This document shows, piece after piece, positions 1-64,000 of a stretch of DNA of 64,000 nucleotides; position 1 is the first letter of the stretch, and each line of letters begins with the position of its first letter. The notes beneath the pieces were generated by a model. The model was not told the origin of the DNA, did not search any database, and saw only the letters and a list, made by a program, of their open reading frames with translations. The stretch is from assembly GCF_015209595.1 (NCBI RefSeq), contig NZ_JADEYS010000007.1, positions 62,001 through 126,000 of the forward strand. The letters are read 5' to 3'. This DNA comes from Pontibacterium sinense (GTDB lineage Bacteria; Pseudomonadota; Gammaproteobacteria; Pseudomonadales; Balneatricaceae). Made by a program: the position numbers and the translations under genes.

Positions 1-1
1 G

Positions 2-133
2 GGTATGGAAGCGATCTACGAGTTTGACGTGAAAGATATGCCAGTGACAGTGGCAGTGGATGTGAACGGTGAATCCGTACACAACACGGGGCCTGCTAAA
101 TGGAAGAAAATTATCGCTGAAGAGATCGCATAA
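2..133 (+). CDS. C-terminal end of an unidentified protein (partial)
   Basis: An open frame enters from the left edge and stops at TAA 131-133, giving the last 43 residues of a protein, ending KKIIAEEIA. The tail is rich in Val, Asp, Glu and Lys and looks like a cytosolic, soluble domain end. I do not recognise the family. It was originally followed by a rho-independent terminator about 20 nt downstream, now split by the insertion sequence. That neighbourhood is the main support that it is a real gene end. Confidence 0.6.
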   Translation, partial: GMEAIYEFDVKDMPVTVAVDVNGESVHNTGPAKWKKIIAEEIA

Positions 134-157
134 GCGTCTTCTTCTTAGATAGTAAAA

Positions 158-172
158 AGCCCCGCAATGCGG
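158..172 (+). terminator. Left half of a terminator split by the IS element
   Basis: An A-run and a GCCCCGC arm (155-165) followed by GCGG are cut off at 172. The missing GGGC and T-run are found on the other side of the insertion sequence at 1603-1613. Joining both sides over the 11-bp duplication restores a GC-rich hairpin followed by a run of T. The left half still forms a short CCGC/GCGG hairpin but has no T-run, so it probably no longer terminates. Confidence 0.75.
162..172. repeat. Left target-site duplication of the IS4-family element
   Basis: CCGCAATGCGG occurs here and again at 1594-1604, directly outside the inverted ends of the insertion sequence. Eleven bases is in the range known for IS4-family target duplications. 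The site is itself nearly palindromic because it is the loop and inner stem of a terminator. Confidence 0.9.
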
Positions 173-1593
173 CAATGCTGTTCACTTTAGGGGAGCCGCT
201 TTGCGATCCACTGGATAACGGGTTTTTGATATCTTCACCGTCCGAGGCGTTGTTCGCCTCGGACGCCTCTCTAAAAACAGACCACCAATGCCTGATCTCA
301 ACTCCGATAGCCTTCGTCCTGTGCCGGATACCGGGTTAGCTGCAGCCATCACTATCAGTTGAACTGCAATGTATTGGCATACAGATTTAAATCTTATTTC
401 GGATGGCCTTCTATCAAAGGCGATTGCTGCCAGAGAGGCCTCTCTTCTGATTACGTTATACGTCAGTAAAAGGCCCCAAACTTCTTGATAGATCAACTCG
501 ACTTTCTTGCTGCGCAACGTGATTGCATTGTGTTGCATTGAGCTCTTAATATCGCGAAAACCAAGCTCTATCTCCCATCGTTCTTGATATAACCCCGCAA
601 TAGCTTTTGCGCTATACGTTTCTACCGGCAAGGATGTGAAGACAGTTTTCATGCCATCTTTGACTTTATAGCTGACTTCCCGTACCTCCCAATATTCGGG
701 TAACTCCGGGTTTTTCTTTCGAGCCTGGGGTGAGACTTTCATCTTTACCAGCCGATCATTTTTTCCGTACCTTTGCAGCTCTTCTCGCACAAGGTTTTTG
801 CGTTCAGGGATGAGCCAGTGACGGTTTTTACCTTGTCGTGATACGTTGAGCAGTAAATTAGCCCCCCAAAAGCCTTTATCAAATAAGGTAACGGAGTTAT
901 CAGGTATTTGATGTAAAAACGCGTCAGCGAGTCGCATTTCGCTACGGCGGTAGGGGCTAATCTGGGCATCAACAACAATATGCGATCTCACATTCATGAG
1001 GGCCACGAGCCGCATCATTGGAAAAGGTGTTTGGCGTTTTGTTGATGTATTTCCCGAACCGAAGTGCTCACGTAATTCAGGCGTATCCGGGGTTCTGAAT
1101 AATGCCCCGTCTACAGCAAAGACCTGTAGCCCTTGCCACTCATCACCCGTATATCGTTCACGCCCCCATTGGTGGCCGGTCTGGCAAAATAGCCACTCTA
1201 TGGGCTGCGAGCCGAGTCTTTTACGGGCCTCGGTCACACCGCTTTTAGCAAGCAAGCTATCTGATGCCAGGCCTTGCGCACAGATATTCAAGCGCCGAGC
1301 AACCTCATGAACGGGCTCATCGCGGAAAATTGCCATACCCAGTACGAGCCACAACACTTGATCTGAAGGCAGGCGTCTACGTCGAATAGTTGCTTTATCA
1401 GATAGGGTTAAAGCCGATTCAACCCATTCAATTGGAATATTATGAGTAAATGTACTCAAATCTGAGAAATTGAAAAGCTCACCAAGGTCGAGAAGGGATT
1501 GTTGAAAAGGCATAAAAAAATCCGATGCTGAGAACAACATCGGATTTTCTACTAAGCCTGCTTTTACCTCAAATGCTTAAGTGAACAGCATTG
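173..1593 (-). mobile_element. IS4-family insertion sequence, 1421 bp, complete
   Basis: The ends are inverted repeats, CAATGCTGTTCACTTTAG at the left and CAATGCTGTTCACTTAAG read inward from the right, differing at one base. They resemble the TAATGCCGATCAGTTAAG type ends of IS4. Length is close to the 1.43 kb of IS4. An intact transposase on the minus strand fills the element, and an 11-bp direct repeat flanks it. The matching repeats and intact gene suggest a recent, possibly still active insertion. Confidence 0.93.
182..1540 (-). CDS. IS4-family DDE transposase
   Basis: Cuts and rejoins the ends of the surrounding insertion sequence. The 452-residue protein has an N-terminal IS4 domain (about residues 20-110) and an RNase H-like DDE core. 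The catalytic acids are Asp144 (in FAVDGA), Asp221 (in LFDKGFW) and Glu325. Glu325 lies in a perfect Y-2-R-3-E-6-K signature (Tyr318, Arg321, Glu325, Lys332) typical of IS4 enzymes. No frameshift or stop interrupts it, and its length is normal for the family. The start is ATG at 1540; a second Met at residue 10 is possible. The stop lies 9 nt inside the left inverted end, so the gene occupies almost the whole element. Confidence 0.95.
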   Translation of the reverse strand: MLFSASDFFMPFQQSLLDLGELFNFSDLSTFTHNIPIEWVESALTLSDKATIRRRRLPSDQVLWLVLGMAIFRDEPVHEVARRLNICAQGLASDSLLAKSGVTEARKRLGSQPIEWLFCQTGHQWGRERYTGDEWQGLQVFAVDGALFRTPDTPELREHFGSGNTSTKRQTPFPMMRLVALMNVRSHIVVDAQISPYRRSEMRLADAFLHQIPDNSVTLFDKGFWGANLLLNVSRQGKNRHWLIPERKNLVREELQRYGKNDRLVKMKVSPQARKKNPELPEYWEVREVSYKVKDGMKTVFTSLPVETYSAKAIAGLYQERWEIELGFRDIKSSMQHNAITLRSKKVELIYQEVWGLLLTYNVIRREASLAAIAFDRRPSEIRFKSVCQYIAVQLIVMAAANPVSGTGRRLSELRSGIGGLFLERRPRRTTPRTVKISKTRYPVDRKAAPLK

Positions 1594-1613
1594 CCGCAAT
1601 GCGGGGCTTTTTT
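1594..1613. terminator. Right target duplication and right half of split terminator
   Basis: The second copy of CCGCAATGCGG (1594-1604) runs into GGC and a T-run (1608-1613). Without the insertion this completes the hairpin begun at 155-165. The half left here has a short GC stem with a T-tract, but it is now 1.4 kb from the gene it served. For the minus-strand gene ending at 1656 the complementary A/T structure was probably the shared bidirectional terminator. Confidence 0.75.
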
Positions 1614-1655
1614 GTGGCGGGCTGTTAGATCTGCGCGCGAACCTGTGCGAGAGAA

Positions 1656-2450
1656 TTACTTCGCAACGATCGGTGACAACCCGTTTTTCTCTGCATATTC
1701 CTGAAGCTTTCCGTTTGCTTTCATGGCTGCGACAAAGCGGTTTACTTCCGATAACCATACATCGTCATTTTTAGGTACGGCATAGGCATACGGTGTTGGC
1801 GCCAGTGGTGTTTCAGGAATAAGCAGCTGAGCCCAGCGAGTGAGTGCTGCCATGCGTTTACCGTAAGGGTAATCCGTCATAAAGACGTCGGCGCGACCGC
1901 TTTGTACTTCCTGTTCACGTGCTTTGAAACTATCCACGACGCTTAGCTCCGCCTGCTGGAGATAGTCGCGCATCACCGGTTCCATATACGTACCTTTCTG
2001 CACCACGATGATGTTCCCTGGCTGATCAATGTCATCCCAGGTTTTGATGTGTGAGTTAGATTTCATGCTGATCGCGTAGATTCCGCTGGCCAGGTGCGGT
2101 TCGGAGAAATCCATATGAGGTTTTCGGCTGTCGCGCACACCGACACCGTGCATCGCAATATCACAAGCATCGTTGCTCATGTTTTTCACCAAGGCACCAA
2201 ACGAGCTTTCGACAAAAGTGAGTTTTACATCGAGTTGTTCTGCGAACGCTTTAGCCATATCGATATCGATCCCTTCCAATGACATCGTACGAGGATTGCG
2301 GTAGCTGATGGCAAAGTAATCGGGCCATATACAGACTTTTAGCTCGCCGCGGGTTTTTATCTGATCAAGTCGGGAGTCTGCATACAACGGTTGTCCAAGC
2401 AGGCTGAAGGTGAGGGCTAAATAAATTAATCGTTGTACAACATATTTCAT
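1656..2450 (-). CDS. Periplasmic amino-acid-type solute-binding protein (SBP_bac_3 family)
   Basis: A type II periplasmic binding protein of the ABC-transporter family 3 fold, used for amino acids and similar small polar solutes. The start is taken at ATG 2450, which has AGGA 8 nt upstream; a TTG 18 nt earlier is in frame but poorer. The first 25 residues form a signal peptide (KYVVQRL, hydrophobic core, cleavage near LYADS). The body opens with RGELKVCIWPDYFAISY and has the usual GIDIDMAKAFAEQL segment. No permease or ATPase gene is adjacent, so it may be an orphan receptor, serve a distant transporter, or act as a sensor ligand-binding protein. It stands alone, divergent from the GGDEF-EAL gene. 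The ligand cannot be told from the sequence. Confidence 0.85.
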   Translation of the reverse strand: MKYVVQRLIYLALTFSLLGQPLYADSRLDQIKTRGELKVCIWPDYFAISYRNPRTMSLEGIDIDMAKAFAEQLDVKLTFVESSFGALVKNMSNDACDIAMHGVGVRDSRKPHMDFSEPHLASGIYAISMKSNSHIKTWDDIDQPGNIIVVQKGTYMEPVMRDYLQQAELSVVDSFKAREQEVQSGRADVFMTDYPYGKRMAALTRWAQLLIPETPLAPTPYAYAVPKNDDVWLSEVNRFVAAMKANGKLQEYAEKNGLSPIVAK

Positions 2451-2731
2451 GGCGGCGTCCTGACTCAACGATGGGGAGGTTGATGACCATTACTATCATG
2501 AAGCTTTTGTAGTGAGCTACTGTGAGTGGGTGAAAAACCGCGATATTGTGTACTAACTTGAGTTGGGCCAAGGTTTTATTGGGTTGGTTTGGCAGATAAC
2601 GGCTTTTGACTTCGCAATCTGTGAAGAGTTTTTAAGTGCGTAACGCCGTTGTCTCAGTATAATCCGTCAGGTTGGTTGTGGTTTATTGCAGATATTCCGG
2701 ACTGACGCACTTTCTCTATTGAGCTGTATTG

Positions 2732-5700
2732 ATGATGCAAAGCCCTCGTGACCTGAATATAGGTATCAGTAAAAAGCCCTTTATTGCCTGGGTCGGGGTT
2801 ATTGCGCTTGCCGTCATGTTGCTGTTTACGGCGGTGCTGTGGTTTAGTTTCAATCAGGCGGTGCAGTCACGCAATGCAACGGCTGATCTTTATAGCCGGA
2901 TGGTTGAGGGATCGATTACCCGCACGATCGAATCGATGGAGGTCAGTCTGATCTCCATTGTGAATGAAATATCCAACACCAATAATCATACCGATACGCA
3001 AAGCCATGTGGAGCATCGGGTTAAGCAGATACTCGGTTTTGCGCCTCATATCCGTCAACTTACTGTGGTGAAAGGTGATGATGTCTGGATTGATTCTGCT
3101 GGCCGTACATCGGGACAACTGAATTTATCGCTGATCGGGTTTGATTATCAGCAGCACAATGAGTTTGCGTCGGGGTTAAAAATTGGTAAACCGCTGCATG
3201 GGCGTTTTTTGCCTATACTGGGTAAACCTGAACCCGGACGTAACCGCAGGCTGATCCCTTTTGGTCTGGATTATACCGAACCTCAGACCGGAGACCGCTA
3301 TCAAGTTATAGCGGCATTTAATCCGGGCTATCTGCAGCACTATATATCTGAACTGCAACTCGCCATGAGTGACAACGTATATCTGGTGAACTTTGTTGCC
3401 GATGCCTTGCTGGTTCACGGTGAATACTCTCCCCATAAGAAGACAGTTACATCGTTACTCAGTCAGTTAGTCCTTGAAGGTCAGGATGAACGCTCGAAGT
3501 TGGTTCAGGAGGGCTATCTGCCACAGAGTTACACCGCTGTAAGATTGTCTGAAAAGTACCCTCTCGCTATTTCCGTGAATATAGATCATTACAGTACCTT
3601 CAGAATCTGGCGGCAGGATAACTCCGCGTTGTTCTGGGGGCTTTTGCTGGCTGGGCTGGTGATTCTCACTTCTGCGGTTATGCTGATCTATAGCTACCGT
3701 AAATCCCTGACAATGAGAGAGCAGCTACATTTGTTATCTGCGGCGATTCAGCAATCATCGATTGCCACCGTGATTACGAATGAAAACCGGGAAATCCAGT
3801 ACGTAAATAAGGCGTTCACAGATCTGTTCGGATACCAGATGGCTGAGTTGCTGGGTAAAACACCGGTCGTTCTGCAGTCTGAGCATACTGATCAATCAGT
3901 GTATGAGGCACTGGATGAAAAGTTGAAGGATGCTGAGCCGTGGCAGGGTGAATTCGTCAATCAAGACAAAAATGGCAATCTGATTACGGTGGAATCCAAT
4001 ATCTTCCCCGTACAGCATCTGCACGGACAAGATACGCACTTCATATGTATGCTCAGTGATATCCGTGAGCGTAAGGATGCTGAAGAGCACATCCGTTTGC
4101 TCTCGCGGGTGGTGGAGCACAGTCCAACGATTGTGGTAATCACCGATCCAGATGGAAATATAGAATATGTTAATCCCATGTTTGAAGAGGTCACGGGATA
4201 CAGTCTGGATGAAGTATTGGGGCAGAATCCACGTTTGTTGAAGTCTGGTGAAACGGATCAGGATGAGTACGAGCGACTGTGGGAGACTATTTCTTCAGGT
4301 GGCGTCTGGGTAGGAGAGCTACACAATAAGCGTAAGGATGACAGCCTCTACTGGGAGCGGGCCAATATCGGCTCCATTAAGGATGATCAGGGTGAGATCG
4401 TCCACTATGTGGCGATTAAAGAGATCATTACCCAGCTGAAAGAAGATGAGAAGCAACTGCGTCTGGCGTCGGCGGTCTTTCAGACTGCAGCGGAAGCGAT
4501 CATGGTGACGGATGCGGATAACCGTATACAGATGGTGAATCCGTCCTTCAGCCAGATTACCGGTTTTAATGAAGAAGATGTGTTGGGGCAAGATCCCGGC
4601 ATTCTTAAATCGGGTAGACATGGCAACCATTACTATCAAGAGATTTGTAATGCGCTGACGCAACGAGGCTTCTGGGAAGGTGAAATCTGGAATAAGCGTA
4701 AAAATGGAGAGGTGTATCCAAAATGGCTGACCATTTCTACGATGCGCGATGCTCAGGGAGATGTAGAGGGGTATGTTTCTCTGTTTAACGATATTACTCA
4801 GCGTAAGAAAAACGAAGAGTTGATCCTGCAGCAAGCTAATTTTGATGCATTAACCGGTTTACCCAATCGTAATTTGTTTGCAGATCGCCTGTCACAGGCG
4901 TTATCGCGCGCCAATCGTATTAACGCCCAGGGAGCGTTGCTATTTGTAGACCTGGACCGCTTTAAACTGGTCAACGATACCCTTGGTCACTCGGCAGGTG
5001 ACAAATTACTGAAGGAAACATCTGAACGACTCAAAGTGTGTTTGCGGAGCAGTGATACTGCTGCACGTTTAGGGGGGGATGAGTTTGCAGTCATTCTTCC
5101 TGATATCACGGATCCGTATGTGGTGAAGAGTGTTGCTCACAAAATACTGGAGAGCCTGTCGCAACCCTACCTGATTGATAGTCACGAGGCGTTTGTCTCT
5201 GGCAGTATCGGGATCACGATCTACCCGGATGATGGCCTGGAGGCTGAACATTTGGTGCGTAATGCTGACAGTGCGATGTATAAAGCGAAAGAGCACGGAC
5301 GTAATACCTATCAGTTCTATACGGCCGAGATGAACGATGCCGCCTTGCGTAAACGTGAGTTGGAAAACTCGCTTCATCAGGCGCTACGAGAGCAGGAATT
5401 TACGCTGCATTATCAACCGATCTGGAATATCCACACGGGTGCGTTGGAAGCGGTTGAAGCACTCATTCGATGGCAGCATCCGGTGCATGGTCTAATTTCA
5501 CCATCTGATTTTATCCCGGTTGCAGAAGAGGTTGGTTTAATCAGCAAGATTGGCGCTTGGGTGATGGAGGAAGCATGCTGGTTCGGAGCCTCGTTGCATC
5601 AGTATTGTGATACGCCTCCAAAGATCAGTGTGAACGTTTCCAGTCGACAGATTCAGCGCCTGGATGTGGCAGAACTTGCAGAGTCTGTATTACAGATGAC

Positions 5701-6142
5701 AGGGATGAGCGGTGAGCGGCTGATTGTAGAGATTACAGAAAGTATTCTGATCGCGGATGAGCAAAAAACACACCAGCAACTGGAGCGACTGCGTGATATG
5801 GGTATTGATATCGCTATCGATGACTTCGGTACAGGTTACTCGTCGCTGAGCTATCTGAAGAAATACCCGATTAGTCGCCTGAAGATTGATCGCTCCTTTG
5901 TGAGTGATCTGGCCCAAGATGCGGAAGATCGCGCGTTGGTGAACGGTATTATCTCACTGGCCAGTTCACTGTCATTGAAGGTGATCGCGGAAGGGGTTGA
6001 AACCCGGGAGCAGGTTGAGCTGATCCGGGAAATGGGATGCCACTCAATTCAGGGGTTCTACTTTGATCAACCGCTGGAAGGCTCGGCGCTGGTGGCCTTG
6101 CTGGAGAAGCAGCCGGTCCCTGATGTGAATCCGGTCAACTGA
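2732..6142 (+). CDS. Membrane-bound PAS-GGDEF-EAL c-di-GMP enzyme
   Basis: A large sensor that can make and/or degrade cyclic di-GMP. It has a short cytosolic N-terminus, one membrane helix (about 18-42), a periplasmic sensor region (about 45-300), a second helix (about 303-325), three PAS domains (about 335-700), a GGDEF domain and a C-terminal EAL domain. The GGDEF motif is intact (RLGGDEFAV near residue 780) with an RSSD inhibitory site five residues upstream. The EAL motif (EAVEALIRW, near 906) and DDFGTGYSSL (near 1030) are also intact, so both activities are possible. Start: ATG 2732 or 2735, preferred over an in-frame TTG at 2729. It is monocistronic, followed by 150 bp before the MFS gene. 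Which activity dominates cannot be read from sequence. Confidence 0.93.
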   Translation: MMQSPRDLNIGISKKPFIAWVGVIALAVMLLFTAVLWFSFNQAVQSRNATADLYSRMVEGSITRTIESMEVSLISIVNEISNTNNHTDTQSHVEHRVKQILGFAPHIRQLTVVKGDDVWIDSAGRTSGQLNLSLIGFDYQQHNEFASGLKIGKPLHGRFLPILGKPEPGRNRRLIPFGLDYTEPQTGDRYQVIAAFNPGYLQHYISELQLAMSDNVYLVNFVADALLVHGEYSPHKKTVTSLLSQLVLEGQDERSKLVQEGYLPQSYTAVRLSEKYPLAISVNIDHYSTFRIWRQDNSALFWGLLLAGLVILTSAVMLIYSYRKSLTMREQLHLLSAAIQQSSIATVITNENREIQYVNKAFTDLFGYQMAELLGKTPVVLQSEHTDQSVYEALDEKLKDAEPWQGEFVNQDKNGNLITVESNIFPVQHLHGQDTHFICMLSDIRERKDAEEHIRLLSRVVEHSPTIVVITDPDGNIEYVNPMFEEVTGYSLDEVLGQNPRLLKSGETDQDEYERLWETISSGGVWVGELHNKRKDDSLYWERANIGSIKDDQGEIVHYVAIKEIITQLKEDEKQLRLASAVFQTAAEAIMVTDADNRIQMVNPSFSQITGFNEEDVLGQDPGILKSGRHGNHYYQEICNALTQRGFWEGEIWNKRKNGEVYPKWLTISTMRDAQGDVEGYVSLFNDITQRKKNEELILQQANFDALTGLPNRNLFADRLSQALSRANRINAQGALLFVDLDRFKLVNDTLGHSAGDKLLKETSERLKVCLRSSDTAARLGGDEFAVILPDITDPYVVKSVAHKILESLSQPYLIDSHEAFVSGSIGITIYPDDGLEAEHLVRNADSAMYKAKEHGRNTYQFYTAEMNDAALRKRELENSLHQALREQEFTLHYQPIWNIHTGALEAVEALIRWQHPVHGLISPSDFIPVAEEVGLISKIGAWVMEEACWFGASLHQYCDTPPKISVNVSSRQIQRLDVAELAESVLQMTGMSGERLIVEITESILIADEQKTHQQLERLRDMGIDIAIDDFGTGYSSLSYLKKYPISRLKIDRSFVSDLAQDAEDRALVNGIISLASSLSLKVIAEGVETREQVELIREMGCHSIQGFYFDQPLEGSALVALLEKQPVPDVNPVN

Positions 6143-6296
6143 TATTGATGACCTCTCTGCAACAGAGTGTTCGTTAACTTCTTAACCAATCATCTGGTAT
6201 AGTGGCACTTATCTCGGACAGATCTATCTGCATCCGATGTCTCCTCTCTGCCATCCTTGTATGGCTAGCCGAACAACCCTATTTCAAGACACCTGA

Positions 6297-7685
6297 ATGC
6301 CAGAACATTACGCACAAAAGCCGTCCGCCCGTTGGTTGGCGTTAGTTAGCATCTGTATCGCCACTTTTTTGATTCCACAGTCGATGTCAGCCGTGAATAT
6401 GGCCCTGCCTGCGATAGCGGAAGATCTGCAGGCGGATGCCGTTCTGGTTAGTTGGTTACCAACGGCGAATATCTGGGGCAGTATTATCCTAATGCTTCCG
6501 GCCGGGCGGATCGCGGATATGATCGGTCGTAAACAGGTGTACCTAGCAGGTGTATTGTTCTTCTCTCTGTCGTCGTTGATGGCGTTGGTTGTTGAGAGTA
6601 TTGAGTGGTTGCTGATCGCGCGGGTGCTGCAAGGATTAGCGAGCGCAATGGTATTCGCCACGGGAATGGCGCTGGTGAGTACGATCTTTGACGCCAAGCA
6701 GCGCGGGATGGCGCTGGGGCTGGGATCAACATCGGTCTATCTGGGATTAACCTGCGGGCCATTGATTGGCGGTTGGCTTACAGAAGCCCTGGGATGGCGG
6801 GCGGTTTTTTGGGCGCCGGTTCCGTTTGCAATGATCGCAATGATACTGGTGGTTGTGAACGTTAAAGGGCAATGTGTCAGTGTCGTCAAAAATAAGCTGG
6901 ACTGGTTGGGCAGTCTGTTATTTGCATTGTGGACGACGGCGTTTTTCTTTGGTCTGTCGGGGTTGCCCGATCCTCGTTATGTGATAGCCCTGATTGCCGG
7001 TTTAGCGCTGCTTTATCTCTTTATCCGTCAACAGAGTGTGGCTGAATATCCGCTGATACGGCTGAGGGCGCTGGCCGATAACAAAGTATTCTCCCGTTCG
7101 ATTATTGCCAGCTTGTTTATGTACGGTGCGCATTATCCCGTGCTGTTTCTGCTCAGCTTATACCTGCAATACATTCAGGGCATGTCGCCGAGCGAATCCG
7201 GTCAGTTAATTCTGGTGCAGGCACTGATCATGGCCTGTTTGGCACCGTTTGCCGGAAAATTGTCAGACATCTATGAGCCAAGGCTGATCGCGACAACCGG
7301 CTGTTTGCTGTTCGGTTGCGGTTTCGCGGTGTTGATCGGCCTGGATGCTGAGAGCAGCCTGACCCATGTACTGATTGGTTTGATTTTGTTGGGGAGCGGT
7401 TTTGGTTTGTTCTCATCGCCGAATAACAATGCGGCGCTGAGTTCGGTACGGCCTGATAGACTCAGTATTGCATCGGCGTTGCTCAATCTTTCCCGGACGC
7501 TGGGTAATATGTTCAGCATGGCAGTGGTGGTGCTGCTAGTTAATTTGATGATGGGTGAAGAAGCCATTACACCCGAGCAGTATCCGGCATTGCTTCAGGT
7601 GATTCGGGTGGCATTAGGGCTGGCCTTTATCTATACGCTGGTCGCCGCATTCTCCTCGTACAAGCGGGGCAAAATACGCGGTTGA
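6297..7685 (+). CDS. MFS drug-type efflux transporter (DHA2-like)
   Basis: An inner-membrane major-facilitator protein of 462 residues with about 14 predicted hydrophobic segments, as in the proton-driven EmrB/QacA (DHA2) group. Visible family signs are the N-terminal helix ending in NMALPAIAEDL, the WLPTANIWGS segment in helix 2, and the loop motif GRIADMIGRKQV between helices 2 and 3. No membrane-fusion partner (EmrA-like) is next to it, so it may work alone. Substrate unknown. It ends 76 nt before the hupT reading frame and could be co-transcribed with it, but nothing links the functions. Confidence 0.88.
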   Translation: MPEHYAQKPSARWLALVSICIATFLIPQSMSAVNMALPAIAEDLQADAVLVSWLPTANIWGSIILMLPAGRIADMIGRKQVYLAGVLFFSLSSLMALVVESIEWLLIARVLQGLASAMVFATGMALVSTIFDAKQRGMALGLGSTSVYLGLTCGPLIGGWLTEALGWRAVFWAPVPFAMIAMILVVVNVKGQCVSVVKNKLDWLGSLLFALWTTAFFFGLSGLPDPRYVIALIAGLALLYLFIRQQSVAEYPLIRLRALADNKVFSRSIIASLFMYGAHYPVLFLLSLYLQYIQGMSPSESGQLILVQALIMACLAPFAGKLSDIYEPRLIATTGCLLFGCGFAVLIGLDAESSLTHVLIGLILLGSGFGLFSSPNNNAALSSVRPDRLSIASALLNLSRTLGNMFSMAVVVLLVNLMMGEEAITPEQYPALLQVIRVALGLAFIYTLVAAFSSYKRGKIRG

Positions 7686-7761
7686 GCGGTGCATGTACGG
7701 CGGCTACCCGTTCGGGCTAATATAGAGACAGTATTAGTTTAATTTGAGTGCTGCTGTATTC

Positions 7762-9102
7762 ATGTCCGGAAAGCAAGATCTTACACCGCCCGCCAATATT
7801 GACTCAGAAGATGCCTGGGTCAGTGTCATCCAGAAAATGGATGAAGCCTACGCTGATCTGGTGCATTCACAGGTTGAGGTCGAGGAAAAAAACACGGAAC
7901 TGGAGGAAGCCCGAAGCTTTCTGCACAGTATCCAGAGTGCCATGAGCGATGTGTTGATTGTGTGTGATCAAAACGGCGTGGTACAGGGGGTGAACCGAGC
8001 ACTGGAGCAACTGACCGGACGCAGTGAAGAGGAGTTGATGGGTGCTCGTTTCACGGATCTTATTGCCACAAAATATCATTCCAAAATCAGCAGCTTTATG
8101 GGGCAGTTGCGTATTCAACCGGTGCGTGATTGCGAAGTGGAACTGATCGGCCGCGATGGTCTTGTCCCGCTCTCTATGAATTGCTCCCCCCGTCATAATC
8201 ACCGCGGTCGCCTGATCGGCATGGTGATGGTCGGTCGTCCTCTGGGTGAGCTGCAAAAAGCGTACAAAGAACTTAATGCAGCACACGCTGAACTTAAGCT
8301 GGCGCAAGAGCGACTGGTGCAATCAGAGAAGATGGCGTCGTTGGGTCGACTGGTCGCCGGCGTTGCACATGAACTCAATAACCCGATCAGCTTTGTCTAC
8401 GGCAATATGCACGCGCTGCAGCGATACACCGACCGCCTTTGCGCATATTTCGATGCGATCAACGAAGGTAATAGTCGTGAACAGCTGAAAGCGATGCGTG
8501 AGAAGTTGCGGCTCGATAAAGCGATCCGTGATCTGAATTCGCTGGTGGAAGGTACGATGGAGGGGGCGGACCGGGTCAAAGAGATTGTTAACGACCTGCG
8601 TCAGTTCTCTTCGACACAGGAGTCAGAGAAAGCGGTGTTTGATCTGAGCCATGTGATCAAAACCGCGATGCACTGGATTATAAAAGAGAGTAAAGCGCCG
8701 ATCGATGTGGTGGAAACCATTCCTACCGATTTGACTGCGTTTGGCCACTCCGGTCAGATCCATCAGGTGGTAGTCAACCTGATCCAAAATGCCGTGGATG
8801 CCATGGACGCATCGGATCCAAAACGACTGCTGTTAAGTGCTCAGATTGAGGACCGGAAAGTAATCTTTGAGGTTCGTGATAGCGGGCCCGGGATACCGGA
8901 TGATTTCCTCTCCCGTCTGTTTGATCCTTTCTTTACCACTAAGCCTGTCGGACAAGGTACAGGGCTGGGATTGTCGATCAGCTACGGTATTGTTTCCGAG
9001 CATGGCGGGGAACTGGTGATTCAGAACCATCCTGACGGTGGCGCGTTGGCATCATTAACGTTGCTGACCGAAGAGCGTTGCGAGGAGTCCAATCGTGCCT
9101 AA
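7762..9102 (+). CDS. hupT: HupT/HoxJ-type sensor histidine kinase of the H2-sensing system
   Basis: A soluble kinase of 446 residues that in relatives forms a complex with the regulatory hydrogenase and controls the activator HupR/HoxA. There is no membrane segment. Order: a coiled coil (about 20-60), a PAS domain (about 60-165), a dimerisation/phosphoacceptor helix with HELNNPISF (phospho-His about 203) and an ATPase domain with N box ([12 protein letters not shown]), [20 protein letters not shown] and [17 protein letters not shown] is the form seen in HupT/HoxJ kinases. The start is uncertain: ATG 7762 has no clear ribosome site, and TTG 7744 is an alternative. Its end overlaps hupU by 8 nt, so the three genes are translationally coupled in the hupT-U-V order known from Rhodobacter capsulatus. 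Confidence 0.9.
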
Positions 9103-10090
9103 TCTTCTATGGTTACAGTCCGGTGGCTGTGGTGGTTGTAGCATGTCATTGTTGAATGCTGAATCGCCAGACCTGATGACCCTGTTGGATGCAGCAGGTA
9201 TCGAGCTCCTCTGGCATCCTTCACTGAGTGAACAGACCGGCAGTGAAGTGATTGCACTACTCGAAGCAATCATCGACGGAGAGCAGGCGCTGGATCTGTT
9301 GTGTATTGAAGGTTCCATGATGATGGGGCCGCACGGTACAGGGCGTTTTCATATGCTAGGAGGCACGGGTAAGCCGATGATCCATTGGGTGCGCGAGCTG
9401 GCTGAAAAAGCGAAATACACGTTAGCAGTGGGGTCTTGTGCTGCATACGGAGGCATTACAGCAGCAGGCAGCAACCATACCGATGCGACGGGCCTGCAAT
9501 ATGACGGTGAACTACCTGGCGGGCTGTTGGGTGAGAGTTACCGCTCATCAGAGCACTTTAAGGTTATTAACATCGCTGGCTGTCCGACCCACCCGGATTG
9601 GGTTACGGAAACGCTGATCAGTATTGCCTTGGGTGAGCATGGGGAGTCGAACCTTGATAGCTTGGGTCGTCCACGGATGTATGCCGATCAACTTGTTCAT
9701 CACGGTTGTAGTCGTAATGAATATTATGAGTACAAAGCCAGCGCGACCGCCCCGGGTGAACGCGGTTGTATGATGGAAAATATGGGTTGTCTGGGAACTC
9801 AGGCACATGCTGATTGCAATATTCGCGACTGGAACGGTCATGGCTCTTGTACCAGCGGCGGTTATGCGTGTATCAACTGTACCGCACCAGAGTTTGAAGA
9901 ACCGGGTCACAGCTTTACCAAAACTCCTAAGATTGCAGGTATCCCTGTCGGTCTCCCTACGGACATGCCTAAGGCATGGTTTGTTGCGCTGGCATCCCTG
10001 TCAAAAGCCGCGACGCCTGAGCGTTTAAAAGAAAACGCTACATCGGAACAATTGATCTATCCGCCCACCATACATAAACGCAAAGGTTAA
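9095..10090 (+). CDS. hupU: Regulatory [NiFe]-hydrogenase small subunit (H2 sensor)
   Basis: The iron-sulfur subunit of the cytosolic H2-sensing hydrogenase. It starts at GTG 9095 with GAGGAG 7 nt upstream, overlapping the hupT stop. It has no Tat signal peptide, unlike the HupS enzyme subunit at 41.9 kb; this is the usual difference between sensor and respiratory small subunits. Cluster ligands are visible: CGGCSMSL near residue 9-12, GSCAAYGG, GCPTHPDW, HHGCSRNEYYEY, and a C-terminal Cys-rich stretch with MENMGCLG, ADCN, GSCTSGGYACINC. The proximal-cluster region has C-GG-C rather than the CTCC of the O2-tolerant enzyme. Length of 331 residues fits HupU/HoxB. Confidence 0.95.
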   Translation: MPNLLWLQSGGCGGCSMSLLNAESPDLMTLLDAAGIELLWHPSLSEQTGSEVIALLEAIIDGEQALDLLCIEGSMMMGPHGTGRFHMLGGTGKPMIHWVRELAEKAKYTLAVGSCAAYGGITAAGSNHTDATGLQYDGELPGGLLGESYRSSEHFKVINIAGCPTHPDWVTETLISIALGEHGESNLDSLGRPRMYADQLVHHGCSRNEYYEYKASATAPGERGCMMENMGCLGTQAHADCNIRDWNGHGSCTSGGYACINCTAPEFEEPGHSFTKTPKIAGIPVGLPTDMPKAWFVALASLSKAATPERLKENATSEQLIYPPTIHKRKG

Positions 10091-10103
10091 TCTGAGGACG
10101 TTG

Positions 10104-11555
10104 ATGAGTCGTATTTTAGTAGGCCCGTTTAACCGCGTAGAAGGTGATCTGGAAGTCACTTTGGAGACCGACGGAGATCAGGTGCGAAGTGCACGGGTGA
10201 ATTCTCCATTATATCGAGGGTTTGAACAGATCATGTTGGGCCACAATCCGATGGATGCGCTGGTCTACACACCGAGGATCTGTGGAATCTGTTCGGTAAG
10301 TCAGTCCGTCGCGTGTGCGCATGCTTTAGCGGATTTGATGCAGGTAGAGATGCCGGAGAATGGCCTGCATTGTACGAATTTAGTTCTCGCCAATGAGAAT
10401 ATGACGGACCTGCTAACCCACTTCTATCTGTTCTTCATGCCTGACTTTGCCCGTCCGGTATATGCCGGTGAAGATTGGTTTGAAATGATCGAGAAGCGCT
10501 TTAAAGCCACGAAAGGGGATGCAACCCGCGTGATGTTGCCCGCGCGGGCAGATTTTCTGCACCTGATGGGGTTGCTGGCCGGAAAGTGGCCACACACACT
10601 CAGTTTGCAGCCGGGTGGTACGACCAAACCTGTTGAACCACAAGAACGCATCAAACTTCTGACCATTATTGCGGGATTTCGTCGTTTTCTGGAGACGGAG
10701 CTTTTTGGTGATGATTTACAGGTGATTGCTAGCCTGACATCTGTGACTGAGTTAGAGCAATGGCGCCTTCAGAAACCGTGGTATAGCAGTGACTTCCGAG
10801 CATTTTTACACCTAAGCGAGCAGCTTAATCTTCAGCGCTTAGGTCGAGCGACAGATCAGTTCCTGAGTTATGGTACTTATCCGCAGTCCAGCGGGAAGGT
10901 CTTTAAATCAGGTGTCTATCTGGGAGGTGAGCACTTACCGTTAAGCAGTGTTGCGATCACTGAAGACGTATCACATTCGTGGTTAGAGGGCGGAAGCAAG
11001 CCTCGCCACCCTTCCGTTGGTATTACGATTCCGTCGCTTGAAAACGAAGCCGGTTACAGTTGGTGTAAGTCGCCCCGTCTCAATGACCAGGTGGTAGAAG
11101 TCGGAGCTTTAGCTCGCCAGGTGATCAATGACCATCCGCTCGCTCATAGTCTGATTCTGGAAAATGGAGGCAATGTCCACAGCCGTATCGTTGCGCGCTT
11201 ATTGGAGTTGGCCATTGTTGTTCCTAAGATGGAAGCTTGGGCGAAATCGATCGATCCAAAAGCGCCGTTTTGCAATCATGCAGAAATGCCGGATAACGGT
11301 TCAGGTACAGGTATGATTGAAGCCGCTCGTGGTGCTTTAGGGCATTGGTTAGAAGTGAAGAAAGGTAAGATTCACCGTTATCAGATTATCGCTCCGACGA
11401 CCTGGAACTTCTCTCCGCGTGATCAGCAGGAGACGCCGGGTGCATTGGAGCAAGCGCTGGCGGGAACACCGATCAGAAAGGGAGAAACGGAACCCGTCGC
11501 AGTACAGCATGTAGTGAGATCGTTTGATCCTTGCATGGCCTGTACGGTGCATTGA
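10104..11555 (+). CDS. hupV: Regulatory [NiFe]-hydrogenase large subunit (H2 sensor)
   Basis: Carries the NiFe(CN)2CO site that binds H2 in the sensor complex with HupU. Start ATG 10104 with GAGGA just upstream; the in-frame TTG at 10101 is less likely. The N-terminal metal motif is RICGICSVSQSVACAH and the C-terminal motif is DPCMACTVH, where the stop follows the His directly. There is thus no C-terminal extension, so no maturation protease is needed. That is the hallmark of H2-sensing large subunits and separates this protein from HupL at 43.0-44.8 kb, which keeps a tail. It follows hupU by 13 nt. Confidence 0.95.
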   Translation: MSRILVGPFNRVEGDLEVTLETDGDQVRSARVNSPLYRGFEQIMLGHNPMDALVYTPRICGICSVSQSVACAHALADLMQVEMPENGLHCTNLVLANENMTDLLTHFYLFFMPDFARPVYAGEDWFEMIEKRFKATKGDATRVMLPARADFLHLMGLLAGKWPHTLSLQPGGTTKPVEPQERIKLLTIIAGFRRFLETELFGDDLQVIASLTSVTELEQWRLQKPWYSSDFRAFLHLSEQLNLQRLGRATDQFLSYGTYPQSSGKVFKSGVYLGGEHLPLSSVAITEDVSHSWLEGGSKPRHPSVGITIPSLENEAGYSWCKSPRLNDQVVEVGALARQVINDHPLAHSLILENGGNVHSRIVARLLELAIVVPKMEAWAKSIDPKAPFCNHAEMPDNGSGTGMIEAARGALGHWLEVKKGKIHRYQIIAPTTWNFSPRDQQETPGALEQALAGTPIRKGETEPVAVQHVVRSFDPCMACTVH

Positions 11556-11831
11556 AGGCGATTGATATGTGGACGGCCTTCTTCTTTGTTTGAATAGGGC
11601 GTTGTTCAATGCGCTATGACGCTTTTAAAGGAAAAATAATCGCGTATTATCCGTAATCTATCGGGCTGAATTTTCGATGCGTTTTCAGATGAAATATGCC
11701 CTCTAATACATGAAGTTGTTTTGACCTGTTAGAACGTCGCTTTGCATAAGGGCGTTACTTTCTGAAGACGAGCAGCCGGATATCAGGGAAGAGATGTGGT
11801 TGCAGAAGTTAAAGCGGGAAATAGGGACGTT

Positions 11832-13952
11832 ATGCAAAATACTATTTATGGATTTATCGTCAGCTTGCTCTTCATATCAGCACTGAGTTTTTCAGAGGAT
11901 GGAATTGCTGATGAAGAAGTTGACTACTCCCTGGAGAGTGCTTATTTCTCAACTATCGCATCCGGTCACTTAGAGGCAGTCAGAAAAGCACCCGGTGTAG
12001 TGAGTGTCATCACGGCCGCAGATATCGCTTCTATGGGCGCGACTCATCTTGATGAAGTGTTGGAAACTGTTCCCGGTTTACATGTTTTGAGGTCTGACCT
12101 AAGCCGGCTGGAGCCTGTGTATAGTATTCGTGGCCTCCAGAGCGGTTTTAATCCGCAGGTTCTCGTTTTATTTAATGGTATTGAATTAAAAAATACATTA
12201 AGTGAAGGTCTTCCATCTGCATTCCATTTGCCTCTAAATTCGATAGAACGTATAGAAATAATAAAAGGTGCTGGATCGGCACTTTATGGTGCAAATGCGT
12301 ATTCTGGTGTCATTAATATAATCCCAAAACGTGTCCGAGATTATATGCCTGCTATTACACAGATTAGAGTCGGTAGTTTTAATAGTAAGGAGCTTACATT
12401 TCAGTACAGGAAAGAAAATGTTCAGGGTGCTGGAATGTTTTTTTCAATGGAGCAGCAAGTAAGTGGCGGTGATAGTCGACGTATTATTGACCGGGATTTA
12501 CAAGCCAGTATTGATCAACAGATGGGAACTAAGTCTTCATTGGCTTCAGGTGGGCTGAATACGGATTATTCGGTTACAAACATCCTTTTGAATATTGAGA
12601 ATGACGAATGGAGCTGGAATAACTGGTTTTGGCAAAATAAGGACGCTGGGACAGGTCAAGGTGTTGCTCGGGCTTTAGACAATCAAGGCTATGTCGATTC
12701 AAGCTCTTACATATCGCATCTTCAATACAAATCGATTATAGATTTTGAGAGTTCAATAGAAAGTAATATTGGATATCATTATTTAGATGCGGAAAGCCTT
12801 TTTAAACTTTTCCCCAATGGAAGCCTCATTCCAATTGGTAAAGACGGAAACCCTTTTACACCACTTAGTCATCCTGTGCTCTTTGAGGATGGAGTAATCG
12901 GGGCGCCAGAGTACAATGCGCATAAAGTCATTGCAGATGTAACTTACCAGTATATCGGTTTCGAAGACCAAATTTGGCGATCTCAAGTTGGATTTCAGTA
13001 CACATCCTTTGAAACATCAGAACGTAAAAACTATGGTCCAGGTGTTCTGGATGGAACGGTTTCACCCATCCATGGTGATTTAACCGATGTGACGGATTTG
13101 CCTTACGTATTTCTTGAGGATCAGGAGCGACGTAACGTATTTTTTGCCGTTCAAAATCAATGGTATTTTCATCCCGAATGGACATTAACGGTGGGTGGAC
13201 GTTGGGATAGATATTCTGAATTTGGGAGTATATTTAACCCTAGACTGGGGCTTGTCTGGGAGCCGCGTCATGATTTCACTGGTAAGTTGCTGTACGGTGA
13301 GGCATTTAGAGCGCCGTCGTTTAGTGAGTTATATATGAAAAATAATCCCAGTGGGATTGGTTCTTCGTCCTTACTGCCTGAGCGAATTAAAACCTATGAA
13401 ATCGTGGCTGATTATCAGGTCGCACCCTCTCTAAGGCTCATTAATAGTGTGTACTTCTACAAAGCTGAAGACCTTATCGAAAACAAATTGGTTGGAAGTG
13501 TCTATCAGTTTCAGAATGCTGCGCAACAGGAAGGTTACGGGCTGGAGATCGAGGCACAATGGGCGCTCAGTTCTCAACTGAAGCTAAAGGGACAATATAG
13601 TTATCAGCATAGTGAAAATACTGACACCGGAGAGGTTATTGCTGATGTACCAAACCATACAGGGTATCTATCCATAGATTATAAGATGCTGAATGGCTGG
13701 GCGCTCCATCTGAATAATCACTGGATTGGTTCCAGTGTGCGTGAGCGTACTGATACACGCGACAAGCTAAGTGGTTATGCATGGAGTACGCTAAAAGTGT
13801 CTAAAGCGTTTGAGCAACGTAATTTAGAGACGGCTGTTATTGTTAAAAACCTCTTTGATGAAAACGCCCGCACACCCTCGTCACCTATTATTCCAGGGGA
13901 CTATCCGTTAGAAGGCCGTAGTATCTGGGCTGAAATCACATACTCATTTTGA
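11832..13952 (+). CDS. TonB-dependent outer-membrane receptor
   Basis: A 706-residue outer-membrane transporter driven by TonB. Start ATG 11832 gives a clean signal peptide (MQNTIYGFIVSLLFISALSFS, cleavage near GIADEE) with AGGGA upstream; an in-frame GTG at 11796 would put 12 charged residues before it. The plug domain (about 50-170) contains PGVVSVITAADI, DEVLETVPG, SIRGLQSG and ERIEIIKGAGSALYGANAYSGVINI. The remaining two thirds is the beta barrel, ending in the usual aromatic residue (EITYSF). The DNA is clearly more AT-rich and uses more A/T-ending codons than the hydrogenase genes on either side. No riboswitch or Fur box is evident to me, and the ligand is unknown. Its position right after the H2 sensor could hint at metal uptake, but nothing in the protein shows it. 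Confidence 0.93.
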   Translation: MQNTIYGFIVSLLFISALSFSEDGIADEEVDYSLESAYFSTIASGHLEAVRKAPGVVSVITAADIASMGATHLDEVLETVPGLHVLRSDLSRLEPVYSIRGLQSGFNPQVLVLFNGIELKNTLSEGLPSAFHLPLNSIERIEIIKGAGSALYGANAYSGVINIIPKRVRDYMPAITQIRVGSFNSKELTFQYRKENVQGAGMFFSMEQQVSGGDSRRIIDRDLQASIDQQMGTKSSLASGGLNTDYSVTNILLNIENDEWSWNNWFWQNKDAGTGQGVARALDNQGYVDSSSYISHLQYKSIIDFESSIESNIGYHYLDAESLFKLFPNGSLIPIGKDGNPFTPLSHPVLFEDGVIGAPEYNAHKVIADVTYQYIGFEDQIWRSQVGFQYTSFETSERKNYGPGVLDGTVSPIHGDLTDVTDLPYVFLEDQERRNVFFAVQNQWYFHPEWTLTVGGRWDRYSEFGSIFNPRLGLVWEPRHDFTGKLLYGEAFRAPSFSELYMKNNPSGIGSSSLLPERIKTYEIVADYQVAPSLRLINSVYFYKAEDLIENKLVGSVYQFQNAAQQEGYGLEIEAQWALSSQLKLKGQYSYQHSENTDTGEVIADVPNHTGYLSIDYKMLNGWALHLNNHWIGSSVRERTDTRDKLSGYAWSTLKVSKAFEQRNLETAVIVKNLFDENARTPSSPIIPGDYPLEGRSIWAEITYSF

Positions 13953-13983
13953 GCGTGAAATACGCAGATTAAATGTCATATAG

Positions 13984-14004
13984 GGGCGGATAGTCTATCC
14001 GCCC
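13984..14004. terminator. Perfect inverted repeat between two convergent genes
   Basis: GGGCGGATAG and CTATCCGCCC form a perfect 10-bp palindrome around one base. It lies 30 nt after the receptor stop and 12 nt before the stop of the facing small gene. There is no T-run on either side, so it may be a weak bidirectional terminator or a stabilising 3-prime hairpin. Confidence 0.55.
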
Positions 14005-14015
14005 GCCCATGCTGA

Positions 14016-14333
14016 TTATGCCAACAGACCCTGCAGTTCAGTTGCAGTCGCTTCCTTCAACAGTTGTTCTACGGTTTGTCCCTGCTGTGATCGTTCGAGG
14101 CAGATAAAACGATTATTTCCTCGATTGTCTCGATATTCGATATAGATAAACCAGACGTTGTTAAGAGATTGATTGGAATCCTTACGTTTACCTTCGGCTA
14201 GCCAGATCTTAAGTGGGCGTAGGCTATGTATATGTCGTCGGGTATAGGTACGGTTATACGTATTATTGCTTGGCTGTGTTGATGCTGGAAACAGTTCGGA
14301 ATCAACGGCGGTAAGAGTGTGTGCTTCAAACAT
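14016..14333 (-). CDS. Small protein of unknown function, 105 residues
   Basis: I do not recognise this family. Start ATG 14333 is chosen because GGGAG stands 7-11 nt upstream; the longer open frame to 14516 adds a low-quality N-terminus. The protein has a polar N-terminus, a basic middle (RTYTRRHIHSLRPLKIWLAEGKRKDS), a beta-rich segment (VWFIYIEYRDNRGNNRFICLER) and a C-terminal helix ending ELQGLLA. The middle reads like a small beta-sheet domain, perhaps binding nucleic acid, but this is only a guess. No signal peptide or membrane helix. It faces the TonB receptor gene and is divergent from the AraC regulator. Confidence 0.6.
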   Translation of the reverse strand: MFEAHTLTAVDSELFPASTQPSNNTYNRTYTRRHIHSLRPLKIWLAEGKRKDSNQSLNNVWFIYIEYRDNRGNNRFICLERSQQGQTVEQLLKEATATELQGLLA

Positions 14334-14578
14334 GAGATGCTCCCATAAGGTTATGAGAGCTGACGTTGGAGGGCGACCTGATTTATTGTCGGTTCGACCA
14401 CATCGCTGGAATAACAGCAAACCACCTTGCCCAGGTTGGCAGGTTGGCGAGGACGTCAGCCCTTCTCTTGATGTATTTAGAACTGATACTTTACTGGGAA
14501 AGAGCACGGCTAGCAAGCTGGTCCTGCTAACTTAGAATATGATGCCCGAATAAAACCGTTATCGAGGTAGGAGAACGA

Positions 14579-15424
14579 ATGAGGCTGGGGAATTCGGTAA
14601 GGGATATAGAACAGTACTTTTTTCGCCACTCAGGTTTGCCTCAGATGGAGCTGCGAAGTACAGGGCATAGTACTCAGGGTTACAAGGCTCACAGTCACAA
14701 GGAGTTTTCAGTTGGCGTGTTGAATGCCGGCACCACATGCCTGTCATACGATGGTCAGGAACGGGTTGTACAGGAGGGAGACCTCGTGATGATTGAACCC
14801 GACAGGATTCATGCCTGTAATCCGATTGATGGCGGCTCGAGGGCGTATCATATGCTCTATATCGACGTTCAGTGGTGCCGGGAAAGGTTGTCGCTGTTAT
14901 ACGGAAAAGCGATCACTCACTTCTGTTGTGATCAGTTTGTAATACGGAGTCCGGCTGCATCAGGTCTATTTATGATGCTCGTTGAGACGCTGCAGAGAGG
15001 GAATGCAAAAGGAGCGGCTCATGTCTTGGATCAGCTAGCCATAACGTTGCTTCTTCAGTACTGTTCGCCAATGCCTGTTTCGTCCAGGAAAAGTGAGCTA
15101 AGTGTACAAATAAAACAAAAATTGATGGCCGATCTCAGCCAGCCTCCGTCTCTGGGCGACTTGGCAGAAGAGTTTGGTTGTGCGAGAGAAACTTTAATCC
15201 GGACGTTTAAAGAATCTTATGGAATTACCCCAAAGTCTTTTGTGAGCAATGCACGGGTGGAAAAGGCAAAACTTTTACTGCGCTCAGGCGCTAGTATTGT
15301 AGATGTTGCGTCTGATATGGGGTTTGCTGATCAGAGCCAGTTCCATCGCGCTTTTGTGAGCTACACGGCGTCCACCCCTCGGCAATATCAACAATCCAGA
15401 TCAATTTCCGACAACCTTTCCTAG
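14579..15424 (+). CDS. AraC-family transcription regulator
   Basis: 281 residues: an N-terminal cupin-type sensing domain (about 20-150; AHSHKEFSVGVL, GDLVMIEPDRIHACNP) and a C-terminal double helix-turn-helix (about 180-275; SLGDLAEEFGCARETLIRTFKESYGITPKSFV and VASDMGFADQSQFHRAFVSYTASTPRQY). AGGAG lies 5 nt before the ATG. The lysE-type exporter gene starts 54 nt after its stop in the same direction, a frequent arrangement in which the regulator controls export of an amino acid or analogue. The inducer is not evident. Confidence 0.92.
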   Translation: MRLGNSVRDIEQYFFRHSGLPQMELRSTGHSTQGYKAHSHKEFSVGVLNAGTTCLSYDGQERVVQEGDLVMIEPDRIHACNPIDGGSRAYHMLYIDVQWCRERLSLLYGKAITHFCCDQFVIRSPAASGLFMMLVETLQRGNAKGAAHVLDQLAITLLLQYCSPMPVSSRKSELSVQIKQKLMADLSQPPSLGDLAEEFGCARETLIRTFKESYGITPKSFVSNARVEKAKLLLRSGASIVDVASDMGFADQSQFHRAFVSYTASTPRQYQQSRSISDNLS

Positions 15425-15478
15425 CATTGGCTCAATAAAGTATCGGTTTCCCCAACTTAGCTGATGCTTAGGATACAT

Positions 15479-16123
15479 ATGACTTCATTGGATTATCTGA
15501 TTCCAGCGGCTTTCCCCGCGCTTGTACTGGCTCACTTTGTTGCATTGCTGAGTCCGGGGCCGGACTTCTTTTTAATCGCAGGAAATGCGATCAGGCATAA
15601 CCTTCGCGGCAGCCGTTTTATCTGCCTGGGGGTGGCGCTGGGTAATGCTGTGTATATCGCTGTGGCGATTCTTGGTTGGAGTGGAATCCGGGACAACCCG
15701 CAGCTCTTTTCTGTGATTGAAACCATTGGGGCGGGTTATCTGTTGTGGATAGGTGTGCAGCTGTTACGAAGTCGTCCACACGCGTTAGCGCTGGGCTCAA
15801 ACGAAAGCCAAGTGCCAGGGCTACTGAAGCAACTGTTTCTGGGGATCAACTCTGCGCTGCTTAATCCGAAAAATGCGCTGTTTTATATGAGCTTAATGGC
15901 CGTTATTTTAGGGCCGGATGTGACGTTATTGCAGCAGATAGTTTGTGGGATTTGGATGGTTTTGGCAGTGTTTCTATGGGATCTCTTTATTGCGGGAGCA
16001 ATTGGCCATCAGAGTGTAAGAGGCGTGCTGAACCGCAAAATACACTGGGTGGAGCGAGGGGCTGGAGCCGTACTGATGAGCTTTGGTGTTGGATTATTGG
16101 TGCAAACCAATGGTCGTGGTTAG
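15479..16123 (+). CDS. LysE/RhtB-family amino-acid exporter
   Basis: An inner-membrane exporter of 214 residues with about six hydrophobic helices. Start ATG 15479 follows AGGA with 5-nt spacing; ATG 15464 upstream has no ribosome site. The N-terminus carries the LysE-family signature LLSPGPDFFLIAGNAIRHNLRGSR (start about residue 24), and the middle has LLWIGVQLLRS and NPKNALFYMSL, all usual for RhtB/LysE proteins. Probably co-transcribed with and controlled by the AraC regulator just upstream. Exported substrate unknown (homoserine, threonine, lysine or other amino acid by family). Confidence 0.9.
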   Translation: MTSLDYLIPAAFPALVLAHFVALLSPGPDFFLIAGNAIRHNLRGSRFICLGVALGNAVYIAVAILGWSGIRDNPQLFSVIETIGAGYLLWIGVQLLRSRPHALALGSNESQVPGLLKQLFLGINSALLNPKNALFYMSLMAVILGPDVTLLQQIVCGIWMVLAVFLWDLFIAGAIGHQSVRGVLNRKIHWVERGAGAVLMSFGVGLLVQTNGRG

Positions 16124-16167
16124 TCTTATCACTCATGTTATGGGTTATCAACGCGCGTGGATATGGG

Positions 16168-16246
16168 GACTCACGAGCACGAGTATGGGCACGTGAGTCT
16201 GCAAGTACACAACACTGGGAATACGGACAAATCGTTTCCCCAGTGT
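16168..16246. terminator. Two consecutive hairpins between convergent genes
   Basis: GACTCACG (16168-16175) pairs with CGTGAGTC (16192-16199), and ACACTGGG (16212-16219) pairs with CCCAGTGT (16239-16246). They sit between the exporter stop and the stop of the facing gene at 16270. No long T-run follows, so they are probable but unproven bidirectional terminators. Confidence 0.45.
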
Positions 16247-16269
16247 GAATACTATGCATTTGGAACTGA

Positions 16270-16809
16270 CTAAATACCGAGCTTTTTTATCACATCTTTC
16301 TTGAATAGAAGCGACTCATTGTCGTCCGGAATTTCGGCGGCCAGCTTATCCAGTGCGGCTTCGAGGTTCAGCACGGAGTTCAGGGTATCTTCACATATAA
16401 ACCCAGCCACCGGACCGATGTATTCTGCCAGACAGTCTTCCAAGATCGATTTTTGTGCATCACTGCACTCGAATACCGGCTCGGGTGTAACGTCTTTGGG
16501 GATCTCTTTAGGCGCAAGATCGGCCAGTGTTTTGATGATCTCATGGGTCGGTGGCAAAGGCGTATGTTGGTCAGTCAGCATGCCTTCCTGGAACTGGTGG
16601 CGTGCATTGCTGATATCAAACATGGCATCCAGTGCTTCGATGCCATGTTTGTTGAAGTAGTAGATGTAGTTGATCTCCCCACCTTCGATGATGACATGGG
16701 CAGAGCGATTACAATCGGTGGAGATAAACAAACTGCCGCTGACTTGCTTTCGGCACAGTTGTTTAATCTCCTCTACGACCTGGCTAAAAGGCAGATAATG
16801 CTGTGACAT
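16270..16809 (-). CDS. Small cytosolic protein, DUF4388/DUF8082-like, paired with Cache-HAMP protein
   Basis: A soluble 179-residue protein. The N-terminal half (about 5-90) reads like the DUF4388 type of domain: SGSLFISTDCNRSAHVIIEGGEINYIYY has the alternating strands and glycine turns of that group. The C-terminal half (about 110-165) has SILEDCLAEYIGPVAGFICED, which I associate with the DUF8082 type. Both are guesses from memory of family patterns. The start ATG 16809 lies 6 nt after the stop of the upstream Cache-HAMP gene, so the two are one transcription unit. A plausible role is the cytoplasmic partner of that receptor, which lacks its own output domain. No enzymatic motif is seen. Confidence 0.75.
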   Translation of the reverse strand: MSQHYLPFSQVVEEIKQLCRKQVSGSLFISTDCNRSAHVIIEGGEINYIYYFNKHGIEALDAMFDISNARHQFQEGMLTDQHTPLPPTHEIIKTLADLAPKEIPKDVTPEPVFECSDAQKSILEDCLAEYIGPVAGFICEDTLNSVLNLEAALDKLAAEIPDDNESLLFKKDVIKKLGI

Positions 16810-16815
16810 AGCAGG

Positions 16816-17883
16816 TTACCTTTCTCGTAGTCGTTCGATTGTAATATGCAGGCTGGTATTCATGCGCTTGATCGCTTTTGCCAGCGCGCCTATTTCGTCC
16901 TCGCGTTCGGTGCCATCGATATCCCCATCTAACTTGCCACGGCTGATTCCGTCTGCGATGACAGTTAGTTTGGCAATCGGGTTGAGCACCAGCTGTCCCA
17001 TCATGATGTAGAGCACCAGAGAGGCAATGATTGCACTGGCAATAGCACCCATGATCGCGTTCTGGCTCAGAGTGTAGGCTTCTGCCATCACTTTCTCTTT
17101 CTCCAGTACCACTCCGATCATCCAGTTGCTGCCGGATAACCCTCGCAGACGACGGTAACTGGTCATCACGGTGTTATCGCCAATCTCCAGCTCTTGCAAT
17201 TCGGAACTCAAGCGGGGCTGCTTACCGGTAAAGAGTGCATTGATCGATTTTCCGTTCAGGCTGGAATTAGGGTGACTGATGATGTCCCCTTTGGAGTTGA
17301 GCAGAAAGGCGTAACCGGTATCGTTAAAGTGCAGGGTATTGACCGCCTCTGACACGGTTTTTAGGCTGAGATCGCCACCGAAGGCTCCTTTAAACTGACG
17401 ACCGTCGTAAATGCCTGCAACCGCTGAAATCAGGATGTCGTTGGTGGCTGAGTCAGCATAAGGGTCCGTTAGGATCGCTCGGTTGTGGTTACGTGCGCGG
17501 TCATACCAAGGGCGTTCGCGGGCATCCCAGTTTTCACCCGGATTCCAGTCCTGATCGTTAGATATCGGTTTACCATCGGTATTCAGACCGCCAAAAACAA
17601 GAATGAACTCTTTCTGCAGGAGCGGGCGATTCATGGTGTTCTGAATAGTCGTCTGGCTAAAGTCGTCGGCGATCGTTTCTGACATCATATTGATGATTGC
17701 CAGTTTGCCGTTCAGCCAGTTGGTGATTTGGTGTGAAAGCGCTACGGTGGCTTCGTTGATACGGTTTTCGGTACGTTCGTAAAGCGCATTTTGCACGGTG
17801 TGGTATTGGGTCCACGCGAACAGGGAAAATGCAATCATGATCACGGCGGAAGTCGCCAGTGGGACTTTATGTGAGATTTTCAA
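16816..17883 (-). CDS. dCache-HAMP membrane sensor without output domain
   Basis: 355 residues built like the front half of a methyl-accepting chemotaxis protein: membrane helix (about 8-28), periplasmic double-Cache domain (about 35-270; WDARERPWYDRA, DPYADSATNDILIS, GDLSLKTVSEAV, GYAFLLNSKGDIISHP), second helix (about 275-300) and a HAMP domain (about 300-352) ending ITIERLRER-stop. The signalling coiled coil normally following HAMP is absent. The DNA after the stop runs straight into the next gene without a remnant of it, so this looks like a designed short receptor rather than a truncation. The start is TTG 17883; no ATG fits the signal-anchor. DPYAD-type Cache domains often bind amino acids. 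Its partner is probably the next gene. Confidence 0.85.
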   Translation of the reverse strand: MKISHKVPLATSAVIMIAFSLFAWTQYHTVQNALYERTENRINEATVALSHQITNWLNGKLAIINMMSETIADDFSQTTIQNTMNRPLLQKEFILVFGGLNTDGKPISNDQDWNPGENWDARERPWYDRARNHNRAILTDPYADSATNDILISAVAGIYDGRQFKGAFGGDLSLKTVSEAVNTLHFNDTGYAFLLNSKGDIISHPNSSLNGKSINALFTGKQPRLSSELQELEIGDNTVMTSYRRLRGLSGSNWMIGVVLEKEKVMAEAYTLSQNAIMGAIASAIIASLVLYIMMGQLVLNPIAKLTVIADGISRGKLDGDIDGTEREDEIGALAKAIKRMNTSLHITIERLRER

Positions 17884-18225
17884 AGTGGGTATGCCTTTTT
17901 CTGAAACCGCACAGATTCTTTGAACTGGCGGGTTTCGGTTTCTTATTTTTGTTGTTCAGGCCGCAGTGACCGACGAAAGGTATCGGCTTTCTACGAGGTT
18001 TACAGGCAGAAAGAACTATCTGTCTGCAAACGAGAAGTGGGGAAGGGCGTCAAACAGGGTTCTGTTGTGATTCTGGTCCATTACTACATCCCGGTACGTA
18101 ATTGAATTAGTCAAAGTGTTAACTAGAGGAACCGTTTGACTAACATAGAAGCTGTATTCAGGATCGATTAGGGCCAGTAAGGCCTTGTGTGTGGTGCCAG
18201 ATGCGTATGAGATTGATTTCGGTGA
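17884..18225. other. Intergenic region of 342 bp with one inverted repeat
   Basis: No convincing gene. A perfect 9-bp inverted repeat, TTAGTCAAA (18107-18115) and TTTGACTAA (18135-18143), separated by 19 nt, lies 83 nt past the stop of the diguanylate cyclase gene. It could be that gene's terminator or an operator for the Cache-HAMP gene transcribed leftward from this region. A 61-codon plus-strand open frame has no coding character. Confidence 0.5.
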
Positions 18226-19752
18226 TCAGTCGGTTGTTATCACATATTGATTTGATTGATGGGATGCAACAGATATTGGACCTGTGACCGTTGGGCTTGC
18301 ATAGCGATAGGGTTGCCCCGTTTGTTTCGCTTCATACATCGCGGCATCTGCTGTCGCGAGCAATTGCTCTGCACAACTGCATTGATCAGGATACAGTGTG
18401 ATACCGATGCTGGCGCTGACAGACACCGTCTGCTCACCGATATCAATCGGTGCCTCGATGACTTTTTGCAAACACTGGATCACCTTATCGGATTCGTGCT
18501 GGCCGTGAATGGCTGGCACTATAATGACAAACTCGTCGCCCCCGTAGCGTGCAATCGTATCCGTCATGCGCAGGGTGTTTTTCAGGCGATTTGCGATCGT
18601 AATCAGCAGTGTGTCGCCTGCTTCATGTCCCAACGTGTCATTGATGGGTTTAAAGCCATTCAGATCGATAAAAAACAGTGCCAGCGATCGACCATTGCGA
18701 TCAGTGTGCGCGACCTCCAACTCTAAACGATCATAAAATACACGTCGGTTGGCAAGGCCTGTGAGGGCATCGTGATTGGCCAGATCTGCCAGCTCTCGTT
18801 CTCTATCTCGATGATGGCTGATATCAATGACAGTGGTTAAGTAGAGTAACCGGTCGTCCAGATAAAACTCTTTTTCATGCAGCTCGATAGCAAAGTGGGT
18901 GCCGTTGCTACGACGTCCAAACCAGCCGTCCTCTGATGGGTGGAAAATGGCATCGCGTTTAAGGATTGTTAGGTCCTGCTGACTGTATCCAAAAGCCTCT
19001 CGGCACAGGGCGTTAGCCATACAGACCTGTCCACCTTCATCGATAATCAATAAGCAGGATGAGGTGTTATCCAAAAGCTCAGATAGACGCTTAATCAACT
19101 GTCCGGAATGCTGACTGCTTTTCCGGAATAGACGAATAATATGTGCAAAGTTAAACAATGCGAGCAAGAACGTGAAAAACTGTGCCTGCCTTAGGCGTGA
19201 TGTTTTCTCGCCCGACATATCCTCAATCCGGGTCGTCAGTTGATTCATTAGTGTGAGGATTGCTCGATTATTGGCTTCGAGGGAAGATTTCAAGGCTGTA
19301 ATTGTCGCCGGAGAGTTATCTCCCTGAATGAAGCGTTCAGCCATAGGCTTCAGATTCGATAACGCCTGTTCAGTGGTCTCTACAATGCCTAACACTTCGG
19401 TGTCTTCGAAGGCGATGAATGGAATCGGTTTATCCCGGGTATCTGTGACCTGCCCACCGGTTTTAAATGCAAACAGGGTATTGGTGAACAGACGATACAC
19501 CTCGATAAACTCTTGTCGGTAAGCCGCCTGATTGGTGTTATTCGCTTGGTGTAGTTGCAGAGAGGCTTTGGTGAGTTGTTGCGATAACATGCGCTGACGT
19601 CCGGCGATGTTGATTGCGAGTGCATCGGCCTCAACCTCTTCGGTAATCTGTAAATTAATGCCAAGGATCGCAAAATCCAGTAGAAGGAAAATACAGATAG
19701 CAATAAAGAGTGAACGTCTATTGCTGTGCGGCGCACGAGTAAGCAGATTCAT
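18226..19752 (-). CDS. Membrane diguanylate cyclase with PilJ/NarX-type sensor domain
   Basis: Synthesises cyclic di-GMP. 508 residues: membrane helix (about 13-35), a periplasmic four-helix sensor of the type IV pilus/NarX group (about 36-180, with ALAINIAGRQRMLSQQLTK), second helix (about 190-210), a PAS domain (about 215-325) and a GGDEF domain (about 335-495). The active site GGDEF is intact and preceded by the RMTD inhibitory site (RMTD-TIARY-GGDEF). The NIAGRQRM motif is shared with sensors such as NarX and PilJ, so a small anion or pilus signal is possible. Start ATG 19752 with GGAATCAGG upstream. Single gene with its own flanking regions. Confidence 0.92.
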   Translation of the reverse strand: MNLLTRAPHSNRRSLFIAICIFLLLDFAILGINLQITEEVEADALAINIAGRQRMLSQQLTKASLQLHQANNTNQAAYRQEFIEVYRLFTNTLFAFKTGGQVTDTRDKPIPFIAFEDTEVLGIVETTEQALSNLKPMAERFIQGDNSPATITALKSSLEANNRAILTLMNQLTTRIEDMSGEKTSRLRQAQFFTFLLALFNFAHIIRLFRKSSQHSGQLIKRLSELLDNTSSCLLIIDEGGQVCMANALCREAFGYSQQDLTILKRDAIFHPSEDGWFGRRSNGTHFAIELHEKEFYLDDRLLYLTTVIDISHHRDRERELADLANHDALTGLANRRVFYDRLELEVAHTDRNGRSLALFFIDLNGFKPINDTLGHEAGDTLLITIANRLKNTLRMTDTIARYGGDEFVIIVPAIHGQHESDKVIQCLQKVIEAPIDIGEQTVSVSASIGITLYPDQCSCAEQLLATADAAMYEAKQTGQPYRYASPTVTGPISVASHQSNQYVITTD

Positions 19753-19961
19753 CCTGATTCCGGGGGTAGTGATTGAGCGCTGGGTGTGTCAGGCGGTCAA
19801 TTTAGTCCCGTATTGTTGGATTATCCAGCCGGTTGATAATAATCAATTCAATAATTGATACTGCTCATAATATGTTCGATTTTACAGCATGCCTTAGCGA
19901 CGAATGGTCTCTTTTGATGGCGAACCAATCGTCACTGGCATGTATCTGTCTGTTTGAATAA

Positions 19962-21428
19962 TCAGGCAGCTTCCGCTTCTTTATCCGTATAGGTTGCAGC
20001 GATATCGATAAAGGTCTGCTCCACCGCCAAAAACGCCTCAATGACCGCAGGATCAAAGTGGCTGCCATTCCCTTCCAGAATAATCGAGCGGGCTTTGTCG
20101 TGGGAAAATGCAGGCTTATACACCCGCTTCGAAGTGAGTGCATCATAGACATCGGCTAATGCCATCAGGCGGCCGGAGATCGGAATTTCTTCTCCTTTGA
20201 GACCATTTGGATACCCTCGGCCATCCCACTTTTCGTGATGGGTCAGACTGATTTCGCGTGCGATCTGCAGGAAGGAGTTACTGCCAAGCTGAGCTTCTGC
20301 CACCTGCAGCGCATCGGCACCGATCTGAGCGTGTCCCTTCATGATTTCGAACTCTTCGTCGGTCAGTTTACCGGGTTTCAGAAGAATGCTGTCCGGGATG
20401 CCCACTTTGCCAACATCGTGTAAGGGGGCTGACTTGTGGAGCAGGTCGATGGTGTCAGCGTCGAGCTCTGCACGGTATTTTTCCTGAGTACTTAAGTGCT
20501 CAGCCAGTACACGGACATAGTTTTGCGTACGCAGGATATGGCCACCGGTTTCGTTATCACGGGTTTCTGCCAGACTGGCAAGCCCCAAAATACTGGCATC
20601 TCGGGTGATGCTCAGTTCTCGGGTGCGTTCTGCCAATGCGTTAATCATCTGGTTAGTATGCAGGGCCATCAGACCAAATTCATCATTACTGGTCACCGGT
20701 ACCTGTACACTCAGTTCTCCACGGGATACTTGTGCCAGTGTTTGATTTTCGGCGGTGATAAAGAGCTTAAGATTGCGAGAGTAGCCGATAATAATCGCCA
20801 GGATGTAAAGCATCATCGTGCCGATGACAAAGACAATTTCGCCCAGAATATAACGTTGAGAGGTTTTCAGTGGGATACTGTCGCCGGTATGGACTAACCA
20901 CTCCAGATCTTTATTGATGACCAGAAAAACGACGCCGATCACTGCGATCGCACAGATGGCTGCAAACCAGACAAATTTCTGTGTTAGTGGATACGGGTTA
21001 TCATCCGGTGTGAGTTGCTGATCTGAGTCGCGCAGCATCTGAGCCAGCTTGAACTCACGAAACAGTGCCAGTTCACAGGCGATCAGGTAGCCAAGTACCG
21101 TCATTCCAACGATCACTTTGCCTCCGCTTTCCAGCGGAAAACCATGCATTAGCCAGTTATACAGCCCCAGTAGCGCCCCGAAAATCAGAAACAGTGAAAG
21201 GTCTAATTTGAACTGACTATTAACCTGCTGTTTGTACGGTAGTTGGTTTAGACGCTTTTCCAGTGTGACGCGAATTGCGCCCTGTGCACAGAACGCCACC
21301 AAAATAGGGATCAGCAGTTGCGCAGTGGTCAGGGAGTCAAGAAAAGGACAAACCTGAATACTGTAGACTGAAAATAGAATCAGTGCTGTCAGATAATGGA
21401 ATGAGGTGCGTCTTACGATTGCCTGCAT
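19962..21428 (-). CDS. Membrane HD-GYP phosphodiesterase
   Basis: Probable c-di-GMP hydrolase. About 488 residues from ATG 21428 (AGAGGG about 12 nt upstream); in-frame starts up to 21548 exist, so the N-terminus is uncertain. The N-terminal half has about six hydrophobic helices, followed by a HAMP-like linker (about 220-285) and the HD-GYP domain (about 300-480). Metal and substrate motifs are present: HDVGK, HAQIGADAL, THHEKWDGRGYPNGL and ALADVYDALTSKR. The GYP triad is complete, predicting activity. It stands opposite the PAS-GGDEF gene at 21670, sharing a 240-bp divergent promoter region. Confidence 0.9.
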   Translation of the reverse strand: MQAIVRRTSFHYLTALILFSVYSIQVCPFLDSLTTAQLLIPILVAFCAQGAIRVTLEKRLNQLPYKQQVNSQFKLDLSLFLIFGALLGLYNWLMHGFPLESGGKVIVGMTVLGYLIACELALFREFKLAQMLRDSDQQLTPDDNPYPLTQKFVWFAAICAIAVIGVVFLVINKDLEWLVHTGDSIPLKTSQRYILGEIVFVIGTMMLYILAIIIGYSRNLKLFITAENQTLAQVSRGELSVQVPVTSNDEFGLMALHTNQMINALAERTRELSITRDASILGLASLAETRDNETGGHILRTQNYVRVLAEHLSTQEKYRAELDADTIDLLHKSAPLHDVGKVGIPDSILLKPGKLTDEEFEIMKGHAQIGADALQVAEAQLGSNSFLQIAREISLTHHEKWDGRGYPNGLKGEEIPISGRLMALADVYDALTSKRVYKPAFSHDKARSIILEGNGSHFDPAVIEAFLAVEQTFIDIAATYTDKEAEAA

Positions 21429-21669
21429 GATGTTTTTGAACCCTCTGCTGTGCACTTCTGTCCGCTGTAACATCCCGGACTCTATCACGCTTAATTTCCA
21501 AACCAAGAAGTAAGTTATAGATTTAAATACAGAAAAGTAAAATGCCACATGTCATTCTGGATGAAATCGGAGAATAGATCAGAGAAAGCGGAGTTCAGGA
21601 TCCTTAAGGTTGGATGTTTCTCCAGATATCCGTTAAGTTCAGGGAACGTGTCGTAATGAGTAATTACCA

Positions 21670-23286
21670 ATGACTATCTTTTCGGTATTTACGCAGTTGA
21701 ATCAGGCTTACCTGCTGGTTGATCTGTCCGACTGGTCAATTCCAGTGGTGAATGCCCGTGCTGCAAACATGTTAAGGCAGACCGAGAAGACGCTGGAGTC
21801 GAGTGACCTATGGTGCTCCCGTCTCAAGCCTTTGTTACAGGCAGGCATGTCTGAATCTGATCTTGTGTTTCACATTGATAGTGCACTCTATCAGGCGCGT
21901 TGTTCTGAAATAGTCGCCGAAGAACAACGTTTTCTTGCGATCAATCTGATCCCCTTTTTATCGTCTTCCAGCCATCAGCGTGATGTATTTGCATTGCTTG
22001 ATAATCTGGGCGCATACGTTTACTGCAAAGATGTGAATTACAACTATACCTATGCAAACCGTCAGGTCTGTGACCTGTTTGGTTATCCATTGGAAGAGGT
22101 TATCGGACAGAGTGATGCACGTTTCTTTGGCGCTGATACAGCGAAAGCACTGGTAGAAGGCAGTGACTGTTATGTGATTGAAGACGGTGAGGTCATTGAA
22201 AAAGAGGAGATCAACTATGTGCCGGGGTTGGGCGAGTATCGTCACTATCTGACAGTCAAAAAGCCACTGCACAACGAACATGGCGAGATCATTGGTTTGT
22301 TTGGTATATCAACCGATGTGACCGAGCTGAAAGTCGCTGAACGTCGCTTACGCGATAGTGAAACCAAACTGAGCACCATTCTCGATAACGTGGGTGCATA
22401 TGTCTACATCAAAGATTCTGAGCGCCGTTTCCGTTATATCAACAAGAAGACGGAAGAACTTTTCGGGCTTTCCAGCGATAAAATCCTGGGCATGAATAAC
22501 TATGAGCTGTTGGGCGATATTCAGGGAGAAGAGTTTGATCGTACTGACCGGCAAGTATTTGAGGCGGGTACGCGCATGGCATGTATCGAGACCTTTAACG
22601 CCGGTGATGACACCTATTATTACTGGTCAGTGAAAATCCCTCTGGAAAACGATAGTGGTGAAATTGATCAATATATCGGTATGTCGATGGATATTACCGA
22701 GCAGAAAAAGCTCGAGTACCAAGTGCGGGAAGCCAATCGAGCGTTAAAAGAGAAGGTTCGTGAAATCAGTCATTTACGTGATGAACTGCACGATCAGGCG
22801 ATTCGTGATGCGCTGACGGGATTGTATAACCGGCGTTTTATGGAAGATAAGGTCGAGCAGACTTTTGATGATCGGCGTGCAGGGGCTTGTACGCTTATGA
22901 TGATTGATGTCGATCACTTCAAGAAGGTTAACGATGAGCTGGGTCACAAGAAAGGAGATCAGGTATTGCAGCTGCTGGCGACGCTGATGCAGGATGAATG
23001 CAGGGTCGAAGATATGGTTTGTCGCTATGGTGGTGAGGAGTTTTTAATTCTGCTGCCTGCAACGGATATTCATGTCGCCTTTCGTAAAGCTGAGTGGATT
23101 CGTAAACGGTATGAAGTATTGGTAGCCGAGACCTATCCAGAGGCTGCGGGTAGTACGATTTCGATTGGCTTAGCCTCAGCACCAGACCATGGAGCCGATT
23201 TTTCCAGTGTATACCACTGTGCAGATGAGGCCTTGTATGGGGCGAAAAGTAAGGGAAGAAATTGTTCGGTGATGGCTCATATCTGA
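21670..23286 (+). CDS. Soluble PAS-PAS-GGEEF diguanylate cyclase
   Basis: 538 residues without membrane segments, so cytosolic. An N-terminal segment (about 1-100) of unknown fold is followed by two PAS domains (about 105-225 and 230-350), a short coiled coil (about 350-375) and a GGDEF domain (about 380-535). The active site reads GGEEF, an active variant, with the RVED inhibitory site five residues upstream. The two PAS domains are similar to each other (both contain LDNxGAYVYxKD), suggesting a duplication. It is divergent from the HD-GYP gene, an arrangement that could couple synthesis and breakdown. Confidence 0.93.
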   Translation: MTIFSVFTQLNQAYLLVDLSDWSIPVVNARAANMLRQTEKTLESSDLWCSRLKPLLQAGMSESDLVFHIDSALYQARCSEIVAEEQRFLAINLIPFLSSSSHQRDVFALLDNLGAYVYCKDVNYNYTYANRQVCDLFGYPLEEVIGQSDARFFGADTAKALVEGSDCYVIEDGEVIEKEEINYVPGLGEYRHYLTVKKPLHNEHGEIIGLFGISTDVTELKVAERRLRDSETKLSTILDNVGAYVYIKDSERRFRYINKKTEELFGLSSDKILGMNNYELLGDIQGEEFDRTDRQVFEAGTRMACIETFNAGDDTYYYWSVKIPLENDSGEIDQYIGMSMDITEQKKLEYQVREANRALKEKVREISHLRDELHDQAIRDALTGLYNRRFMEDKVEQTFDDRRAGACTLMMIDVDHFKKVNDELGHKKGDQVLQLLATLMQDECRVEDMVCRYGGEEFLILLPATDIHVAFRKAEWIRKRYEVLVAETYPEAAGSTISIGLASAPDHGADFSSVYHCADEALYGAKSKGRNCSVMAHI

Positions 23287-23449
23287 AAGGTGTCGTACTC
23301 CAGTAAAGACTATAAAAGTTCAGTGTCGGAAACATATGTAGTTGGCAAACGTAAACGGTTTCTGGAATGGTCCGATTCTTCTGCTAATATTACATTCGCA
23401 GTTTAAGCGAACTGTTGTTTTATAAGGTCATAAAATAAAAGGATTTAGT

Positions 23450-23938
23450 ATGACCCAGTACCACCTCGCGCAATTGAACATTGCGACCCCGCTTTATGAA
23501 TTGACAGACCCACGGATGGTGGAGTTTGTTGATAACCTCAATCGGATCAACACACTGGCAGAACAACATCCCGGGTTTATCTGGCGCCTGGTCGGTGATG
23601 ATAATAATGCCACCAGTTGCGTGATTGCCGATCGACCGGGCGTATTACCTAATCTTTCCGTTTGGCAGGATATGGATGCTTTCAAAGACTATGTCTACAA
23701 ATCAGATCACGTTAGCTTCTTGAAACGTCGGGATCAGTGGTTTCAATGTAGTGAAGGCCTGCTGGTAGTGATGTGGTGGATTCCCGCCGGGCACCGGCCA
23801 ACCATTGAAAAAGCGGTTAAACGACTGGATTATCTCGCCGCACACGGACCTTCTGAACAGTGTTTTTTTGTACCGTATAAATCGTTGCCTGCACTGACCG
23901 TTGCTGATACGGCAGTGATTGATCTATTGGTGTCATAA
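23450..23938 (+). CDS. DUF3291 family protein
   Basis: 162 residues, recognised by the DUF3291 pattern: HLAQLNIATPLYELTDPRMVEFVDNLNRIN, then HPGFIWRL, NLSVWQDMDAFKDYVYKSDHVSFLKRR and VMWWIPAGHRPTIEKAVKRLDYL. The fold is expected to be a ferredoxin-like alpha/beta barrel related to small monooxygenases, but no function is established. AAGGA precedes the ATG. It is followed after 11 nt by a diguanylate cyclase gene in the same direction, so they are probably in one operon. No signal peptide. Confidence 0.85.
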   Translation: MTQYHLAQLNIATPLYELTDPRMVEFVDNLNRINTLAEQHPGFIWRLVGDDNNATSCVIADRPGVLPNLSVWQDMDAFKDYVYKSDHVSFLKRRDQWFQCSEGLLVVMWWIPAGHRPTIEKAVKRLDYLAAHGPSEQCFFVPYKSLPALTVADTAVIDLLVS

Positions 23939-23949
23939 AGAGCTGTTAT

Positions 23950-25521
23950 ATGATCAAACTATTTCGCCAGCGGGAAACACTTGCAACTTGGATATTACGT
24001 ACCTTATTAGCGGGTCTGCTGTTACTGGTCGAGATCGCGAATGCGGAACCGAGCAATGCAGCATTGCCCTCCATTCAAAAAGTGTTTGATCAGCACAGTG
24101 CAATCATGTTGTTGATTGATCCGGCTTCCGGACAAATCATCGATGCCAACCCCGCCGCCAGCCGTTTCTATGGTTACTCTCAGCAGCAACTGCAAACCAT
24201 GAAGATCCAACAGATCAATACCCTCACCCAAGAAGAGGTCGCAGCGGAACGAGCGCATGCCACTGAGCAGCAACGTAACTTTTTTGTCTTTCGGCATCAG
24301 CTGTCGAATGGCGAAGTGCGAACCGTTGAAGTTTCATCGGTTCCGTTTGTATTTGATGATAAGCCATTGCTGTTTTCTATTGTGAATGATGTCTCAGAAC
24401 TGCGGGAAACCCAGGCTGCGCTCTGGCACTATCAAACTCAGCTAGAAGGTATGGTAGACCGTCAGACCGAAGCCTTACGTGAAGGTGATGAACGTTTGAT
24501 TACGCTGTTGCTGGCCGGTTCATTGGTGCTGCTTTTTACAGTGTTGGTTTTACTAAGGCTGCTTATCAAACGTCGGCAGGCAGAAGCAGCACTGACATTG
24601 GAGCAAAAACGACTGGAAGAGATTATTCGTGGTACCAATGTTGGTACCTGGGAGTGGCAGGTGGAGAGCGGAGATATCGCGCTCAATGAGCGTTGGGCAA
24701 ATGTAGTTGGCTATGAGCTGCATGAACTCAAAACGCTTACGATCCAAACACGCTTAGACCTGATCCATCCGGATGATCGCATCAAGTCAGATATGCTAAT
24801 CGGGCAACTGTTCCGTCATGAACTGCATCACTACGAGTGCGAGATTCGCCTTAAACATAAAGAGGGGCACTGGGTCTGGGTGATGGAGCGGGGCAATGTG
24901 GTGGAATGGTCCGACAGTGGCAAACCGTTACGGATGTCCGGCACCCACCAGGATATCAGTCGTCGTAAAGCTGCTGATGCACAAATTCAGTATCAGGCGA
25001 AATACGATGCTCTGACCGGGTTACCCAATCGTGTACTGTTTCTGGAGCGTTGTGAAGCAGCGATCTCGGCGGCGAGTCGTACCAATGACCACGTCGCACT
25101 GTTGTTTATTGACTTGAACAAGTTCAAGCCGATCAACGATACGCTTGGCCATGAAGCGGGTGATCAGGTTTTACAGGAGATTGCTGCCCGTCTGGGTAAA
25201 GTGGTCCGTGAAGGTGATACGGTGGCGCGTTTTGGCGGTGATGAGTTTGTTATTTTGCTGACAGGATTACATTCACCGGAACCAATTAGTCGCATTGCAC
25301 ATCAGATCATTGAGCACGTGGACGAACCTTGTCCGCTCAGTGATGGGGATACTGTGTCCGTGAGTGCCAGCGTAGGGGTAGCGTTATATCCCGATGACGG
25401 TCCATCAATCGATGCGTTGTTGCGCAATGCGGACTTTGCTATGTACGCGGCTAAACGTGGTGATCAGGGTTTCGTGGTTTACGCCTCGGAGGTATCGGAA
25501 TACGCCTGTCAGTTGCAATAA
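23950..25521 (+). CDS. PAS-TM-PAS-GGDEF diguanylate cyclase
   Basis: 523 residues. An N-terminal signal-anchor (about 12-32) is followed by a PAS domain in the periplasm (about 38-160; SGQIIDANPAASRFYGYS), a membrane helix (about 180-203), a cytosolic PAS with PAC extension (about 210-345; GTWEWQVESGDIALNERW) and a GGDEF domain (about 350-515). The catalytic GGDEF is intact with an REGD inhibitory site. Start 23950, 11 nt after the DUF3291 gene. A PAS domain outside the membrane is less usual than a Cache domain and suggests sensing of an external small molecule. Confidence 0.92.
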   Translation: MIKLFRQRETLATWILRTLLAGLLLLVEIANAEPSNAALPSIQKVFDQHSAIMLLIDPASGQIIDANPAASRFYGYSQQQLQTMKIQQINTLTQEEVAAERAHATEQQRNFFVFRHQLSNGEVRTVEVSSVPFVFDDKPLLFSIVNDVSELRETQAALWHYQTQLEGMVDRQTEALREGDERLITLLLAGSLVLLFTVLVLLRLLIKRRQAEAALTLEQKRLEEIIRGTNVGTWEWQVESGDIALNERWANVVGYELHELKTLTIQTRLDLIHPDDRIKSDMLIGQLFRHELHHYECEIRLKHKEGHWVWVMERGNVVEWSDSGKPLRMSGTHQDISRRKAADAQIQYQAKYDALTGLPNRVLFLERCEAAISAASRTNDHVALLFIDLNKFKPINDTLGHEAGDQVLQEIAARLGKVVREGDTVARFGGDEFVILLTGLHSPEPISRIAHQIIEHVDEPCPLSDGDTVSVSASVGVALYPDDGPSIDALLRNADFAMYAAKRGDQGFVVYASEVSEYACQLQ

Positions 25522-25590
25522 GCGGTTTAGCCTTGTCGCACGCTTCGTTATGATCAACGTTGAAAAAATCACAAGGCAGGATATTCACGC

Positions 25591-26334
25591 GTGAACAGCC
25601 CGACAGATGTGCAGATCTTACTCATCGAAGATGATGTAAAGCTGACCGAATTGCTGGACCTTTACCTCAGCCGCAATGGCTACAAGGTTGCAGTCGGGCA
25701 CAGTGGCGCGGATGCTCAACGGTTGTTGGATGAGATGAATCCCGAGCTGTTGATTCTTGACCTGATGTTGCCGGGGATGGATGGGTTAAGTATATGTCGG
25801 GCGGTACGCGCGACCTATCACGGAAAAATTCTCATCCTTACGGCCAGTGACGACGATATGGATCAGGTCGCAGCTCTTGAAATGGGCGCCGATGACTATG
25901 TCTGTAAACCGTTGCATCCACGCGTGCTGCTTGCACGGATTCGTATGCTGCTGCGTCGTCATGAGGAAGAACCGGCTAATGGTAATACTCTGTTGGTTAA
26001 TGAAGAACGTATCACTTCTACGCAGTCCCGGACATTTGGCCAGCTGACGATGGTCTGCACAACCAAACGCTGCACGTTGGCGGGTGAAGCGGTCAACCTA
26101 ACGCCCGCTGAATTTGACCTGCTTTGGTTGTTAGCACAACATCCGGATCAGCCACTCTCCCGTGAAGAGCTGGTTAAACAGACCCGTGGCATAGAATACG
26201 ACGGTGTAGATCGTACGATCGATAATCGGATTGTTATTCTACGTAAAAAGTTACAGGACAACGCTTCTCAGCCACAACGCATCATCACCGTGCGTGGTAA
26301 AGGTTATCTGTTTGTTGCCAACAGCTGGCACTGA
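25591..26334 (+). CDS. OmpR-family response regulator, RstA-like
   Basis: 247 residues with a receiver domain (about 8-120) whose phosphorylation site is Asp57 (LILDLMLPGMDG), acidic pocket EDD at 13-15, Lys near 107 (VCKPLHP), and a winged-helix DNA-binding domain (about 148-245; LTPAEFDLLWLLAQHP, GVDRTIDNRIVILRKKL, VRGKGYLF). Start GTG 25591. The kinase gene follows after 126 nt and an outer-membrane protein gene after that, the same order of roles as RstA-RstB systems. Closest functional guess is RstA; the assignment is by general similarity only. Confidence 0.9.
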   Translation: MNSPTDVQILLIEDDVKLTELLDLYLSRNGYKVAVGHSGADAQRLLDEMNPELLILDLMLPGMDGLSICRAVRATYHGKILILTASDDDMDQVAALEMGADDYVCKPLHPRVLLARIRMLLRRHEEEPANGNTLLVNEERITSTQSRTFGQLTMVCTTKRCTLAGEAVNLTPAEFDLLWLLAQHPDQPLSREELVKQTRGIEYDGVDRTIDNRIVILRKKLQDNASQPQRIITVRGKGYLFVANSWH

Positions 26335-26460
26335 GTTGTAACGATTTCCGACATACAAACCCGTACATTTATTCCCATGACCCAATGTCCGGCTGCTGCC
26401 ACAATGGGACCTATGATATCTCTGTTGTTAAACCTTTCAGGCTAATCTCAGGACACCTGT

Positions 26461-27756
26461 ATGGCGCGTTTATTCATCACCCTCTACGCCGGAATCATTG
26501 TCTCTTTCTATGTTTTTCTATTCTCTGTTGAAATCATCGCGACCAGTTTGTCTTACGACGTAGGCGCACAGGATTCGCGCAATACGCTGATGGGCTATGT
26601 TGCGTTGCTTTCGCGGGTTAAAGCTGCGGCGGGAGAGCAGGCGATGCAGGAGGCGATGCATGAAGTGGCAAACCTGAACGCAATGTTGGCTTCAGAGGTA
26701 ACCGATCCGGTTGTTCTGAATCACCCAAAAATTAAAGCGTTGCCAAGTCCCGGCGGAATGGTTGATCAAATCGATCTGGAAGAGCACGAGCCGGCCTACT
26801 TTCGTTTGGCTGAAGACACGCGGGTATTTCGGGTGATTGATGATCCTGATGCGGAACTCTGGGCTAAAGAACGTTTGCTCAACACCCTTGCTCAGTGGGG
26901 ACTGCTGTTGGTGATGGGGTTGATCGTGGGCGTATGGTTCTTCTACCTTCACCGTAAATTAAAACGATTGGAGCTTGCTTCCGGTCGGATCGCAGCTGGT
27001 GATTTCAGTGCGCGTGTGGGTGAGGATGGTGGCAGTCGTGTTGGCGGTTTGAACCGGGCGTTTAACGGCATGGCAGAGCGGGTGGAGCAGCTTATCGCCA
27101 GTCATAAACGGCTGACGAATGCGGTGGCTCATGAATTGCGTACCCCTATATTTCGGTTACGTTGCCAATTGGAGCTTCTGGAGCACGGTTGTGCGAAAGA
27201 GGAGCACGATCAGTTTGTGGAAGGGATGGAAGCTGACCTTGAAGAACTGGAGACGATGGTGGATGAACTACTCACATTTGCCCGCATGGAGCGCGCTGAT
27301 CTTGATGTGAATCTGGTCTCCACCGATCTGGATCATTGGTTGAATCAACAATTACCGATGTTGATACGTAGCAGCGACCTGCCGCTCAGTCTCAACATCG
27401 ACCAGCCGGTATCGGCCATGGTGGATTCGAAGCTGCTACAGCGTGCGATTACCAACCTGGTACGCAATGCAGACAAATACGGTCGAGAACAGGTCAGAAT
27501 CTGTCTGTTGCAGACAGCGGATATTGCACAGATCTGTGTGGATGATGACGGACCTGGTATTCCACCGTCTGAGCGTGAACGTGTGCTGGAACCCTTTGAG
27601 CGTTTGGACAGTGCGCGTACCCGTAAGACAGGGGGATATGGCTTGGGCCTGACAATTGTGCGAGAGATTGTGGCCTATCATCGGGGCAGTGTGTTAATCG
27701 AAGACGCTCCATTAGGCGGCGCGCGGATTATTATTAATTTGCCCCGGAGCGTATAA
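26461..27756 (+). CDS. Sensor histidine kinase, RstB-like
   Basis: 431 residues: membrane helix (about 5-28), periplasmic region (about 30-140), second helix (about 145-165), HAMP (about 165-218), phosphoacceptor helix with AVAHELRTPIFRLR (His224), and ATPase domain with N box (ITNLVRNADKYG), DDDGPGIP and GGYGLGLTIVREI. AGGA lies 8 nt before the ATG. The partner is the response regulator just upstream. The 126-nt gap holds ACATACA and TACATTT elements like those in the palindrome after this gene, so autoregulation by the same regulator is plausible. Confidence 0.9.
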   Translation: MARLFITLYAGIIVSFYVFLFSVEIIATSLSYDVGAQDSRNTLMGYVALLSRVKAAAGEQAMQEAMHEVANLNAMLASEVTDPVVLNHPKIKALPSPGGMVDQIDLEEHEPAYFRLAEDTRVFRVIDDPDAELWAKERLLNTLAQWGLLLVMGLIVGVWFFYLHRKLKRLELASGRIAAGDFSARVGEDGGSRVGGLNRAFNGMAERVEQLIASHKRLTNAVAHELRTPIFRLRCQLELLEHGCAKEEHDQFVEGMEADLEELETMVDELLTFARMERADLDVNLVSTDLDHWLNQQLPMLIRSSDLPLSLNIDQPVSAMVDSKLLQRAITNLVRNADKYGREQVRICLLQTADIAQICVDDDGPGIPPSERERVLEPFERLDSARTRKTGGYGLGLTIVREIVAYHRGSVLIEDAPLGGARIIINLPRSV

Positions 27757-27757
27757 A

Positions 27758-27797
27758 TGTATGTGAATGTAAGGGCGCGTACATACATTCACATACA
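27758..27797. promoter_or_regulatory. Perfect 14-bp palindrome, candidate RstA-like operator
   Basis: TGTATGTGAATGTA (27758-27771) and TACATTCACATACA (27784-27797) are exact reverse complements 12 nt apart. They lie in the 117 bp between the kinase stop and the ATG of the outer-membrane protein. The arm has the TACAT...TACA frame of the E. coli RstA box, though the centre differs. Low GC and lack of a T-run argue against a terminator. Confidence 0.6.
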
Positions 27798-27873
27798 GAA
27801 TCCAGATACTGTCAGGGACATCGGGTCGGCAGAATACACTCATCGAATTTAAATACGGATGAGGAATTCACCG

Positions 27874-28614
27874 ATGAAAAAACTAATTATTGTCAGCACC
27901 CTGACCTCTTTGTTTGCCGCGTCAGCCGCTATGGCGGGTGATATGACCGTGGTAGGTGGTGTAGCAACCTTCGAATCACCGTATAAGAACTTTGATGATG
28001 ACACCGCCGTCTATCTGGATGCCCGCTACAAAGAGGGGGATTTCAGTATCGATGAACGGGGTCTCAACTACCGCGTGTTAGGTACAGATGACACGCCGCT
28101 GAATATCCATGCAACGCTGACCAGTGCGGGCGATGGCTACGATACAGATGACTCCACCGTCTTTACGGGTATGGATGAACGTGATGGCAGTTTGGATCTG
28201 GGTGTTAGCGCAGATTACACCCTGGGTGATGGTCAGGTGAAAGCAACGCTGGTGCATGACATTACCAACAATCATGAAGGTTTTGTGGCGGATGTGAACT
28301 ACAGCCATGACTTTGAACTGGATTACGGTCTGACCGTGGTGCCGCGTGCGGGTGTGGCGTATACCAGTGAAGACTACACCAACTATTACTTCGGTGTTCG
28401 TCAGAGTGAAGCAACCGGCAGTCGAGCTGCCTACAACGCCGACAGCGCTTTGAACCCGTATGTGGGCTACCGCATGACAATGCCACTGGCAGGTGCATGG
28501 AGTCTGGTACATGAAGCTGCGTATGTTTGGTTAGATGATGAAATCACCGATTCCTCTTTAGTTGATCGTGACAGCGCCTGGGTCGCAGCATTTGGTGTCG
28601 GTTACACCTTCTAA
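27874..28614 (+). CDS. MipA/OmpV-family outer-membrane protein
   Basis: 246 residues, start ATG 27874 with GAGGA 9 nt upstream (an earlier in-frame ATG at 27859 would overlap the ribosome site). Signal peptide MKKLIIVSTLTSLFAASAAMA, cleavage before GDMTV. The rest alternates polar and hydrophobic residues as in a beta barrel and ends in YTF. The pattern EDYTNYYFGVRQSEA and the GL-type strand before it are typical of MipA/OmpV proteins, which act as porins or scaffold proteins. The upstream palindrome suggests direct control by the preceding two-component system. Confidence 0.85.
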   Translation: MKKLIIVSTLTSLFAASAAMAGDMTVVGGVATFESPYKNFDDDTAVYLDARYKEGDFSIDERGLNYRVLGTDDTPLNIHATLTSAGDGYDTDDSTVFTGMDERDGSLDLGVSADYTLGDGQVKATLVHDITNNHEGFVADVNYSHDFELDYGLTVVPRAGVAYTSEDYTNYYFGVRQSEATGSRAAYNADSALNPYVGYRMTMPLAGAWSLVHEAAYVWLDDEITDSSLVDRDSAWVAAFGVGYTF

Positions 28615-28629
28615 TCAGATTTAGTTTTT

Positions 28630-28657
28630 GGCGCTCCGGAGATTCCAATGGAGCGCC
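28630..28657 (+). terminator. Hairpin after the MipA/OmpV gene
   Basis: GGCGCTCC (28630-28637) pairs with GGAGCGCC (28650-28657) around a 12-nt loop, 15 nt after the stop codon. The T-run is upstream rather than downstream, so termination efficiency is uncertain. Confidence 0.5.
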
Positions 28658-28728
28658 ACTCCCTCCGACTCGCTTATCTTTGCGTTCACCTTCCGGAATA
28701 CGATGAAGGGGTGACCGGAAGTGTCTTA

Positions 28729-28788
28729 GGGGGCAGGTTTATTGGGTTGATGGTCTCTCCAAGTATTTAAATCTGTCCCCGTTTTTTA
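28729..28788 (+). repeat. REP-like inverted repeat with T-rich tail
   Basis: GGGGGCAGGTTTA (28729-28741) faces TAAATCTGTCCCC (28768-28780). All 13 positions pair if two G-T wobbles are allowed. The AAATCTGTCCCC end resembles palindromes often seen beside RAYT-type transposase genes in gammaproteobacteria (from memory). A T-rich stretch follows (from 28782), so it may also stop transcription. No transposase is nearby. Confidence 0.5.
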
Positions 28789-28834
28789 TTTTCTATTTTT
28801 TATTTTCAAAAGTAAATTCAAGGATCGATAATCC

Positions 28835-29192
28835 ATGCACGTGATTAAACTGACCTCCATCGCAGCGATGGTGCTGTGTGCGGGCTGCAGTGCTGTCAAA
28901 GCCGTACCGGAAGCCAAAACTGTTTTTCTGGTCGAAGATAAACCGGCTCAAAGCTGCCAGTATCTGGGCGAAGCGATTGGCAGTCAGGGGCAACTTCCTA
29001 TCGGGTAACTTCACCGCCAGCGATAAATTGATGGAAGGGGCGCGCAACGACTTGCGCAACAAAGCCGTCGATATGGGGGGGAATACCGTGCATGTGCAGA
29101 ACATTACATTACATTACATTACATCATCCCAATCGGATGACGCTTTAGGAACCACCAACACGCTGGTGGTTGGGCACGTTTATCGTTGCTAG
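28835..29192 (+). pseudogene. DUF4156-type lipoprotein gene with a +1 frameshift
   Basis: The first frame from ATG 28835 encodes a lipoprotein signal (LCAGCS, lipid Cys near residue 18) and AKTVFLVEDKPAQSCQYLGEAIGSQG, then stops at 29006. The continuation lies one frame later: GNFLSGNFTASDKLMEGARNDLRNKAVDMGGNTVHVQN, ending at TAG 29192. Removing one G from GGGG at 28987-28990 joins both into a DUF4156-like protein of about 118 residues. The downstream half also contains a (ACATT) microsatellite at 29101-29124 and a G7 run at 29075-29081. It is either a real decaying or phase-variable gene or a sequencing error in the G run. Confidence 0.8.
29101..29124. repeat. Pentanucleotide microsatellite (ACATT), 4.8 units
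   Basis: Four full ACATT units plus ACAT stand in tandem inside the broken lipoprotein gene. In the frame that is conserved they read as NITLHYITS. A pentanucleotide unit changes the reading frame when gained or lost, the classical basis of slipped-strand phase variation. Confidence 0.85.
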
Positions 29193-29236
29193 TTCAAAGA
29201 CTGGAAGTGGCGGCTGAACGCCACTTCCAGTGCCGA

Positions 29237-32200
29237 TTATGGCGTGTCAGGTTTCGCCGCCCGATGCAGATGGACATCCAGCTGCGGGAAGGCGATCTCC
29301 AGCCCGGCATCTTTGAATTTCGCGGCGACCTTGGTGTTTACCCGATGCGTCATTTCCAGACGGTCGGCCATCGCGTTCACGTATAAGCGCAGTTCCAGAT
29401 TCAGTGTGCTGTCGGCAAAGGCTGTAAAGAAGGCTTCGGGTTTAGGGTCTTCCAATACCCGATCTTCCTCTGTGGCCGCTTCCAACAGCAGTCTGCGCGC
29501 CAGTTCCGTATCAGAGCCATAGGCAATGCCCACCGGAATCACAATACGGGTTACTGAATCGGTCAGTGACCAGTTGATCAGTTGCTGGGTAATAAAAGTC
29601 TTGTTGGGAATGATCACCTCTTTGCGGTCCCAGTCTACAATCGTTGTCGCGCGGATCTGAATACGGGTGACTGTGCCGGTCAGGTTATCAATGGTGACGG
29701 TATCGCCGATACGCACCGGTTTCTCAAACAATATGATCAGACCGGATACAAAGTTCGCCACAATCTCCTGCAAACCAAAGCCTAGTCCGACACCCAGTGC
29801 CGCTACCAGCCACTGCAGTTTCCCCCATTCCAGCCCGAAGTTGGAAAACGCGCCCAATATCCCGACCAGAATCAGCATGTATTTAATGAGTGAGCTGATG
29901 GCGTAACCGGTGCCGGGTGTCAGATCCAGGTTGCGCAGGATCAATAGCTCCAGGAGTCCTGGCAGGTTGTATGCTGCGAGTAAACTGAGGCTGAGAATCA
30001 CCACGCCAAAGAGGAGCGATTTCAGGGTAATATGGCGGGTCACTTCGCCATCATCAGATAGCGTGCTCCACAACTCTACGTTGTCCAATGCGCCGAAGAA
30101 CGGCAGGAAACCACCGAGAAATCCCCAAAGCATTCCCACCAACATCACCAGCGTAGCGGTTTTTAGCAGGGTGCGTGAGTGATCAGAGATCGTTTGTAAG
30201 TTCAGATAGTTCGTTTCAAGAGGCGGTTCATCCTCCTGCTTTTCCCGTGCGGCCAGGATTTCAGCACGGCGTGCTTTCACCCGGTCAAACTCCAGGCGAC
30301 GTTCTGAGATCAGGACCAAACGCATGCCCAGCTTGTAGAACACGATGACCGATAACAGCACCATCAACGTTTGTAGGACCGCATAGATCATGAAGTTGAC
30401 GGTGAAGGTATATCCGGCGGCGGTCATGGCCAGCATTGATACGTTAAACAGTACTAATGCGGACAACCATAATTCGGCGCGGGACCACCAACTGATAGAT
30501 TCAGTCAGTTGGTTGAGCTGCAGTTTAACCCGCCACAGACTGCTCCAAAGCAGAACGATGATGGTGATCAGCGCTAACATGACCAGACGCACAAGCCCCG
30601 AACGCATCTCGTCTGAATCAATATTCCACAGATAGATTTGGAACAATAATAGCGGCAGGCAGGCCAGATAGAGTATGGCCAGACGCTGGCGTAAGGCCCG
30701 AGTTAGTTTTTCACTCATGTTGAAGTGAGCGGCAAACAGGCCATGGGGCGTTTTCAGCCAGTTTCGCAAGCTGTGTATCACCCAGGTACTGATCGCTGCT
30801 ACCACACTGAGTGTGGTCCAGGTTTCCGCATCCGGGTGAGCTGGGTTAATCAGGCTGCGGCCTGCCAACCAAAGCGTCATTGGCAGCGGTAACGCCGTCG
30901 CGACCGATAGCACCATCGTTTGTACACTGTGGTGAAAGCGATCATGAATCACATTCCCTATCTGCTGTCCCCACTGTTCCCGGTGCTGGCGATGATAGTG
31001 GCTCAACCAGCTGAAGCCCAATACCGCGAACAGCAGCAGTAGCGCCCTTAAGAAGGTGGAATCATCAGCTCTGAATAGCGGTTGAGATTGCTCCGCATTC
31101 CAGTGCTTGATCAGCTGCCCGGCGGAGATGAACAGTTCTTTTGGCCAATCCAGATTGATGGGGTTAGAGACCGGATTCCAGAGTAGCTGCTTGGTCAGCA
31201 GGTCGCTGTTACTTTCAATATGTTGATTGATCTGCTTTTCGGTACTCAGGGTTTGATTAAGGATACCGATCAGCTGTTTATGTGCATCGGTCAGTCGGAT
31301 TATGAGTCGCTCTCGGTCATTCAGTAGATCTCGATACAGGGATTGTTCCTTGTCGTTGAGATCCGTCGAAATGGATGTTGGAGGCTGACCTTGCAGGCTG
31401 GTGGTTTCTGTTTGCTTCTGTTCCAGCAGGGTGTTTTCAAGTCGTAACAGGTTAATCGCGTTGGCGGTGAGCCGTGTATCAACGGGTTCCCGATTACGGA
31501 AGATAAAGCGACGTTGCTCAGGACTGACGTGGCTGACTTCCAGTTCCAGCTGCTGCGCGATCGAGCGGAATGTACTGCTGAGCGTGCTTAAACGTTGTTG
31601 TATCAGCAGACGCTTAGTATCGGCTTGTTCTATCTGGCTGAGAAGGCCGCGCAGTTCAGTTGAGAGTTGCTGGTTTTCGCTATAGGCATTGGCGAGGAAT
31701 GGATTGACCTGAATATCGGACAGATCACTTTCCAGCTCTTGCAGCGTTTTTTCGGCTTCGCTGCGTTGGCGCTCCTGTTTGTATTCACGCAGCTGATCCA
31801 ACAAGGCTGACTGCTGAGCGTGCTCGTTCTTGAGTTGCTGCCATGTTAAACGGGCAATCTCAGCCCGGCGCGGCAATACCAGCAGTTCCAGTTCCAGAAC
31901 CTGTACCCGTAATCGCCGCTCGGCAAAGCTAGCGCTCTGTAATTGCTGGAGCAGATCACTATTTTCGCCGCTGGTACTGCTATCCGAGACATCCAGTTTC
32001 AGACTGGTGAGTTCTTCACGGATACTCTGCTGTCGTTGTTCTGCCTGGGTTTCTGCCTGACGTTGCAAAGCCTGATCGCGTTCGACTTCAAGTAAGCGGG
32101 TGTTGATCGATGTGAGTTTCTGATCCAGCTGTTCGTCACTCAGGCGTTCCGGGTGGCGGAGCGTTGCTTCTTTCAGACCCTTATCAAGCACCGTTTCCAG

Positions 32201-32479
32201 CGCTTTGATCGTTGCAGGCTGGTGGTCGATCTCCTGTTGTAGATCGCGTATCTGCTGATGCAGTTGCTGCTGGCTTTGCAGGGCTGCCAGTGTTTTCTGA
32301 AGTAGCTGGCGACGGTTACGATCGGTTACCGTATCGGTATCGCTCTCCGCGAACTGCTCAATCTGTTGTTGCAGCTGTTTGATATCTTCCTGCGTATCGG
32401 CGCGGGCCACCGAGGTCAGTGAAAATAGTGTGATCAGGGTAAAAAACAGTGCCAGTAACTGGACAGAAAACCGTGGCAT
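29237..32479 (-). CDS. mscK: MscK/KefA-type mechanosensitive channel
   Basis: Opens under membrane tension to release ions during osmotic downshock. 1080 residues, as usual for MscK. Signal peptide with cleavage near VARADT (about 28), a long periplasmic region rich in Gln/Leu coiled coils (about 30-470), many membrane helices (about 480-880), and the C-terminal MscS domain (about 880-1080). The pore-lining helix and following loop are clear: LGVGLGFGLQEIVANFVSGLIILFEKP and IGDTVTIDNLTGTV. Start ATG 32479 with GAGGA upstream. Divergent from hypF with a 201-bp promoter region between; no functional link to the hydrogenase is implied. Confidence 0.95.
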   Translation of the reverse strand: MPRFSVQLLALFFTLITLFSLTSVARADTQEDIKQLQQQIEQFAESDTDTVTDRNRRQLLQKTLAALQSQQQLHQQIRDLQQEIDHQPATIKALETVLDKGLKEATLRHPERLSDEQLDQKLTSINTRLLEVERDQALQRQAETQAEQRQQSIREELTSLKLDVSDSSTSGENSDLLQQLQSASFAERRLRVQVLELELLVLPRRAEIARLTWQQLKNEHAQQSALLDQLREYKQERQRSEAEKTLQELESDLSDIQVNPFLANAYSENQQLSTELRGLLSQIEQADTKRLLIQQRLSTLSSTFRSIAQQLELEVSHVSPEQRRFIFRNREPVDTRLTANAINLLRLENTLLEQKQTETTSLQGQPPTSISTDLNDKEQSLYRDLLNDRERLIIRLTDAHKQLIGILNQTLSTEKQINQHIESNSDLLTKQLLWNPVSNPINLDWPKELFISAGQLIKHWNAEQSQPLFRADDSTFLRALLLLFAVLGFSWLSHYHRQHREQWGQQIGNVIHDRFHHSVQTMVLSVATALPLPMTLWLAGRSLINPAHPDAETWTTLSVVAAISTWVIHSLRNWLKTPHGLFAAHFNMSEKLTRALRQRLAILYLACLPLLLFQIYLWNIDSDEMRSGLVRLVMLALITIIVLLWSSLWRVKLQLNQLTESISWWSRAELWLSALVLFNVSMLAMTAAGYTFTVNFMIYAVLQTLMVLLSVIVFYKLGMRLVLISERRLEFDRVKARRAEILAAREKQEDEPPLETNYLNLQTISDHSRTLLKTATLVMLVGMLWGFLGGFLPFFGALDNVELWSTLSDDGEVTRHITLKSLLFGVVILSLSLLAAYNLPGLLELLILRNLDLTPGTGYAISSLIKYMLILVGILGAFSNFGLEWGKLQWLVAALGVGLGFGLQEIVANFVSGLIILFEKPVRIGDTVTIDNLTGTVTRIQIRATTIVDWDRKEVIIPNKTFITQQLINWSLTDSVTRIVIPVGIAYGSDTELARRLLLEAATEEDRVLEDPKPEAFFTAFADSTLNLELRLYVNAMADRLEMTHRVNTKVAAKFKDAGLEIAFPQLDVHLHRAAKPDTP

Positions 32480-32680
32480 CGGTGGTCCTCAAAGCTAGGT
32501 GGTAAGGCTGTCATTAACTATATGCAGAAAGTCCGCAAAGGGACATATCAGATCTGCGCAGCATCGTCCCTGTGACTCGGAGAACGCAAAAAAACTCCCC
32601 CCCGTTAGAAATTCATGCTCTGATAGTTCGATACAGCTCTAATCAGCAGATCGGTTCTACAACGGGAAGTAACAGGTAAC

Positions 32681-35005
32681 ATGAAGACTCAGCATAACGG
32701 CGTTCGGCTCAGCATTCACGGTTTGGTACAAGGTGTGGGGTTTCGTCCGTTTGTCTGGCGTCTGGCGCAGCAGCTGAAGTTAAATGGCTGTGTGTATAAC
32801 GATGCCAGTGGTGTCAAAGTTGAGCTGTTAGCTGATGCGCAGCAGCGGGCGCTGTTTATTGACAGGTTGTATGCTGAACTGCCGCCGTTGGCCCGAATTG
32901 ATGGTGTGGATAGCAGATCGGCGGACCTGCCGGACTTCTGCGGTTTTGAGATTGTGCAAACCCAGCAGGGGGCAGTGAGCACTGGCTGCGCTCCTGATGC
33001 TGCCACGTGTCCACAGTGCCGTCAGGAACTGTTTGATCCCGGTAATCGTCGTTTCCGATATCCTTTTATCAACTGCACACACTGTGGACCCCGCCTGAGT
33101 ATTATCCGTCAGATTCCCTATGACCGGGCGTCAACAACGATGGCCCAGTTTGAGCAGTGTCCTCAGTGTCTGGTGGAATACCAAAATCCTGCAGATCGGC
33201 GTTTTCATGCACAGCCCAATGCGTGCGCTACCTGCGGACCGCAGGCATGGCTGGAGGATCATACCGGTACTCAGATAACGACGGATGATCCGTTTCATAC
33301 GCTGGCCCGGGCGCTGAACGATGGCAAAATTATTGCGATTAAGGGGCTGGGTGGTTTTCACCTGGCATGTGATGCAAGCAACCCAGTCGCGGTGACAGAG
33401 TTACGTCGGCGTAAACATCGCCCCGATAAAGCCTTTGCGCTGATGGGACGTGATCTTGAGGTGATAGGGCAGTATGCGGCGGTGGACGATACTGCAGCTG
33501 AATTGCTTCAGAGTTGTGATGCGCCTGTTGTGCTGATGGATGCGGTTACAACTAACTGCCCACGTCTGGCGGACACTGTTGCCCCCGGTCAGTATCAATT
33601 GGGATTTATGCTGCCTTACACCCCGGTGCATCTGCTGTTGATGGAAACGCAGTCACAACCGTTAGTGATGACCAGCGGTAACCGAGCCGGTGCACCGCAG
33701 GCGATGAGCAATGAAGACGCGCGCGAGCAGCTCAATGAGATCGCTGATCTGTTTCTGATGCATGACCGCCCGATTCAAAACCGGGTGGACGATTCTGTGG
33801 TACGCCAAATAGACGGGCACAGTCACTGCTTGCGCCGTGCAAGAGGGTACGCGCCGACGTCACTCGCGTTGCCAGCGGGCTTTGAATCCGCCGCCGATCT
33901 GGTTGCCTTGGGGGCGGAGCTAAAAAACACCCTCTGTCTGCTGCAATCCGGTCGTGCCATTGTGACTCAGCATCTGGGGGATCTGGAAGATGCCCGAACC
34001 TATGAGCAATACCAGCGTACCTTGAGCCTCTATCAAAACCTGTATCAACATCAAACTTCACTGTATGCCTGCGATCTGCATCCGGAATATTTATCCAGCA
34101 AACTGGGGGAGCAGATCGAGGAGCAGGGCAATCATCTGATTAAAGTGCAGCATCATCACGCTCATCTGGCTGCCTGTCTGGGTGAAAACGGCTATCCGCT
34201 TGAGGGTGATGCGGTATTGGGAATCTGTCTCGACGGTACCGGCTTCGGTTTGGACGACACATTGTGGGGAGGCGAGTTTTTACTCGGTGGTTATCAACGG
34301 ATAGAGCGCGTGGCCCATCTCAGACCGTTTCCGTTAGTCGGCGGAGTGCAGGCGATACGTGAGCCTTGGCGATGCCTCTACGCACAGGTGAAACAGGCTC
34401 AGCCTGAAATAACACACGATCAATTGGTGGCAATATTTCCTATGCTGGTGGATAAGCCCTGCGCAACGCTGGACAAAATGATTGAGAAAAGACTTAACTG
34501 TCCAATCACCAGTTCTGCGGGGCGTTTATTTGACGCAGTGGCCGCAGCGCTCGGATGCCATGCTGAACGCATATCTTACGAAGGGCAGGCCGCCATCGAG
34601 CTGGAAACTTTGGCCCGACAGGGCAATCCCGATTCAATCCCTTATTCGCTGACACTTGATCGGTCTGCAAATCAGATTGATCCAGCCTCTTTTTGGCTGC
34701 AGTTATTGCAGGATCTGAACGAAGGCACGCGCACCTGCGCAGATATGGCGTATGCTTTCCATAAAGGATTTGCCAATGCCGTGGTTGGGCAGGTTTTGAA
34801 CCTGCGTGAACAGCACACCTTTAGCGCCGTTGCGCTCAGCGGAGGCGTAATGCAAAACGGTTTATTGTTCAGTGACTTGCATCAGCAATTGACCGCAGCC
34901 GGGCTTGAAGTGATGACCCATCAGAGACTACCGTCCAATGATGGCGGTATCGCCTTTGGTCAGGCATTAGTCGCTGCTGCACAACAGGGAACACAGGTGC
35001 GATAA
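32681..35005 (+). CDS. hypF: HypF carbamoyltransferase for hydrogenase cyanide ligands
   Basis: Uses carbamoyl phosphate and ATP to carbamoylate the C-terminal Cys of HypE, the source of the CN ligands of the NiFe site. 774 residues with all expected domains: acylphosphatase (about 8-95; GLVQGVGFRPFVWRL), two zinc fingers (about 108-190; CPQCRQEL, CTHCGPR, CPQCLVEY, CATCGPQ), YrdC-like domain (about 200-385; IIAIKGLGGFHLACDA, MTSGNRAGAPQ) and Kae1-like domain (about 395-770; VQHHHAHLAACLGENG metal ligands, GVMQNGLLF). AGGT precedes the ATG. It is separate from the other hyp genes at 61-64 kb but complete and probably serves both HupSL and HupUV. Confidence 0.97.
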   Translation: MKTQHNGVRLSIHGLVQGVGFRPFVWRLAQQLKLNGCVYNDASGVKVELLADAQQRALFIDRLYAELPPLARIDGVDSRSADLPDFCGFEIVQTQQGAVSTGCAPDAATCPQCRQELFDPGNRRFRYPFINCTHCGPRLSIIRQIPYDRASTTMAQFEQCPQCLVEYQNPADRRFHAQPNACATCGPQAWLEDHTGTQITTDDPFHTLARALNDGKIIAIKGLGGFHLACDASNPVAVTELRRRKHRPDKAFALMGRDLEVIGQYAAVDDTAAELLQSCDAPVVLMDAVTTNCPRLADTVAPGQYQLGFMLPYTPVHLLLMETQSQPLVMTSGNRAGAPQAMSNEDAREQLNEIADLFLMHDRPIQNRVDDSVVRQIDGHSHCLRRARGYAPTSLALPAGFESAADLVALGAELKNTLCLLQSGRAIVTQHLGDLEDARTYEQYQRTLSLYQNLYQHQTSLYACDLHPEYLSSKLGEQIEEQGNHLIKVQHHHAHLAACLGENGYPLEGDAVLGICLDGTGFGLDDTLWGGEFLLGGYQRIERVAHLRPFPLVGGVQAIREPWRCLYAQVKQAQPEITHDQLVAIFPMLVDKPCATLDKMIEKRLNCPITSSAGRLFDAVAAALGCHAERISYEGQAAIELETLARQGNPDSIPYSLTLDRSANQIDPASFWLQLLQDLNEGTRTCADMAYAFHKGFANAVVGQVLNLREQHTFSAVALSGGVMQNGLLFSDLHQQLTAAGLEVMTHQRLPSNDGGIAFGQALVAAAQQGTQVR

Positions 35006-35085
35006 GTTATGGTAATGTCCACATCTGGACGATGCCAATTGATAGGCAGCAGTCTTTATTAGTAAAAAAGTAAACAGGAGTATAT

Positions 35086-35391
35086 ATGGCAGGCTCTCCT
35101 AGAGGCCGGGGAAGAGGCGGATATAAGAACGCCAATCCGAAGCTAGTCGGTCGGGGAATTTTGGAAAGTGTGGCAACCACCGGACCTTTTAATGATTGGG
35201 TTGGGATGCCGCAATATTACATCCACATGCTGACGGTTGATGCTCAGGAATACAGTTATCAGTCACTTGATAAAACAGTGGAAATTGAGCTGGGTAAAAA
35301 AGTGACGTTCCGTTACAGAGAGACGGCTAAAGGCCAGATTGTTGATAAAAATTCTCTTGGGGTCGTGATTGACCCGAGTGAACTGATGTAA
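35086..35391 (+). CDS. Small basic protein of unknown function after hypF
   Basis: 101 residues, ATG 35086 with AGGAG 6 nt upstream and an AT-rich stretch before it. The N-terminus is an RG-rich tail (SPRGRGRGGYKN), the kind found in nucleic-acid-binding proteins. The rest looks beta-rich (YYIHMLTVDAQ, KTVEIELGKKVTFRYRETAKGQ, GVVIDPSELM) and may form an OB-like or SH3-like barrel. I do not recognise the family. It follows hypF by 80 nt in the same direction and is closed by a strong hairpin. No metal-binding cluster of Cys/His is seen, so a role in hydrogenase assembly is not supported by sequence. Confidence 0.75.
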   Translation: MAGSPRGRGRGGYKNANPKLVGRGILESVATTGPFNDWVGMPQYYIHMLTVDAQEYSYQSLDKTVEIELGKKVTFRYRETAKGQIVDKNSLGVVIDPSELM

Positions 35392-35414
35392 ACGGAATCA
35401 ACGTTTACAGTAAC

Positions 35415-35457
35415 CAACTCATTTACCGTTTGCCCGCCCAGGCAGGTAAGTGAGTTG
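35415..35457. repeat. Hairpin repeat, copy 1 (also likely terminator)
   Basis: CAACTCATTTACC and GGTAAGTGAGTTG form a 13-bp stem (one G-T pair) around GTTTGCCCGCCCAGGCA, which itself forms TGCC/GGCA. It stands between the convergent ends of the small protein gene and the LysR gene. A sequence alike at 32 of 43 positions occurs at 41711-41753, with paired base changes in the stem. Confidence 0.75.
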
Positions 35458-35512
35458 GCTTTCAGATTGTTCTGCTCAGTCTCATAGAGTGTTTCAATTG
35501 AGCGCTCATCTT

Positions 35513-36454
35513 CTAATAGGGCGGTGCGTCTTCCGCATCGTGATGCAGTTCCCCAATGGTCTGTAAAAACAGCTCCTTCGCCCGGTTGGGTTGAGTGGAT
35601 TTTTTGCTAATAACCGCAACCCCCAACAGAAACTGTTTGGTCTCCTTCGCAACCGCTTTGAGTTGTCCTTTCTCCACATACGGCTTGGCGATCTCCTCCG
35701 GGAGGAAGCTGATAAAGCAGCCAGACAGCAGCAGTGCAATACGGGCTTCATAAAAGTATGACACGCCGCCAAGGTTCATCTGAGATAACTGCTGATAGAC
35801 TTCCTCGTGAGGCTTCAGGCCCGCATGAATTAACTTATGTTGATTGACCATCTCATCGGTTATCTCGTTTTCGGGCACCTCGAATAAAGGGTGTTCCTCG
35901 CCACAGTAAACATAATGTACATCGGTAAACAGGTGGATGTAGTTCAGACCTTCTAAACGGCGATGATAGGGGATAATGGCCACATCCAGATGGTTGTTCA
36001 GCACCATCTTTTCCATGGCGGTCATATGTTCCACTTCAATCAGCAGCTCCACATCAGGTGCCTGCCGGTGAAATTGTTGGAATATCTTTGGCAGCATGCA
36101 ACGTTCATCGATACTGAGCCAGTCGCTAAATGCGATGCGCAGTTGCCCGGACGGACTGGTACTCAGGTTGTTGATAGTATTTCTGAACTGATCAAGCTGA
36201 CTTAACAATAGCGTGATCTGGTCGTAGATAACGGCACCTTCTTCCGTCAATGCAAAGCCGCCACGTCCCCGCTTGCACAACTTCATATTGAGACGAGATT
36301 CCAGATTGGCGATGTGATTGCTGATCGTGGGACGGCTGATATTGAGCTCAGTTTCTGCGGCGGAAAACCCCTCGCATTCCACCACTGTCTTAAAGACCTT
36401 TAACTGCTTAATTTCGAAATCGCCCAGTTGTCCTAGTGCTTTTGTTGCCATCAT
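35513..36454 (-). CDS. LysR-family regulator of the TRAP transporter
   Basis: 313 residues with an N-terminal winged helix-turn-helix (about 12-75; FKTVVECEGFSAAETELNISRPTISNHIANLESRL) and a C-terminal periplasmic-binding-like effector domain (about 100-305; GQLRIAFSD, LDVAIIPYHRRLEGL). Start ATG 36454 or 36451 after AGGTCTCG. It is transcribed away from the TRAP transporter operon, sharing a 197-bp region that contains a 7-bp inverted repeat. Control of that operon by the transported compound or a derivative is the natural reading. Confidence 0.92.
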   Translation of the reverse strand: MMATKALGQLGDFEIKQLKVFKTVVECEGFSAAETELNISRPTISNHIANLESRLNMKLCKRGRGGFALTEEGAVIYDQITLLLSQLDQFRNTINNLSTSPSGQLRIAFSDWLSIDERCMLPKIFQQFHRQAPDVELLIEVEHMTAMEKMVLNNHLDVAIIPYHRRLEGLNYIHLFTDVHYVYCGEEHPLFEVPENEITDEMVNQHKLIHAGLKPHEEVYQQLSQMNLGGVSYFYEARIALLLSGCFISFLPEEIAKPYVEKGQLKAVAKETKQFLLGVAVISKKSTQPNRAKELFLQTIGELHHDAEDAPPY

Positions 36455-36531
36455 CGAGACCTGTAAATACTTCTGTCAGAGTCAAAATTATAGGTACTTA
36501 TGTTTGGAAATATATATCTAATGCTGTCGTT

Positions 36532-36557
36532 ACGTAAAATTTGACGAACCTTTACGT
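36532..36557. promoter_or_regulatory. Inverted repeat in the LysR/TRAP divergent promoter region
   Basis: ACGTAAA (36532-36538) and TTTACGT (36551-36557) are perfect reverse complements 12 nt apart. The layout lies between the divergent LysR and dctP-type genes, as expected for an operator, but is longer spaced than the T-N11-A core typical of LysR proteins. Confidence 0.4.
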
Positions 36558-36651
36558 CGAGAGCACAAGATTTAACCAGAAAGGGAGATTTGGGAAGGTA
36601 GGCGGACACAATCAAAGTCTTCCATTAGTTGATGTACCACAAGGGTGAGAT

Positions 36652-37665
36652 ATGTTTAAAAAGATAAAAAAGAAGCTCTCAACGTCTGCTTTAGCAATGG
36701 CTCTGGGTCTAAGTACAGTCGCTGCCGATGTGTCTGCTGCCGAGCACAACTGGCGCTTCAGTAACTTGTACGGACGGGGCACTGCATTTGGTGAAGTCTA
36801 CGAAAGCCTGGCGAAAAACATCGAGACGATGTCCGAGGGGCGCATCAAAGTACAAGTGCTTTACTCCGGTGAAGGCGTTGGTACCAGTGGCCTGCTGGGC
36901 GCTGTGAAATCAGGCCTGATTACGATGGGCGCCCCTTTCCAGTCGATGCATGCGGGTGAATTACCGGCCGGTGTTGTGGAGATTGGTTTGCCGGGTGGTA
37001 CAGATGATCCGAAAGAGCTGCAGACCCTGTTTCATGACAAAGGATGGGATAAGGTGCTGACCAAGGCGTACGGCTCTCAGGGCATGGTATGGCTGGAGCC
37101 GTATATTCAGCCTCCGGTGTATGTGCTGACTAAACAACCTATCAACTCGGTAGAAGACCTCAAAGGCCTGAAAATTCGCGCGCCGGGAGCTTATGGCAAG
37201 TTCCTGCGTAATCTGGGTGCCTCTCCGGTGTCACTGGCATGGAGCGAGATCTACACCAGCTTAGCAACCGGTGTTATCGACGGTTCGATCGGCAGCAACA
37301 TGATCGATCACCGTGACGGTAACCACGTAGAAGTCGCGAAGTATATGTACCGCTTGCCACTGGCTGGCGCGCAGGTACTGCCAATCGTTGTACACCGTGG
37401 TGCATGGAAGAAACTGCCAGACGACCTGAAAGCCGCCGTGCGTAAAGCGACCGAGGTGCATGCTGCTGATCAGTTGCGTTTGTCCAAACAGTGGGAATCC
37501 GAAGCGGTGGCTGAAATGGAGTCTAAAGGCCTCCAGTGGAGTCCAGAGCCATCAGATGCAGACCGCGAAGCGTGGGCAACCGCCGGTGCTGGCCTTTGGG
37601 ATGAATACGCTTCAAAAGACAAATACAGCAAGCAGCTGATCGATATTCTTCGTAACGGCCAGTAA
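36652..37665 (+). CDS. TRAP transporter periplasmic solute receptor (DctP family)
   Basis: Binds an organic acid in the periplasm and delivers it to the DctQM-type membrane pair. 337 residues with a signal peptide of the basic N-terminus type (KKIKKKLS, cleavage near VSAAEHNW). Family marks: YESLAKNIETMSEGRIKVQVLYSGEG, the Arg of GLKIRAPGAYGKFLRNLGASPVSLAWSEIYTSLATGVIDGS, the carboxylate-binding region. GGTGAG precedes the ATG. The next two genes are the membrane subunits. The substrate is not evident; the receptor belongs to the broad carboxylate group. Confidence 0.93.
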   Translation: MFKKIKKKLSTSALAMALGLSTVAADVSAAEHNWRFSNLYGRGTAFGEVYESLAKNIETMSEGRIKVQVLYSGEGVGTSGLLGAVKSGLITMGAPFQSMHAGELPAGVVEIGLPGGTDDPKELQTLFHDKGWDKVLTKAYGSQGMVWLEPYIQPPVYVLTKQPINSVEDLKGLKIRAPGAYGKFLRNLGASPVSLAWSEIYTSLATGVIDGSIGSNMIDHRDGNHVEVAKYMYRLPLAGAQVLPIVVHRGAWKKLPDDLKAAVRKATEVHAADQLRLSKQWESEAVAEMESKGLQWSPEPSDADREAWATAGAGLWDEYASKDKYSKQLIDILRNGQ

Positions 37666-37724
37666 GTCCGGCGAAGCTTTGGATAGGGTGCTTTACGGCA
37701 CCCTTATTCGTTGCAGGTGAATCT

Positions 37725-38264
37725 ATGGTTATTTCCTTTCTTAGAGGTTTCTGCCGAAGCATTGATGCCTTGGTAAAAGGGTGTGGAAAACTGGCCTCAT
37801 TGCTCATGCCGTTGCTTGCGCTGGTGGTGGCTTTCGAAGTGTTTTCCCGCTACGTACTCAACAGTCCAACCATTTGGGCATTTGATCTGTCGCTCTTCAT
37901 GTTTGGCTATATCGCTGCATTGGGTGGTGCGCATGCGCAGCAGAATCGTGCACATATCAATGTCGATATTCTCTACCTTCAGGTGTCGCATAAAACCCGC
38001 AGTGTGTTCAACCTGATCTCCTACGCATTGGGAATCTTCTTCTTAGTTTTGATTGTTTATATGTGTTTTGGAAAATACGAAGAGGCGCTGGAATTCGACT
38101 ATCGCCGACAGAGCGAATGGGCGCCACCGATGTTTCACTTCTGGGTCATGATGTGCGTGGCAGGCGGTTTGTTTATCGGGCAATTGTGCAGAGATATGCT
38201 GGCTGAACTGTTCTTTTTGGTGACCGGTCGTCCACTGCTTGAGGAGGTTGCCCATGGGCATTGA
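37725..38264 (+). CDS. TRAP transporter small membrane subunit (DctQ family)
   Basis: 179 residues with four membrane helices (about 25-45, 55-75, 95-118, 140-165). The LNSPTIWAFDLSLFMFGYIAALGGAHAQQNRAHINVDI stretch is the DctQ signature, with charged residues in the second half helix. AGGTG upstream of ATG 37725. It overlaps the next gene by 11 nt, so production is coupled with the large subunit. Confidence 0.93.
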   Translation: MVISFLRGFCRSIDALVKGCGKLASLLMPLLALVVAFEVFSRYVLNSPTIWAFDLSLFMFGYIAALGGAHAQQNRAHINVDILYLQVSHKTRSVFNLISYALGIFFLVLIVYMCFGKYEEALEFDYRRQSEWAPPMFHFWVMMCVAGGLFIGQLCRDMLAELFFLVTGRPLLEEVAHGH

Positions 38265-39582
38265 GATGTTAACCGTGGTGCTGTTGTTATGCATCCTGGT
38301 CTTTTTTGCGTTGGGTGCTCAGGTCGGACTCGCATTGGGTGGCATCGCGATGGCGATAGGTTATATGACGTGGGGGGACGGTATTTTTAACGTCATCCCT
38401 TCGACACTGGAAGCGACCTATTTCAGTTTTATCCTGCTCGCCATTCCGCTGTATATCTACATGGGGCAGCTGCTGACTAAATCGGGCATCGGTGATGCGA
38501 TGTTTAATTTTAGTCAGATGCTGATCGGGCGTGTACGAGGCTCTCTGGCGATCAGTGTGATCGGCGTATGCTCAATGATCGGTGCCATGGTGGGTATTAT
38601 TGGCGCGGGGATTATGACATCGGGCAGCATCGCGCTGAAACCGATGCTGGAACGTGGTTACAACAAACGTCTGGCACTGGGTGTCATCATGGCGGGCGGT
38701 GGGTTGGGTATCCTCATTCCACCGAGTATTCCGATGATCATGTTTGCCGCATCCACACAGAACTCCGTGGGCCGGATGTTTTTGGGGGCGATGTTACCCG
38801 CCTTGCTGACGGTGGTGCTGATGATTCTTTATGTGGTGATCAGCTGCATGCTGAACCCGGATCGCGCGCCGCGGGATAAAGATATTGCTGAGCAACCCGT
38901 ACTCAAGGGGAAAGAAAAGCTACGTATCGCGCGTGACGGGTTGTTTTCGATGATTCTGATTGTTGCCGTGTTAGGCAGCATCATCTCGGGTATTGCGACA
39001 CCGACCGAGTCCGGTGCGATTGGTGTGGTTGGCGCGATCTTTTTAGCGATCATCTTTAAACGCTTTAAAGCCGATATGTTTCTTCACGCGGGATTTCAGA
39101 CGGCGACGCTGGTCAGTGTTGCGATGTGGATTATCTTTGGTGCCTCGGTATTCAGTAACTTCCATCTGCTGATGGGAGTACAGAATATGGTGGCGGGCTT
39201 TACCGAAGGTCTGGATCTTCCGCCGATCATGATCATCATCATGTTCCAGCTGATCATGCTGTTATTAGGCTTCATCATCGATGAATTCATCATTGTCCTG
39301 ATGTGCGCGCCGATATTCACGCCAATCGCTGTTTCTCTGGGGTACGACCCGATCTGGTTTGGTGTGCTGATGATCATCAATATTCTGATCGCGGTTCAGA
39401 CACCGCCCTACGGCTTTGCGCTTTTCTATCTGAAGGGGATCGCGCCGCCGGATATCGGTATGTCTGAAATCTATAACTCGGTTACGCCGTTTATCCTGTT
39501 AAATCTTGCGGTGTTGATACTGTGCATGGTCTTTCCTGAGATTGTGACCTGGTTGCCAAATACTGTGATGGGGGAGGGTTAA
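38254..39582 (+). CDS. TRAP transporter large membrane subunit (DctM family)
   Basis: The sodium-coupled permease part: 442 residues with about 12 helices. Start ATG 38254 has GAGGAGG 6 nt upstream and lies inside the end of the DctQ gene; an in-frame TTG 15 nt earlier falls within that ribosome site. Conserved features are FILLAIPLYIYMGQLLTKSGIG, GGGLGILIPPSIPMIMFA and TPPYGFALFYLKGIAPP near the end. Followed by a UspA gene after 4 nt. Confidence 0.94.
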   Translation: MGIEMLTVVLLLCILVFFALGAQVGLALGGIAMAIGYMTWGDGIFNVIPSTLEATYFSFILLAIPLYIYMGQLLTKSGIGDAMFNFSQMLIGRVRGSLAISVIGVCSMIGAMVGIIGAGIMTSGSIALKPMLERGYNKRLALGVIMAGGGLGILIPPSIPMIMFAASTQNSVGRMFLGAMLPALLTVVLMILYVVISCMLNPDRAPRDKDIAEQPVLKGKEKLRIARDGLFSMILIVAVLGSIISGIATPTESGAIGVVGAIFLAIIFKRFKADMFLHAGFQTATLVSVAMWIIFGASVFSNFHLLMGVQNMVAGFTEGLDLPPIMIIIMFQLIMLLLGFIIDEFIIVLMCAPIFTPIAVSLGYDPIWFGVLMIINILIAVQTPPYGFALFYLKGIAPPDIGMSEIYNSVTPFILLNLAVLILCMVFPEIVTWLPNTVMGEG

Positions 39583-39586
39583 TCTG

Positions 39587-40015
39587 ATGTTTAATAAAGT
39601 GCTTTTGCCGGTAGATCTGTCCCATGAAGATCATATCCGGGAGCTGATGCGAGTGGCTGTCAAAATGGCGGAGGGGGAGTCGCCGGAAGTGCATATGCTC
39701 TATGTGGATCAGAGCCTGATCCACAGCGCCGGTTATCCCCATCTGAATGAGCAAAGCATTGCAGACCATCATCGTGACGCTAAACATACGATGGACCGAT
39801 TATTGGCTGAGTTACCGGAAGGTTTGATCGGATTTAGCCATTGCTGTGAGGGAACTGCACACGACCAGATCCTTGAAACCGCGCAAGCTTTGGCCGTCAA
39901 CGTGATTGTGATGATGGCGCGTAAACCGGGCATTCGCAGCTATTTTATTGGCTCCAATGCGGAGCGAGTGGTACGTCATGCGGGGTGTTCGGTGGTGATC
40001 GTGCGCAACGATTGA
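39587..40015 (+). CDS. UspA-family protein of the TRAP operon (TeaD-like)
   Basis: A small ATP-binding universal stress protein, 142 residues. The N-terminus MFNKVLLPVDLS and the C-terminal GSNAERVVRHAGCSVVIVR are typical; the motif RKPGIRSYFIGSNAERV matches the nucleotide-binding loop. It follows the permease gene by 4 nt, the arrangement known from teaABCD of Halomonas elongata, where TeaD modulates the transporter. A similar role is inferred here. A strong terminator closes the operon. Confidence 0.9.
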   Translation: MFNKVLLPVDLSHEDHIRELMRVAVKMAEGESPEVHMLYVDQSLIHSAGYPHLNEQSIADHHRDAKHTMDRLLAELPEGLIGFSHCCEGTAHDQILETAQALAVNVIVMMARKPGIRSYFIGSNAERVVRHAGCSVVIVRND

Positions 40016-40042
40016 TCTTACATCTGATGCGTTACCAGGTAT

Positions 40043-40074
40043 AAAAAGTCCGGGCTCATCCCCGGACTTTTTTT
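40043..40074 (+). terminator. Strong rho-independent terminator of the TRAP operon
   Basis: AAAAAGTCCGGG and CCCGGACTTTTT form a 12-bp stem around a 6-nt loop, followed by a continued T-run (to about 40074), 28 nt after the uspA stop. Textbook intrinsic terminator, usable in both directions. Confidence 0.92.
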
Positions 40075-40248
40075 GTTTTGAACTATCTTATCCGATTCAT
40101 GACTTCAGGCTGTTCGTCAGGTTTCTTCCCATTCGCTTTGTTGGGGCTTAAGCGCTGATGCGTGGGGTTGTTTATCGGGCTGTTCCGGTCAGTTCGGCTT
40201 TCTTTCCTATACTTAGAAAACTCTTAATCAGTTTGATGGTGAGCGGAA

Positions 40249-40635
40249 ATGAAGAAAACAAAGCAGATTGTGGCTTCAGTTCTTATCATGATGCTGGGCC
40301 TTATACAGTTGCCCGTCGCTCAGGCGGCAATGATCACGACCGACCAAGCGATACAAGCGCAGCAGGGTGATGCTGAGCGGGCACGCTTGATCTCCTTGCT
40401 GCAAAAGGATGAGTTGCAACAACAATTAACAGCCTATGGATTGGATGCGTCGATGGCGGCGGAACGGGTCCGTAGCATGAGTGATGCCGAGGTGGCGATG
40501 CTTAATGCGAAGCTGGATGAGTTACCGGCGGGTGAAGGGATTGTGGGCCTGGCTGCTTTGTTCTTTATCGTATTCATCATCACGGATGCATTGGGTGCGA
40601 CAGACATATTCACCTTTGTTAAACCGATCCGATGA
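40249..40635 (+). CDS. PA2779-family protein
   Basis: 128 residues with a signal peptide (MKKTKQIVASVLIMM..., cleavage near AQAAMI) and a C-terminal membrane helix (about 98-115; GIVGLAALFFIVFIITDALGATDIF). The middle has AERARLISLLQKDELQQQLTAYGLDASMAAERVRSMSDAEV, the family pattern. The next gene overlaps its stop by ATGA and encodes the PA2778-type peptidase; these two are regularly found together. Function unknown; the C-terminal helix anchors it in the inner membrane. Confidence 0.9.
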   Translation: MKKTKQIVASVLIMMLGLIQLPVAQAAMITTDQAIQAQQGDAERARLISLLQKDELQQQLTAYGLDASMAAERVRSMSDAEVAMLNAKLDELPAGEGIVGLAALFFIVFIITDALGATDIFTFVKPIR

Positions 40636-41627
40636 TCAGGATCTCTGCATTCCTGAATGTGCATAAACTCAATATATGGCTGATTGTAGGAAGCCTGTTT
40701 CTGACGGGGTGTAGCAGTACAGGTGTCTGGCGTGAGCAGGCCAGCAACCTGCATCAACTCCCCATATCTGTCGAGCTGGACGATACACCATTCTTTCCCC
40801 AGACCCAATATCATTGTGGGCCTGCTGCGCTGGCGACGATTCTAAGTGCGACCGGTGTTGATACCGTGCCTGACGAACTCACACCTCACGTATATCTGCC
40901 CAAGCGACAAGGAAGTTTGCAGGTTGATCTCGTGGCGACCACCCGCCGTTTTCAACGGTTGCCCTATGAATTAGCGGGACGTCTGGATGTGCTCTTTGCC
41001 GAAGTGGCTAACAATCACCCGGTGCTGGTGATGCAGAATCTCGGATTTGATTGGTTGCCGCAGTGGCATTACGCGGTCGTAGTTGGTTATGACCTTGAGC
41101 GGGAAACGATCACGCTGCGCTCAGCTGAAGAGAAGCGGCATGTGGTTCCGATCTATACCTTTGATAAAACCTGGGCGCGGGCGAAGCGTTGGGCCATGGT
41201 GGCCGCACCACCTGAACGTATCCCTGTGAGCGCAGATGCCGATCAATATGTGCGTGTTGTGCGTGATCTAGAAAAACTGCATCCAGAGATCGCTGTTAGC
41301 GCCTACCAGCATGCAATAGAGCGCTGGCCGGAGAATGCCCTGATATGGTTGGCGCTGGGTAATGCGTTGTACAGTCAACAGCAGTATCAGGGTTCTGTGA
41401 CAACGTACCGTGAAGCACTGCAGCATCATCCTGACAACGAACAGCTGTGGAATAACTACGCCTATGCGTTGAGCTCTGTCGAGTGTGGCGAAGCGTCTCG
41501 CGCTGCGATTCACTGTGCGGTGCGGATTAAACCGAATGACCCCCTCTTAATCGACAGTCTCTACGAGTTGCACCAACATAACGTCAAGACGGCATTACTG
41601 TGTGATGTGGTGCATTGCCCTCTATAA
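40632..41627 (+). CDS. PA2778-family C39-like cysteine peptidase, lipoprotein
   Basis: 331 residues. A lipoprotein signal (LFLTGCSS, lipid Cys near 27) is followed by a C39-like peptidase domain (about 45-195) with catalytic Cys in QYHCGPAALA, His in WHYAVVVGYD and the acidic residue just after. The C-terminal third (about 200-325) has tetratricopeptide-like repeats (NALIWLALGNALYSQQQYQGSVTTYREAL, NEQLWNNYAYAL). C39-like proteins cleave double-glycine leaders in bacteriocin systems; here the substrate is unknown and may be related to the adjacent PA2779 protein. Confidence 0.9.
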   Translation: MIRISAFLNVHKLNIWLIVGSLFLTGCSSTGVWREQASNLHQLPISVELDDTPFFPQTQYHCGPAALATILSATGVDTVPDELTPHVYLPKRQGSLQVDLVATTRRFQRLPYELAGRLDVLFAEVANNHPVLVMQNLGFDWLPQWHYAVVVGYDLERETITLRSAEEKRHVVPIYTFDKTWARAKRWAMVAAPPERIPVSADADQYVRVVRDLEKLHPEIAVSAYQHAIERWPENALIWLALGNALYSQQQYQGSVTTYREALQHHPDNEQLWNNYAYALSSVECGEASRAAIHCAVRIKPNDPLLIDSLYELHQHNVKTALLCDVVHCPL

Positions 41628-41657
41628 GTTGAGACATTCTCGGCTCGATCTGTCTAT

Positions 41658-41690
41658 ATGGAGACCCCATGGACGGGGCGTGCACTCCAT
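41658..41690 (+). terminator. Hairpin after the C39-like peptidase gene
   Basis: ATGGAG (41658-41663) pairs with CTCCAT (41685-41690), and inside it CCCC pairs with GGGG (41665-41668 and 41675-41678). No T-run follows. Probable transcript end of the PA2779/PA2778 operon, 30 nt after the stop. Confidence 0.45.
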
Positions 41691-41710
41691 CTTCCGACCT
41701 TCGTCGCTGC

Positions 41711-41753
41711 TAACTGACTTGCCGTTTGTTCGGTCAGGCTGGTAAGTCAGTTA
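41711..41753. repeat. Hairpin repeat, copy 2
   Basis: TAACTGACTTGCC and GGTAAGTCAGTTA form a 13-bp stem (one G-T pair) around GTTTGTTCGGTCAGGCT. Compared with copy 1 at 35415-35457 the stem changes in pairs (first/last C-G to T-A; sixth pair C-G to G-C), while the loop keeps GTTTG, CG, CAGGC and GGTAAGT. It stands 54 bp upstream of the hupS sigma-54 element. Confidence 0.75.
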
Positions 41754-41806
41754 TCCATTATTTTTGTTGTTCCCCTCCTGATCGTTGATTCCTAGTGGTT
41801 TTTAAA

Positions 41807-41825
41807 CTTGGCCCACTCTTTGCTG
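41807..41825 (+). promoter_or_regulatory. Sigma-54 (-24/-12) promoter of hupSLC
   Basis: CTTGGCCCACTCTTTGCTG matches the TTGGCAC-N5-TTGCW pattern: GG at 41810-41811 and GC at 41822-41823, exactly 12 nt apart as required. One base (C for A in GGCAC) differs. Expected start of transcription near 41834-41836. It fits control by the NtrC-type activator HupR encoded at 62.2 kb. Confidence 0.82.
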
Positions 41826-41952
41826 AAGCTATAGCTAACCAATAAAAAACAATAAAGCTGAACACTGTTTGCTGCCGCACCTTTTGCATCTGGGGTGAGT
41901 GGGTCAAAACGAGCAGTGCTTCTTCAGCGGTACCACTGCCGGAGAGAGCCGA

Positions 41953-43029
41953 ATGTCCCAAATCGAAACCTTCTACGAAGTCATGCGACGACAGGGGATC
42001 ACCCGTCGTAGCTTCCTCAAATACTGTAGCCTGACCGCCGCTGCTCTGGGTCTGGGGCCAACGTTTGCGCCGCAAATTGCGCATGCAATGGAGACCAAAG
42101 AGCGTACGCCGGTGATCTGGTTGCATGGTCTTGAATGCACCTGTTGTTCCGAGTCCTTTATCCGTTCTGCACATCCGCTGGTTAAAGATGTGGTGCTGTC
42201 GATGATCTCACTGGACTACGACGATACGCTGATGGCGTCCGCCGGACATCAGGCCGAGGCCATTCTGGAAGAGACCATTCAGAAATACAAAGGTAAGTAC
42301 ATTCTGGCCGTAGAAGGCAATCCACCGCTTAACGAAGACGGTATGTTCTGTATCGTGGGTGGCAAACCGTTTCTTGATCAATTGAAGCACGCGGCGAAAG
42401 ACGCTGCTGCGGTTATCGCGTGGGGTTCCTGCGCGTCCTGGGGTTGTGTGCAGGCAGCACGCCCGAACCCAACGCAAGCTGTGCCAATTCACAAAGTGAT
42501 TACCGATAAACCGATTATTAAAGTGCCCGGCTGCCCGCCGATTGCGGAGGTTATGACCGGTGTGATCACCTACATGCTGACCTTTGGTCGTTTACCGGAG
42601 CTGGATCGTCAGGGGCGTCCGAAGATGTTCTACAGCCAGCGAATCCACGACAAATGTTACCGCCGTCCACACTTTGATGCGGGTCAGTTTGTAGAGCAAT
42701 GGGATGATGAAGGCGCGCGCAAAGGCTACTGCTTGTACAAAGTGGGCTGTAAAGGACCGACTACTTACAACGCCTGTTCAACGGTGCGCTGGAACGAAGG
42801 CACCTCCTTCCCGATTCAGGCGGGTCACGGGTGTATCGGGTGTTCTGAAGATGGTTTCTGGGACAAAGGTTCTTTCTATGATCGCCTGTCCAATATCCCG
42901 CAGTTTGGCATTGAGAAAAATGCCGATCAGATAGGTACCGCCGTGGCCGGTGGTGTGGGTGCGGCCATCGCGGCCCATGCTGCCGTGAGTGCAGTGAAAC
43001 GCGCGCAGCACAAAGGAGATCAGGAATAA
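41953..43029 (+). CDS. hupS: Uptake [NiFe]-hydrogenase small subunit, O2-tolerant type
   Basis: The electron-transfer subunit of the membrane-bound hydrogenase. Start ATG 41953 (GGAGAG upstream) gives a long Tat signal with ITRRSFLK (residues 16-23) and cleavage near AHA45. The proximal-cluster region reads [10 protein letters not shown] (Cys62, Cys64, Cys65) and later [11 protein letters not shown]; these two extra cysteines are those of the 4Fe-3S cluster that makes group 1d enzymes O2-tolerant. Other ligands: [54 protein letters not shown]-terminal hydrophobic segment (about 325-345; [19 protein letters not shown]) anchors it in the membrane. 358 residues. Its stop overlaps the hupL ATG by one base (TAATG). 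Confidence 0.97.
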
Positions 43030-44834
43030 TGACCGAACTGAATACAAAAAATCTGGATAACAGCGGTCGTCGTATTGTTGTTGATCCCGTGACCCGTATT
43101 GAAGGTCACATGCGTTGCGAAGTAAACGTGGATGAGAACAACATCATCCGAAACGCGGTGTCCACCGGTACCATGTGGCGTGGTTTGGAAGTGATCCTTA
43201 AAGGTCGTGACCCGCGTGACGCCTGGGCGTTTGTTGAACGTATCTGTGGTGTCTGTACCGGAACCCATGCACTGACCTCAGTGCGCGCAGTGGAAGATGC
43301 GCTGGGTATTCAGGTGCCGCTCAACGCCCACCTGATCCGTCATATGATGGACAAAACCCTGCAGATTCACGATCACATTGTCCATTTTTATCACCTGCAC
43401 GCGCTGGACTGGGTGAACCCGGTCAACGCGCTAAAAGCCGATCCAGTGGCAACCTCTGAACTGCAGCAAATGGTGTCGCCGAAGCATGCGAAATCCAGCC
43501 CGGGTTACTTCAAAGACGTACAGACGCGCCTGAAGAAGTTTGTAGAAACCGGCCAATTGGGCCTGTTTGCCAACGGTTATTGGGATAACCCTGCGTATAA
43601 ACTGCCGCCAGAAGCGGATTTGATGGCCGTTTCCCACTATCTGGAAGCGCTGGATCTACAGCGTGATATTGTCAAGATTCACACCATCTTTGGTGGTAAG
43701 AACCCGCATCCGAACTACATGGTGGGTGGTGTGGCGTGTGCGATTAATATCGATGGCACAGGTGCGTCCGGTGCGCCGGTGAATATGACCAGTCTGAACT
43801 TTGTACTGGAGCGTATTCGCGAAGCGCAGGAGTTCACCAAAAACGTTTACCTGCCGGATGTGATGGCGGTGGCGAGTATCTATAAAGACTGGCTCTACGG
43901 TGGCGGTCTGGCAGCAGAAAACGTGCTCTCCTACGGTACTTATTCACAAGTACCGTACGATAAATCCACCGACCTGCTGCCTGCTGGTGCCATCATTGGT
44001 GGTAACTGGAACGAGGTGCATCCGGTGGATGTGCGCGACCCTGAGCAGATTCAGGAGTTCGTTGATCACTCGTGGTACAGCTACGCCAACGGTGAAAAAG
44101 GCCTGCACCCGTGGGATGGGGAAACCGAGCCGAAGTTCGAGCTGGGCCCGAATACAGTCGGCACCAAAACTAACATCAAAGAGCTGGACGAGTCCGCGAA
44201 ATACAGCTGGATTAAAGCACCACGCTGGCGCGGTCACGCGATGGAAGTGGGGCCGTTGTCCCGTTACATCATCGGTTACGTATCCGGTCAGGAATATGTA
44301 CAGGAGCAGGTGGATCGCTCGTTATCCGGCTTTAATCAGGCCACCGGTCTGGATCTGGGACTGAAACAGTTCCTGCCGTCCACCTTGGGCCGCACGCTGG
44401 CCCGCGCGCTGGAATGTGAACTGTGCTGTGACACCATGTTGGATGACTGGCATCAGCTGGTGAACAACATCAAGAACGGTGACAGCTCGACCGCCAATGT
44501 GGAGAAATGGGACCCAAGCACCTGGCCAAAAGAGGCGCTGGGTGTGGGGATAAACGAAGCCCCCCGTGGTGCGCTCGGTCACTGGATCAAGATCAAAGAC
44601 GGCAAGATCGAAAACTATCAGGCGATTGTGCCGACCACCTGGAACGGATCGCCGCGTGATGCGCAGGGCAATATCGGCGCCTTTGAAGCCGCGTTGCTGA
44701 ATACGCCGATGGAGCGACCGGATGAGCCGGTGGAAATTCTGCGTACGTTGCACAGCTTTGATCCGTGTCTGGCGTGTTCTACACACGTGATGTCCGAAGA
44801 CGGTCAGGAGCTGACTAAGGTGAAAATCCGGTAA
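43029..44834 (+). CDS. hupL: Uptake [NiFe]-hydrogenase large subunit
   Basis: Carries the NiFe active site that oxidises H2 at the outer face of the inner membrane. 601 residues. N-terminal metal motif [13 protein letters not shown] and C-terminal DPCLACSTH, followed by a 15-residue extension ([15 protein letters not shown]) to be removed by the protease HupD after nickel insertion. It has no signal peptide and is exported with HupS. Contiguous with hupS and followed by hupC after 60 nt. Overall size and motifs match group 1d. Confidence 0.98.
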
Positions 44835-44894
44835 TGTGCTGCGCGTAGGGTCGGTTGAGTCTGGTTCTGCGCGCCGTTCTGGGAGGTTAGAAAG

Positions 44895-45647
44895 ATGACT
44901 ATGTCAGTAAAAGAAGACGACCTGCTCACCGGAGAAGATGCAACTCGTGAAGAGCAGGAAAAACCGATCACCCGCAAACAGACCGCGGTGTACGTATACG
45001 AAGCCCCGGTGCGTTTATGGCACTGGGTGACCGTGTTCTCTGTACTGGTGCTGTGTGTCAGCGGTTATTTTATCGGATCACCGTTACCGACTATGCCGGG
45101 TGAAGCGATCGATAACTACCTGATGGGATATATCCGCTTTGCGCACTTTACGGCGGGCTACATCGTCGCGATCGCATTTGTTGGCCGTATCTACTGGGCG
45201 ATGGTGGGGAGCAGTCACGCGCGTGAACTGTTTTTCCCTAAGCTGGCGACCCGTAAGTGGTGGAGCGAAGCGATCCATGAGGTGCGTTGGTATCTGTTTC
45301 TGGAGAAAACCCCGAAGAAGTACATTGGCCATAACCCGCTGGGTCAGCTGGCGATGTTTTTCTTCTTTGTGCTGGGCATGATCTTCATGATCATCACGGG
45401 TTTTGCGCTGTACGGCGAAGGACTGGGGCAGGGCAGCTGGGCCGATGTTGTTTTCGGCTGGGTGATTCCGGCGATGGGGCAGAGTCAGGATGTTCATACC
45501 TGGCACCATCTGGGTATGTGGTACCTGATCACCTTCATCATGATCCATGTGTACGTGGCGGTGCGTGAAGACATCATGTCCCGTCAGAGCCTGATCTCCA
45601 CCATGATTGGTGGCTGGCGTATGTTTAAGGATGACCGCCCGGATTGA
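44895..45647 (+). CDS. hupC: Hydrogenase b-type cytochrome, membrane anchor
   Basis: Takes electrons from HupS to the quinone pool. 250 residues; four membrane helices (about 40-60, 78-100, 150-172, 205-228) after a long acidic N-terminus. Heme-ligand histidines are in the family positions: RLWHWVTVFS in helix 1, RFAHFTAGY in helix 2 and HTWHHLGMWYLITFIMIHVYVAVRED in helix 4. GGAGG precedes the ATG. It is the last gene of the hupSLC unit before the foreign block. Confidence 0.95.
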   Translation: MTMSVKEDDLLTGEDATREEQEKPITRKQTAVYVYEAPVRLWHWVTVFSVLVLCVSGYFIGSPLPTMPGEAIDNYLMGYIRFAHFTAGYIVAIAFVGRIYWAMVGSSHARELFFPKLATRKWWSEAIHEVRWYLFLEKTPKKYIGHNPLGQLAMFFFFVLGMIFMIITGFALYGEGLGQGSWADVVFGWVIPAMGQSQDVHTWHHLGMWYLITFIMIHVYVAVREDIMSRQSLISTMIGGWRMFKDDRPD

Positions 45648-45693
45648 TCCGGCGGCATCTGACTATCTTCCGATTGCTCTGGGAGACCGTTGG

Positions 45694-45730
45694 TAGTCAC
45701 TTATCAGACCCACCTACTGATCAGTGACTA
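45694..45730. repeat. Hairpin after hupC, possible inverted copy 3 of the repeat
   Basis: TAGTCACT (45694-45701) and AGTGACTA (45723-45730), then ATCAG and CTGAT, form a 13-bp stem with one mismatch. On the opposite strand it shows GGT..G.CTG.TAAGT like the right half of copies 1 and 2, but the match is weaker. With copy 2 it flanks hupSLC. Confidence 0.5.
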
Positions 45731-45740
45731 CAGGCAAAAT

Positions 45741-45769
45741 ACCTTCAGGAACCTGCCGTTCCTGAAGGT
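45741..45769 (+). terminator. Perfect hairpin after hupC
   Basis: ACCTTCAGGAAC (45741-45752) and GTTCCTGAAGGT (45758-45769) form a perfect 12-bp stem around a 5-nt loop. No T-run follows. Together with the hairpin just before it, it probably protects or ends the hupSLC transcript. Confidence 0.6.
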
Positions 45770-45858
45770 CACGATTGTCATTCAATAGTTGGGCCTGCCG
45801 AAGGTATCTTATGCCGGAGGCGGGCCGTTTTTTCAGAGTTGAGTCCAAGAGGTATCCC

Positions 45859-46137
45859 GTGCAAGCAGCCGTACTTCGGCGACGCTTTTGTAGCCGAAAA
45901 CCGGAACATCCCGGCGCCTTCCTTGAGCGTTGCTACATGAAACCGCTCCATATCTCCCAGTCTGAACTGGCCCGAACACTGGGCATATCCCGTCGGCGGG
46001 TGAATGAGATCGTCAATGGGCAGCGAGCGATCACTGCTGATACGGCCCTTCGTTTAGCCGAATGCTTCAAAACAACCCCGATGTTCTGGCTGGAAAAACA
46101 GCAGTTGTGGGAGTTATACGAGGCGAGTCGACAGTAA
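45859..46137 (+). CDS. higA: Orphan HigA-type antitoxin (XRE helix-turn-helix)
   Basis: 92 residues from GTG 45859, which has AGAGG 6 nt upstream; this matches the family length. The family pattern is clear: PEHPGAFLERCYMKPLHISQSELARTLGISRRRVNEIVNGQRAITADTALRLAECFKTTPMFWLEKQ. Such proteins bind DNA and neutralise a HigB RNase. No higB toxin gene is seen: only 211 bp of non-coding sequence with hairpins precede it, and the facing gene after it is a binding protein. It may be a solitary regulator or the remnant of a toxin-antitoxin pair. It sits at the junction between hupC and the catabolic block. Confidence 0.85.
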   Translation: MQAAVLRRRFCSRKPEHPGAFLERCYMKPLHISQSELARTLGISRRRVNEIVNGQRAITADTALRLAECFKTTPMFWLEKQQLWELYEASRQ

Positions 46138-46182
46138 TTTTCCGTTAGTCCGACTCTCCTTATCCGGGCGATGCGGTTAGGC

Positions 46183-46207
46183 AAAAAAAAGCCTGCATAC
46201 GCAGGCT
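46183..46207 (-). terminator. Rho-independent terminator of the binding-protein gene
   Basis: On the minus strand AGCCTGC and GCAGGCT pair around a short loop and are followed by eight T. It stands 32 nt after the stop of the minus-strand binding protein. Confidence 0.9.
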
Positions 46208-46238
46208 GTAAATCAGGAATCACTGTTTACTGCGTGGG

Positions 46239-47441
46239 TTATTTAAAGTCACACTGCGCCAACATCGGACCAAAGGCCTGGTCGCCGGGAACTATGTTTT
46301 CCACGACGAAGAGATCTTCATCGCTTTTACGTTCTGATGCCTTTTTGATACGCATCTGGTACATGTCGTGCACCATGCGGCCATCATTGCGCAGGTGTGC
46401 ATTACGGGCGAAGAAATCGTCTGGTTTGTTGGCTTTCATTTGGGCCATGACCGCGTCGCTGTTGTCGGTACCTGCTGCTTTGATACTGTTCAGGTAATGC
46501 ATGGTCGCGGAATACACGCCAGCATGAGCCATCGATGGGATACCTCCATGACGGGCTTTAAAGCGCTTTGACCAGGCGCGGGTATCATCATCCAAATCCC
46601 AATAGAAACCTGTGGTCAGCTTCATTCCGCCTGCAATGTTCGGGTCCAGTGCCAGCGCACTCTGGGTAAATACCAACAAACCAGCGACATCCATGTTTTC
46701 GGTCAGACCAAACTCGGCTGAAGTTTTCAACGCGTTAATAAAATCGGAACCGGCGTTTGCGAGTGCGACCACATCGGCACCGGATGCTTGCGCCTGCAAT
46801 ACGTATGAGGAGAAGTCGGTAGTGCCCAGAGGTGCACGGACAGCGCCGACAACTTCACCGCCATTACTGGTGATCACTTTAGAGGCGACGCCTTCCAGTG
46901 CGTGGCCAAACGCGTAGTCGGCGGTGATAAAGAACCACTTTTTCTTACCCGCATCGACCATCGGTTTTACTGTACCGTTGGCTAGCGCAACCACGTTATA
47001 GGTCCAGTGTGCATTGTAAGGTGAGCAAGCTTTCGTGGTGAAGGCATGGGAGGCAGATGCACCGATTAGAGCGATTTTTTTATTATCGGTCAGTACCTTA
47101 GTCACCGCACCGGTGACTGATGAAGCGACCAGGCCGGTTACTGTATCGACCTGTTGATCTTCAATCCACTGGCGTACTTTGGCTGAACCTATATCGGGCT
47201 TGTTCTGATCGTCAGCGCTGATCAATTCGATTGGTTTACCTAATACCGTGCCGCCAAAATCTTCCACAGCCATCTGAGCAGCCGTGACGCAACCCGGTCC
47301 ACAAATATCGGCATAAACACCCCCCATATCTCCCAGTACGCCGATTTTGACGACGCCGTCGGAGATGGCTTCTGCCTGTGCACCTGTTGTCATCAGGGCG
47401 CTGATAGTTAGACCAAGTGCGATTTTTTTCAGTGTTTTCAT
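46239..47441 (-). CDS. Branched-chain-type ABC substrate-binding protein (LivK family)
   Basis: 400 residues with a signal peptide (KTLKKIALGLTISALMTTGAQA, cleavage before EAISD). Type I periplasmic-binding fold: VKIGVLGDMGGVYADICGPG, QMAVEDFGG, DTVTGLVASSVTGAV, WFFITADYAFGHALEG. Proteins of this group bind amino acids, but many bind aromatic or aliphatic carboxylates. No permease or ATPase genes adjoin. Its stop faces the higA gene. It lies directly downstream (65 nt) of the acyl-CoA synthetase gene on the same strand, so uptake of the acid that is then activated is a fair guess. Confidence 0.9.
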   Translation of the reverse strand: MKTLKKIALGLTISALMTTGAQAEAISDGVVKIGVLGDMGGVYADICGPGCVTAAQMAVEDFGGTVLGKPIELISADDQNKPDIGSAKVRQWIEDQQVDTVTGLVASSVTGAVTKVLTDNKKIALIGASASHAFTTKACSPYNAHWTYNVVALANGTVKPMVDAGKKKWFFITADYAFGHALEGVASKVITSNGGEVVGAVRAPLGTTDFSSYVLQAQASGADVVALANAGSDFINALKTSAEFGLTENMDVAGLLVFTQSALALDPNIAGGMKLTTGFYWDLDDDTRAWSKRFKARHGGIPSMAHAGVYSATMHYLNSIKAAGTDNSDAVMAQMKANKPDDFFARNAHLRNDGRMVHDMYQMRIKKASERKSDEDLFVVENIVPGDQAFGPMLAQCDFK

Positions 47442-47506
47442 TGCGGATCCTTATCTCTCTAATTTTTATTTTTGAATAAGCATGCGGTGATGTGAAAAGC
47501 GGTCTG

Positions 47507-49093
47507 TCAGACCGCGTCGAGTTCGCTCAACGAGATATCGTTGTACCGTTCGCGTAAGTTGCGTTTCAGCAGTTTACCTGCGGTGTTTTTCGGTAAAGCG
47601 GGTGTAAACACGAAGGACTTTGGAATTTTGAAAGCCGCCAGGTGTTGCTGACAGTGGGCTTGTAACTGTTCGGAATCGACCGTTTCATCGTCCTTCAGCA
47701 CGATGACAGCGGTGATCGCTTCAATCCAGCGTGGGTGTGGTGTACCGATTACGGCAACTTCGGCTACGGCGGGGTGCAGGTAAAGGGCTTCTTCCACATC
47801 ACGGCTGGCGACCAGCACGCCACCGGTATTTACCACATCCTTAATGCGATCAACGATATAGATGTAACCCTCCTCATCGGCATAGGCGAGATCTCCGGAG
47901 TGGAACCAGCCACCTGCAAAGGCTTCAGCCGTTTGTTCTGGCTTATCCCAATATCCCACCATCACATGGGGAGAGCGGTGGATAATTTCACCCCGTTCAC
48001 CCGGTGGGCAATCTTCCAGTGTCACCGGATCTACGATGCGGGTTTCCACCGACATTACGGGTTTGCCAATGGAGGCGAGACGTCCTTCCTGTTCATCCGG
48101 TGCAAGCACTGTGGCCAGCGGTGCCATTTCGCTTTGCCCGTAGCAGTTGAACAGCTGACAACCCGGCAGACGGTCTTGTAACTCGGCGACGATCGGTTCC
48201 GGCATGATGGAAGCGCCGTAATAGATATTTACCAGTGAGCTGAGATCATTCTGTTCAAATCCCTCATGCTGCAATAAGCCGATCCAGACCGTGGGTGGTG
48301 CAAATACTGAGTTCAGTTTTTCGTGGCTGATGGCGTTGAAAATGGCGTCTGGCGTCGGTGTCTGTAAGATGCAATTCATCGCGCCGGTCATCAATGCAGG
48401 CATAGTAAAGACGTGCATCTGGGCGGAGTGATACAGCGGCAGCGCAGCAAGTAAGCGGTCATTGGATCTGAGCTGTAGGTGCTGAATGCAGCTGCTGTAT
48501 TCAGCCATAAAACCCCGGTGGGTGTGCATCGCGCCTTTGGGATGCGAAGTGGTACCTGAGGTATACAGGATTTGCACGATGTCGGTGTCGCATATGGATA
48601 CCTCGGGTGGTGAGGCATCGGTGTTGGCCTGAGCTAGCTGAAGAATATCCGACAGCTCTGTGCTGGTATTGGTCGTATGCAAGCTACCGCGCTGTCTGAT
48701 CTGAGTATCTTCAAGAACAGCGTCTACATTGTCTGCCAGTTCGTCATCGATATAGATGGCCGATGCACCGGACTGGTTGAGCAGATAGAGCAGCTCTTCT
48801 TTAACCAGTGCAAAGTTGATCGGTACGTGGATCAGACCCGAGCGAGCGCAGGCCAGAAATAACAGCAGATAAGCATCGGAATTTTTACCGTACGCCGCGA
48901 CTCGATCACCTTGCTTCAGGCCACTCGACAGCAGGTGGTTGGCAACGCGATTCACCGCCTGATCTAACTCACGGTAGGTCCAGCGCCGGGATTGAAAGAG
49001 CAGGGCGTCCTGATTGGCATAACGTTTAGTGGCGCGGCGCAAGCCGTCGCCAATCGTGTTTACCGTGGCAATTTCTACTTCAGGGAGCATCAT
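47507..49093 (-). CDS. Acyl-CoA synthetase (AMP-forming ligase)
   Basis: Activates a carboxylic acid with ATP and CoA. 528 residues of the ANL superfamily: phosphate-binding loop YTSGTTSHPKGAMHTH, FNCYGQSEMAP, GERGEIIHRSPHVMVGYW, FHSGDLAYADEEGYIYIVDRIKDVVNTGGV, and the C-terminal Lys in NTAGKLLKRNLRERY. Chain length of the substrate cannot be told; the group includes medium- and long-chain fatty and some aromatic acids. Start ATG 49093 or 49090. Two TGATCAAA repeats stand in its promoter region. With the SDR, dehydrogenase and thiolase across the AraC gene it forms a beta-oxidation set. Confidence 0.92.
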   Translation of the reverse strand: MMLPEVEIATVNTIGDGLRRATKRYANQDALLFQSRRWTYRELDQAVNRVANHLLSSGLKQGDRVAAYGKNSDAYLLLFLACARSGLIHVPINFALVKEELLYLLNQSGASAIYIDDELADNVDAVLEDTQIRQRGSLHTTNTSTELSDILQLAQANTDASPPEVSICDTDIVQILYTSGTTSHPKGAMHTHRGFMAEYSSCIQHLQLRSNDRLLAALPLYHSAQMHVFTMPALMTGAMNCILQTPTPDAIFNAISHEKLNSVFAPPTVWIGLLQHEGFEQNDLSSLVNIYYGASIMPEPIVAELQDRLPGCQLFNCYGQSEMAPLATVLAPDEQEGRLASIGKPVMSVETRIVDPVTLEDCPPGERGEIIHRSPHVMVGYWDKPEQTAEAFAGGWFHSGDLAYADEEGYIYIVDRIKDVVNTGGVLVASRDVEEALYLHPAVAEVAVIGTPHPRWIEAITAVIVLKDDETVDSEQLQAHCQQHLAAFKIPKSFVFTPALPKNTAGKLLKRNLRERYNDISLSELDAV

Positions 49094-49154
49094 ATCCGCC
49101 TTCTTATTGTTGTTATTTAAGACGAGTGTCTGTTAGAAGGCGGGTTGCTGACAA

Positions 49155-49184
49155 TGATCAAACTGTCCAAAGGATTTGATCAAA
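49155..49184. promoter_or_regulatory. Two TGATCAAA direct repeats upstream of the acyl-CoA synthetase
   Basis: TGATCAAA at 49155-49162 and 49177-49184, 22 bp apart start to start (about two turns of DNA), lie in the 103 bp between the AraC gene and the synthetase gene. Direct repeats at this spacing are typical AraC-family sites. CTGTCC and GGACAG also form an inverted pair here. Confidence 0.5.
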
Positions 49185-49196
49185 GAGGACAGCTAA

Positions 49197-50207
49197 TTAT
49201 TGAGTGGCTTGATTGCTCATGTACAGGCTGGGAGAAACACCGGTCCAGTTCTTAAATGCCCGGCAAAATGCGGCTTGCTCGGTAAAGCCGACCAGTTGAC
49301 TGGTTTCCGCAACGGACAGGGATTCTTCGGTCAGCAGGCGGATCGCCATATCGCAGCGTACCTGATCCTTTATCTGCTGAAAGCTGGCGCTTTCATCTTT
49401 CAGTTTGCGGCGCAGAGTCCGGGAGGTCATATGTAGTCGGTTGGCGATCTCCTCCAGTGTCGGGGGCTGCTCCAGACCCTGTTTGAGAATCTGCCGTCGT
49501 ACCTGAGTACTGAGGGAGTGATCGCTCCCCACCCGGCGTAATATCTCCAGCGGAGACTGGCGTAGGAACAACTCCATCTCAATCGGATCACGAGCCAAGG
49601 GCAAAGTCAGCAGTTTGCTGCTGAAGGTGAATCTGGCGGTTGATTGGTCGAATAGCAGATGATCACCAAACATAGATGGGTATTCATCCACATGATCCGG
49701 CTGTGCATAGTTAAAGCGGGTGGTGTGGATCGGCACTTGGGTGTTGACCAGCCAGCAACTAAGGCGTTGCCACATCAGCAGAATGAACTCCTGCAACAGG
49801 TGATCAGGATCGTATTGTGGCTGTTTTAACGTGGCGGAAATGTCTACCAGGTCGCCGTCACAGCTGAGGTTAAATTCGATCTCATCCTGTACTGCGTTAT
49901 AGAAGCGGATGCTCTGCTGCAGCATCGCACCGAGTGTCTTGAACTGGAATAACGATTCCATCATCAACGCAAACACGCCGTTCTTACAGGGCCGTGCTGT
50001 GAGCCCCATAAACTCATCTCCGGTGCTCCGCCACACTGCTTTGATCAGATTCGCCAGCTGTACTTCCGTGATCCGTGCATTCGGTTGGTGAATCAATTCA
50101 GCCGGGACAGCGGCACGTTCGAGCAACGGCATTGGATCAATGTCGGCCAGAAGTGGCCCATGAAGGCAGGCTTGAATGTAGTGATTGGAGACCAGTTTAC
50201 GCTTCAT
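49197..50207 (-). CDS. AraC-family regulator with arabinose_bd-type sensor domain
   Basis: 336 residues from ATG 50207; an in-frame start at 50267 exists but the added residues look non-coding. The N-terminal domain (about 1-210) is of the OruR/ArgR-related kind found in regulators of lipid and acid catabolism, with ALMMESLFQFKTLGAMLQQSIRFYN. The C-terminal double helix-turn-helix (about 230-330) contains PTLEEIANRLHMTSRTLRRKLKDE and VAETSQLVGFTEQAAFCRAFKNWTGVSPSLY. Flanked by the synthetase gene and the divergent SDR operon, it is the likely regulator of both. Confidence 0.9.
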   Translation of the reverse strand: MKRKLVSNHYIQACLHGPLLADIDPMPLLERAAVPAELIHQPNARITEVQLANLIKAVWRSTGDEFMGLTARPCKNGVFALMMESLFQFKTLGAMLQQSIRFYNAVQDEIEFNLSCDGDLVDISATLKQPQYDPDHLLQEFILLMWQRLSCWLVNTQVPIHTTRFNYAQPDHVDEYPSMFGDHLLFDQSTARFTFSSKLLTLPLARDPIEMELFLRQSPLEILRRVGSDHSLSTQVRRQILKQGLEQPPTLEEIANRLHMTSRTLRRKLKDESASFQQIKDQVRCDMAIRLLTEESLSVAETSQLVGFTEQAAFCRAFKNWTGVSPSLYMSNQATQ

Positions 50208-50282
50208 TGTTGATAATGGTTTTCCCGTATTTTCTCTGAGCATACCTTGTTGCCGCACAGGGCACAAAATCTACCTTCGACT

Positions 50283-50298
50283 GACACTGCAAAGTGTC
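50283..50298. promoter_or_regulatory. Palindrome in the AraC/SDR divergent region
   Basis: GACACT (50283-50288) and AGTGTC (50293-50298) are perfect reverse complements separated by GCAA. The site lies between the divergent AraC and SDR genes; a TTATCAAA element resembling the TGATCAAA repeats follows at about 50314. Candidate operator. Confidence 0.4.
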
Positions 50299-50414
50299 CG
50301 CACGGTCATTTTTATCAAATAGATTGTCTTTATCGGTCATAGAACCGCCGTCCCGCTTCACCGGATACTGCCTGCCACAAGAACAATAAAGAATCTGACA
50401 GGAGTAAACGGCCG

Positions 50415-51173
50415 ATGAATATTAGAAACAAAGTAGCTGTCGTCAGTGGTGGTGCCTCGGGGTTGGGGTTGGCAACCAGTCTGCGTCTGTTGGCTGAAGG
50501 GGCTTCAGTACTGGTACTGGACTTGAACGAAGACGCAGGCCAGACGTTGGCTGAACAATATCCTGAGCATGTTCTTTTTTCCTGCACCGATGTGACCAAT
50601 GCTGATGCCGTTGAACAGGCGATTGATCAAGCAATGTCGAATTGGCAGCGGCTGGATATCTGTATCAACTGCGCCGGTATCGTGGCAGCGGGTCGAGTAC
50701 TGGGTCGTGAGGGGGCGTTGCCACTGGCGCAGTTTAGCAATGCCATCAATATCAATCTAAACGGCACCTTCAATGTACTGCGTGTTGCGGCTGAGAAGAT
50801 GGCGGCGGGTAAAGACGGCGAGCAGGGTGTCATTATCAATACCGCCTCAGTCGCGGCTTTTGATGGTCAGTCCGGACAGGCTGCGTACAGCGCAAGCAAG
50901 GCTGCCATTGCCGGGATGACATTGCCACTCGCCCGGGATCTGGCGTCCCACAATATCCGGGTGATGACCATCGCGCCGGGTTTATTCGATACCCCGATGA
51001 TGACCTCTCTGCCGGAAAAAGTACGTGAGCCATTGATCGAAATGGTGCAGTCCCCCAAGCGTTTTGGCTTGCCAGAGGAGTTTGCCGATCTTTGCTGCCA
51101 CATCATCAGCAATCCCTATCTCAATGGCGAGGTGATCCGCCTTGATGCCGCCATCCGCATGGAGCCTAAATAG
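50415..51173 (+). CDS. SDR dehydrogenase, 3-hydroxyacyl-CoA dehydrogenase type
   Basis: 252 residues of the short-chain dehydrogenase family; probably oxidises 3-hydroxyacyl-CoA with NAD+. Nucleotide motif SGGASGLGLATSLRL (start about residue 12), NCAGI, catalytic Ser in NTASVAAF and YSASK (Tyr/Lys). The segment FDGQSGQAAYSASKAAIAGMTLPLARDLA matches the human HSD17B10-like (type 2 3-hydroxyacyl-CoA dehydrogenase) group. AGGAG precedes the ATG by 10 nt. First gene of a three-gene operon with the acyl-CoA dehydrogenase (9 nt on) and the thiolase. Confidence 0.9.
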   Translation: MNIRNKVAVVSGGASGLGLATSLRLLAEGASVLVLDLNEDAGQTLAEQYPEHVLFSCTDVTNADAVEQAIDQAMSNWQRLDICINCAGIVAAGRVLGREGALPLAQFSNAININLNGTFNVLRVAAEKMAAGKDGEQGVIINTASVAAFDGQSGQAAYSASKAAIAGMTLPLARDLASHNIRVMTIAPGLFDTPMMTSLPEKVREPLIEMVQSPKRFGLPEEFADLCCHIISNPYLNGEVIRLDAAIRMEPK

Positions 51174-51182
51174 GAGATTGAT

Positions 51183-52331
51183 ATGCAAACTGATGCTGAA
51201 TTGGCCGAACTGGAACTGTTCCGCGAGATGACCTGCCGTGCGCTAAAACAGGAGGTTGAGCCGTATTACGAAAGTTGGGAAAGCGCAGGACAAGTGCCGC
51301 GTAAGCTCTGGCAGACACTCGGACAGGCCGGCATGTTATGTGTCGACCTGCCGGAACAATACGGTGCTGCAGACGCCTCGTTTGAAGTGGCTCAGTTGGT
51401 GATTGGAGAGATGGCTCGGATGGGATTTGGCGGCCTCGCCAGCGGTCACAATATCCACTCCAACATCGTTGCGCCTTACATCCTGCATGTGGGCAATGAA
51501 GCCCAGAAAGCACACTGGCTACCGCAAATGGTGAGCGGTGACGTGGTGGGGGCGATTGCGATGACCGAACCCGGAGCGGGCAGTGATCTCGCAGCGCTAC
51601 GTACCACCGCTGTGCGCGACGGTGACGATTGGCTGATCAACGGCAGCAAAATATTTATCACCAATGGGTTGTTGGCTGATCTGGTGATCGTGTGTGCAAA
51701 AACAGATAGCAGTGCGGGGGCGAAAGGGATCTCCCTGTTTTTGGTGGATACATCGTTACCCGGCTTCTCCCGGGGCAGTGGTATCAAAAAGATCGGCCAG
51801 CACAGCAGCGATACCGCTGAGCTGTTTTTTGACAATCTACGGGTGCCTGCGGATGCGTTGTTGGGCGAGGAAAACCGTGGCTTCTTTTACCTGATGCAGG
51901 AGCTGCCACGGGAACGACTCGGCTGTGCAACACAGGCCATTGCCGCCACAGATGGTGCGCTACAGCTAACACTGGATTATGTGCAGGAACGTAAGGCCTT
52001 TAGTCAGACCGTTGGCAGCTTTCAGAACACTCGCTTTAAGCTGGCTGAAGTGAAAACCCAGTTGGAATTGTGCCGAGCGTATTACCAGCAATGCATGGCG
52101 AAATACGTGGCAGGAACGATGACAGTCGAGGATGCGGCCTTGCTCAAGCTCAGTGCTACCGAGATGCAGTGTCAGGCTGCGGATCAATGCCTGCAGTTGT
52201 TCGGTGGTTATGGCTATACCGCTGAGTACCCCATCTCCCGTTTCTACGTCGATGCGCGTGTGCAGACCATCTACGGCGGAACGTCCGAAATTATGAAAGA
52301 GGTGATCGCCCGTCCGATGCTAGGACGCTGA
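51183..52331 (+). CDS. Acyl-CoA dehydrogenase
   Basis: 382 residues; FAD-dependent first step of acyl-CoA oxidation, passing electrons to ETF. Marks: AMTEPGAGSDLAALRTTAVRDGDDWLINGSKIFITNG, RERLGCATQAI, ERKAFSQTVGSFQ, QLFGGYGYTAEYPISRFYVDARVQTIYGGTSEIMKE. In the last motif a Gly stands where medium-chain enzymes have the catalytic Glu, as in long-chain and isovaleryl types whose base is in another helix. By eye the residue there is Gln, so the base is uncertain. GGAG 6 nt before the ATG. Confidence 0.92.
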   Translation: MQTDAELAELELFREMTCRALKQEVEPYYESWESAGQVPRKLWQTLGQAGMLCVDLPEQYGAADASFEVAQLVIGEMARMGFGGLASGHNIHSNIVAPYILHVGNEAQKAHWLPQMVSGDVVGAIAMTEPGAGSDLAALRTTAVRDGDDWLINGSKIFITNGLLADLVIVCAKTDSSAGAKGISLFLVDTSLPGFSRGSGIKKIGQHSSDTAELFFDNLRVPADALLGEENRGFFYLMQELPRERLGCATQAIAATDGALQLTLDYVQERKAFSQTVGSFQNTRFKLAEVKTQLELCRAYYQQCMAKYVAGTMTVEDAALLKLSATEMQCQAADQCLQLFGGYGYTAEYPISRFYVDARVQTIYGGTSEIMKEVIARPMLGR

Positions 52332-52355
52332 GGCGGTTATCTAAGGATCTGAATT

Positions 52356-53540
52356 ATGAACTTAAACAATGTTGTGATCGTCGATGCGGTACGCACCGCA
52401 ATTGGTTCTTTTGGTGGCAGTCTGTCCGGTTTGACGCCTGCTGAACTTGGAACCGTGGCCGCAACCGAGGCGATCCGCCGTGCGGGAGTTCCGGCTACGG
52501 ATATCGACCATTCGGTATTTGGTCATATCATCACCACCGCGCCGCAGGATGTGTATCTGTCGCGCCATATTGCTCTCAACGCGGGTTTACCGGAAAGCTC
52601 TGCGGCGGTGAATATCAATCGCCTGTGTGGGTCTTCGGTGCAGTCGGTCATTTCTGCGGCGCAACTGCTGATGCTGGGGGATAGTCAGATCGCACTGGCG
52701 GGTGGTGCTGAAAGTATGAGTCGTGGTGCTTACCTGATGCCAGCTGCCCGTGATGGTGCCCGTATGGGGGATACTCAGATCGTGGATATGACGCTCGGTA
52801 TTCTGAGTGACCCCTTTGGCAGCGGTCATATGGGCATCACCGCAGAGAATATCGCAGCTCAGCAGGGATACCGCCGTGAAGACCTTGATCGCTTTGCTGC
52901 TGAAAGCCACCGCCGCGCCAGTGAAGCGATGGAGCGGGGCTATTTCAACGATCAGATCGTTCCTGTCACGGTAAAGCAGGGGCGTAAAACATTTGTTTTT
53001 GAGCGTGACGAACATCCACGTGAGGAAACCACGGAAGAGAGCTTGTCCAAGCTGCGTCCGGCGTTTAAAAAAGACGGTATTGTTACCGCTGGCAATGCCT
53101 CTGGTCTGAACGATGGCGCGGCGGCGATGGTGCTGACCACGCAGCAAGAAGCGGAGAGGCGGGGTCTACAGCCGCGCTGTCGTATCCTCAGCTATGCCTT
53201 TGCCGGTGTTGAACCCCGCTTGATGGGATTAGGGCCGGTTCCGGCAGTGAAGCAGGCGTTGCAGAAGGCTGGGTTAAGTATGCAGCAGATCGATGTGATC
53301 GAGTCCAACGAGGCGTTTGCTGCACAGGCGATGGCAGTCACTGAGCTGCTGGAAATGTCGCCGGAAAAGGTGAACCCTAACGGAGGCGCGGTGGCGCTGG
53401 GGCACCCAGTCGGGGCGACTGGCTCGATCATTATCGTCAAAACCATGGCGGAACTGGATCGTACACAGGGTCGTTATGGTCTGATTACCATGTGTATTGG
53501 GGGCGGGCAGGGGATTGCACTGATTATTGAGCGGCTATAA
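52356..53540 (+). CDS. Acetyl-CoA acyltransferase (thiolase)
   Basis: 394 residues. Cleaves 3-ketoacyl-CoA or condenses acetyl-CoA. The nucleophilic Cys is in NRLCGSSVQSV (about residue 89), the His in ALGHPVGATGSI and the second Cys in CIGGGQGIAL near the C-terminus, all in place. N-terminal IVDAVRTAIGSFGG is typical. AAGGA precedes the ATG. Last gene of the SDR-dehydrogenase-thiolase operon and closed by a strong terminator. Confidence 0.94.
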   Translation: MNLNNVVIVDAVRTAIGSFGGSLSGLTPAELGTVAATEAIRRAGVPATDIDHSVFGHIITTAPQDVYLSRHIALNAGLPESSAAVNINRLCGSSVQSVISAAQLLMLGDSQIALAGGAESMSRGAYLMPAARDGARMGDTQIVDMTLGILSDPFGSGHMGITAENIAAQQGYRREDLDRFAAESHRRASEAMERGYFNDQIVPVTVKQGRKTFVFERDEHPREETTEESLSKLRPAFKKDGIVTAGNASGLNDGAAAMVLTTQQEAERRGLQPRCRILSYAFAGVEPRLMGLGPVPAVKQALQKAGLSMQQIDVIESNEAFAAQAMAVTELLEMSPEKVNPNGGAVALGHPVGATGSIIIVKTMAELDRTQGRYGLITMCIGGGQGIALIIERL

Positions 53541-53567
53541 CGAGGCGTATCAGCGTGGAGGCTTTGA

Positions 53568-53600
53568 GAAAGAGGTGTCTGGCACCTCTTTCTTCGTTTT
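53568..53600. terminator. Bidirectional rho-independent terminator
   Basis: GAAAGAGGTG (53568-53577) and CACCTCTTTC (53583-53592) form a perfect 10-bp stem with a 5-nt loop, followed by TTCGTTTT. It stands between the thiolase stop and the stop of the facing FAD hydroxylase gene and can serve both. Confidence 0.88.
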
Positions 53601-53606
53601 AGGGGG

Positions 53607-54926
53607 CTATTTCAGGCCGAGTATATTCAGCGGATGAAGCTTGTCGGGCAGTACTTTTTCGATCTGTTCGCGAGCCTTCTCGACCGGAAAAAAATCCGGT
53701 ATCGGTGGCAGGTTGTTTTTCAGATCCTGAAGTGGATTGGTACCTTCCAGATCCCGCTCGGTCAGAGATTCCGTGATCAGGCGTTTGATCGGTGCGATGT
53801 TGTTCGCAAGGCGCAGGGTGGCTTTGCGTGCCAGCTTGGCGGCCAGGGTCTCGTTGGTAAAGAGGCCAACAACCACGTTGGTGCCGTGATAGAGCACGCG
53901 GGTTGTCCGCATATGGCTGGTTTCGTAGGCCTTAAGCAGTGCCGGGCTGGCGATATCTGTACCTTCAGCGATGGCGTGGCTGATCTCTTTGGCCAGATTC
54001 GCCTGTCCGCGCAGCCCCAGGTTGAAGCCGTGGGCAGTGACCGGATGCATACCAACGGCGGCATCACCGATCAGGGCGAAACGGCGTGCAACAAACTGGT
54101 TGGCGTGTACAGCGACCAGTGGATAGACATGACGTTTGCCGATCAGCTTCATATCACCCAGCAGACCATCAAGCTGCTGCTCAACGTTGTGGTTAAACTC
54201 TGCTTCGCTCATCTCAGCAAAGCCTTGTGCATCACGACTGTTAACGGTGATAACAACGGAGGAGCGGTTACCATTCATTGGCAGAATCGCGGTGGTGCGG
54301 CCGTACATGAAGCATTCGAACGCAGTTTGCTGGTGCGATTTGGTATGTTCCATCCGGCACACAATGGCGGTGCGGGAGAAGTCGCGCATCGTTGCGGACA
54401 AACCCATCTTGCGACGTGTTTCAGAGAACCGGGTGTCGGCTGCAACGACCAGTCGTGCCTGAAGGACTTCACCGTTATTCAGTGTGACGTAGCCGTACTC
54501 ATCATCGGTATTGACCTCTTCGACCACACTCTCCGTGCGGATCTCAATCTGAGTGTGACTGCTGGTCTCTTCGTAGTACGCCTTGCGGATCAGGTGGTTG
54601 GGAACCAGATATCCCAGTGCATCCAGCTTTTCCGTCTCGTTGTCGAAATCCAGACTGTAGCTGGACTGACCGTCAAAGACACGGGCCGCTTCAATGGGAG
54701 AGATACCGTCTTCAGGTATCCGCTGCCAGGCACCGGCTTCTTTCATCAGCTTTGCGGAAAGGTGGGTCAGGGCAATTTCACGGCCGTCTTCCGGTGGATC
54801 GGCCAGTGTTGACTGAGATGAGCGTTCGACAACCACGACCTTAAGCGGCAGGTCTGCTAAAGAGCGGGCAAAACTCAGACCGGCTGGACCTGCACCGATA
54901 ATCAATACGTCATACGGCTGCTGCAC
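53607..54926 (-). CDS. FAD-dependent hydroxylase of the UbiH/UbiM family
   Basis: A flavoprotein monooxygenase, 439 residues; relatives hydroxylate the ubiquinone ring. FAD motifs: DVLIIGAGPAGLSFARSL, then GREIALTHLSAKL, and ALIGDAAVGMHPVTAHGFNLGLRG. The last is characteristic of the UbiH/UbiF/UbiM group; the C-terminal part with a long helical tail resembles UbiM more than UbiH, but this is by memory. The start is GTG 54926 with AAGGTGG 5 nt upstream; GTG 54935 lacks a site. The leader carries a hairpin followed by T5 that may regulate expression. It could equally oxidise a substrate of the nearby acid pathway. Confidence 0.8.
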   Translation of the reverse strand: MQQPYDVLIIGAGPAGLSFARSLADLPLKVVVVERSSQSTLADPPEDGREIALTHLSAKLMKEAGAWQRIPEDGISPIEAARVFDGQSSYSLDFDNETEKLDALGYLVPNHLIRKAYYEETSSHTQIEIRTESVVEEVNTDDEYGYVTLNNGEVLQARLVVAADTRFSETRRKMGLSATMRDFSRTAIVCRMEHTKSHQQTAFECFMYGRTTAILPMNGNRSSVVITVNSRDAQGFAEMSEAEFNHNVEQQLDGLLGDMKLIGKRHVYPLVAVHANQFVARRFALIGDAAVGMHPVTAHGFNLGLRGQANLAKEISHAIAEGTDIASPALLKAYETSHMRTTRVLYHGTNVVVGLFTNETLAAKLARKATLRLANNIAPIKRLITESLTERDLEGTNPLQDLKNNLPPIPDFFPVEKAREQIEKVLPDKLHPLNILGLK

Positions 54927-55259
54927 GGCTACCACCTTTTAACTGTTAAAAAGGGGGTAGCTTACCTGAACTCTCGAATTCTACCCCCGACATGGATCAA
55001 ATACTCTGTGGCTGATTGAACGAACCTTCATCATTGGCGGTGGGTTTTCGACAAAAACCGTCAAAGTATAAGAGCGGCGGGGGCTGGGTGATCCCTGATG
55101 TGGATATATTCTTTTTTTTTGCTTCAGATCAGGTCTTTAGCCGTCATTATATTCGGACTTTGATCGCATCTCTCAGTACAATAGCGTCAGGCCAAAAGCC
55201 TTGTTTTTAAACGGTTTGTGTACCCCACAACCTAATGCTCAGAGTATCTGGAGAACCCT
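54927..55259. other. 333-bp divergent region between FAD hydroxylase and binding protein
   Basis: Holds the leader hairpin (54948-54988) and otherwise no recognisable structure. A 64-codon plus-strand open frame (55016-55210) has no ribosome site or coding pattern. The hairpin means the leftward transcript starts right of 54988; the rightward promoter of the binding protein must also lie in this region. Confidence 0.5.
54948..54988 (-). promoter_or_regulatory. Terminator-like hairpin in the leader of the FAD hydroxylase gene
   Basis: On the minus strand GGGGGTAG and CTACCCCC form a perfect 8-bp stem around 20 nt, followed by TTTTT, only 22 nt before the start codon. The 3-prime arm with its flank (GCTACCCCC) can also pair with the start region GGTGGTAGC at 8 of 9 positions, giving a competing structure. 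A palindrome (TTTTAACAGTTAAAA) lies between. Reads like an attenuator. Confidence 0.6.
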
Positions 55260-56381
55260 ATGAAACTCACCCATTCCTCACTGGCCTGTCTGGCCCTGTC
55301 CACTGTGCTCAGTTTTAGCGCACAGGCGGCCGAATCGATCAAAATTGGTATCGTTGGTCCTTTTAGCGGTTCACTGGCCCAGTACGGTGACATGCAATTG
55401 AACGGTGCCCATACGGCCATTGAAATGATCAACAACCGTGGAGGTGTCAACGGACGTCCGCTGGAAGCGGTTGAATACGATGATGTCTGCGAACCGAAGC
55501 AGGCGGTCACGGTGGCTAACCGGATCATCAACGACAATGTAAAATTTGTGGTCGGACATCTCTGCTCCGGTTCGACCCAGCCCGCGACTGATGTTTATCA
55601 GGATGAAGATGTGCTGGTGATTACCGGTTCAACTAATCCGGGTATTACCCAGCGTGGCTATTCCAAGCTGTTCCGCACGATTGGTCTGGATTCTGAGCAG
55701 GGGGCTACCGCGGCTGACTATATTGCTCAGGTGGTTAAACCCCAGCGGGTGGCTGTGATTCACGACAAACAACAATACGGTAAAGGCGTAGCACTGATCG
55801 TACGTGATCTGCTGCAGGCGGAAGGTATCGAGGTTGTCAGCACTGATGGTATCAACAGTGGCGCTAAGGATTTCAGTTCGCTGATCACCAAGCTCAAACG
55901 TAAACAGGTGGATTTTGTCTACTACGGCGGTTACCACCCTGAGCTGGGCTTGATGATGAGACAGGCGAAAGCCGCAGGTTTTTCACCCACGTTTATGGGA
56001 CCGGAAGGCTTGGGCAACAAAGATATCGCTTTTCTCGCCGGTCAGGCTGTCGAAGGTTTGCTGGTGACTTTGCCGGTACGCTACGACCTACAGGAGAAAA
56101 ACCAGCCCGTTGTTGAATTGCTGAAACAGAAGGGCGTTGAACCGAGCGGCCCGTTTATCTGGACAAGCTTTGCGGCGGTAGAAGTGTTAGCCGATGCCAT
56201 GCAGCGTACGCAGTCTGATGCGCCCGTTGATGTTGCCGAGGCGCTGCATAACTTCACGTTTGAGACGGTGCTGGGACCGATACGCTGGGATGAGCACGGT
56301 GACCTGCAGGGGTTTGAGTTCGGCATCTATCAGTGGCACGCCGATGGTACCGGGACGCCGGTTGTACGACAGTCAGAATAA
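55260..56381 (+). CDS. Branched-chain-type ABC substrate-binding protein (LivJ family)
   Basis: 373 residues, signal peptide KLTHSSLACLALSTVLSFSAQA, cleavage before AESIKIG. Type I binding fold: IKIGIVGPFSGSLAQYGDMQLNGAHTAIEMINNRGGVNGRPLEAVEYDDVCEPKQAVTVANRIINDNVKFVVGHLCSG is close to LivJ/LivK of leucine transport, including the two cysteines spaced as there. GGAGA precedes the ATG. No permease genes adjoin. It differs from the binding protein at 46.2 kb, so the block carries two receptors with different ligands. Confidence 0.93.
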   Translation: MKLTHSSLACLALSTVLSFSAQAAESIKIGIVGPFSGSLAQYGDMQLNGAHTAIEMINNRGGVNGRPLEAVEYDDVCEPKQAVTVANRIINDNVKFVVGHLCSGSTQPATDVYQDEDVLVITGSTNPGITQRGYSKLFRTIGLDSEQGATAADYIAQVVKPQRVAVIHDKQQYGKGVALIVRDLLQAEGIEVVSTDGINSGAKDFSSLITKLKRKQVDFVYYGGYHPELGLMMRQAKAAGFSPTFMGPEGLGNKDIAFLAGQAVEGLLVTLPVRYDLQEKNQPVVELLKQKGVEPSGPFIWTSFAAVEVLADAMQRTQSDAPVDVAEALHNFTFETVLGPIRWDEHGDLQGFEFGIYQWHADGTGTPVVRQSE

Positions 56382-56403
56382 CGCGTTTTAGTCTGATTTC
56401 TGT

Positions 56404-56440
56404 CCTATCTATTTCCGTGTGGTGCGCGGGAATAGATGGG
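56404..56440 (+). terminator. Long hairpin after the LivJ-type gene
   Basis: A 16-bp stem with a few G-T pairs (56404-56419 with 56425-56440) and a 5-nt loop, 22 nt after the stop. A T-run follows only after about 18 nt. It separates the catabolic block from the hupD promoter. Confidence 0.6.
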
Positions 56441-56562
56441 GTGGAGATTAACGTTTCGTTTTTTTTGTAATGTGGAAATTAACTTTCCGGTTTGTGCTTG
56501 TCTTTAGCTGTAACCCTCCCCGTAACACCCCGTTATTCCTGAATATCTGTTTTCTGAACGTG

Positions 56563-56579
56563 TTGGCACGCTCCTTGTA
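56563..56579 (+). promoter_or_regulatory. Sigma-54 (-24/-12) promoter of the hup assembly operon
   Basis: TTGGCACGCTCCTTGTA: a perfect TTGGCAC -24 element with GG at 56565-56566 and the -12 element TTGT at 56575-56578, spaced 12 nt GG to GT. Only the C of TTGC is replaced by T. Transcription start is expected near 56590, 45 nt before the hupD ATG. A GGAAA/TTTCC palindrome (56474-56488) about 90 bp upstream could be an activator or IHF site. Confidence 0.85.
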
Positions 56580-56634
56580 ACGTCTGTTGTTATAACAAAA
56601 GTCATAACAATAACACGGCACAGAAGACGCACAG

Positions 56635-57264
56635 ATGAACGATAAAAACATCCTCATTCTTGGTATTGGCAACATCCTTTGGGCTGATGAAGGTTTTGGT
56701 GTGCGTTGTGTGGAAACGCTGAACGAACGTTACCGCTTTGGCGACAACGTCAAACTGATGGATGGCGGTACCCAGGGGATCTATCTGGTGCAGCATGTGC
56801 AGGCGGCCGATGTGCTGGTGGTGTTTGATGCCATCGACTACGGCCTTGAGCCAGGTACCCTGAAGAAAATCTACGATGATGAGGTGCCCAAGTTTATGGG
56901 CGCCAAACAGATGAGTCTGCATCAGACAGGCTTTCAGGAAGTGCTGGCAATGGCCGAGTTCACCGGAAACTACCCAGAGCATCTGTTGCTGGTGGGTTGT
57001 CAGCCCGTTGAGCTGGAAGACTTTGGTGGCAGCTTGCGTGAGCCGGTACGTGCACAGATTGATCCCTCGCTGGAGATTGCCCTCGATTATCTGCAGCAGT
57101 TTGGTATCACACCTGAAAACCATGATCAGCCTGCCGAAGCGCTGGCGCCGGGTGAGTTGGGGTTGAATGAGTATGAAGCGGGTCGTCCCTCTGAAATGGA
57201 TGCGTTCCGTAAAGGGGATTTGAGATTCCTAAATGACGAGACCGCTGAATCTGGAGAGCGCTGA
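56635..57264 (+). CDS. hupD: HupD hydrogenase maturation protease
   Basis: Removes the C-terminal peptide of HupL once nickel is in place. 209 residues. The nickel-sensing residues align with the known protease positions: Glu19 (LWADEGFG), Asp65 (VVFDAID) and His96 (SLHQTGF), all shifted by three from E. coli HybD numbering. The C-terminal 30-40 residues (after FGITPEN) are polar and longer than in the shortest homologues. First gene of the assembly operon, and 11 kb away from its substrate gene hupL. Confidence 0.95.
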   Translation: MNDKNILILGIGNILWADEGFGVRCVETLNERYRFGDNVKLMDGGTQGIYLVQHVQAADVLVVFDAIDYGLEPGTLKKIYDDEVPKFMGAKQMSLHQTGFQEVLAMAEFTGNYPEHLLLVGCQPVELEDFGGSLREPVRAQIDPSLEIALDYLQQFGITPENHDQPAEALAPGELGLNEYEAGRPSEMDAFRKGDLRFLNDETAESGER

Positions 57265-57265
57265 G

Positions 57266-57568
57266 ATGTGCCTCGGTATCCCGATGCAGGTTGTGCGCAG
57301 TGATGAGCATCGTGCTGAGTGCCGTAACGGTAGCGAGTCCGAATGGGTGGATATGTCGCTGGTCGGAGAGCAAGCGGAAGGATGCTGGGTGTTGGTTTTT
57401 TTGGGCGCGGCCCGCGAGATCTTAGATGAGCCACGCGCGATGCAGATGCGTGATGCACTGAGTGCGGTACACGCTGTGATGCAAGGAAGTGAGACCGATC
57501 TGGACAGCTTGTTTGCCGATCTGGTGGACCGTGAACCTCAGTTGCCGGCGCACCTGCAGAAAAACTGA
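57266..57568 (+). CDS. hupF: HupF, HypC-like hydrogenase chaperone
   Basis: 100 residues. Begins MCLGIPMQVV, the Cys2 of the HypC family that contacts iron or the HupL precursor; the start at ATG 57266 follows because Cys2 must be second. It starts just after the hupD stop (TGAgATG). It is longer at the C-terminus than HypC (residues 75-100, with DLVDREPQLPAHLQK). HupF is thought to protect HupL maturation in the presence of O2. The second family member, hypC, is at the window end. Confidence 0.95.
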   Translation: MCLGIPMQVVRSDEHRAECRNGSESEWVDMSLVGEQAEGCWVLVFLGAAREILDEPRAMQMRDALSAVHAVMQGSETDLDSLFADLVDREPQLPAHLQKN

Positions 57569-57628
57569 CAGCGAACATACAAGAATAATCTGAAGTAGCC
57601 AAAGAAGTAGCCAGAATAGGAACCAACT

Positions 57629-58060
57629 ATGCCATCGCCTTTGATCAATCGACTGGTCGACGAGCTGGGTTATCCCCGCCTAGACCAGAACAGTTTCGAC
57701 GACTTTATCAAATCAGCGCCGTTCTCCGTGTTGTTCTTTACCGAAGAACCTAAACGTTTTCCGGAAAGTAATGACGTGGCAGTTATCCTGCCGGAACTGG
57801 TTAAAAACTTTCCACAACTGACGCCAGCTGTGATTTCAACTGACGCCGAAAAAGCGTTGCAGGGCCGATACAACTTTACCGTCTGGCCCGCACTGGTGTT
57901 TTTGAAAGAGGGACGTTATCTGGGCACTATCACCAAGGTGCAGAACTGGGATGTGTATATGGCTGAGATCGGCAGCATTTTGGCACTTGAGCCGCGTCGA
58001 GACCCGGGTATTGGTATTCCGGTTGTGGTTAATCCAGTGGCTAGCAGCTGCGGTCAGTGA
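57629..58060 (+). CDS. hupG: HupG/HyaE-family assembly protein
   Basis: 143 residues with a thioredoxin-like fold but no CxxC: PFSVLFFTEEPKRFPES, AVILPELVKNFPQL, YNFTVWPALVFLKEGRYLG. HyaE-type proteins bind the small subunit precursor with its Tat signal. AGGAA precedes the ATG. Order after hupF and before hupH is the standard one. Confidence 0.9.
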   Translation: MPSPLINRLVDELGYPRLDQNSFDDFIKSAPFSVLFFTEEPKRFPESNDVAVILPELVKNFPQLTPAVISTDAEKALQGRYNFTVWPALVFLKEGRYLGTITKVQNWDVYMAEIGSILALEPRRDPGIGIPVVVNPVASSCGQ

Positions 58061-58070
58061 GGTAAAAAGC

Positions 58071-58934
58071 ATGCAGAACAACGGTATTGAATTGCTGAAT
58101 ATTCCGATGGGTCCGGGCAGTCAGGACGAAGGCGACATGGTGCTCGACTACATGAAAATGCCATCGGAGATGAATTCCTACGATATTCCTATACTTCCGG
58201 AAGCTGAAGCGGTGCAGACCTGCCCACATGCAGTCGCTGCGATGGAAAAGCTGCAAGGCTTGCTGGATCAGTATCAGCCGGGACAGCAGACGCAGTCGAT
58301 GCTGCTGGACGCGATGCCGGAGGCCGATCTGGATATGCTGAACCAGATTCTGGGTGAAGGTGAGGTAAGTGTTGCGATTGAAGGCGCACAAGCGGTCAAA
58401 GTGCAGGAAACGGTTATGGCGGGTGTCTGGCGCTTACGTACCCTCAATGCGCAGGGGGATGTAATCTCGGAAACACTGGAAGTGGCTGATATACCGGCCT
58501 GTATACGTGAATCCTCATTCAGAATTCAACGGTCTCTGGATGTTGATCCGGAGCAGATGCCCGCAGGTGTGTTGAATGCACCGTCGGTGCTGGTGGAAAT
58601 TGCGGAAGCGTCACAGGCCTTTGATGGCCGTCAGCCTGAAACGCCGCATGTGATCAACTTGTCGTTGCTGCCATTCTCTCCGGAGGATCATATTTATCTA
58701 TCTGAAACGACCGGAACCGGAGCGGTAACGATGCTGTCCCGAGGTTATGGCAACTGCCGGATAACCTCGACGGAAGTGAATGGTTTGTGGCGCGTGCAGT
58801 ACTTCAACAGCACCGATCAGCTGATTCTGGATACGCTGGAGGTCACCGATATTCCGGCTGTGGCCTGTGCGGCAAAAGAGGATCTGGATGATTCGGCTGA
58901 ACGTCTGAAAGAGATCCGCGAAGTACTGGTTTGA
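58071..58934 (+). CDS. hupH: HupH/HyaF-family assembly protein
   Basis: 287 residues, start ATG 58071 with GAGGT 8 nt upstream (longer in-frame extension to 57951 would overlap hupG). The C-terminal half contains two similar HupH domains: VMAGVWRLRTLNAQGDVISETLEVADIPACI and VNGLWRVQYFNSTDQLILDTLEVTDIPAVA. Conserved tandem motif LEVxDIPA. Role: maturation of the small subunit iron-sulfur clusters, established for HyaF/HupH in other bacteria. Confidence 0.93.
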   Translation: MQNNGIELLNIPMGPGSQDEGDMVLDYMKMPSEMNSYDIPILPEAEAVQTCPHAVAAMEKLQGLLDQYQPGQQTQSMLLDAMPEADLDMLNQILGEGEVSVAIEGAQAVKVQETVMAGVWRLRTLNAQGDVISETLEVADIPACIRESSFRIQRSLDVDPEQMPAGVLNAPSVLVEIAEASQAFDGRQPETPHVINLSLLPFSPEDHIYLSETTGTGAVTMLSRGYGNCRITSTEVNGLWRVQYFNSTDQLILDTLEVTDIPAVACAAKEDLDDSAERLKEIREVLV

Positions 58935-58947
58935 GTGAGGACTGACG

Positions 58948-59169
58948 ATGAATTATCAGGGCTTTGAAGGCAGTTATCTGGGCGACAGCAGTCGTATTGA
59001 AGATCAGGCCAAACTGGAATGTAAAATTTGCTGGCATCAATATGATCCGGCCGCCGGAGATCCTGTATGGCAGATCGCATCCGGTACACCCTTTAGCGCG
59101 TTGCCGGATCATTGGCGCTGTCCTGAATGTGACGGTGATAAAGATCAGTTTATGGTGCTTGAGGACTAA
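58948..59169 (+). CDS. hupI: HupI rubredoxin
   Basis: 73 residues; binds one Fe by Cys25, Cys28 (CKIC), Cys58 and Cys61 (CPEC). The DPAAGDP and LPDHWRCPECDGDKDQF segments are rubredoxin signatures. An N-terminal extension of about 20 residues is usual for the HupI group. Needed for hydrogenase maturation under O2 in rhizobia, so its presence fits an O2-exposed enzyme. TGAGGA precedes the ATG, 13 nt after hupH. Confidence 0.95.
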   Translation: MNYQGFEGSYLGDSSRIEDQAKLECKICWHQYDPAAGDPVWQIASGTPFSALPDHWRCPECDGDKDQFMVLED

Positions 59170-59172
59170 CAC

Positions 59173-59790
59173 TTGAATCAGGTTACTGCACTTCAGGCGC
59201 ACTTTGATCTTGTCTCCGAGCGGATGGCAGATCTGCCCGTGTATAACTCTCATCTGGTCGTTGAAACGGTCGGTTTTAAGGAGTTTGCCGGGAGAGAGCT
59301 GGGCGTACTGATCACGCCGTGGTGCATGAATTTGATGCTGTTACCTGCGGAGGCGGATGTCTGGTTTGACTGGGATGAACAGCACGTTGGCGCAAAGCAG
59401 ATGATTGCGCTGCCATCGGGGCAGTATGAGTTTATCTTCGGTTGGGCTGAAGCGGTAGGTGGTTACTGCAGTTGTTCGTTGTTTTCGCCAATGTCCGAGT
59501 TTGAGGCACAGGACGTTGCCGTTGAAACCGCGCAAGAGGTGATGAAAGCGCTATTTGACGGTGATAATGAAGCGCCGACAGATCGCCAAAGAGCGCAACG
59601 CGAACAGCGGGAGCAGGAGCGGTCGGCTCAGAATGTCGATCCGGTAACCACTGAACCTGTGGCAGTATCTGAATCCGCTAAAGAAAAACCAACACCTGAA
59701 AAACTCAGCCGCCGTGGCTTTTTGACGGCGGGCTTTGCACGGAGGTCGACATCGGACGCCAGACCTAAGGTTGGGGGGAGATCATCATGA
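59173..59790 (+). CDS. hupJ: HupJ, HybE-like hydrogenase assembly chaperone
   Basis: 205 residues. Start is TTG 59173 with GAGGA 7 nt upstream; no ATG is close. Residues 1-135 are the HybE-type domain (HLVVETVGFKEFAGRELGVLITPWCMNLMLLP, GQYEFIFGWAEAVGGYCSCSLFSPM), which in relatives guards the small subunit before Tat export. The linker (135-175) is polar and charged. The C-terminal end carries KLSRRGFLTAGFARRS (about 177-192), which resembles the twin-arginine motif of Tat signals although it is at the wrong end of the protein. Overlaps hupK by ATGA. Confidence 0.9.
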   Translation: MNQVTALQAHFDLVSERMADLPVYNSHLVVETVGFKEFAGRELGVLITPWCMNLMLLPAEADVWFDWDEQHVGAKQMIALPSGQYEFIFGWAEAVGGYCSCSLFSPMSEFEAQDVAVETAQEVMKALFDGDNEAPTDRQRAQREQREQERSAQNVDPVTTEPVAVSESAKEKPTPEKLSRRGFLTAGFARRSTSDARPKVGGRSS

Positions 59791-60932
59791 ACGGGATCGC
59801 CAATCTTGCCGGTAAGATCCGTGTTGATGTGCAATGGCGCGAAGGTCTGATTCAGCAGGTACAGTTGCATAGCAGCCGGCCTCGGGAGATCACCCGTGTG
59901 TTGCAGGCCAAACCCTTAACGCAGGCACTGTCGATGGTGCCGATGATCTACTCCATGTGCGCGGTGGCGCAGACAGTAGCATCACTGCAGGCCGCCGAAA
60001 GTGCATTAGGGATTGAGATCAAACCGGAAGTGACGCATGCGCGGCAGCTATTGGTACAGGCTGAAACAGCCCGCGAGTTGGGATTACGTCTATCGCAATA
60101 CTGGCTGGCCGATACGGCTCAGGTTGTGGCCCTGATGCAGTGGTTTACGGGTGTGTCTCAAGAACTGCGATGGGCGCTGGATCTCAATCCGCGTGTATCT
60201 AATCTTATTGAGGTGCAGCGGATCAGCTCAGAACTGAAAGCGATTCTACTGCCGCTGGTGGGTATGGAAACCGAGTTGAGCCGGTTATTGTTTGGCGATG
60301 CTTCGCACACGCCGATCGGGGAACAGCTATGTGACCTGCAGGAAACGTTCGGTGATATTGAACTCGCCTTAGGTGTTTTGCCGTTAGAGGTTCAGCAGCG
60401 TGCCGACCTGGAGTGGATCAAAGGGTGTTTAGCGTCTGCTGATGCCGTTGAGTTCAGTGCAATGCCAGACGCGGATGGTATCTGTTTTGAAACCGGTGTC
60501 TGGGTGCGCAACCGGGAGTCCGGTTTAGTGGTGCAAGGGCGGGCTGCAGGCTTGAATGAACTGACACTTCGTTTTTTGGCTATGGTATCTGAACTGCAAG
60601 CGTTGCCTGCCCGGATGCGATCAATGGAGCCGCATGCCGCTTTGCCAGCAGGGGATTCAGGTCCGGAGAGGGGGGCAGGTATGGGGATGGTTGATGCTGC
60701 GCGGGGCGTGCTGATTCATCGCATAGTGCTGGATGGGAATTCCGTGTCAAACTGCAAGGTAGAGGATTACAACATCGTCGCCCCGACCGAATGGAATTTT
60801 CATCCGCGTGGGACGCTGGTCCAGATGTTGGAGGGTGTGCAGGTTAACCGGGAACGGTTGCACAGTCTGGTGGAAAAACTGATTCTTCTGGTGGACCCCT
60901 GTGTCGCCTGGGAGATCGAGGTCGGAAACTGA
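59787..60932 (+). CDS. hupK: HupK, hydrogenase large-subunit-like scaffold protein
   Basis: 381 residues distantly related to HupL but without the active-site cysteines: the N-terminal motif is reduced to YSMCAVAQ and the C-terminal one to LVDPCVAWEIEV, keeping one Cys at each end. Proteins of this group (HupK/HoxV) are thought to hold the Fe(CN)2CO unit during assembly. GMVDAARGVLIHRIVLDGN and VAPTEWNFHPRG resemble the large-subunit C-terminal region. Starts inside the end of hupJ (ATGA). Confidence 0.93.
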   Translation: MNGIANLAGKIRVDVQWREGLIQQVQLHSSRPREITRVLQAKPLTQALSMVPMIYSMCAVAQTVASLQAAESALGIEIKPEVTHARQLLVQAETARELGLRLSQYWLADTAQVVALMQWFTGVSQELRWALDLNPRVSNLIEVQRISSELKAILLPLVGMETELSRLLFGDASHTPIGEQLCDLQETFGDIELALGVLPLEVQQRADLEWIKGCLASADAVEFSAMPDADGICFETGVWVRNRESGLVVQGRAAGLNELTLRFLAMVSELQALPARMRSMEPHAALPAGDSGPERGAGMGMVDAARGVLIHRIVLDGNSVSNCKVEDYNIVAPTEWNFHPRGTLVQMLEGVQVNRERLHSLVEKLILLVDPCVAWEIEVGN

Positions 60933-60934
60933 TC

Positions 60935-61276
60935 ATGCATGAGATGTCGATTGCTGAAGGGATTATTCAGGTTCTGGAAGAACAGGCGAAAGCACAGAAT
61001 TACCAGCGGGTAAAAACCGTGTGGCTGGAGATCGGCCCGCTGGCGATGATCGAAACCGAAGCGCTGAGCTTCTGCTTCGATGCAGTCACACGCGGCAGCC
61101 TCGCCGAGGGGGCTAAACTAAATATTATAAATATAGTGGGCGAAGCCTTCTGTCTGCAGTGCCTGAAAACAGTGCCTGTGCAGAAACGGTATGACGCCTG
61201 TCCGGAGTGCGGCAGTCATCAGCTGCAGGTCACTCAGGGGGATGAAATGCGGATAAAAGAGCTGGAGGTCGAGTAG
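60935..61276 (+). CDS. hypA: HypA nickel metallochaperone
   Basis: 113 residues. [10 protein letters not shown] provides the N-terminal nickel-binding site (His2, Glu3). The zinc site has CLQC and CPECG, about 30 residues from the C-terminus; ICQKC-type ordering is normal. Delivers nickel with HypB to the large subunit. Starts 2 nt after hupK and ends 2 nt before hypB. Confidence 0.96.
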
Positions 61277-61278
61277 TT

Positions 61279-62223
61279 ATGTGTACCGTTTGCGGATGTT
61301 CCGAGGGTGAAGTTCAGATCGAAGGTGGGCACCACCACGATCATAGTCACAGCCATGAGCACCATCATCACGACCACGGCCACGCGCATCATAGTCATGA
61401 ACATCACCACGATCACGGTCATCAGCCCGACAGTAGTGTGGTCGTGAGTGACGGTGACAACATTCATTTTGGGCAGGGGCCTGCGCATGCGCATGTGGCT
61501 GGTATGAGTCAAAGCCGTATGGTGCAGATCGAGCAGGACATTCTGGGCAAGAATGATCGTTATGCTGCGATCAATCGCGCCCGCTTTGAGCAACAGAGTC
61601 TGTTTGTACTGAATCTGGTGTCCAGCCCCGGCTCGGGTAAAACCACGTTGCTGACGGAAACCCTGGAGCGTATTAAAGAAAACCGCACAGTAGCGGTGAT
61701 CGAAGGGGATCAGCAAACGGCCAACGATGCCAACCGCATCCGTGAAACGGGTGTACAGGCGATTCAGGTGAATACCGGCAAGGGCTGTCATCTCGATGCG
61801 CATATGGTGGGACATGCCATGGAACGCTTTGAGGATATGAAAGGTGGTCTGCTGTTCATCGAGAACGTTGGAAATTTGGTCTGTCCGGCCGCATTTGATC
61901 TGGGGGAGGCGCATAAAGTCGCGATCCTGTCGGTGACCGAAGGTGAAGACAAACCCCTGAAATACCCGGACATGTTCCATGCCGCGGATCTGATGATTCT
62001 CAATAAAACCGATCTGCTGCCGTATCTGGATTTTGATGTGGAGCGTTGTATCGACTATGCCCGTCAGGTGAATCCTGATATTCAGGTGCTACAGCTTTCA
62101 GCCCGTTCTGGTGAGGGAATGGACGGCTGGATCGAGTGGCTGGAGAGCCGCCGTAAACATATGATCCAGAGCCGTATCGATACACTCCAGTCTGAAATCG
62201 ACCAGTTCCACGCATTGCTATGA
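61279..62223 (+). CDS. hypB: HypB nickel-insertion GTPase
   Basis: 314 residues. [11 protein letters not shown] is the high-affinity CxxCGC nickel site; next comes a histidine-rich stretch (about 18-50; about 20 His) that can store nickel, as in rhizobial HypB. The GTPase core has Walker [42 protein letters not shown], and NKTDLLP. Overlaps hupR. The His tract is encoded by a low-complexity CAY repeat DNA that may vary in length between strains. Confidence 0.97.
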
Positions 62224-63701
62224 TGGATTTCGAGAACCGCCCCACCGTGCTTTGCGTTGATGACGAGATACGTTCGTTGGAAACGCTTGAGCGTACGCTG
62301 GATGAAGAGTTCGACGTGCTCACGGCCAGCAGTGCCGACGAAGCGATGGCGCTGCTGGAGCACAATGAGGTGCAGGCGATCCTCTGTGATCAGCGAATGC
62401 CGGATAAAACCGGCGTAGCCTTCCTCACCGAGGTGCGCGAACGCTGGCCGCAAATTGCCCGACTGATTCTGTCCGGCTACACCGATTCGGAAGACATTAT
62501 CAAAGGGCTGAATGAAGCCGGTATTCTGCAATACATCACCAAACCCTGGCACCCGGATAATCTGCTGTTGATCATGCGTGGAGCCTGCCGCTTGTGTGAA
62601 CTGCAGAACGAAAATGAGCTGCTGGCGATGGAGATGCGCCTGACTGAAGGTCAGGCCGAGCAGAACATCTCACAGAAGAAACAACGCTTACAGCAGGCGT
62701 TTCAGCTGGATGAGATCCGTCGTCATCCCGATAGCCCGTTAAACGCTATCTGTAATCAGGCGGGTAAAATCGCGCCTTACGATGTGTCGGTGCTGGTCAC
62801 CGGACCTTCGGGTGCAGGTAAAGAGCTGTTCGCGCGTGCGCTGCACTACAACAGTCTGCGGGTGGATAAACCGTTTGTGGTGGAAAACTGCGGTGCGATG
62901 CCGGATGAGTTGTTGGCGTCTGAGCTGTTTGGTCACAAAAAAGGCTCCTTTACCGGTGCGATTAACGATCACGAAGGGCTGTTCGAACAGGCTAACGGTG
63001 GCACCATTTTCCTCGATGAAATTGGCGAGATCAGTCCCGCTTTTCAGGTGAAACTGCTGCGTGTTTTGCAGGAACGTGAAGTCCGGCGCATTGGTGAACA
63101 TCAACGGCGTAAGGTGAATGTGCGGATTGTGGCCTCTACCAATCGTGACCTTGAAGAGGAGGTGCGTGCCGGACGTTTTCGTCAGGATCTTTACTTCCGG
63201 CTGGCTGAAGTGACACTGGAATTGCCCTCCTTGGACCGCCGTACGGTGGATATTCCGGTACTTGCCAAAGGTTTCCTCGACAATGCGATGCAGGATTTCG
63301 ATAAGCCGGTGAAGGGTTTCAGCGATGAAGCGCTGGATTGTATGAGTCGCTACTGCTGGCCGGGCAATGTACGTGAGTTGCAGAACGAAGTGCGCCGTAT
63401 GCTGGTGCTGGCCGAAGATGAATGGCTGACTGCCGATCTGCTCAGTCCGCGTGTCTTGCGCGCAGCACCGATTGAAGAAGCAGAAGAAACCGAAATACTC
63501 GCAGGTCTTGAAGGTACGCTGAAAGAGCGGGTTGAGACACTCGAAAAACGTATCCTGCGAGAGACCCTGATTCGCCACCGCTGGAACAAAAGCCGTGCCT
63601 CCAAAGAGCTGGGTTTATCCCGCGTGGGGTTGCGTTCAAAACTGGAACGCTATGCCCTGGAGCAGAGCGGATCAGCCATCGCCCCCGAGCAGAAACAGTA
63701 A
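62220..63701 (+). CDS. hupR: HupR/HoxA, NtrC-family hydrogenase activator
   Basis: 493 residues. Receiver domain (about 8-125) with Asp57 ([12 protein letters not shown]); AAA+ domain (about 170-400) with Walker A GPSGAGKE, sigma-54 contact loop GSFTGA (usual form GAFTGA) and Walker [11 protein letters not shown]; and a C-terminal Fis-type helix-turn-helix (about 450-480; [19 protein letters not shown]). Activates sigma-54 promoters upstream of hupS and hupD; in Rhodobacter the unphosphorylated form is active and HupT inactivates it. Start at ATG 62220 overlapping the hypB stop (ATGA); ATG 62223 is also possible. Confidence 0.94.
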
Positions 63702-63719
63702 CCGGAGATAGAAGTCACT

Positions 63720-64000
63720 ATGTGTTTAGGAATTCCCGGACAGATCGTTGAGATCAAAGACGCCGATGAAGGTGTTGCGATGGTTAATGTCTCCGGTGTA
63801 AAGCGAGAAGTTAATCTGGGCTGTGTGTTGCCGGAAGACGGCAATCTCGATGCATTAATGGGTCGCTGGACGCTGGTGCATGTGGGGTTTGCCATGAGCC
63901 TGATCGACGAAGAGGAAGCGCGGAAAACGCTGGAAATTCTGGCCGAACTGGGTGAGCTGCAAGAAGAGCTGGATGCGATGCAGAATACCGAGGTCGACTG
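63720..64000 (+). CDS. hypC: HypC hydrogenase chaperone (runs to the window edge)
   Basis: MCLGIPGQIVEI is the HypC N-terminus with essential Cys2. The 93 codons visible end in EVD and the next two bases are TG, so a stop (TGA) probably follows immediately beyond the window; length is then normal. GGAG lies 14 nt upstream. hypC normally pairs with hypD and hypE, which are expected just downstream. Confidence 0.95.
   Translation, partial: MCLGIPGQIVEIKDADEGVAMVNVSGVKREVNLGCVLPEDGNLDALMGRWTLVHVGFAMSLIDEEEARKTLEILAELGELQEELDAMQNTEVD

Follow-up and report, generated by a model that had tools for sequence, protein, structure and literature searches.

Gene content of the receptor locus

The window analysed here is a stretch of 64,000 nt from Pontibacterium sinense (GCF_015209595.1, NZ_JADEYS010000007.1:62,001-126,000), and all coordinates count from its first letter. 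It encodes a two-gene unit (16270-17883) consisting of a putative output-less transmembrane receptor and a small soluble partner protein, P0002 (Table 1). The original prediction had placed both genes here and had described a receptor that halts just after HAMP, lies 6 nt from the next gene and retains no chemotaxis signalling domain, all of which was borne out. The membrane helices of the receptor were read directly from the sequence. A Pfam scan identified neither a signalling domain of methyl-accepting chemotaxis proteins (MCPs) nor an output domain of any other kind in the receptor, whose open reading frame continues for 14 residues past the HAMP match and then reaches its stop codon. An AAAGG motif lies 9 nt ahead of the ATG of the partner gene, within the last codons of the receptor gene, and together with the short gap suggests possible translational coupling of the two genes.

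Table 1. Predicted features of the receptor and partner genes in the window.
Feature	Position	Strand	Details
Output-less receptor, dCache_1 + predicted membrane helices + HAMP + 14-residue tail	16816..17883	-	355 aa, TTG start
dCache_1 sensor, MCP-sensor-related	17107..17763	-	residues 41-259, E 1.4e-24, over Pfam cut-off
HAMP, sole cytosolic domain of the receptor	16861..16998	-	residues 296-341, E 2.1e-6, over Pfam cut-off
Intergenic gap of 6 nt, receptor stop codon and AAAGG (16819-16823) in the last codons of the receptor	16810..16823	-	sequence
Soluble partner P0002, PATAN-like N-terminal part + STAC-like (YIGP) C-terminal domain	16270..16809	-	179 aa
PATAN/DUF4388-like part, presumed output	16516..16809	-	residues 1-98; low-confidence model, sub-cut-off homologue matches
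STAC-like (YIGP) domain, presumed HAMP-docking module	16273..16479	-	residues 111-179, YIGPVA at 130-135

P0002 itself has no Pfam or NCBIfam match at E<=1, DUF4388 (PF14332) included, and three of its homologues match PF14332 with 16.7-18.4 bits, below the cut-off of 25. A low-confidence structure model of its N-terminal part contains a helix, three strands and further helices, a predicted order that resembles PATAN/DUF4388 domains as their layout is generally given, although P0002 does not reach the Pfam cut-off of this family. PATAN proteins elsewhere act as regulators of type IV pili or of protein assemblies. The partner had been predicted to be DUF4388/DUF8082-like; the DUF4388 likeness holds for the N-terminal half only, and DUF8082 does not appear among the matches listed by the Pfam scans. 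The last ~65 residues of the partner constitute the YIGP domain, for which no Pfam or NCBIfam model matched.

Conservation in Pontibacterium and genomic neighbourhood

Pontibacterium granulatum A-1 (L037/L011) encodes the same pair, with equal receptor length and an equal 6-nt gap. The receptors are 83% and the partners 64% identical, and the orthologous receptor gene (L037:4927-5994) starts with GTG at the residue matching the TTG start in the window. The flanks are also alike in both species, including HD-GYP, GGDEF, LysE and AraC genes (labels transferred from the Pfam scan of the window). Between the two species, pN/pS amounts to 0.127 for the whole receptor, 0.167 for its TM2-HAMP-tail region and 0.324 for the partner, with synonymous sites saturated. 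Full-length P0002 was identified in 2 of 96 genomes (own genome included), namely those of P. sinense and P. granulatum, and is absent from the congeners G001, G003 and G004 (the last 86% complete) among these 96. P. granulatum was also the sole match in one genome-contig scan, and no relative was found on viral contigs. On plasmids, neither P0002 nor the partner protein of L142 had a match; the cyclase of L111 matched eight plasmid records, aligned over the cyclase part alone.

Two c-di-GMP genes lie near the pair in the window, encoding PilJ-GGDEF (18226-19752) and MASE10-HD-GYP (19962-21548) proteins, and both kinds recur in P. granulatum. The original prediction had pointed to this neighbourhood, and such genes are indeed present; a functional link is not supported, as regular expressions for GGDEF and HD-GYP motifs (EAL not covered) returned nothing near five other PATAN-type pairs, and it was rejected on these grounds. 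Nothing beyond the Pontibacterium neighbourhood ties the partner to c-di-GMP. An open reading frame with a GGEEF motif is located near the ACT-like pair L175.

The YIGP domain is paired with HAMP-terminal receptors

Genes with a YIGP domain were collected by querying with either the partner protein or its YIGP domain; HAMP was never used as a query. A full-length profile (A1) had matches in either half in 19 of 390 genomes of the order, a domain profile (A5) in 31 of 369 genomes of the class, and profile A7 in 5 of 398 genomes of the phylum and 10 of 194 of the order, in genome draws that overlap. The census contains all YIGP matches except a contig-edge fragment (G120:C130), and also leaves out L058, whose partner has a PATAN half and an LGPMG motif yet is missed by the YIGP profile. 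It comprises 59 YIGP genes at 57 loci, counting the window and P. granulatum and with two loci in some genomes. Across 64 aligned copies the domain has the motif L..Y(I/V)GP.A together with IP and F; the G and P are invariant and the A is present in 90% or more.

Same-strand receptors that end 7-27 aa after HAMP are located near 54 of the 59 YIGP genes, a count that takes no account of shared descent. The census loci are not independent, since 39 of the 54 paired genes encode kinases, many of them evidently of one operon type. The receptor gene is upstream in 43 pairs and downstream in 11, and adjacency thus survives a reversal of gene order. Gaps range from -4 to 48 nt in 47 of the 54 pairs and from 105 to 508 nt in four, two of which involve the second effectors in L114 and L116; three larger overlaps are put down to over-long start calls. 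Five YIGP genes lack a HAMP neighbour, of which L118, L131 and L139 are at or near contig ends and L130 and L177 are interior. Conservation of the pair, proposed earlier as a check, is therefore seen in the P. granulatum orthologues, in five diverged PATAN-type pairs besides those of the window and P. granulatum, and in the census as a whole, and it supports the idea in the original prediction of a split sensor whose HAMP communicates with a separate protein.

The reverse comparison gave the same association. Only 2 of the 48 HAMP matches in the P. sinense genome have a tail shorter than 120 aa (7 and 14), and both of these short-tailed receptors adjoin the two YIGP genes of the genome; the other 46 extend for at least 120 aa or past the sequence stretch examined. 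Furthermore, among the matches listed for PF11845 (Tll0287 family) in 185 genomes of the class, all 12 intact HAMP-terminal receptors (frames of 295-325 aa) have a YIGP neighbour, all 12 genomes being already in the YIGP census. Two fragmentary receptors, G437:C82 (cut by the contig end) and G589 (in-frame stop), also have a YIGP neighbour. The 16 further listed matches (frames of 260-482 aa) include no HAMP-terminal receptor.

Five relatives contain the PATAN half only. They represent three independent sets, L010/L014 and L012/L013 being orthologue pairs, and no HAMP open reading frame was identified in the flanks examined, which exceed ~1.5 kb per side at L032/L073 only. A candidate role of the PATAN half as the receptor binder was rejected, because these flanks of the PATAN-only relatives showed no HAMP open reading frame and because YIGP genes without PATAN have a receptor. 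In the PATAN-only proteins of L010, L012, L013, L014 and L032, a C-terminal YRGQ or YRGR motif replaces the YIGP domain. DUF4278 matches in L012, L013 and L014 are under the Pfam cut-off.

Sensor and output repertoire

Among the scanned proteins, no parts are constant other than the HAMP end and the YIGP domain. The sensors of the scanned receptors include dCache_1 (window, L135, L138), HK_sensor_dom_bact (L140, L141, L176) and a Tll0287-like haem Cache (split receptors of 18 genomes checked), and those of L015 and L058 are weakly Cache-like. At L134/L259 (G589:C153), the Tll0287-HAMP receptor gene upstream of an ACT-like YIGP protein contains an in-frame stop.

The outputs are similarly diverse. 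Ser/Thr kinases nearly always carry two YIGP copies and class III cyclases one or two, with Guanylate_cyc over the cut-off in L111, L114, L116 and L123 and slightly below it in L115 and L131. PATAN-like outputs were identified in the window, L037, L135, L138, L140 and L142, and also in L058 without a scoring YIGP domain. Roadblock-like outputs are encoded next to a GTPase gene at L141, L176 and L177; these loci have GTPase Pfam matches and one sub-cut-off roadblock match, which falls in the L141 GTPase, and the putative roadblock and MglA-like identities are our reading of the sequences. The ACT-like outputs of L134 and L175 are likewise putative, with one sub-cut-off Pfam match in L134 and none in L175. 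L114 and L116 each contain one HAMP-terminal receptor gene between genes for a two-YIGP kinase and a two-YIGP cyclase, possibly one sensor with two outputs. At L141, located on contig C24 of the P. sinense genome, four consecutive genes encode two GTPases and two roadblock-like proteins; L177 encodes a roadblock-like YIGP protein and a GTPase without a receptor.

Resemblance of the YIGP domain to STAC

STAC domains are characterized by the motif LGPx(x)A (PMC4834066), which P0002 contains as YIGPVA with I replacing L. The genetic coupling of STAC to HAMP-terminal receptors is mirrored by the 54 receptor-associated YIGP genes. An AlphaFold2 model of the YIGP domain alone (two sequences, pLDDT 89) consists of three helices (15-41, 47-55 and 61-75), the first of which holds the GP, compared with four helices arranged as two hairpins in STAC. 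When this model was searched against 350,542 PDB chains with Foldseek, both chains of the Archaeoglobus fulgidus STAC protein Af1502 (5A1Q) ranked first and second, with E values of 1.7-1.8. VIA aligned the model with Af1502 over 60 residues (Z 5.2, rmsd 3.1), with a KIX domain at Z 5.3, and the A7 sequence profile retrieved Af1502 (5a1q) at E 0.61 as the fifth of 7 matches, aligned at the IGPIAK motif. The full-length profile of three sequences (A3) did not retrieve Af1502. When the whole-protein model was used, the best 50 rows of Foldseek and of VIA did not include Af1502; the best Foldseek rows were mostly actin-like, and VIA placed first a KIX domain, aligned to the C-terminal part. No single match of the YIGP domain to Af1502 is significant. 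Taken together, the motif, the weak fold and profile matches and the gene context indicate that the YIGP domain quite probably belongs to STAC. Fusions of STAC to SLC5 transporters were sought in 37 relatives, where none of the frames listed had a CbrA-like length, and four candidates together contained a single GP..A match, within the membrane part of a transporter.

Mosaic sequence and probable origin of the receptor

The P. sinense genome also encodes an intact MCP (L077:4012-5892) with MCPsignal, dCache_1 and HAMP domains over the Pfam cut-offs, which is 54% identical to the receptor overall. Segments across residues 1-268 are 53-73% identical, and identity drops to 25-29% over residues 269-341. 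The comparison with the split receptor of L058 gave the reverse pattern, with 14-22% over residues 1-296 and 56% over 297-341. In a set of 47 other HAMPs of the genome and 53 partner-type HAMPs, which leaves out those of MCPs in other genomes, the 20 best matches of the window HAMP were all of the partner type. Furthermore, a partner-type HAMP profile built without Pontibacterium receptors ranked the two short-tailed HAMPs of the genome first and second of 48. The receptor thus has a mosaic sequence, and the simplest reading is that it looks like a natural chimera, in which an MCP-type sensor was joined to the HAMP of a split receptor.

The similarity to MCPs could alternatively reflect a decayed chemoreceptor that has lost its signalling domain and stands beside an unrelated gene. 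Such an origin would agree with the MCP-length sensor homologues of the genus, which are 54-57% identical and include the one of P. sinense that has an MCP signalling domain; these homologues are sited on other contigs. However, P. granulatum keeps the pair, the receptor length, the 6-nt gap and the flanks, which speaks against a decayed MCP. The pN/pS values are low, the HAMP is not shared with the two aligned MCP homologues and is thus a different domain and not the remainder of a truncation behind the MCP HAMP, and the same gene arrangement recurs with other sensors in other genera. We consider decay barely credible and have rejected it.

Proposed mechanism and alternative functions

The two genes likely encode a split receptor, in which the HAMP end of the membrane protein would dock onto the STAC-like domain of the partner and thereby couple the sensor to a PATAN-like output. 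No output is fused to the receptor, and YIGP genes recur beside HAMP-terminal receptors. The HAMP end and the STAC-like domain are constant across the 54 pairs, and the simplest reading is that these two touch. We infer docking, the direction of signalling, homodimerization and the role of the PATAN-like part, as follows. Within the inner membrane, the receptor would form a dCache-HAMP homodimer that binds a periplasmic ligand, and the signal would pass through TM2 into HAMP, whose C-terminal helices and short tail form the presumed receptor terminus. The partner may sit on this terminus with its STAC-like domain, so that a rearrangement of HAMP would alter the seating of this domain and hence the attached output, which in the window pair would be the PATAN-like N-terminal part. 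As a speculation, kinases with two STAC-like copies might bind the receptor dimer one-to-one and effectors with a single copy two-to-two.

The pairing statistics fit recruitment as well as switching, and the docked partner could simply tether the effector to the membrane, as an anchor or adaptor, and not switch in response to ligand. Deletion of STAC from CbrA and CrbS, which is reported to cause no obvious difference in growth (PMC5715377), would also agree with a passive role. Against this, the receptors retain HAMP, a signal-relay domain needless for anchoring (although HAMP also served to recognise them), and contain recognised sensor domains of several kinds, and we regard an anchor function as unlikely. 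When STAC received its name, a role in the regulation of solute transport was suggested for it, and the STAC-like domain could likewise serve transport, with the HAMP receptor as one among several partners. SLC5 transporters are joined to kinases by published STAC domains, and transport genes abound at Af1503-like loci (PMC4834066). Between ~11.8 and 23.3 kb of the window, transport is represented by the opposite-strand genes of a LysE-type exporter and of a TonB-dependent receptor alone, and a transport role appears highly improbable here.

The proposed docking may extend beyond this pair, and our confidence in the wider proposal is slightly better than even. The STAC-like domain could be a general plug for HAMP, by which any sensor that ends in HAMP and a short tail might be paired with any soluble effector bearing one or two STAC-like domains. 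New receptors would arise when sensors are swapped onto HAMP, as the window receptor suggests, a single receptor may control two effectors (L114, L116), and the same module could supply the output that Af1503 and output-less haem-Cache receptors lack. Bacterial transmembrane signalling would thereby gain a modular split architecture, and a candidate cytosolic partner would be at hand for haem-Cache receptors ending at HAMP. With STAC-like domains fused to enzymes that can be measured, the effector of Af1503 and the role of STAC become directly testable.

Comparison with known systems

Af1503 is a widely used model of HAMP structure. The closest precedent for the window pair is Af1503/Af1502 of the archaeon A. 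fulgidus (5A1Q; PMC4834066). Archaeal Af1503-like receptors have HAMP as their sole cytosolic part, a trait that is shared by the window receptor, and are often coupled to STAC proteins of 60-90 residues; the gene of Af1502 is translationally coupled to that of Af1503, which has no recognisable effector (PMC4834066). Both systems thus combine a HAMP-only cytosolic part with a coupled small gene, whose product contains the (L/I)GPx(x)A motif in a domain that is small and helical. Contrastingly, Af1502 stands alone, is 68 residues long and has been proposed to act in solute transport (PMC4834066), whereas the proteobacterial STAC-like domain forms one protein with a kinase, a cyclase or a PATAN-like, roadblock-like or ACT-like part.

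STAC has been described as stand-alone or fused to SLC5 (PMC5715377). In the SLC5-STAC histidine kinases CbrA and CrbS, it is flanked by a signal source in the membrane and an output in the cytosol (PMC13022988, PMC5715377, PMC9100948). The likeness to the window pair, drawn here from their description, is limited in that they unite STAC and a transporter in one polypeptide and have no HAMP receptor. The role of STAC is referred to as unknown or unclear in these papers, one of which proposes a coupling element.

The sCache_heme (Tll0287/DUF3365) NO sensors (PMC12889525) have the same sensor as the split receptors of the 18 genomes mentioned above. One of them, the NO-binding haem-Cache protein WP_033902098 of Pseudomonas azotoformans, has two TM helices, HAMP and a mass of 34.5 kDa (PMC12889525); judged from this stated size, it appears to end at HAMP and to be as large as an output-less receptor. 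For its NO-sensor proteins, the main text of that study mentions no operon, partner or adjacent gene. A search without a positive control returned no haem-Cache receptor match in 148 genomes of one family.

In a literature search by titles and the beginnings of abstracts, no entry described a bacterial receptor that ends at HAMP and is paired with a kinase, cyclase or PATAN protein bearing STAC. This assessment of novelty takes the content of Korycinski 2015 on bacterial stand-alone STAC from citing papers. The original prediction had called the module undescribed, which does not hold for the basic arrangement in view of the archaeal precedent (PMC4834066) and stands for the bacterial effector fusions, of which no description was found. 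The combination of a HAMP-terminal receptor with a STAC protein is therefore of a known kind, and its bacterial variant, with STAC fused to diverse effectors, seems to be new.
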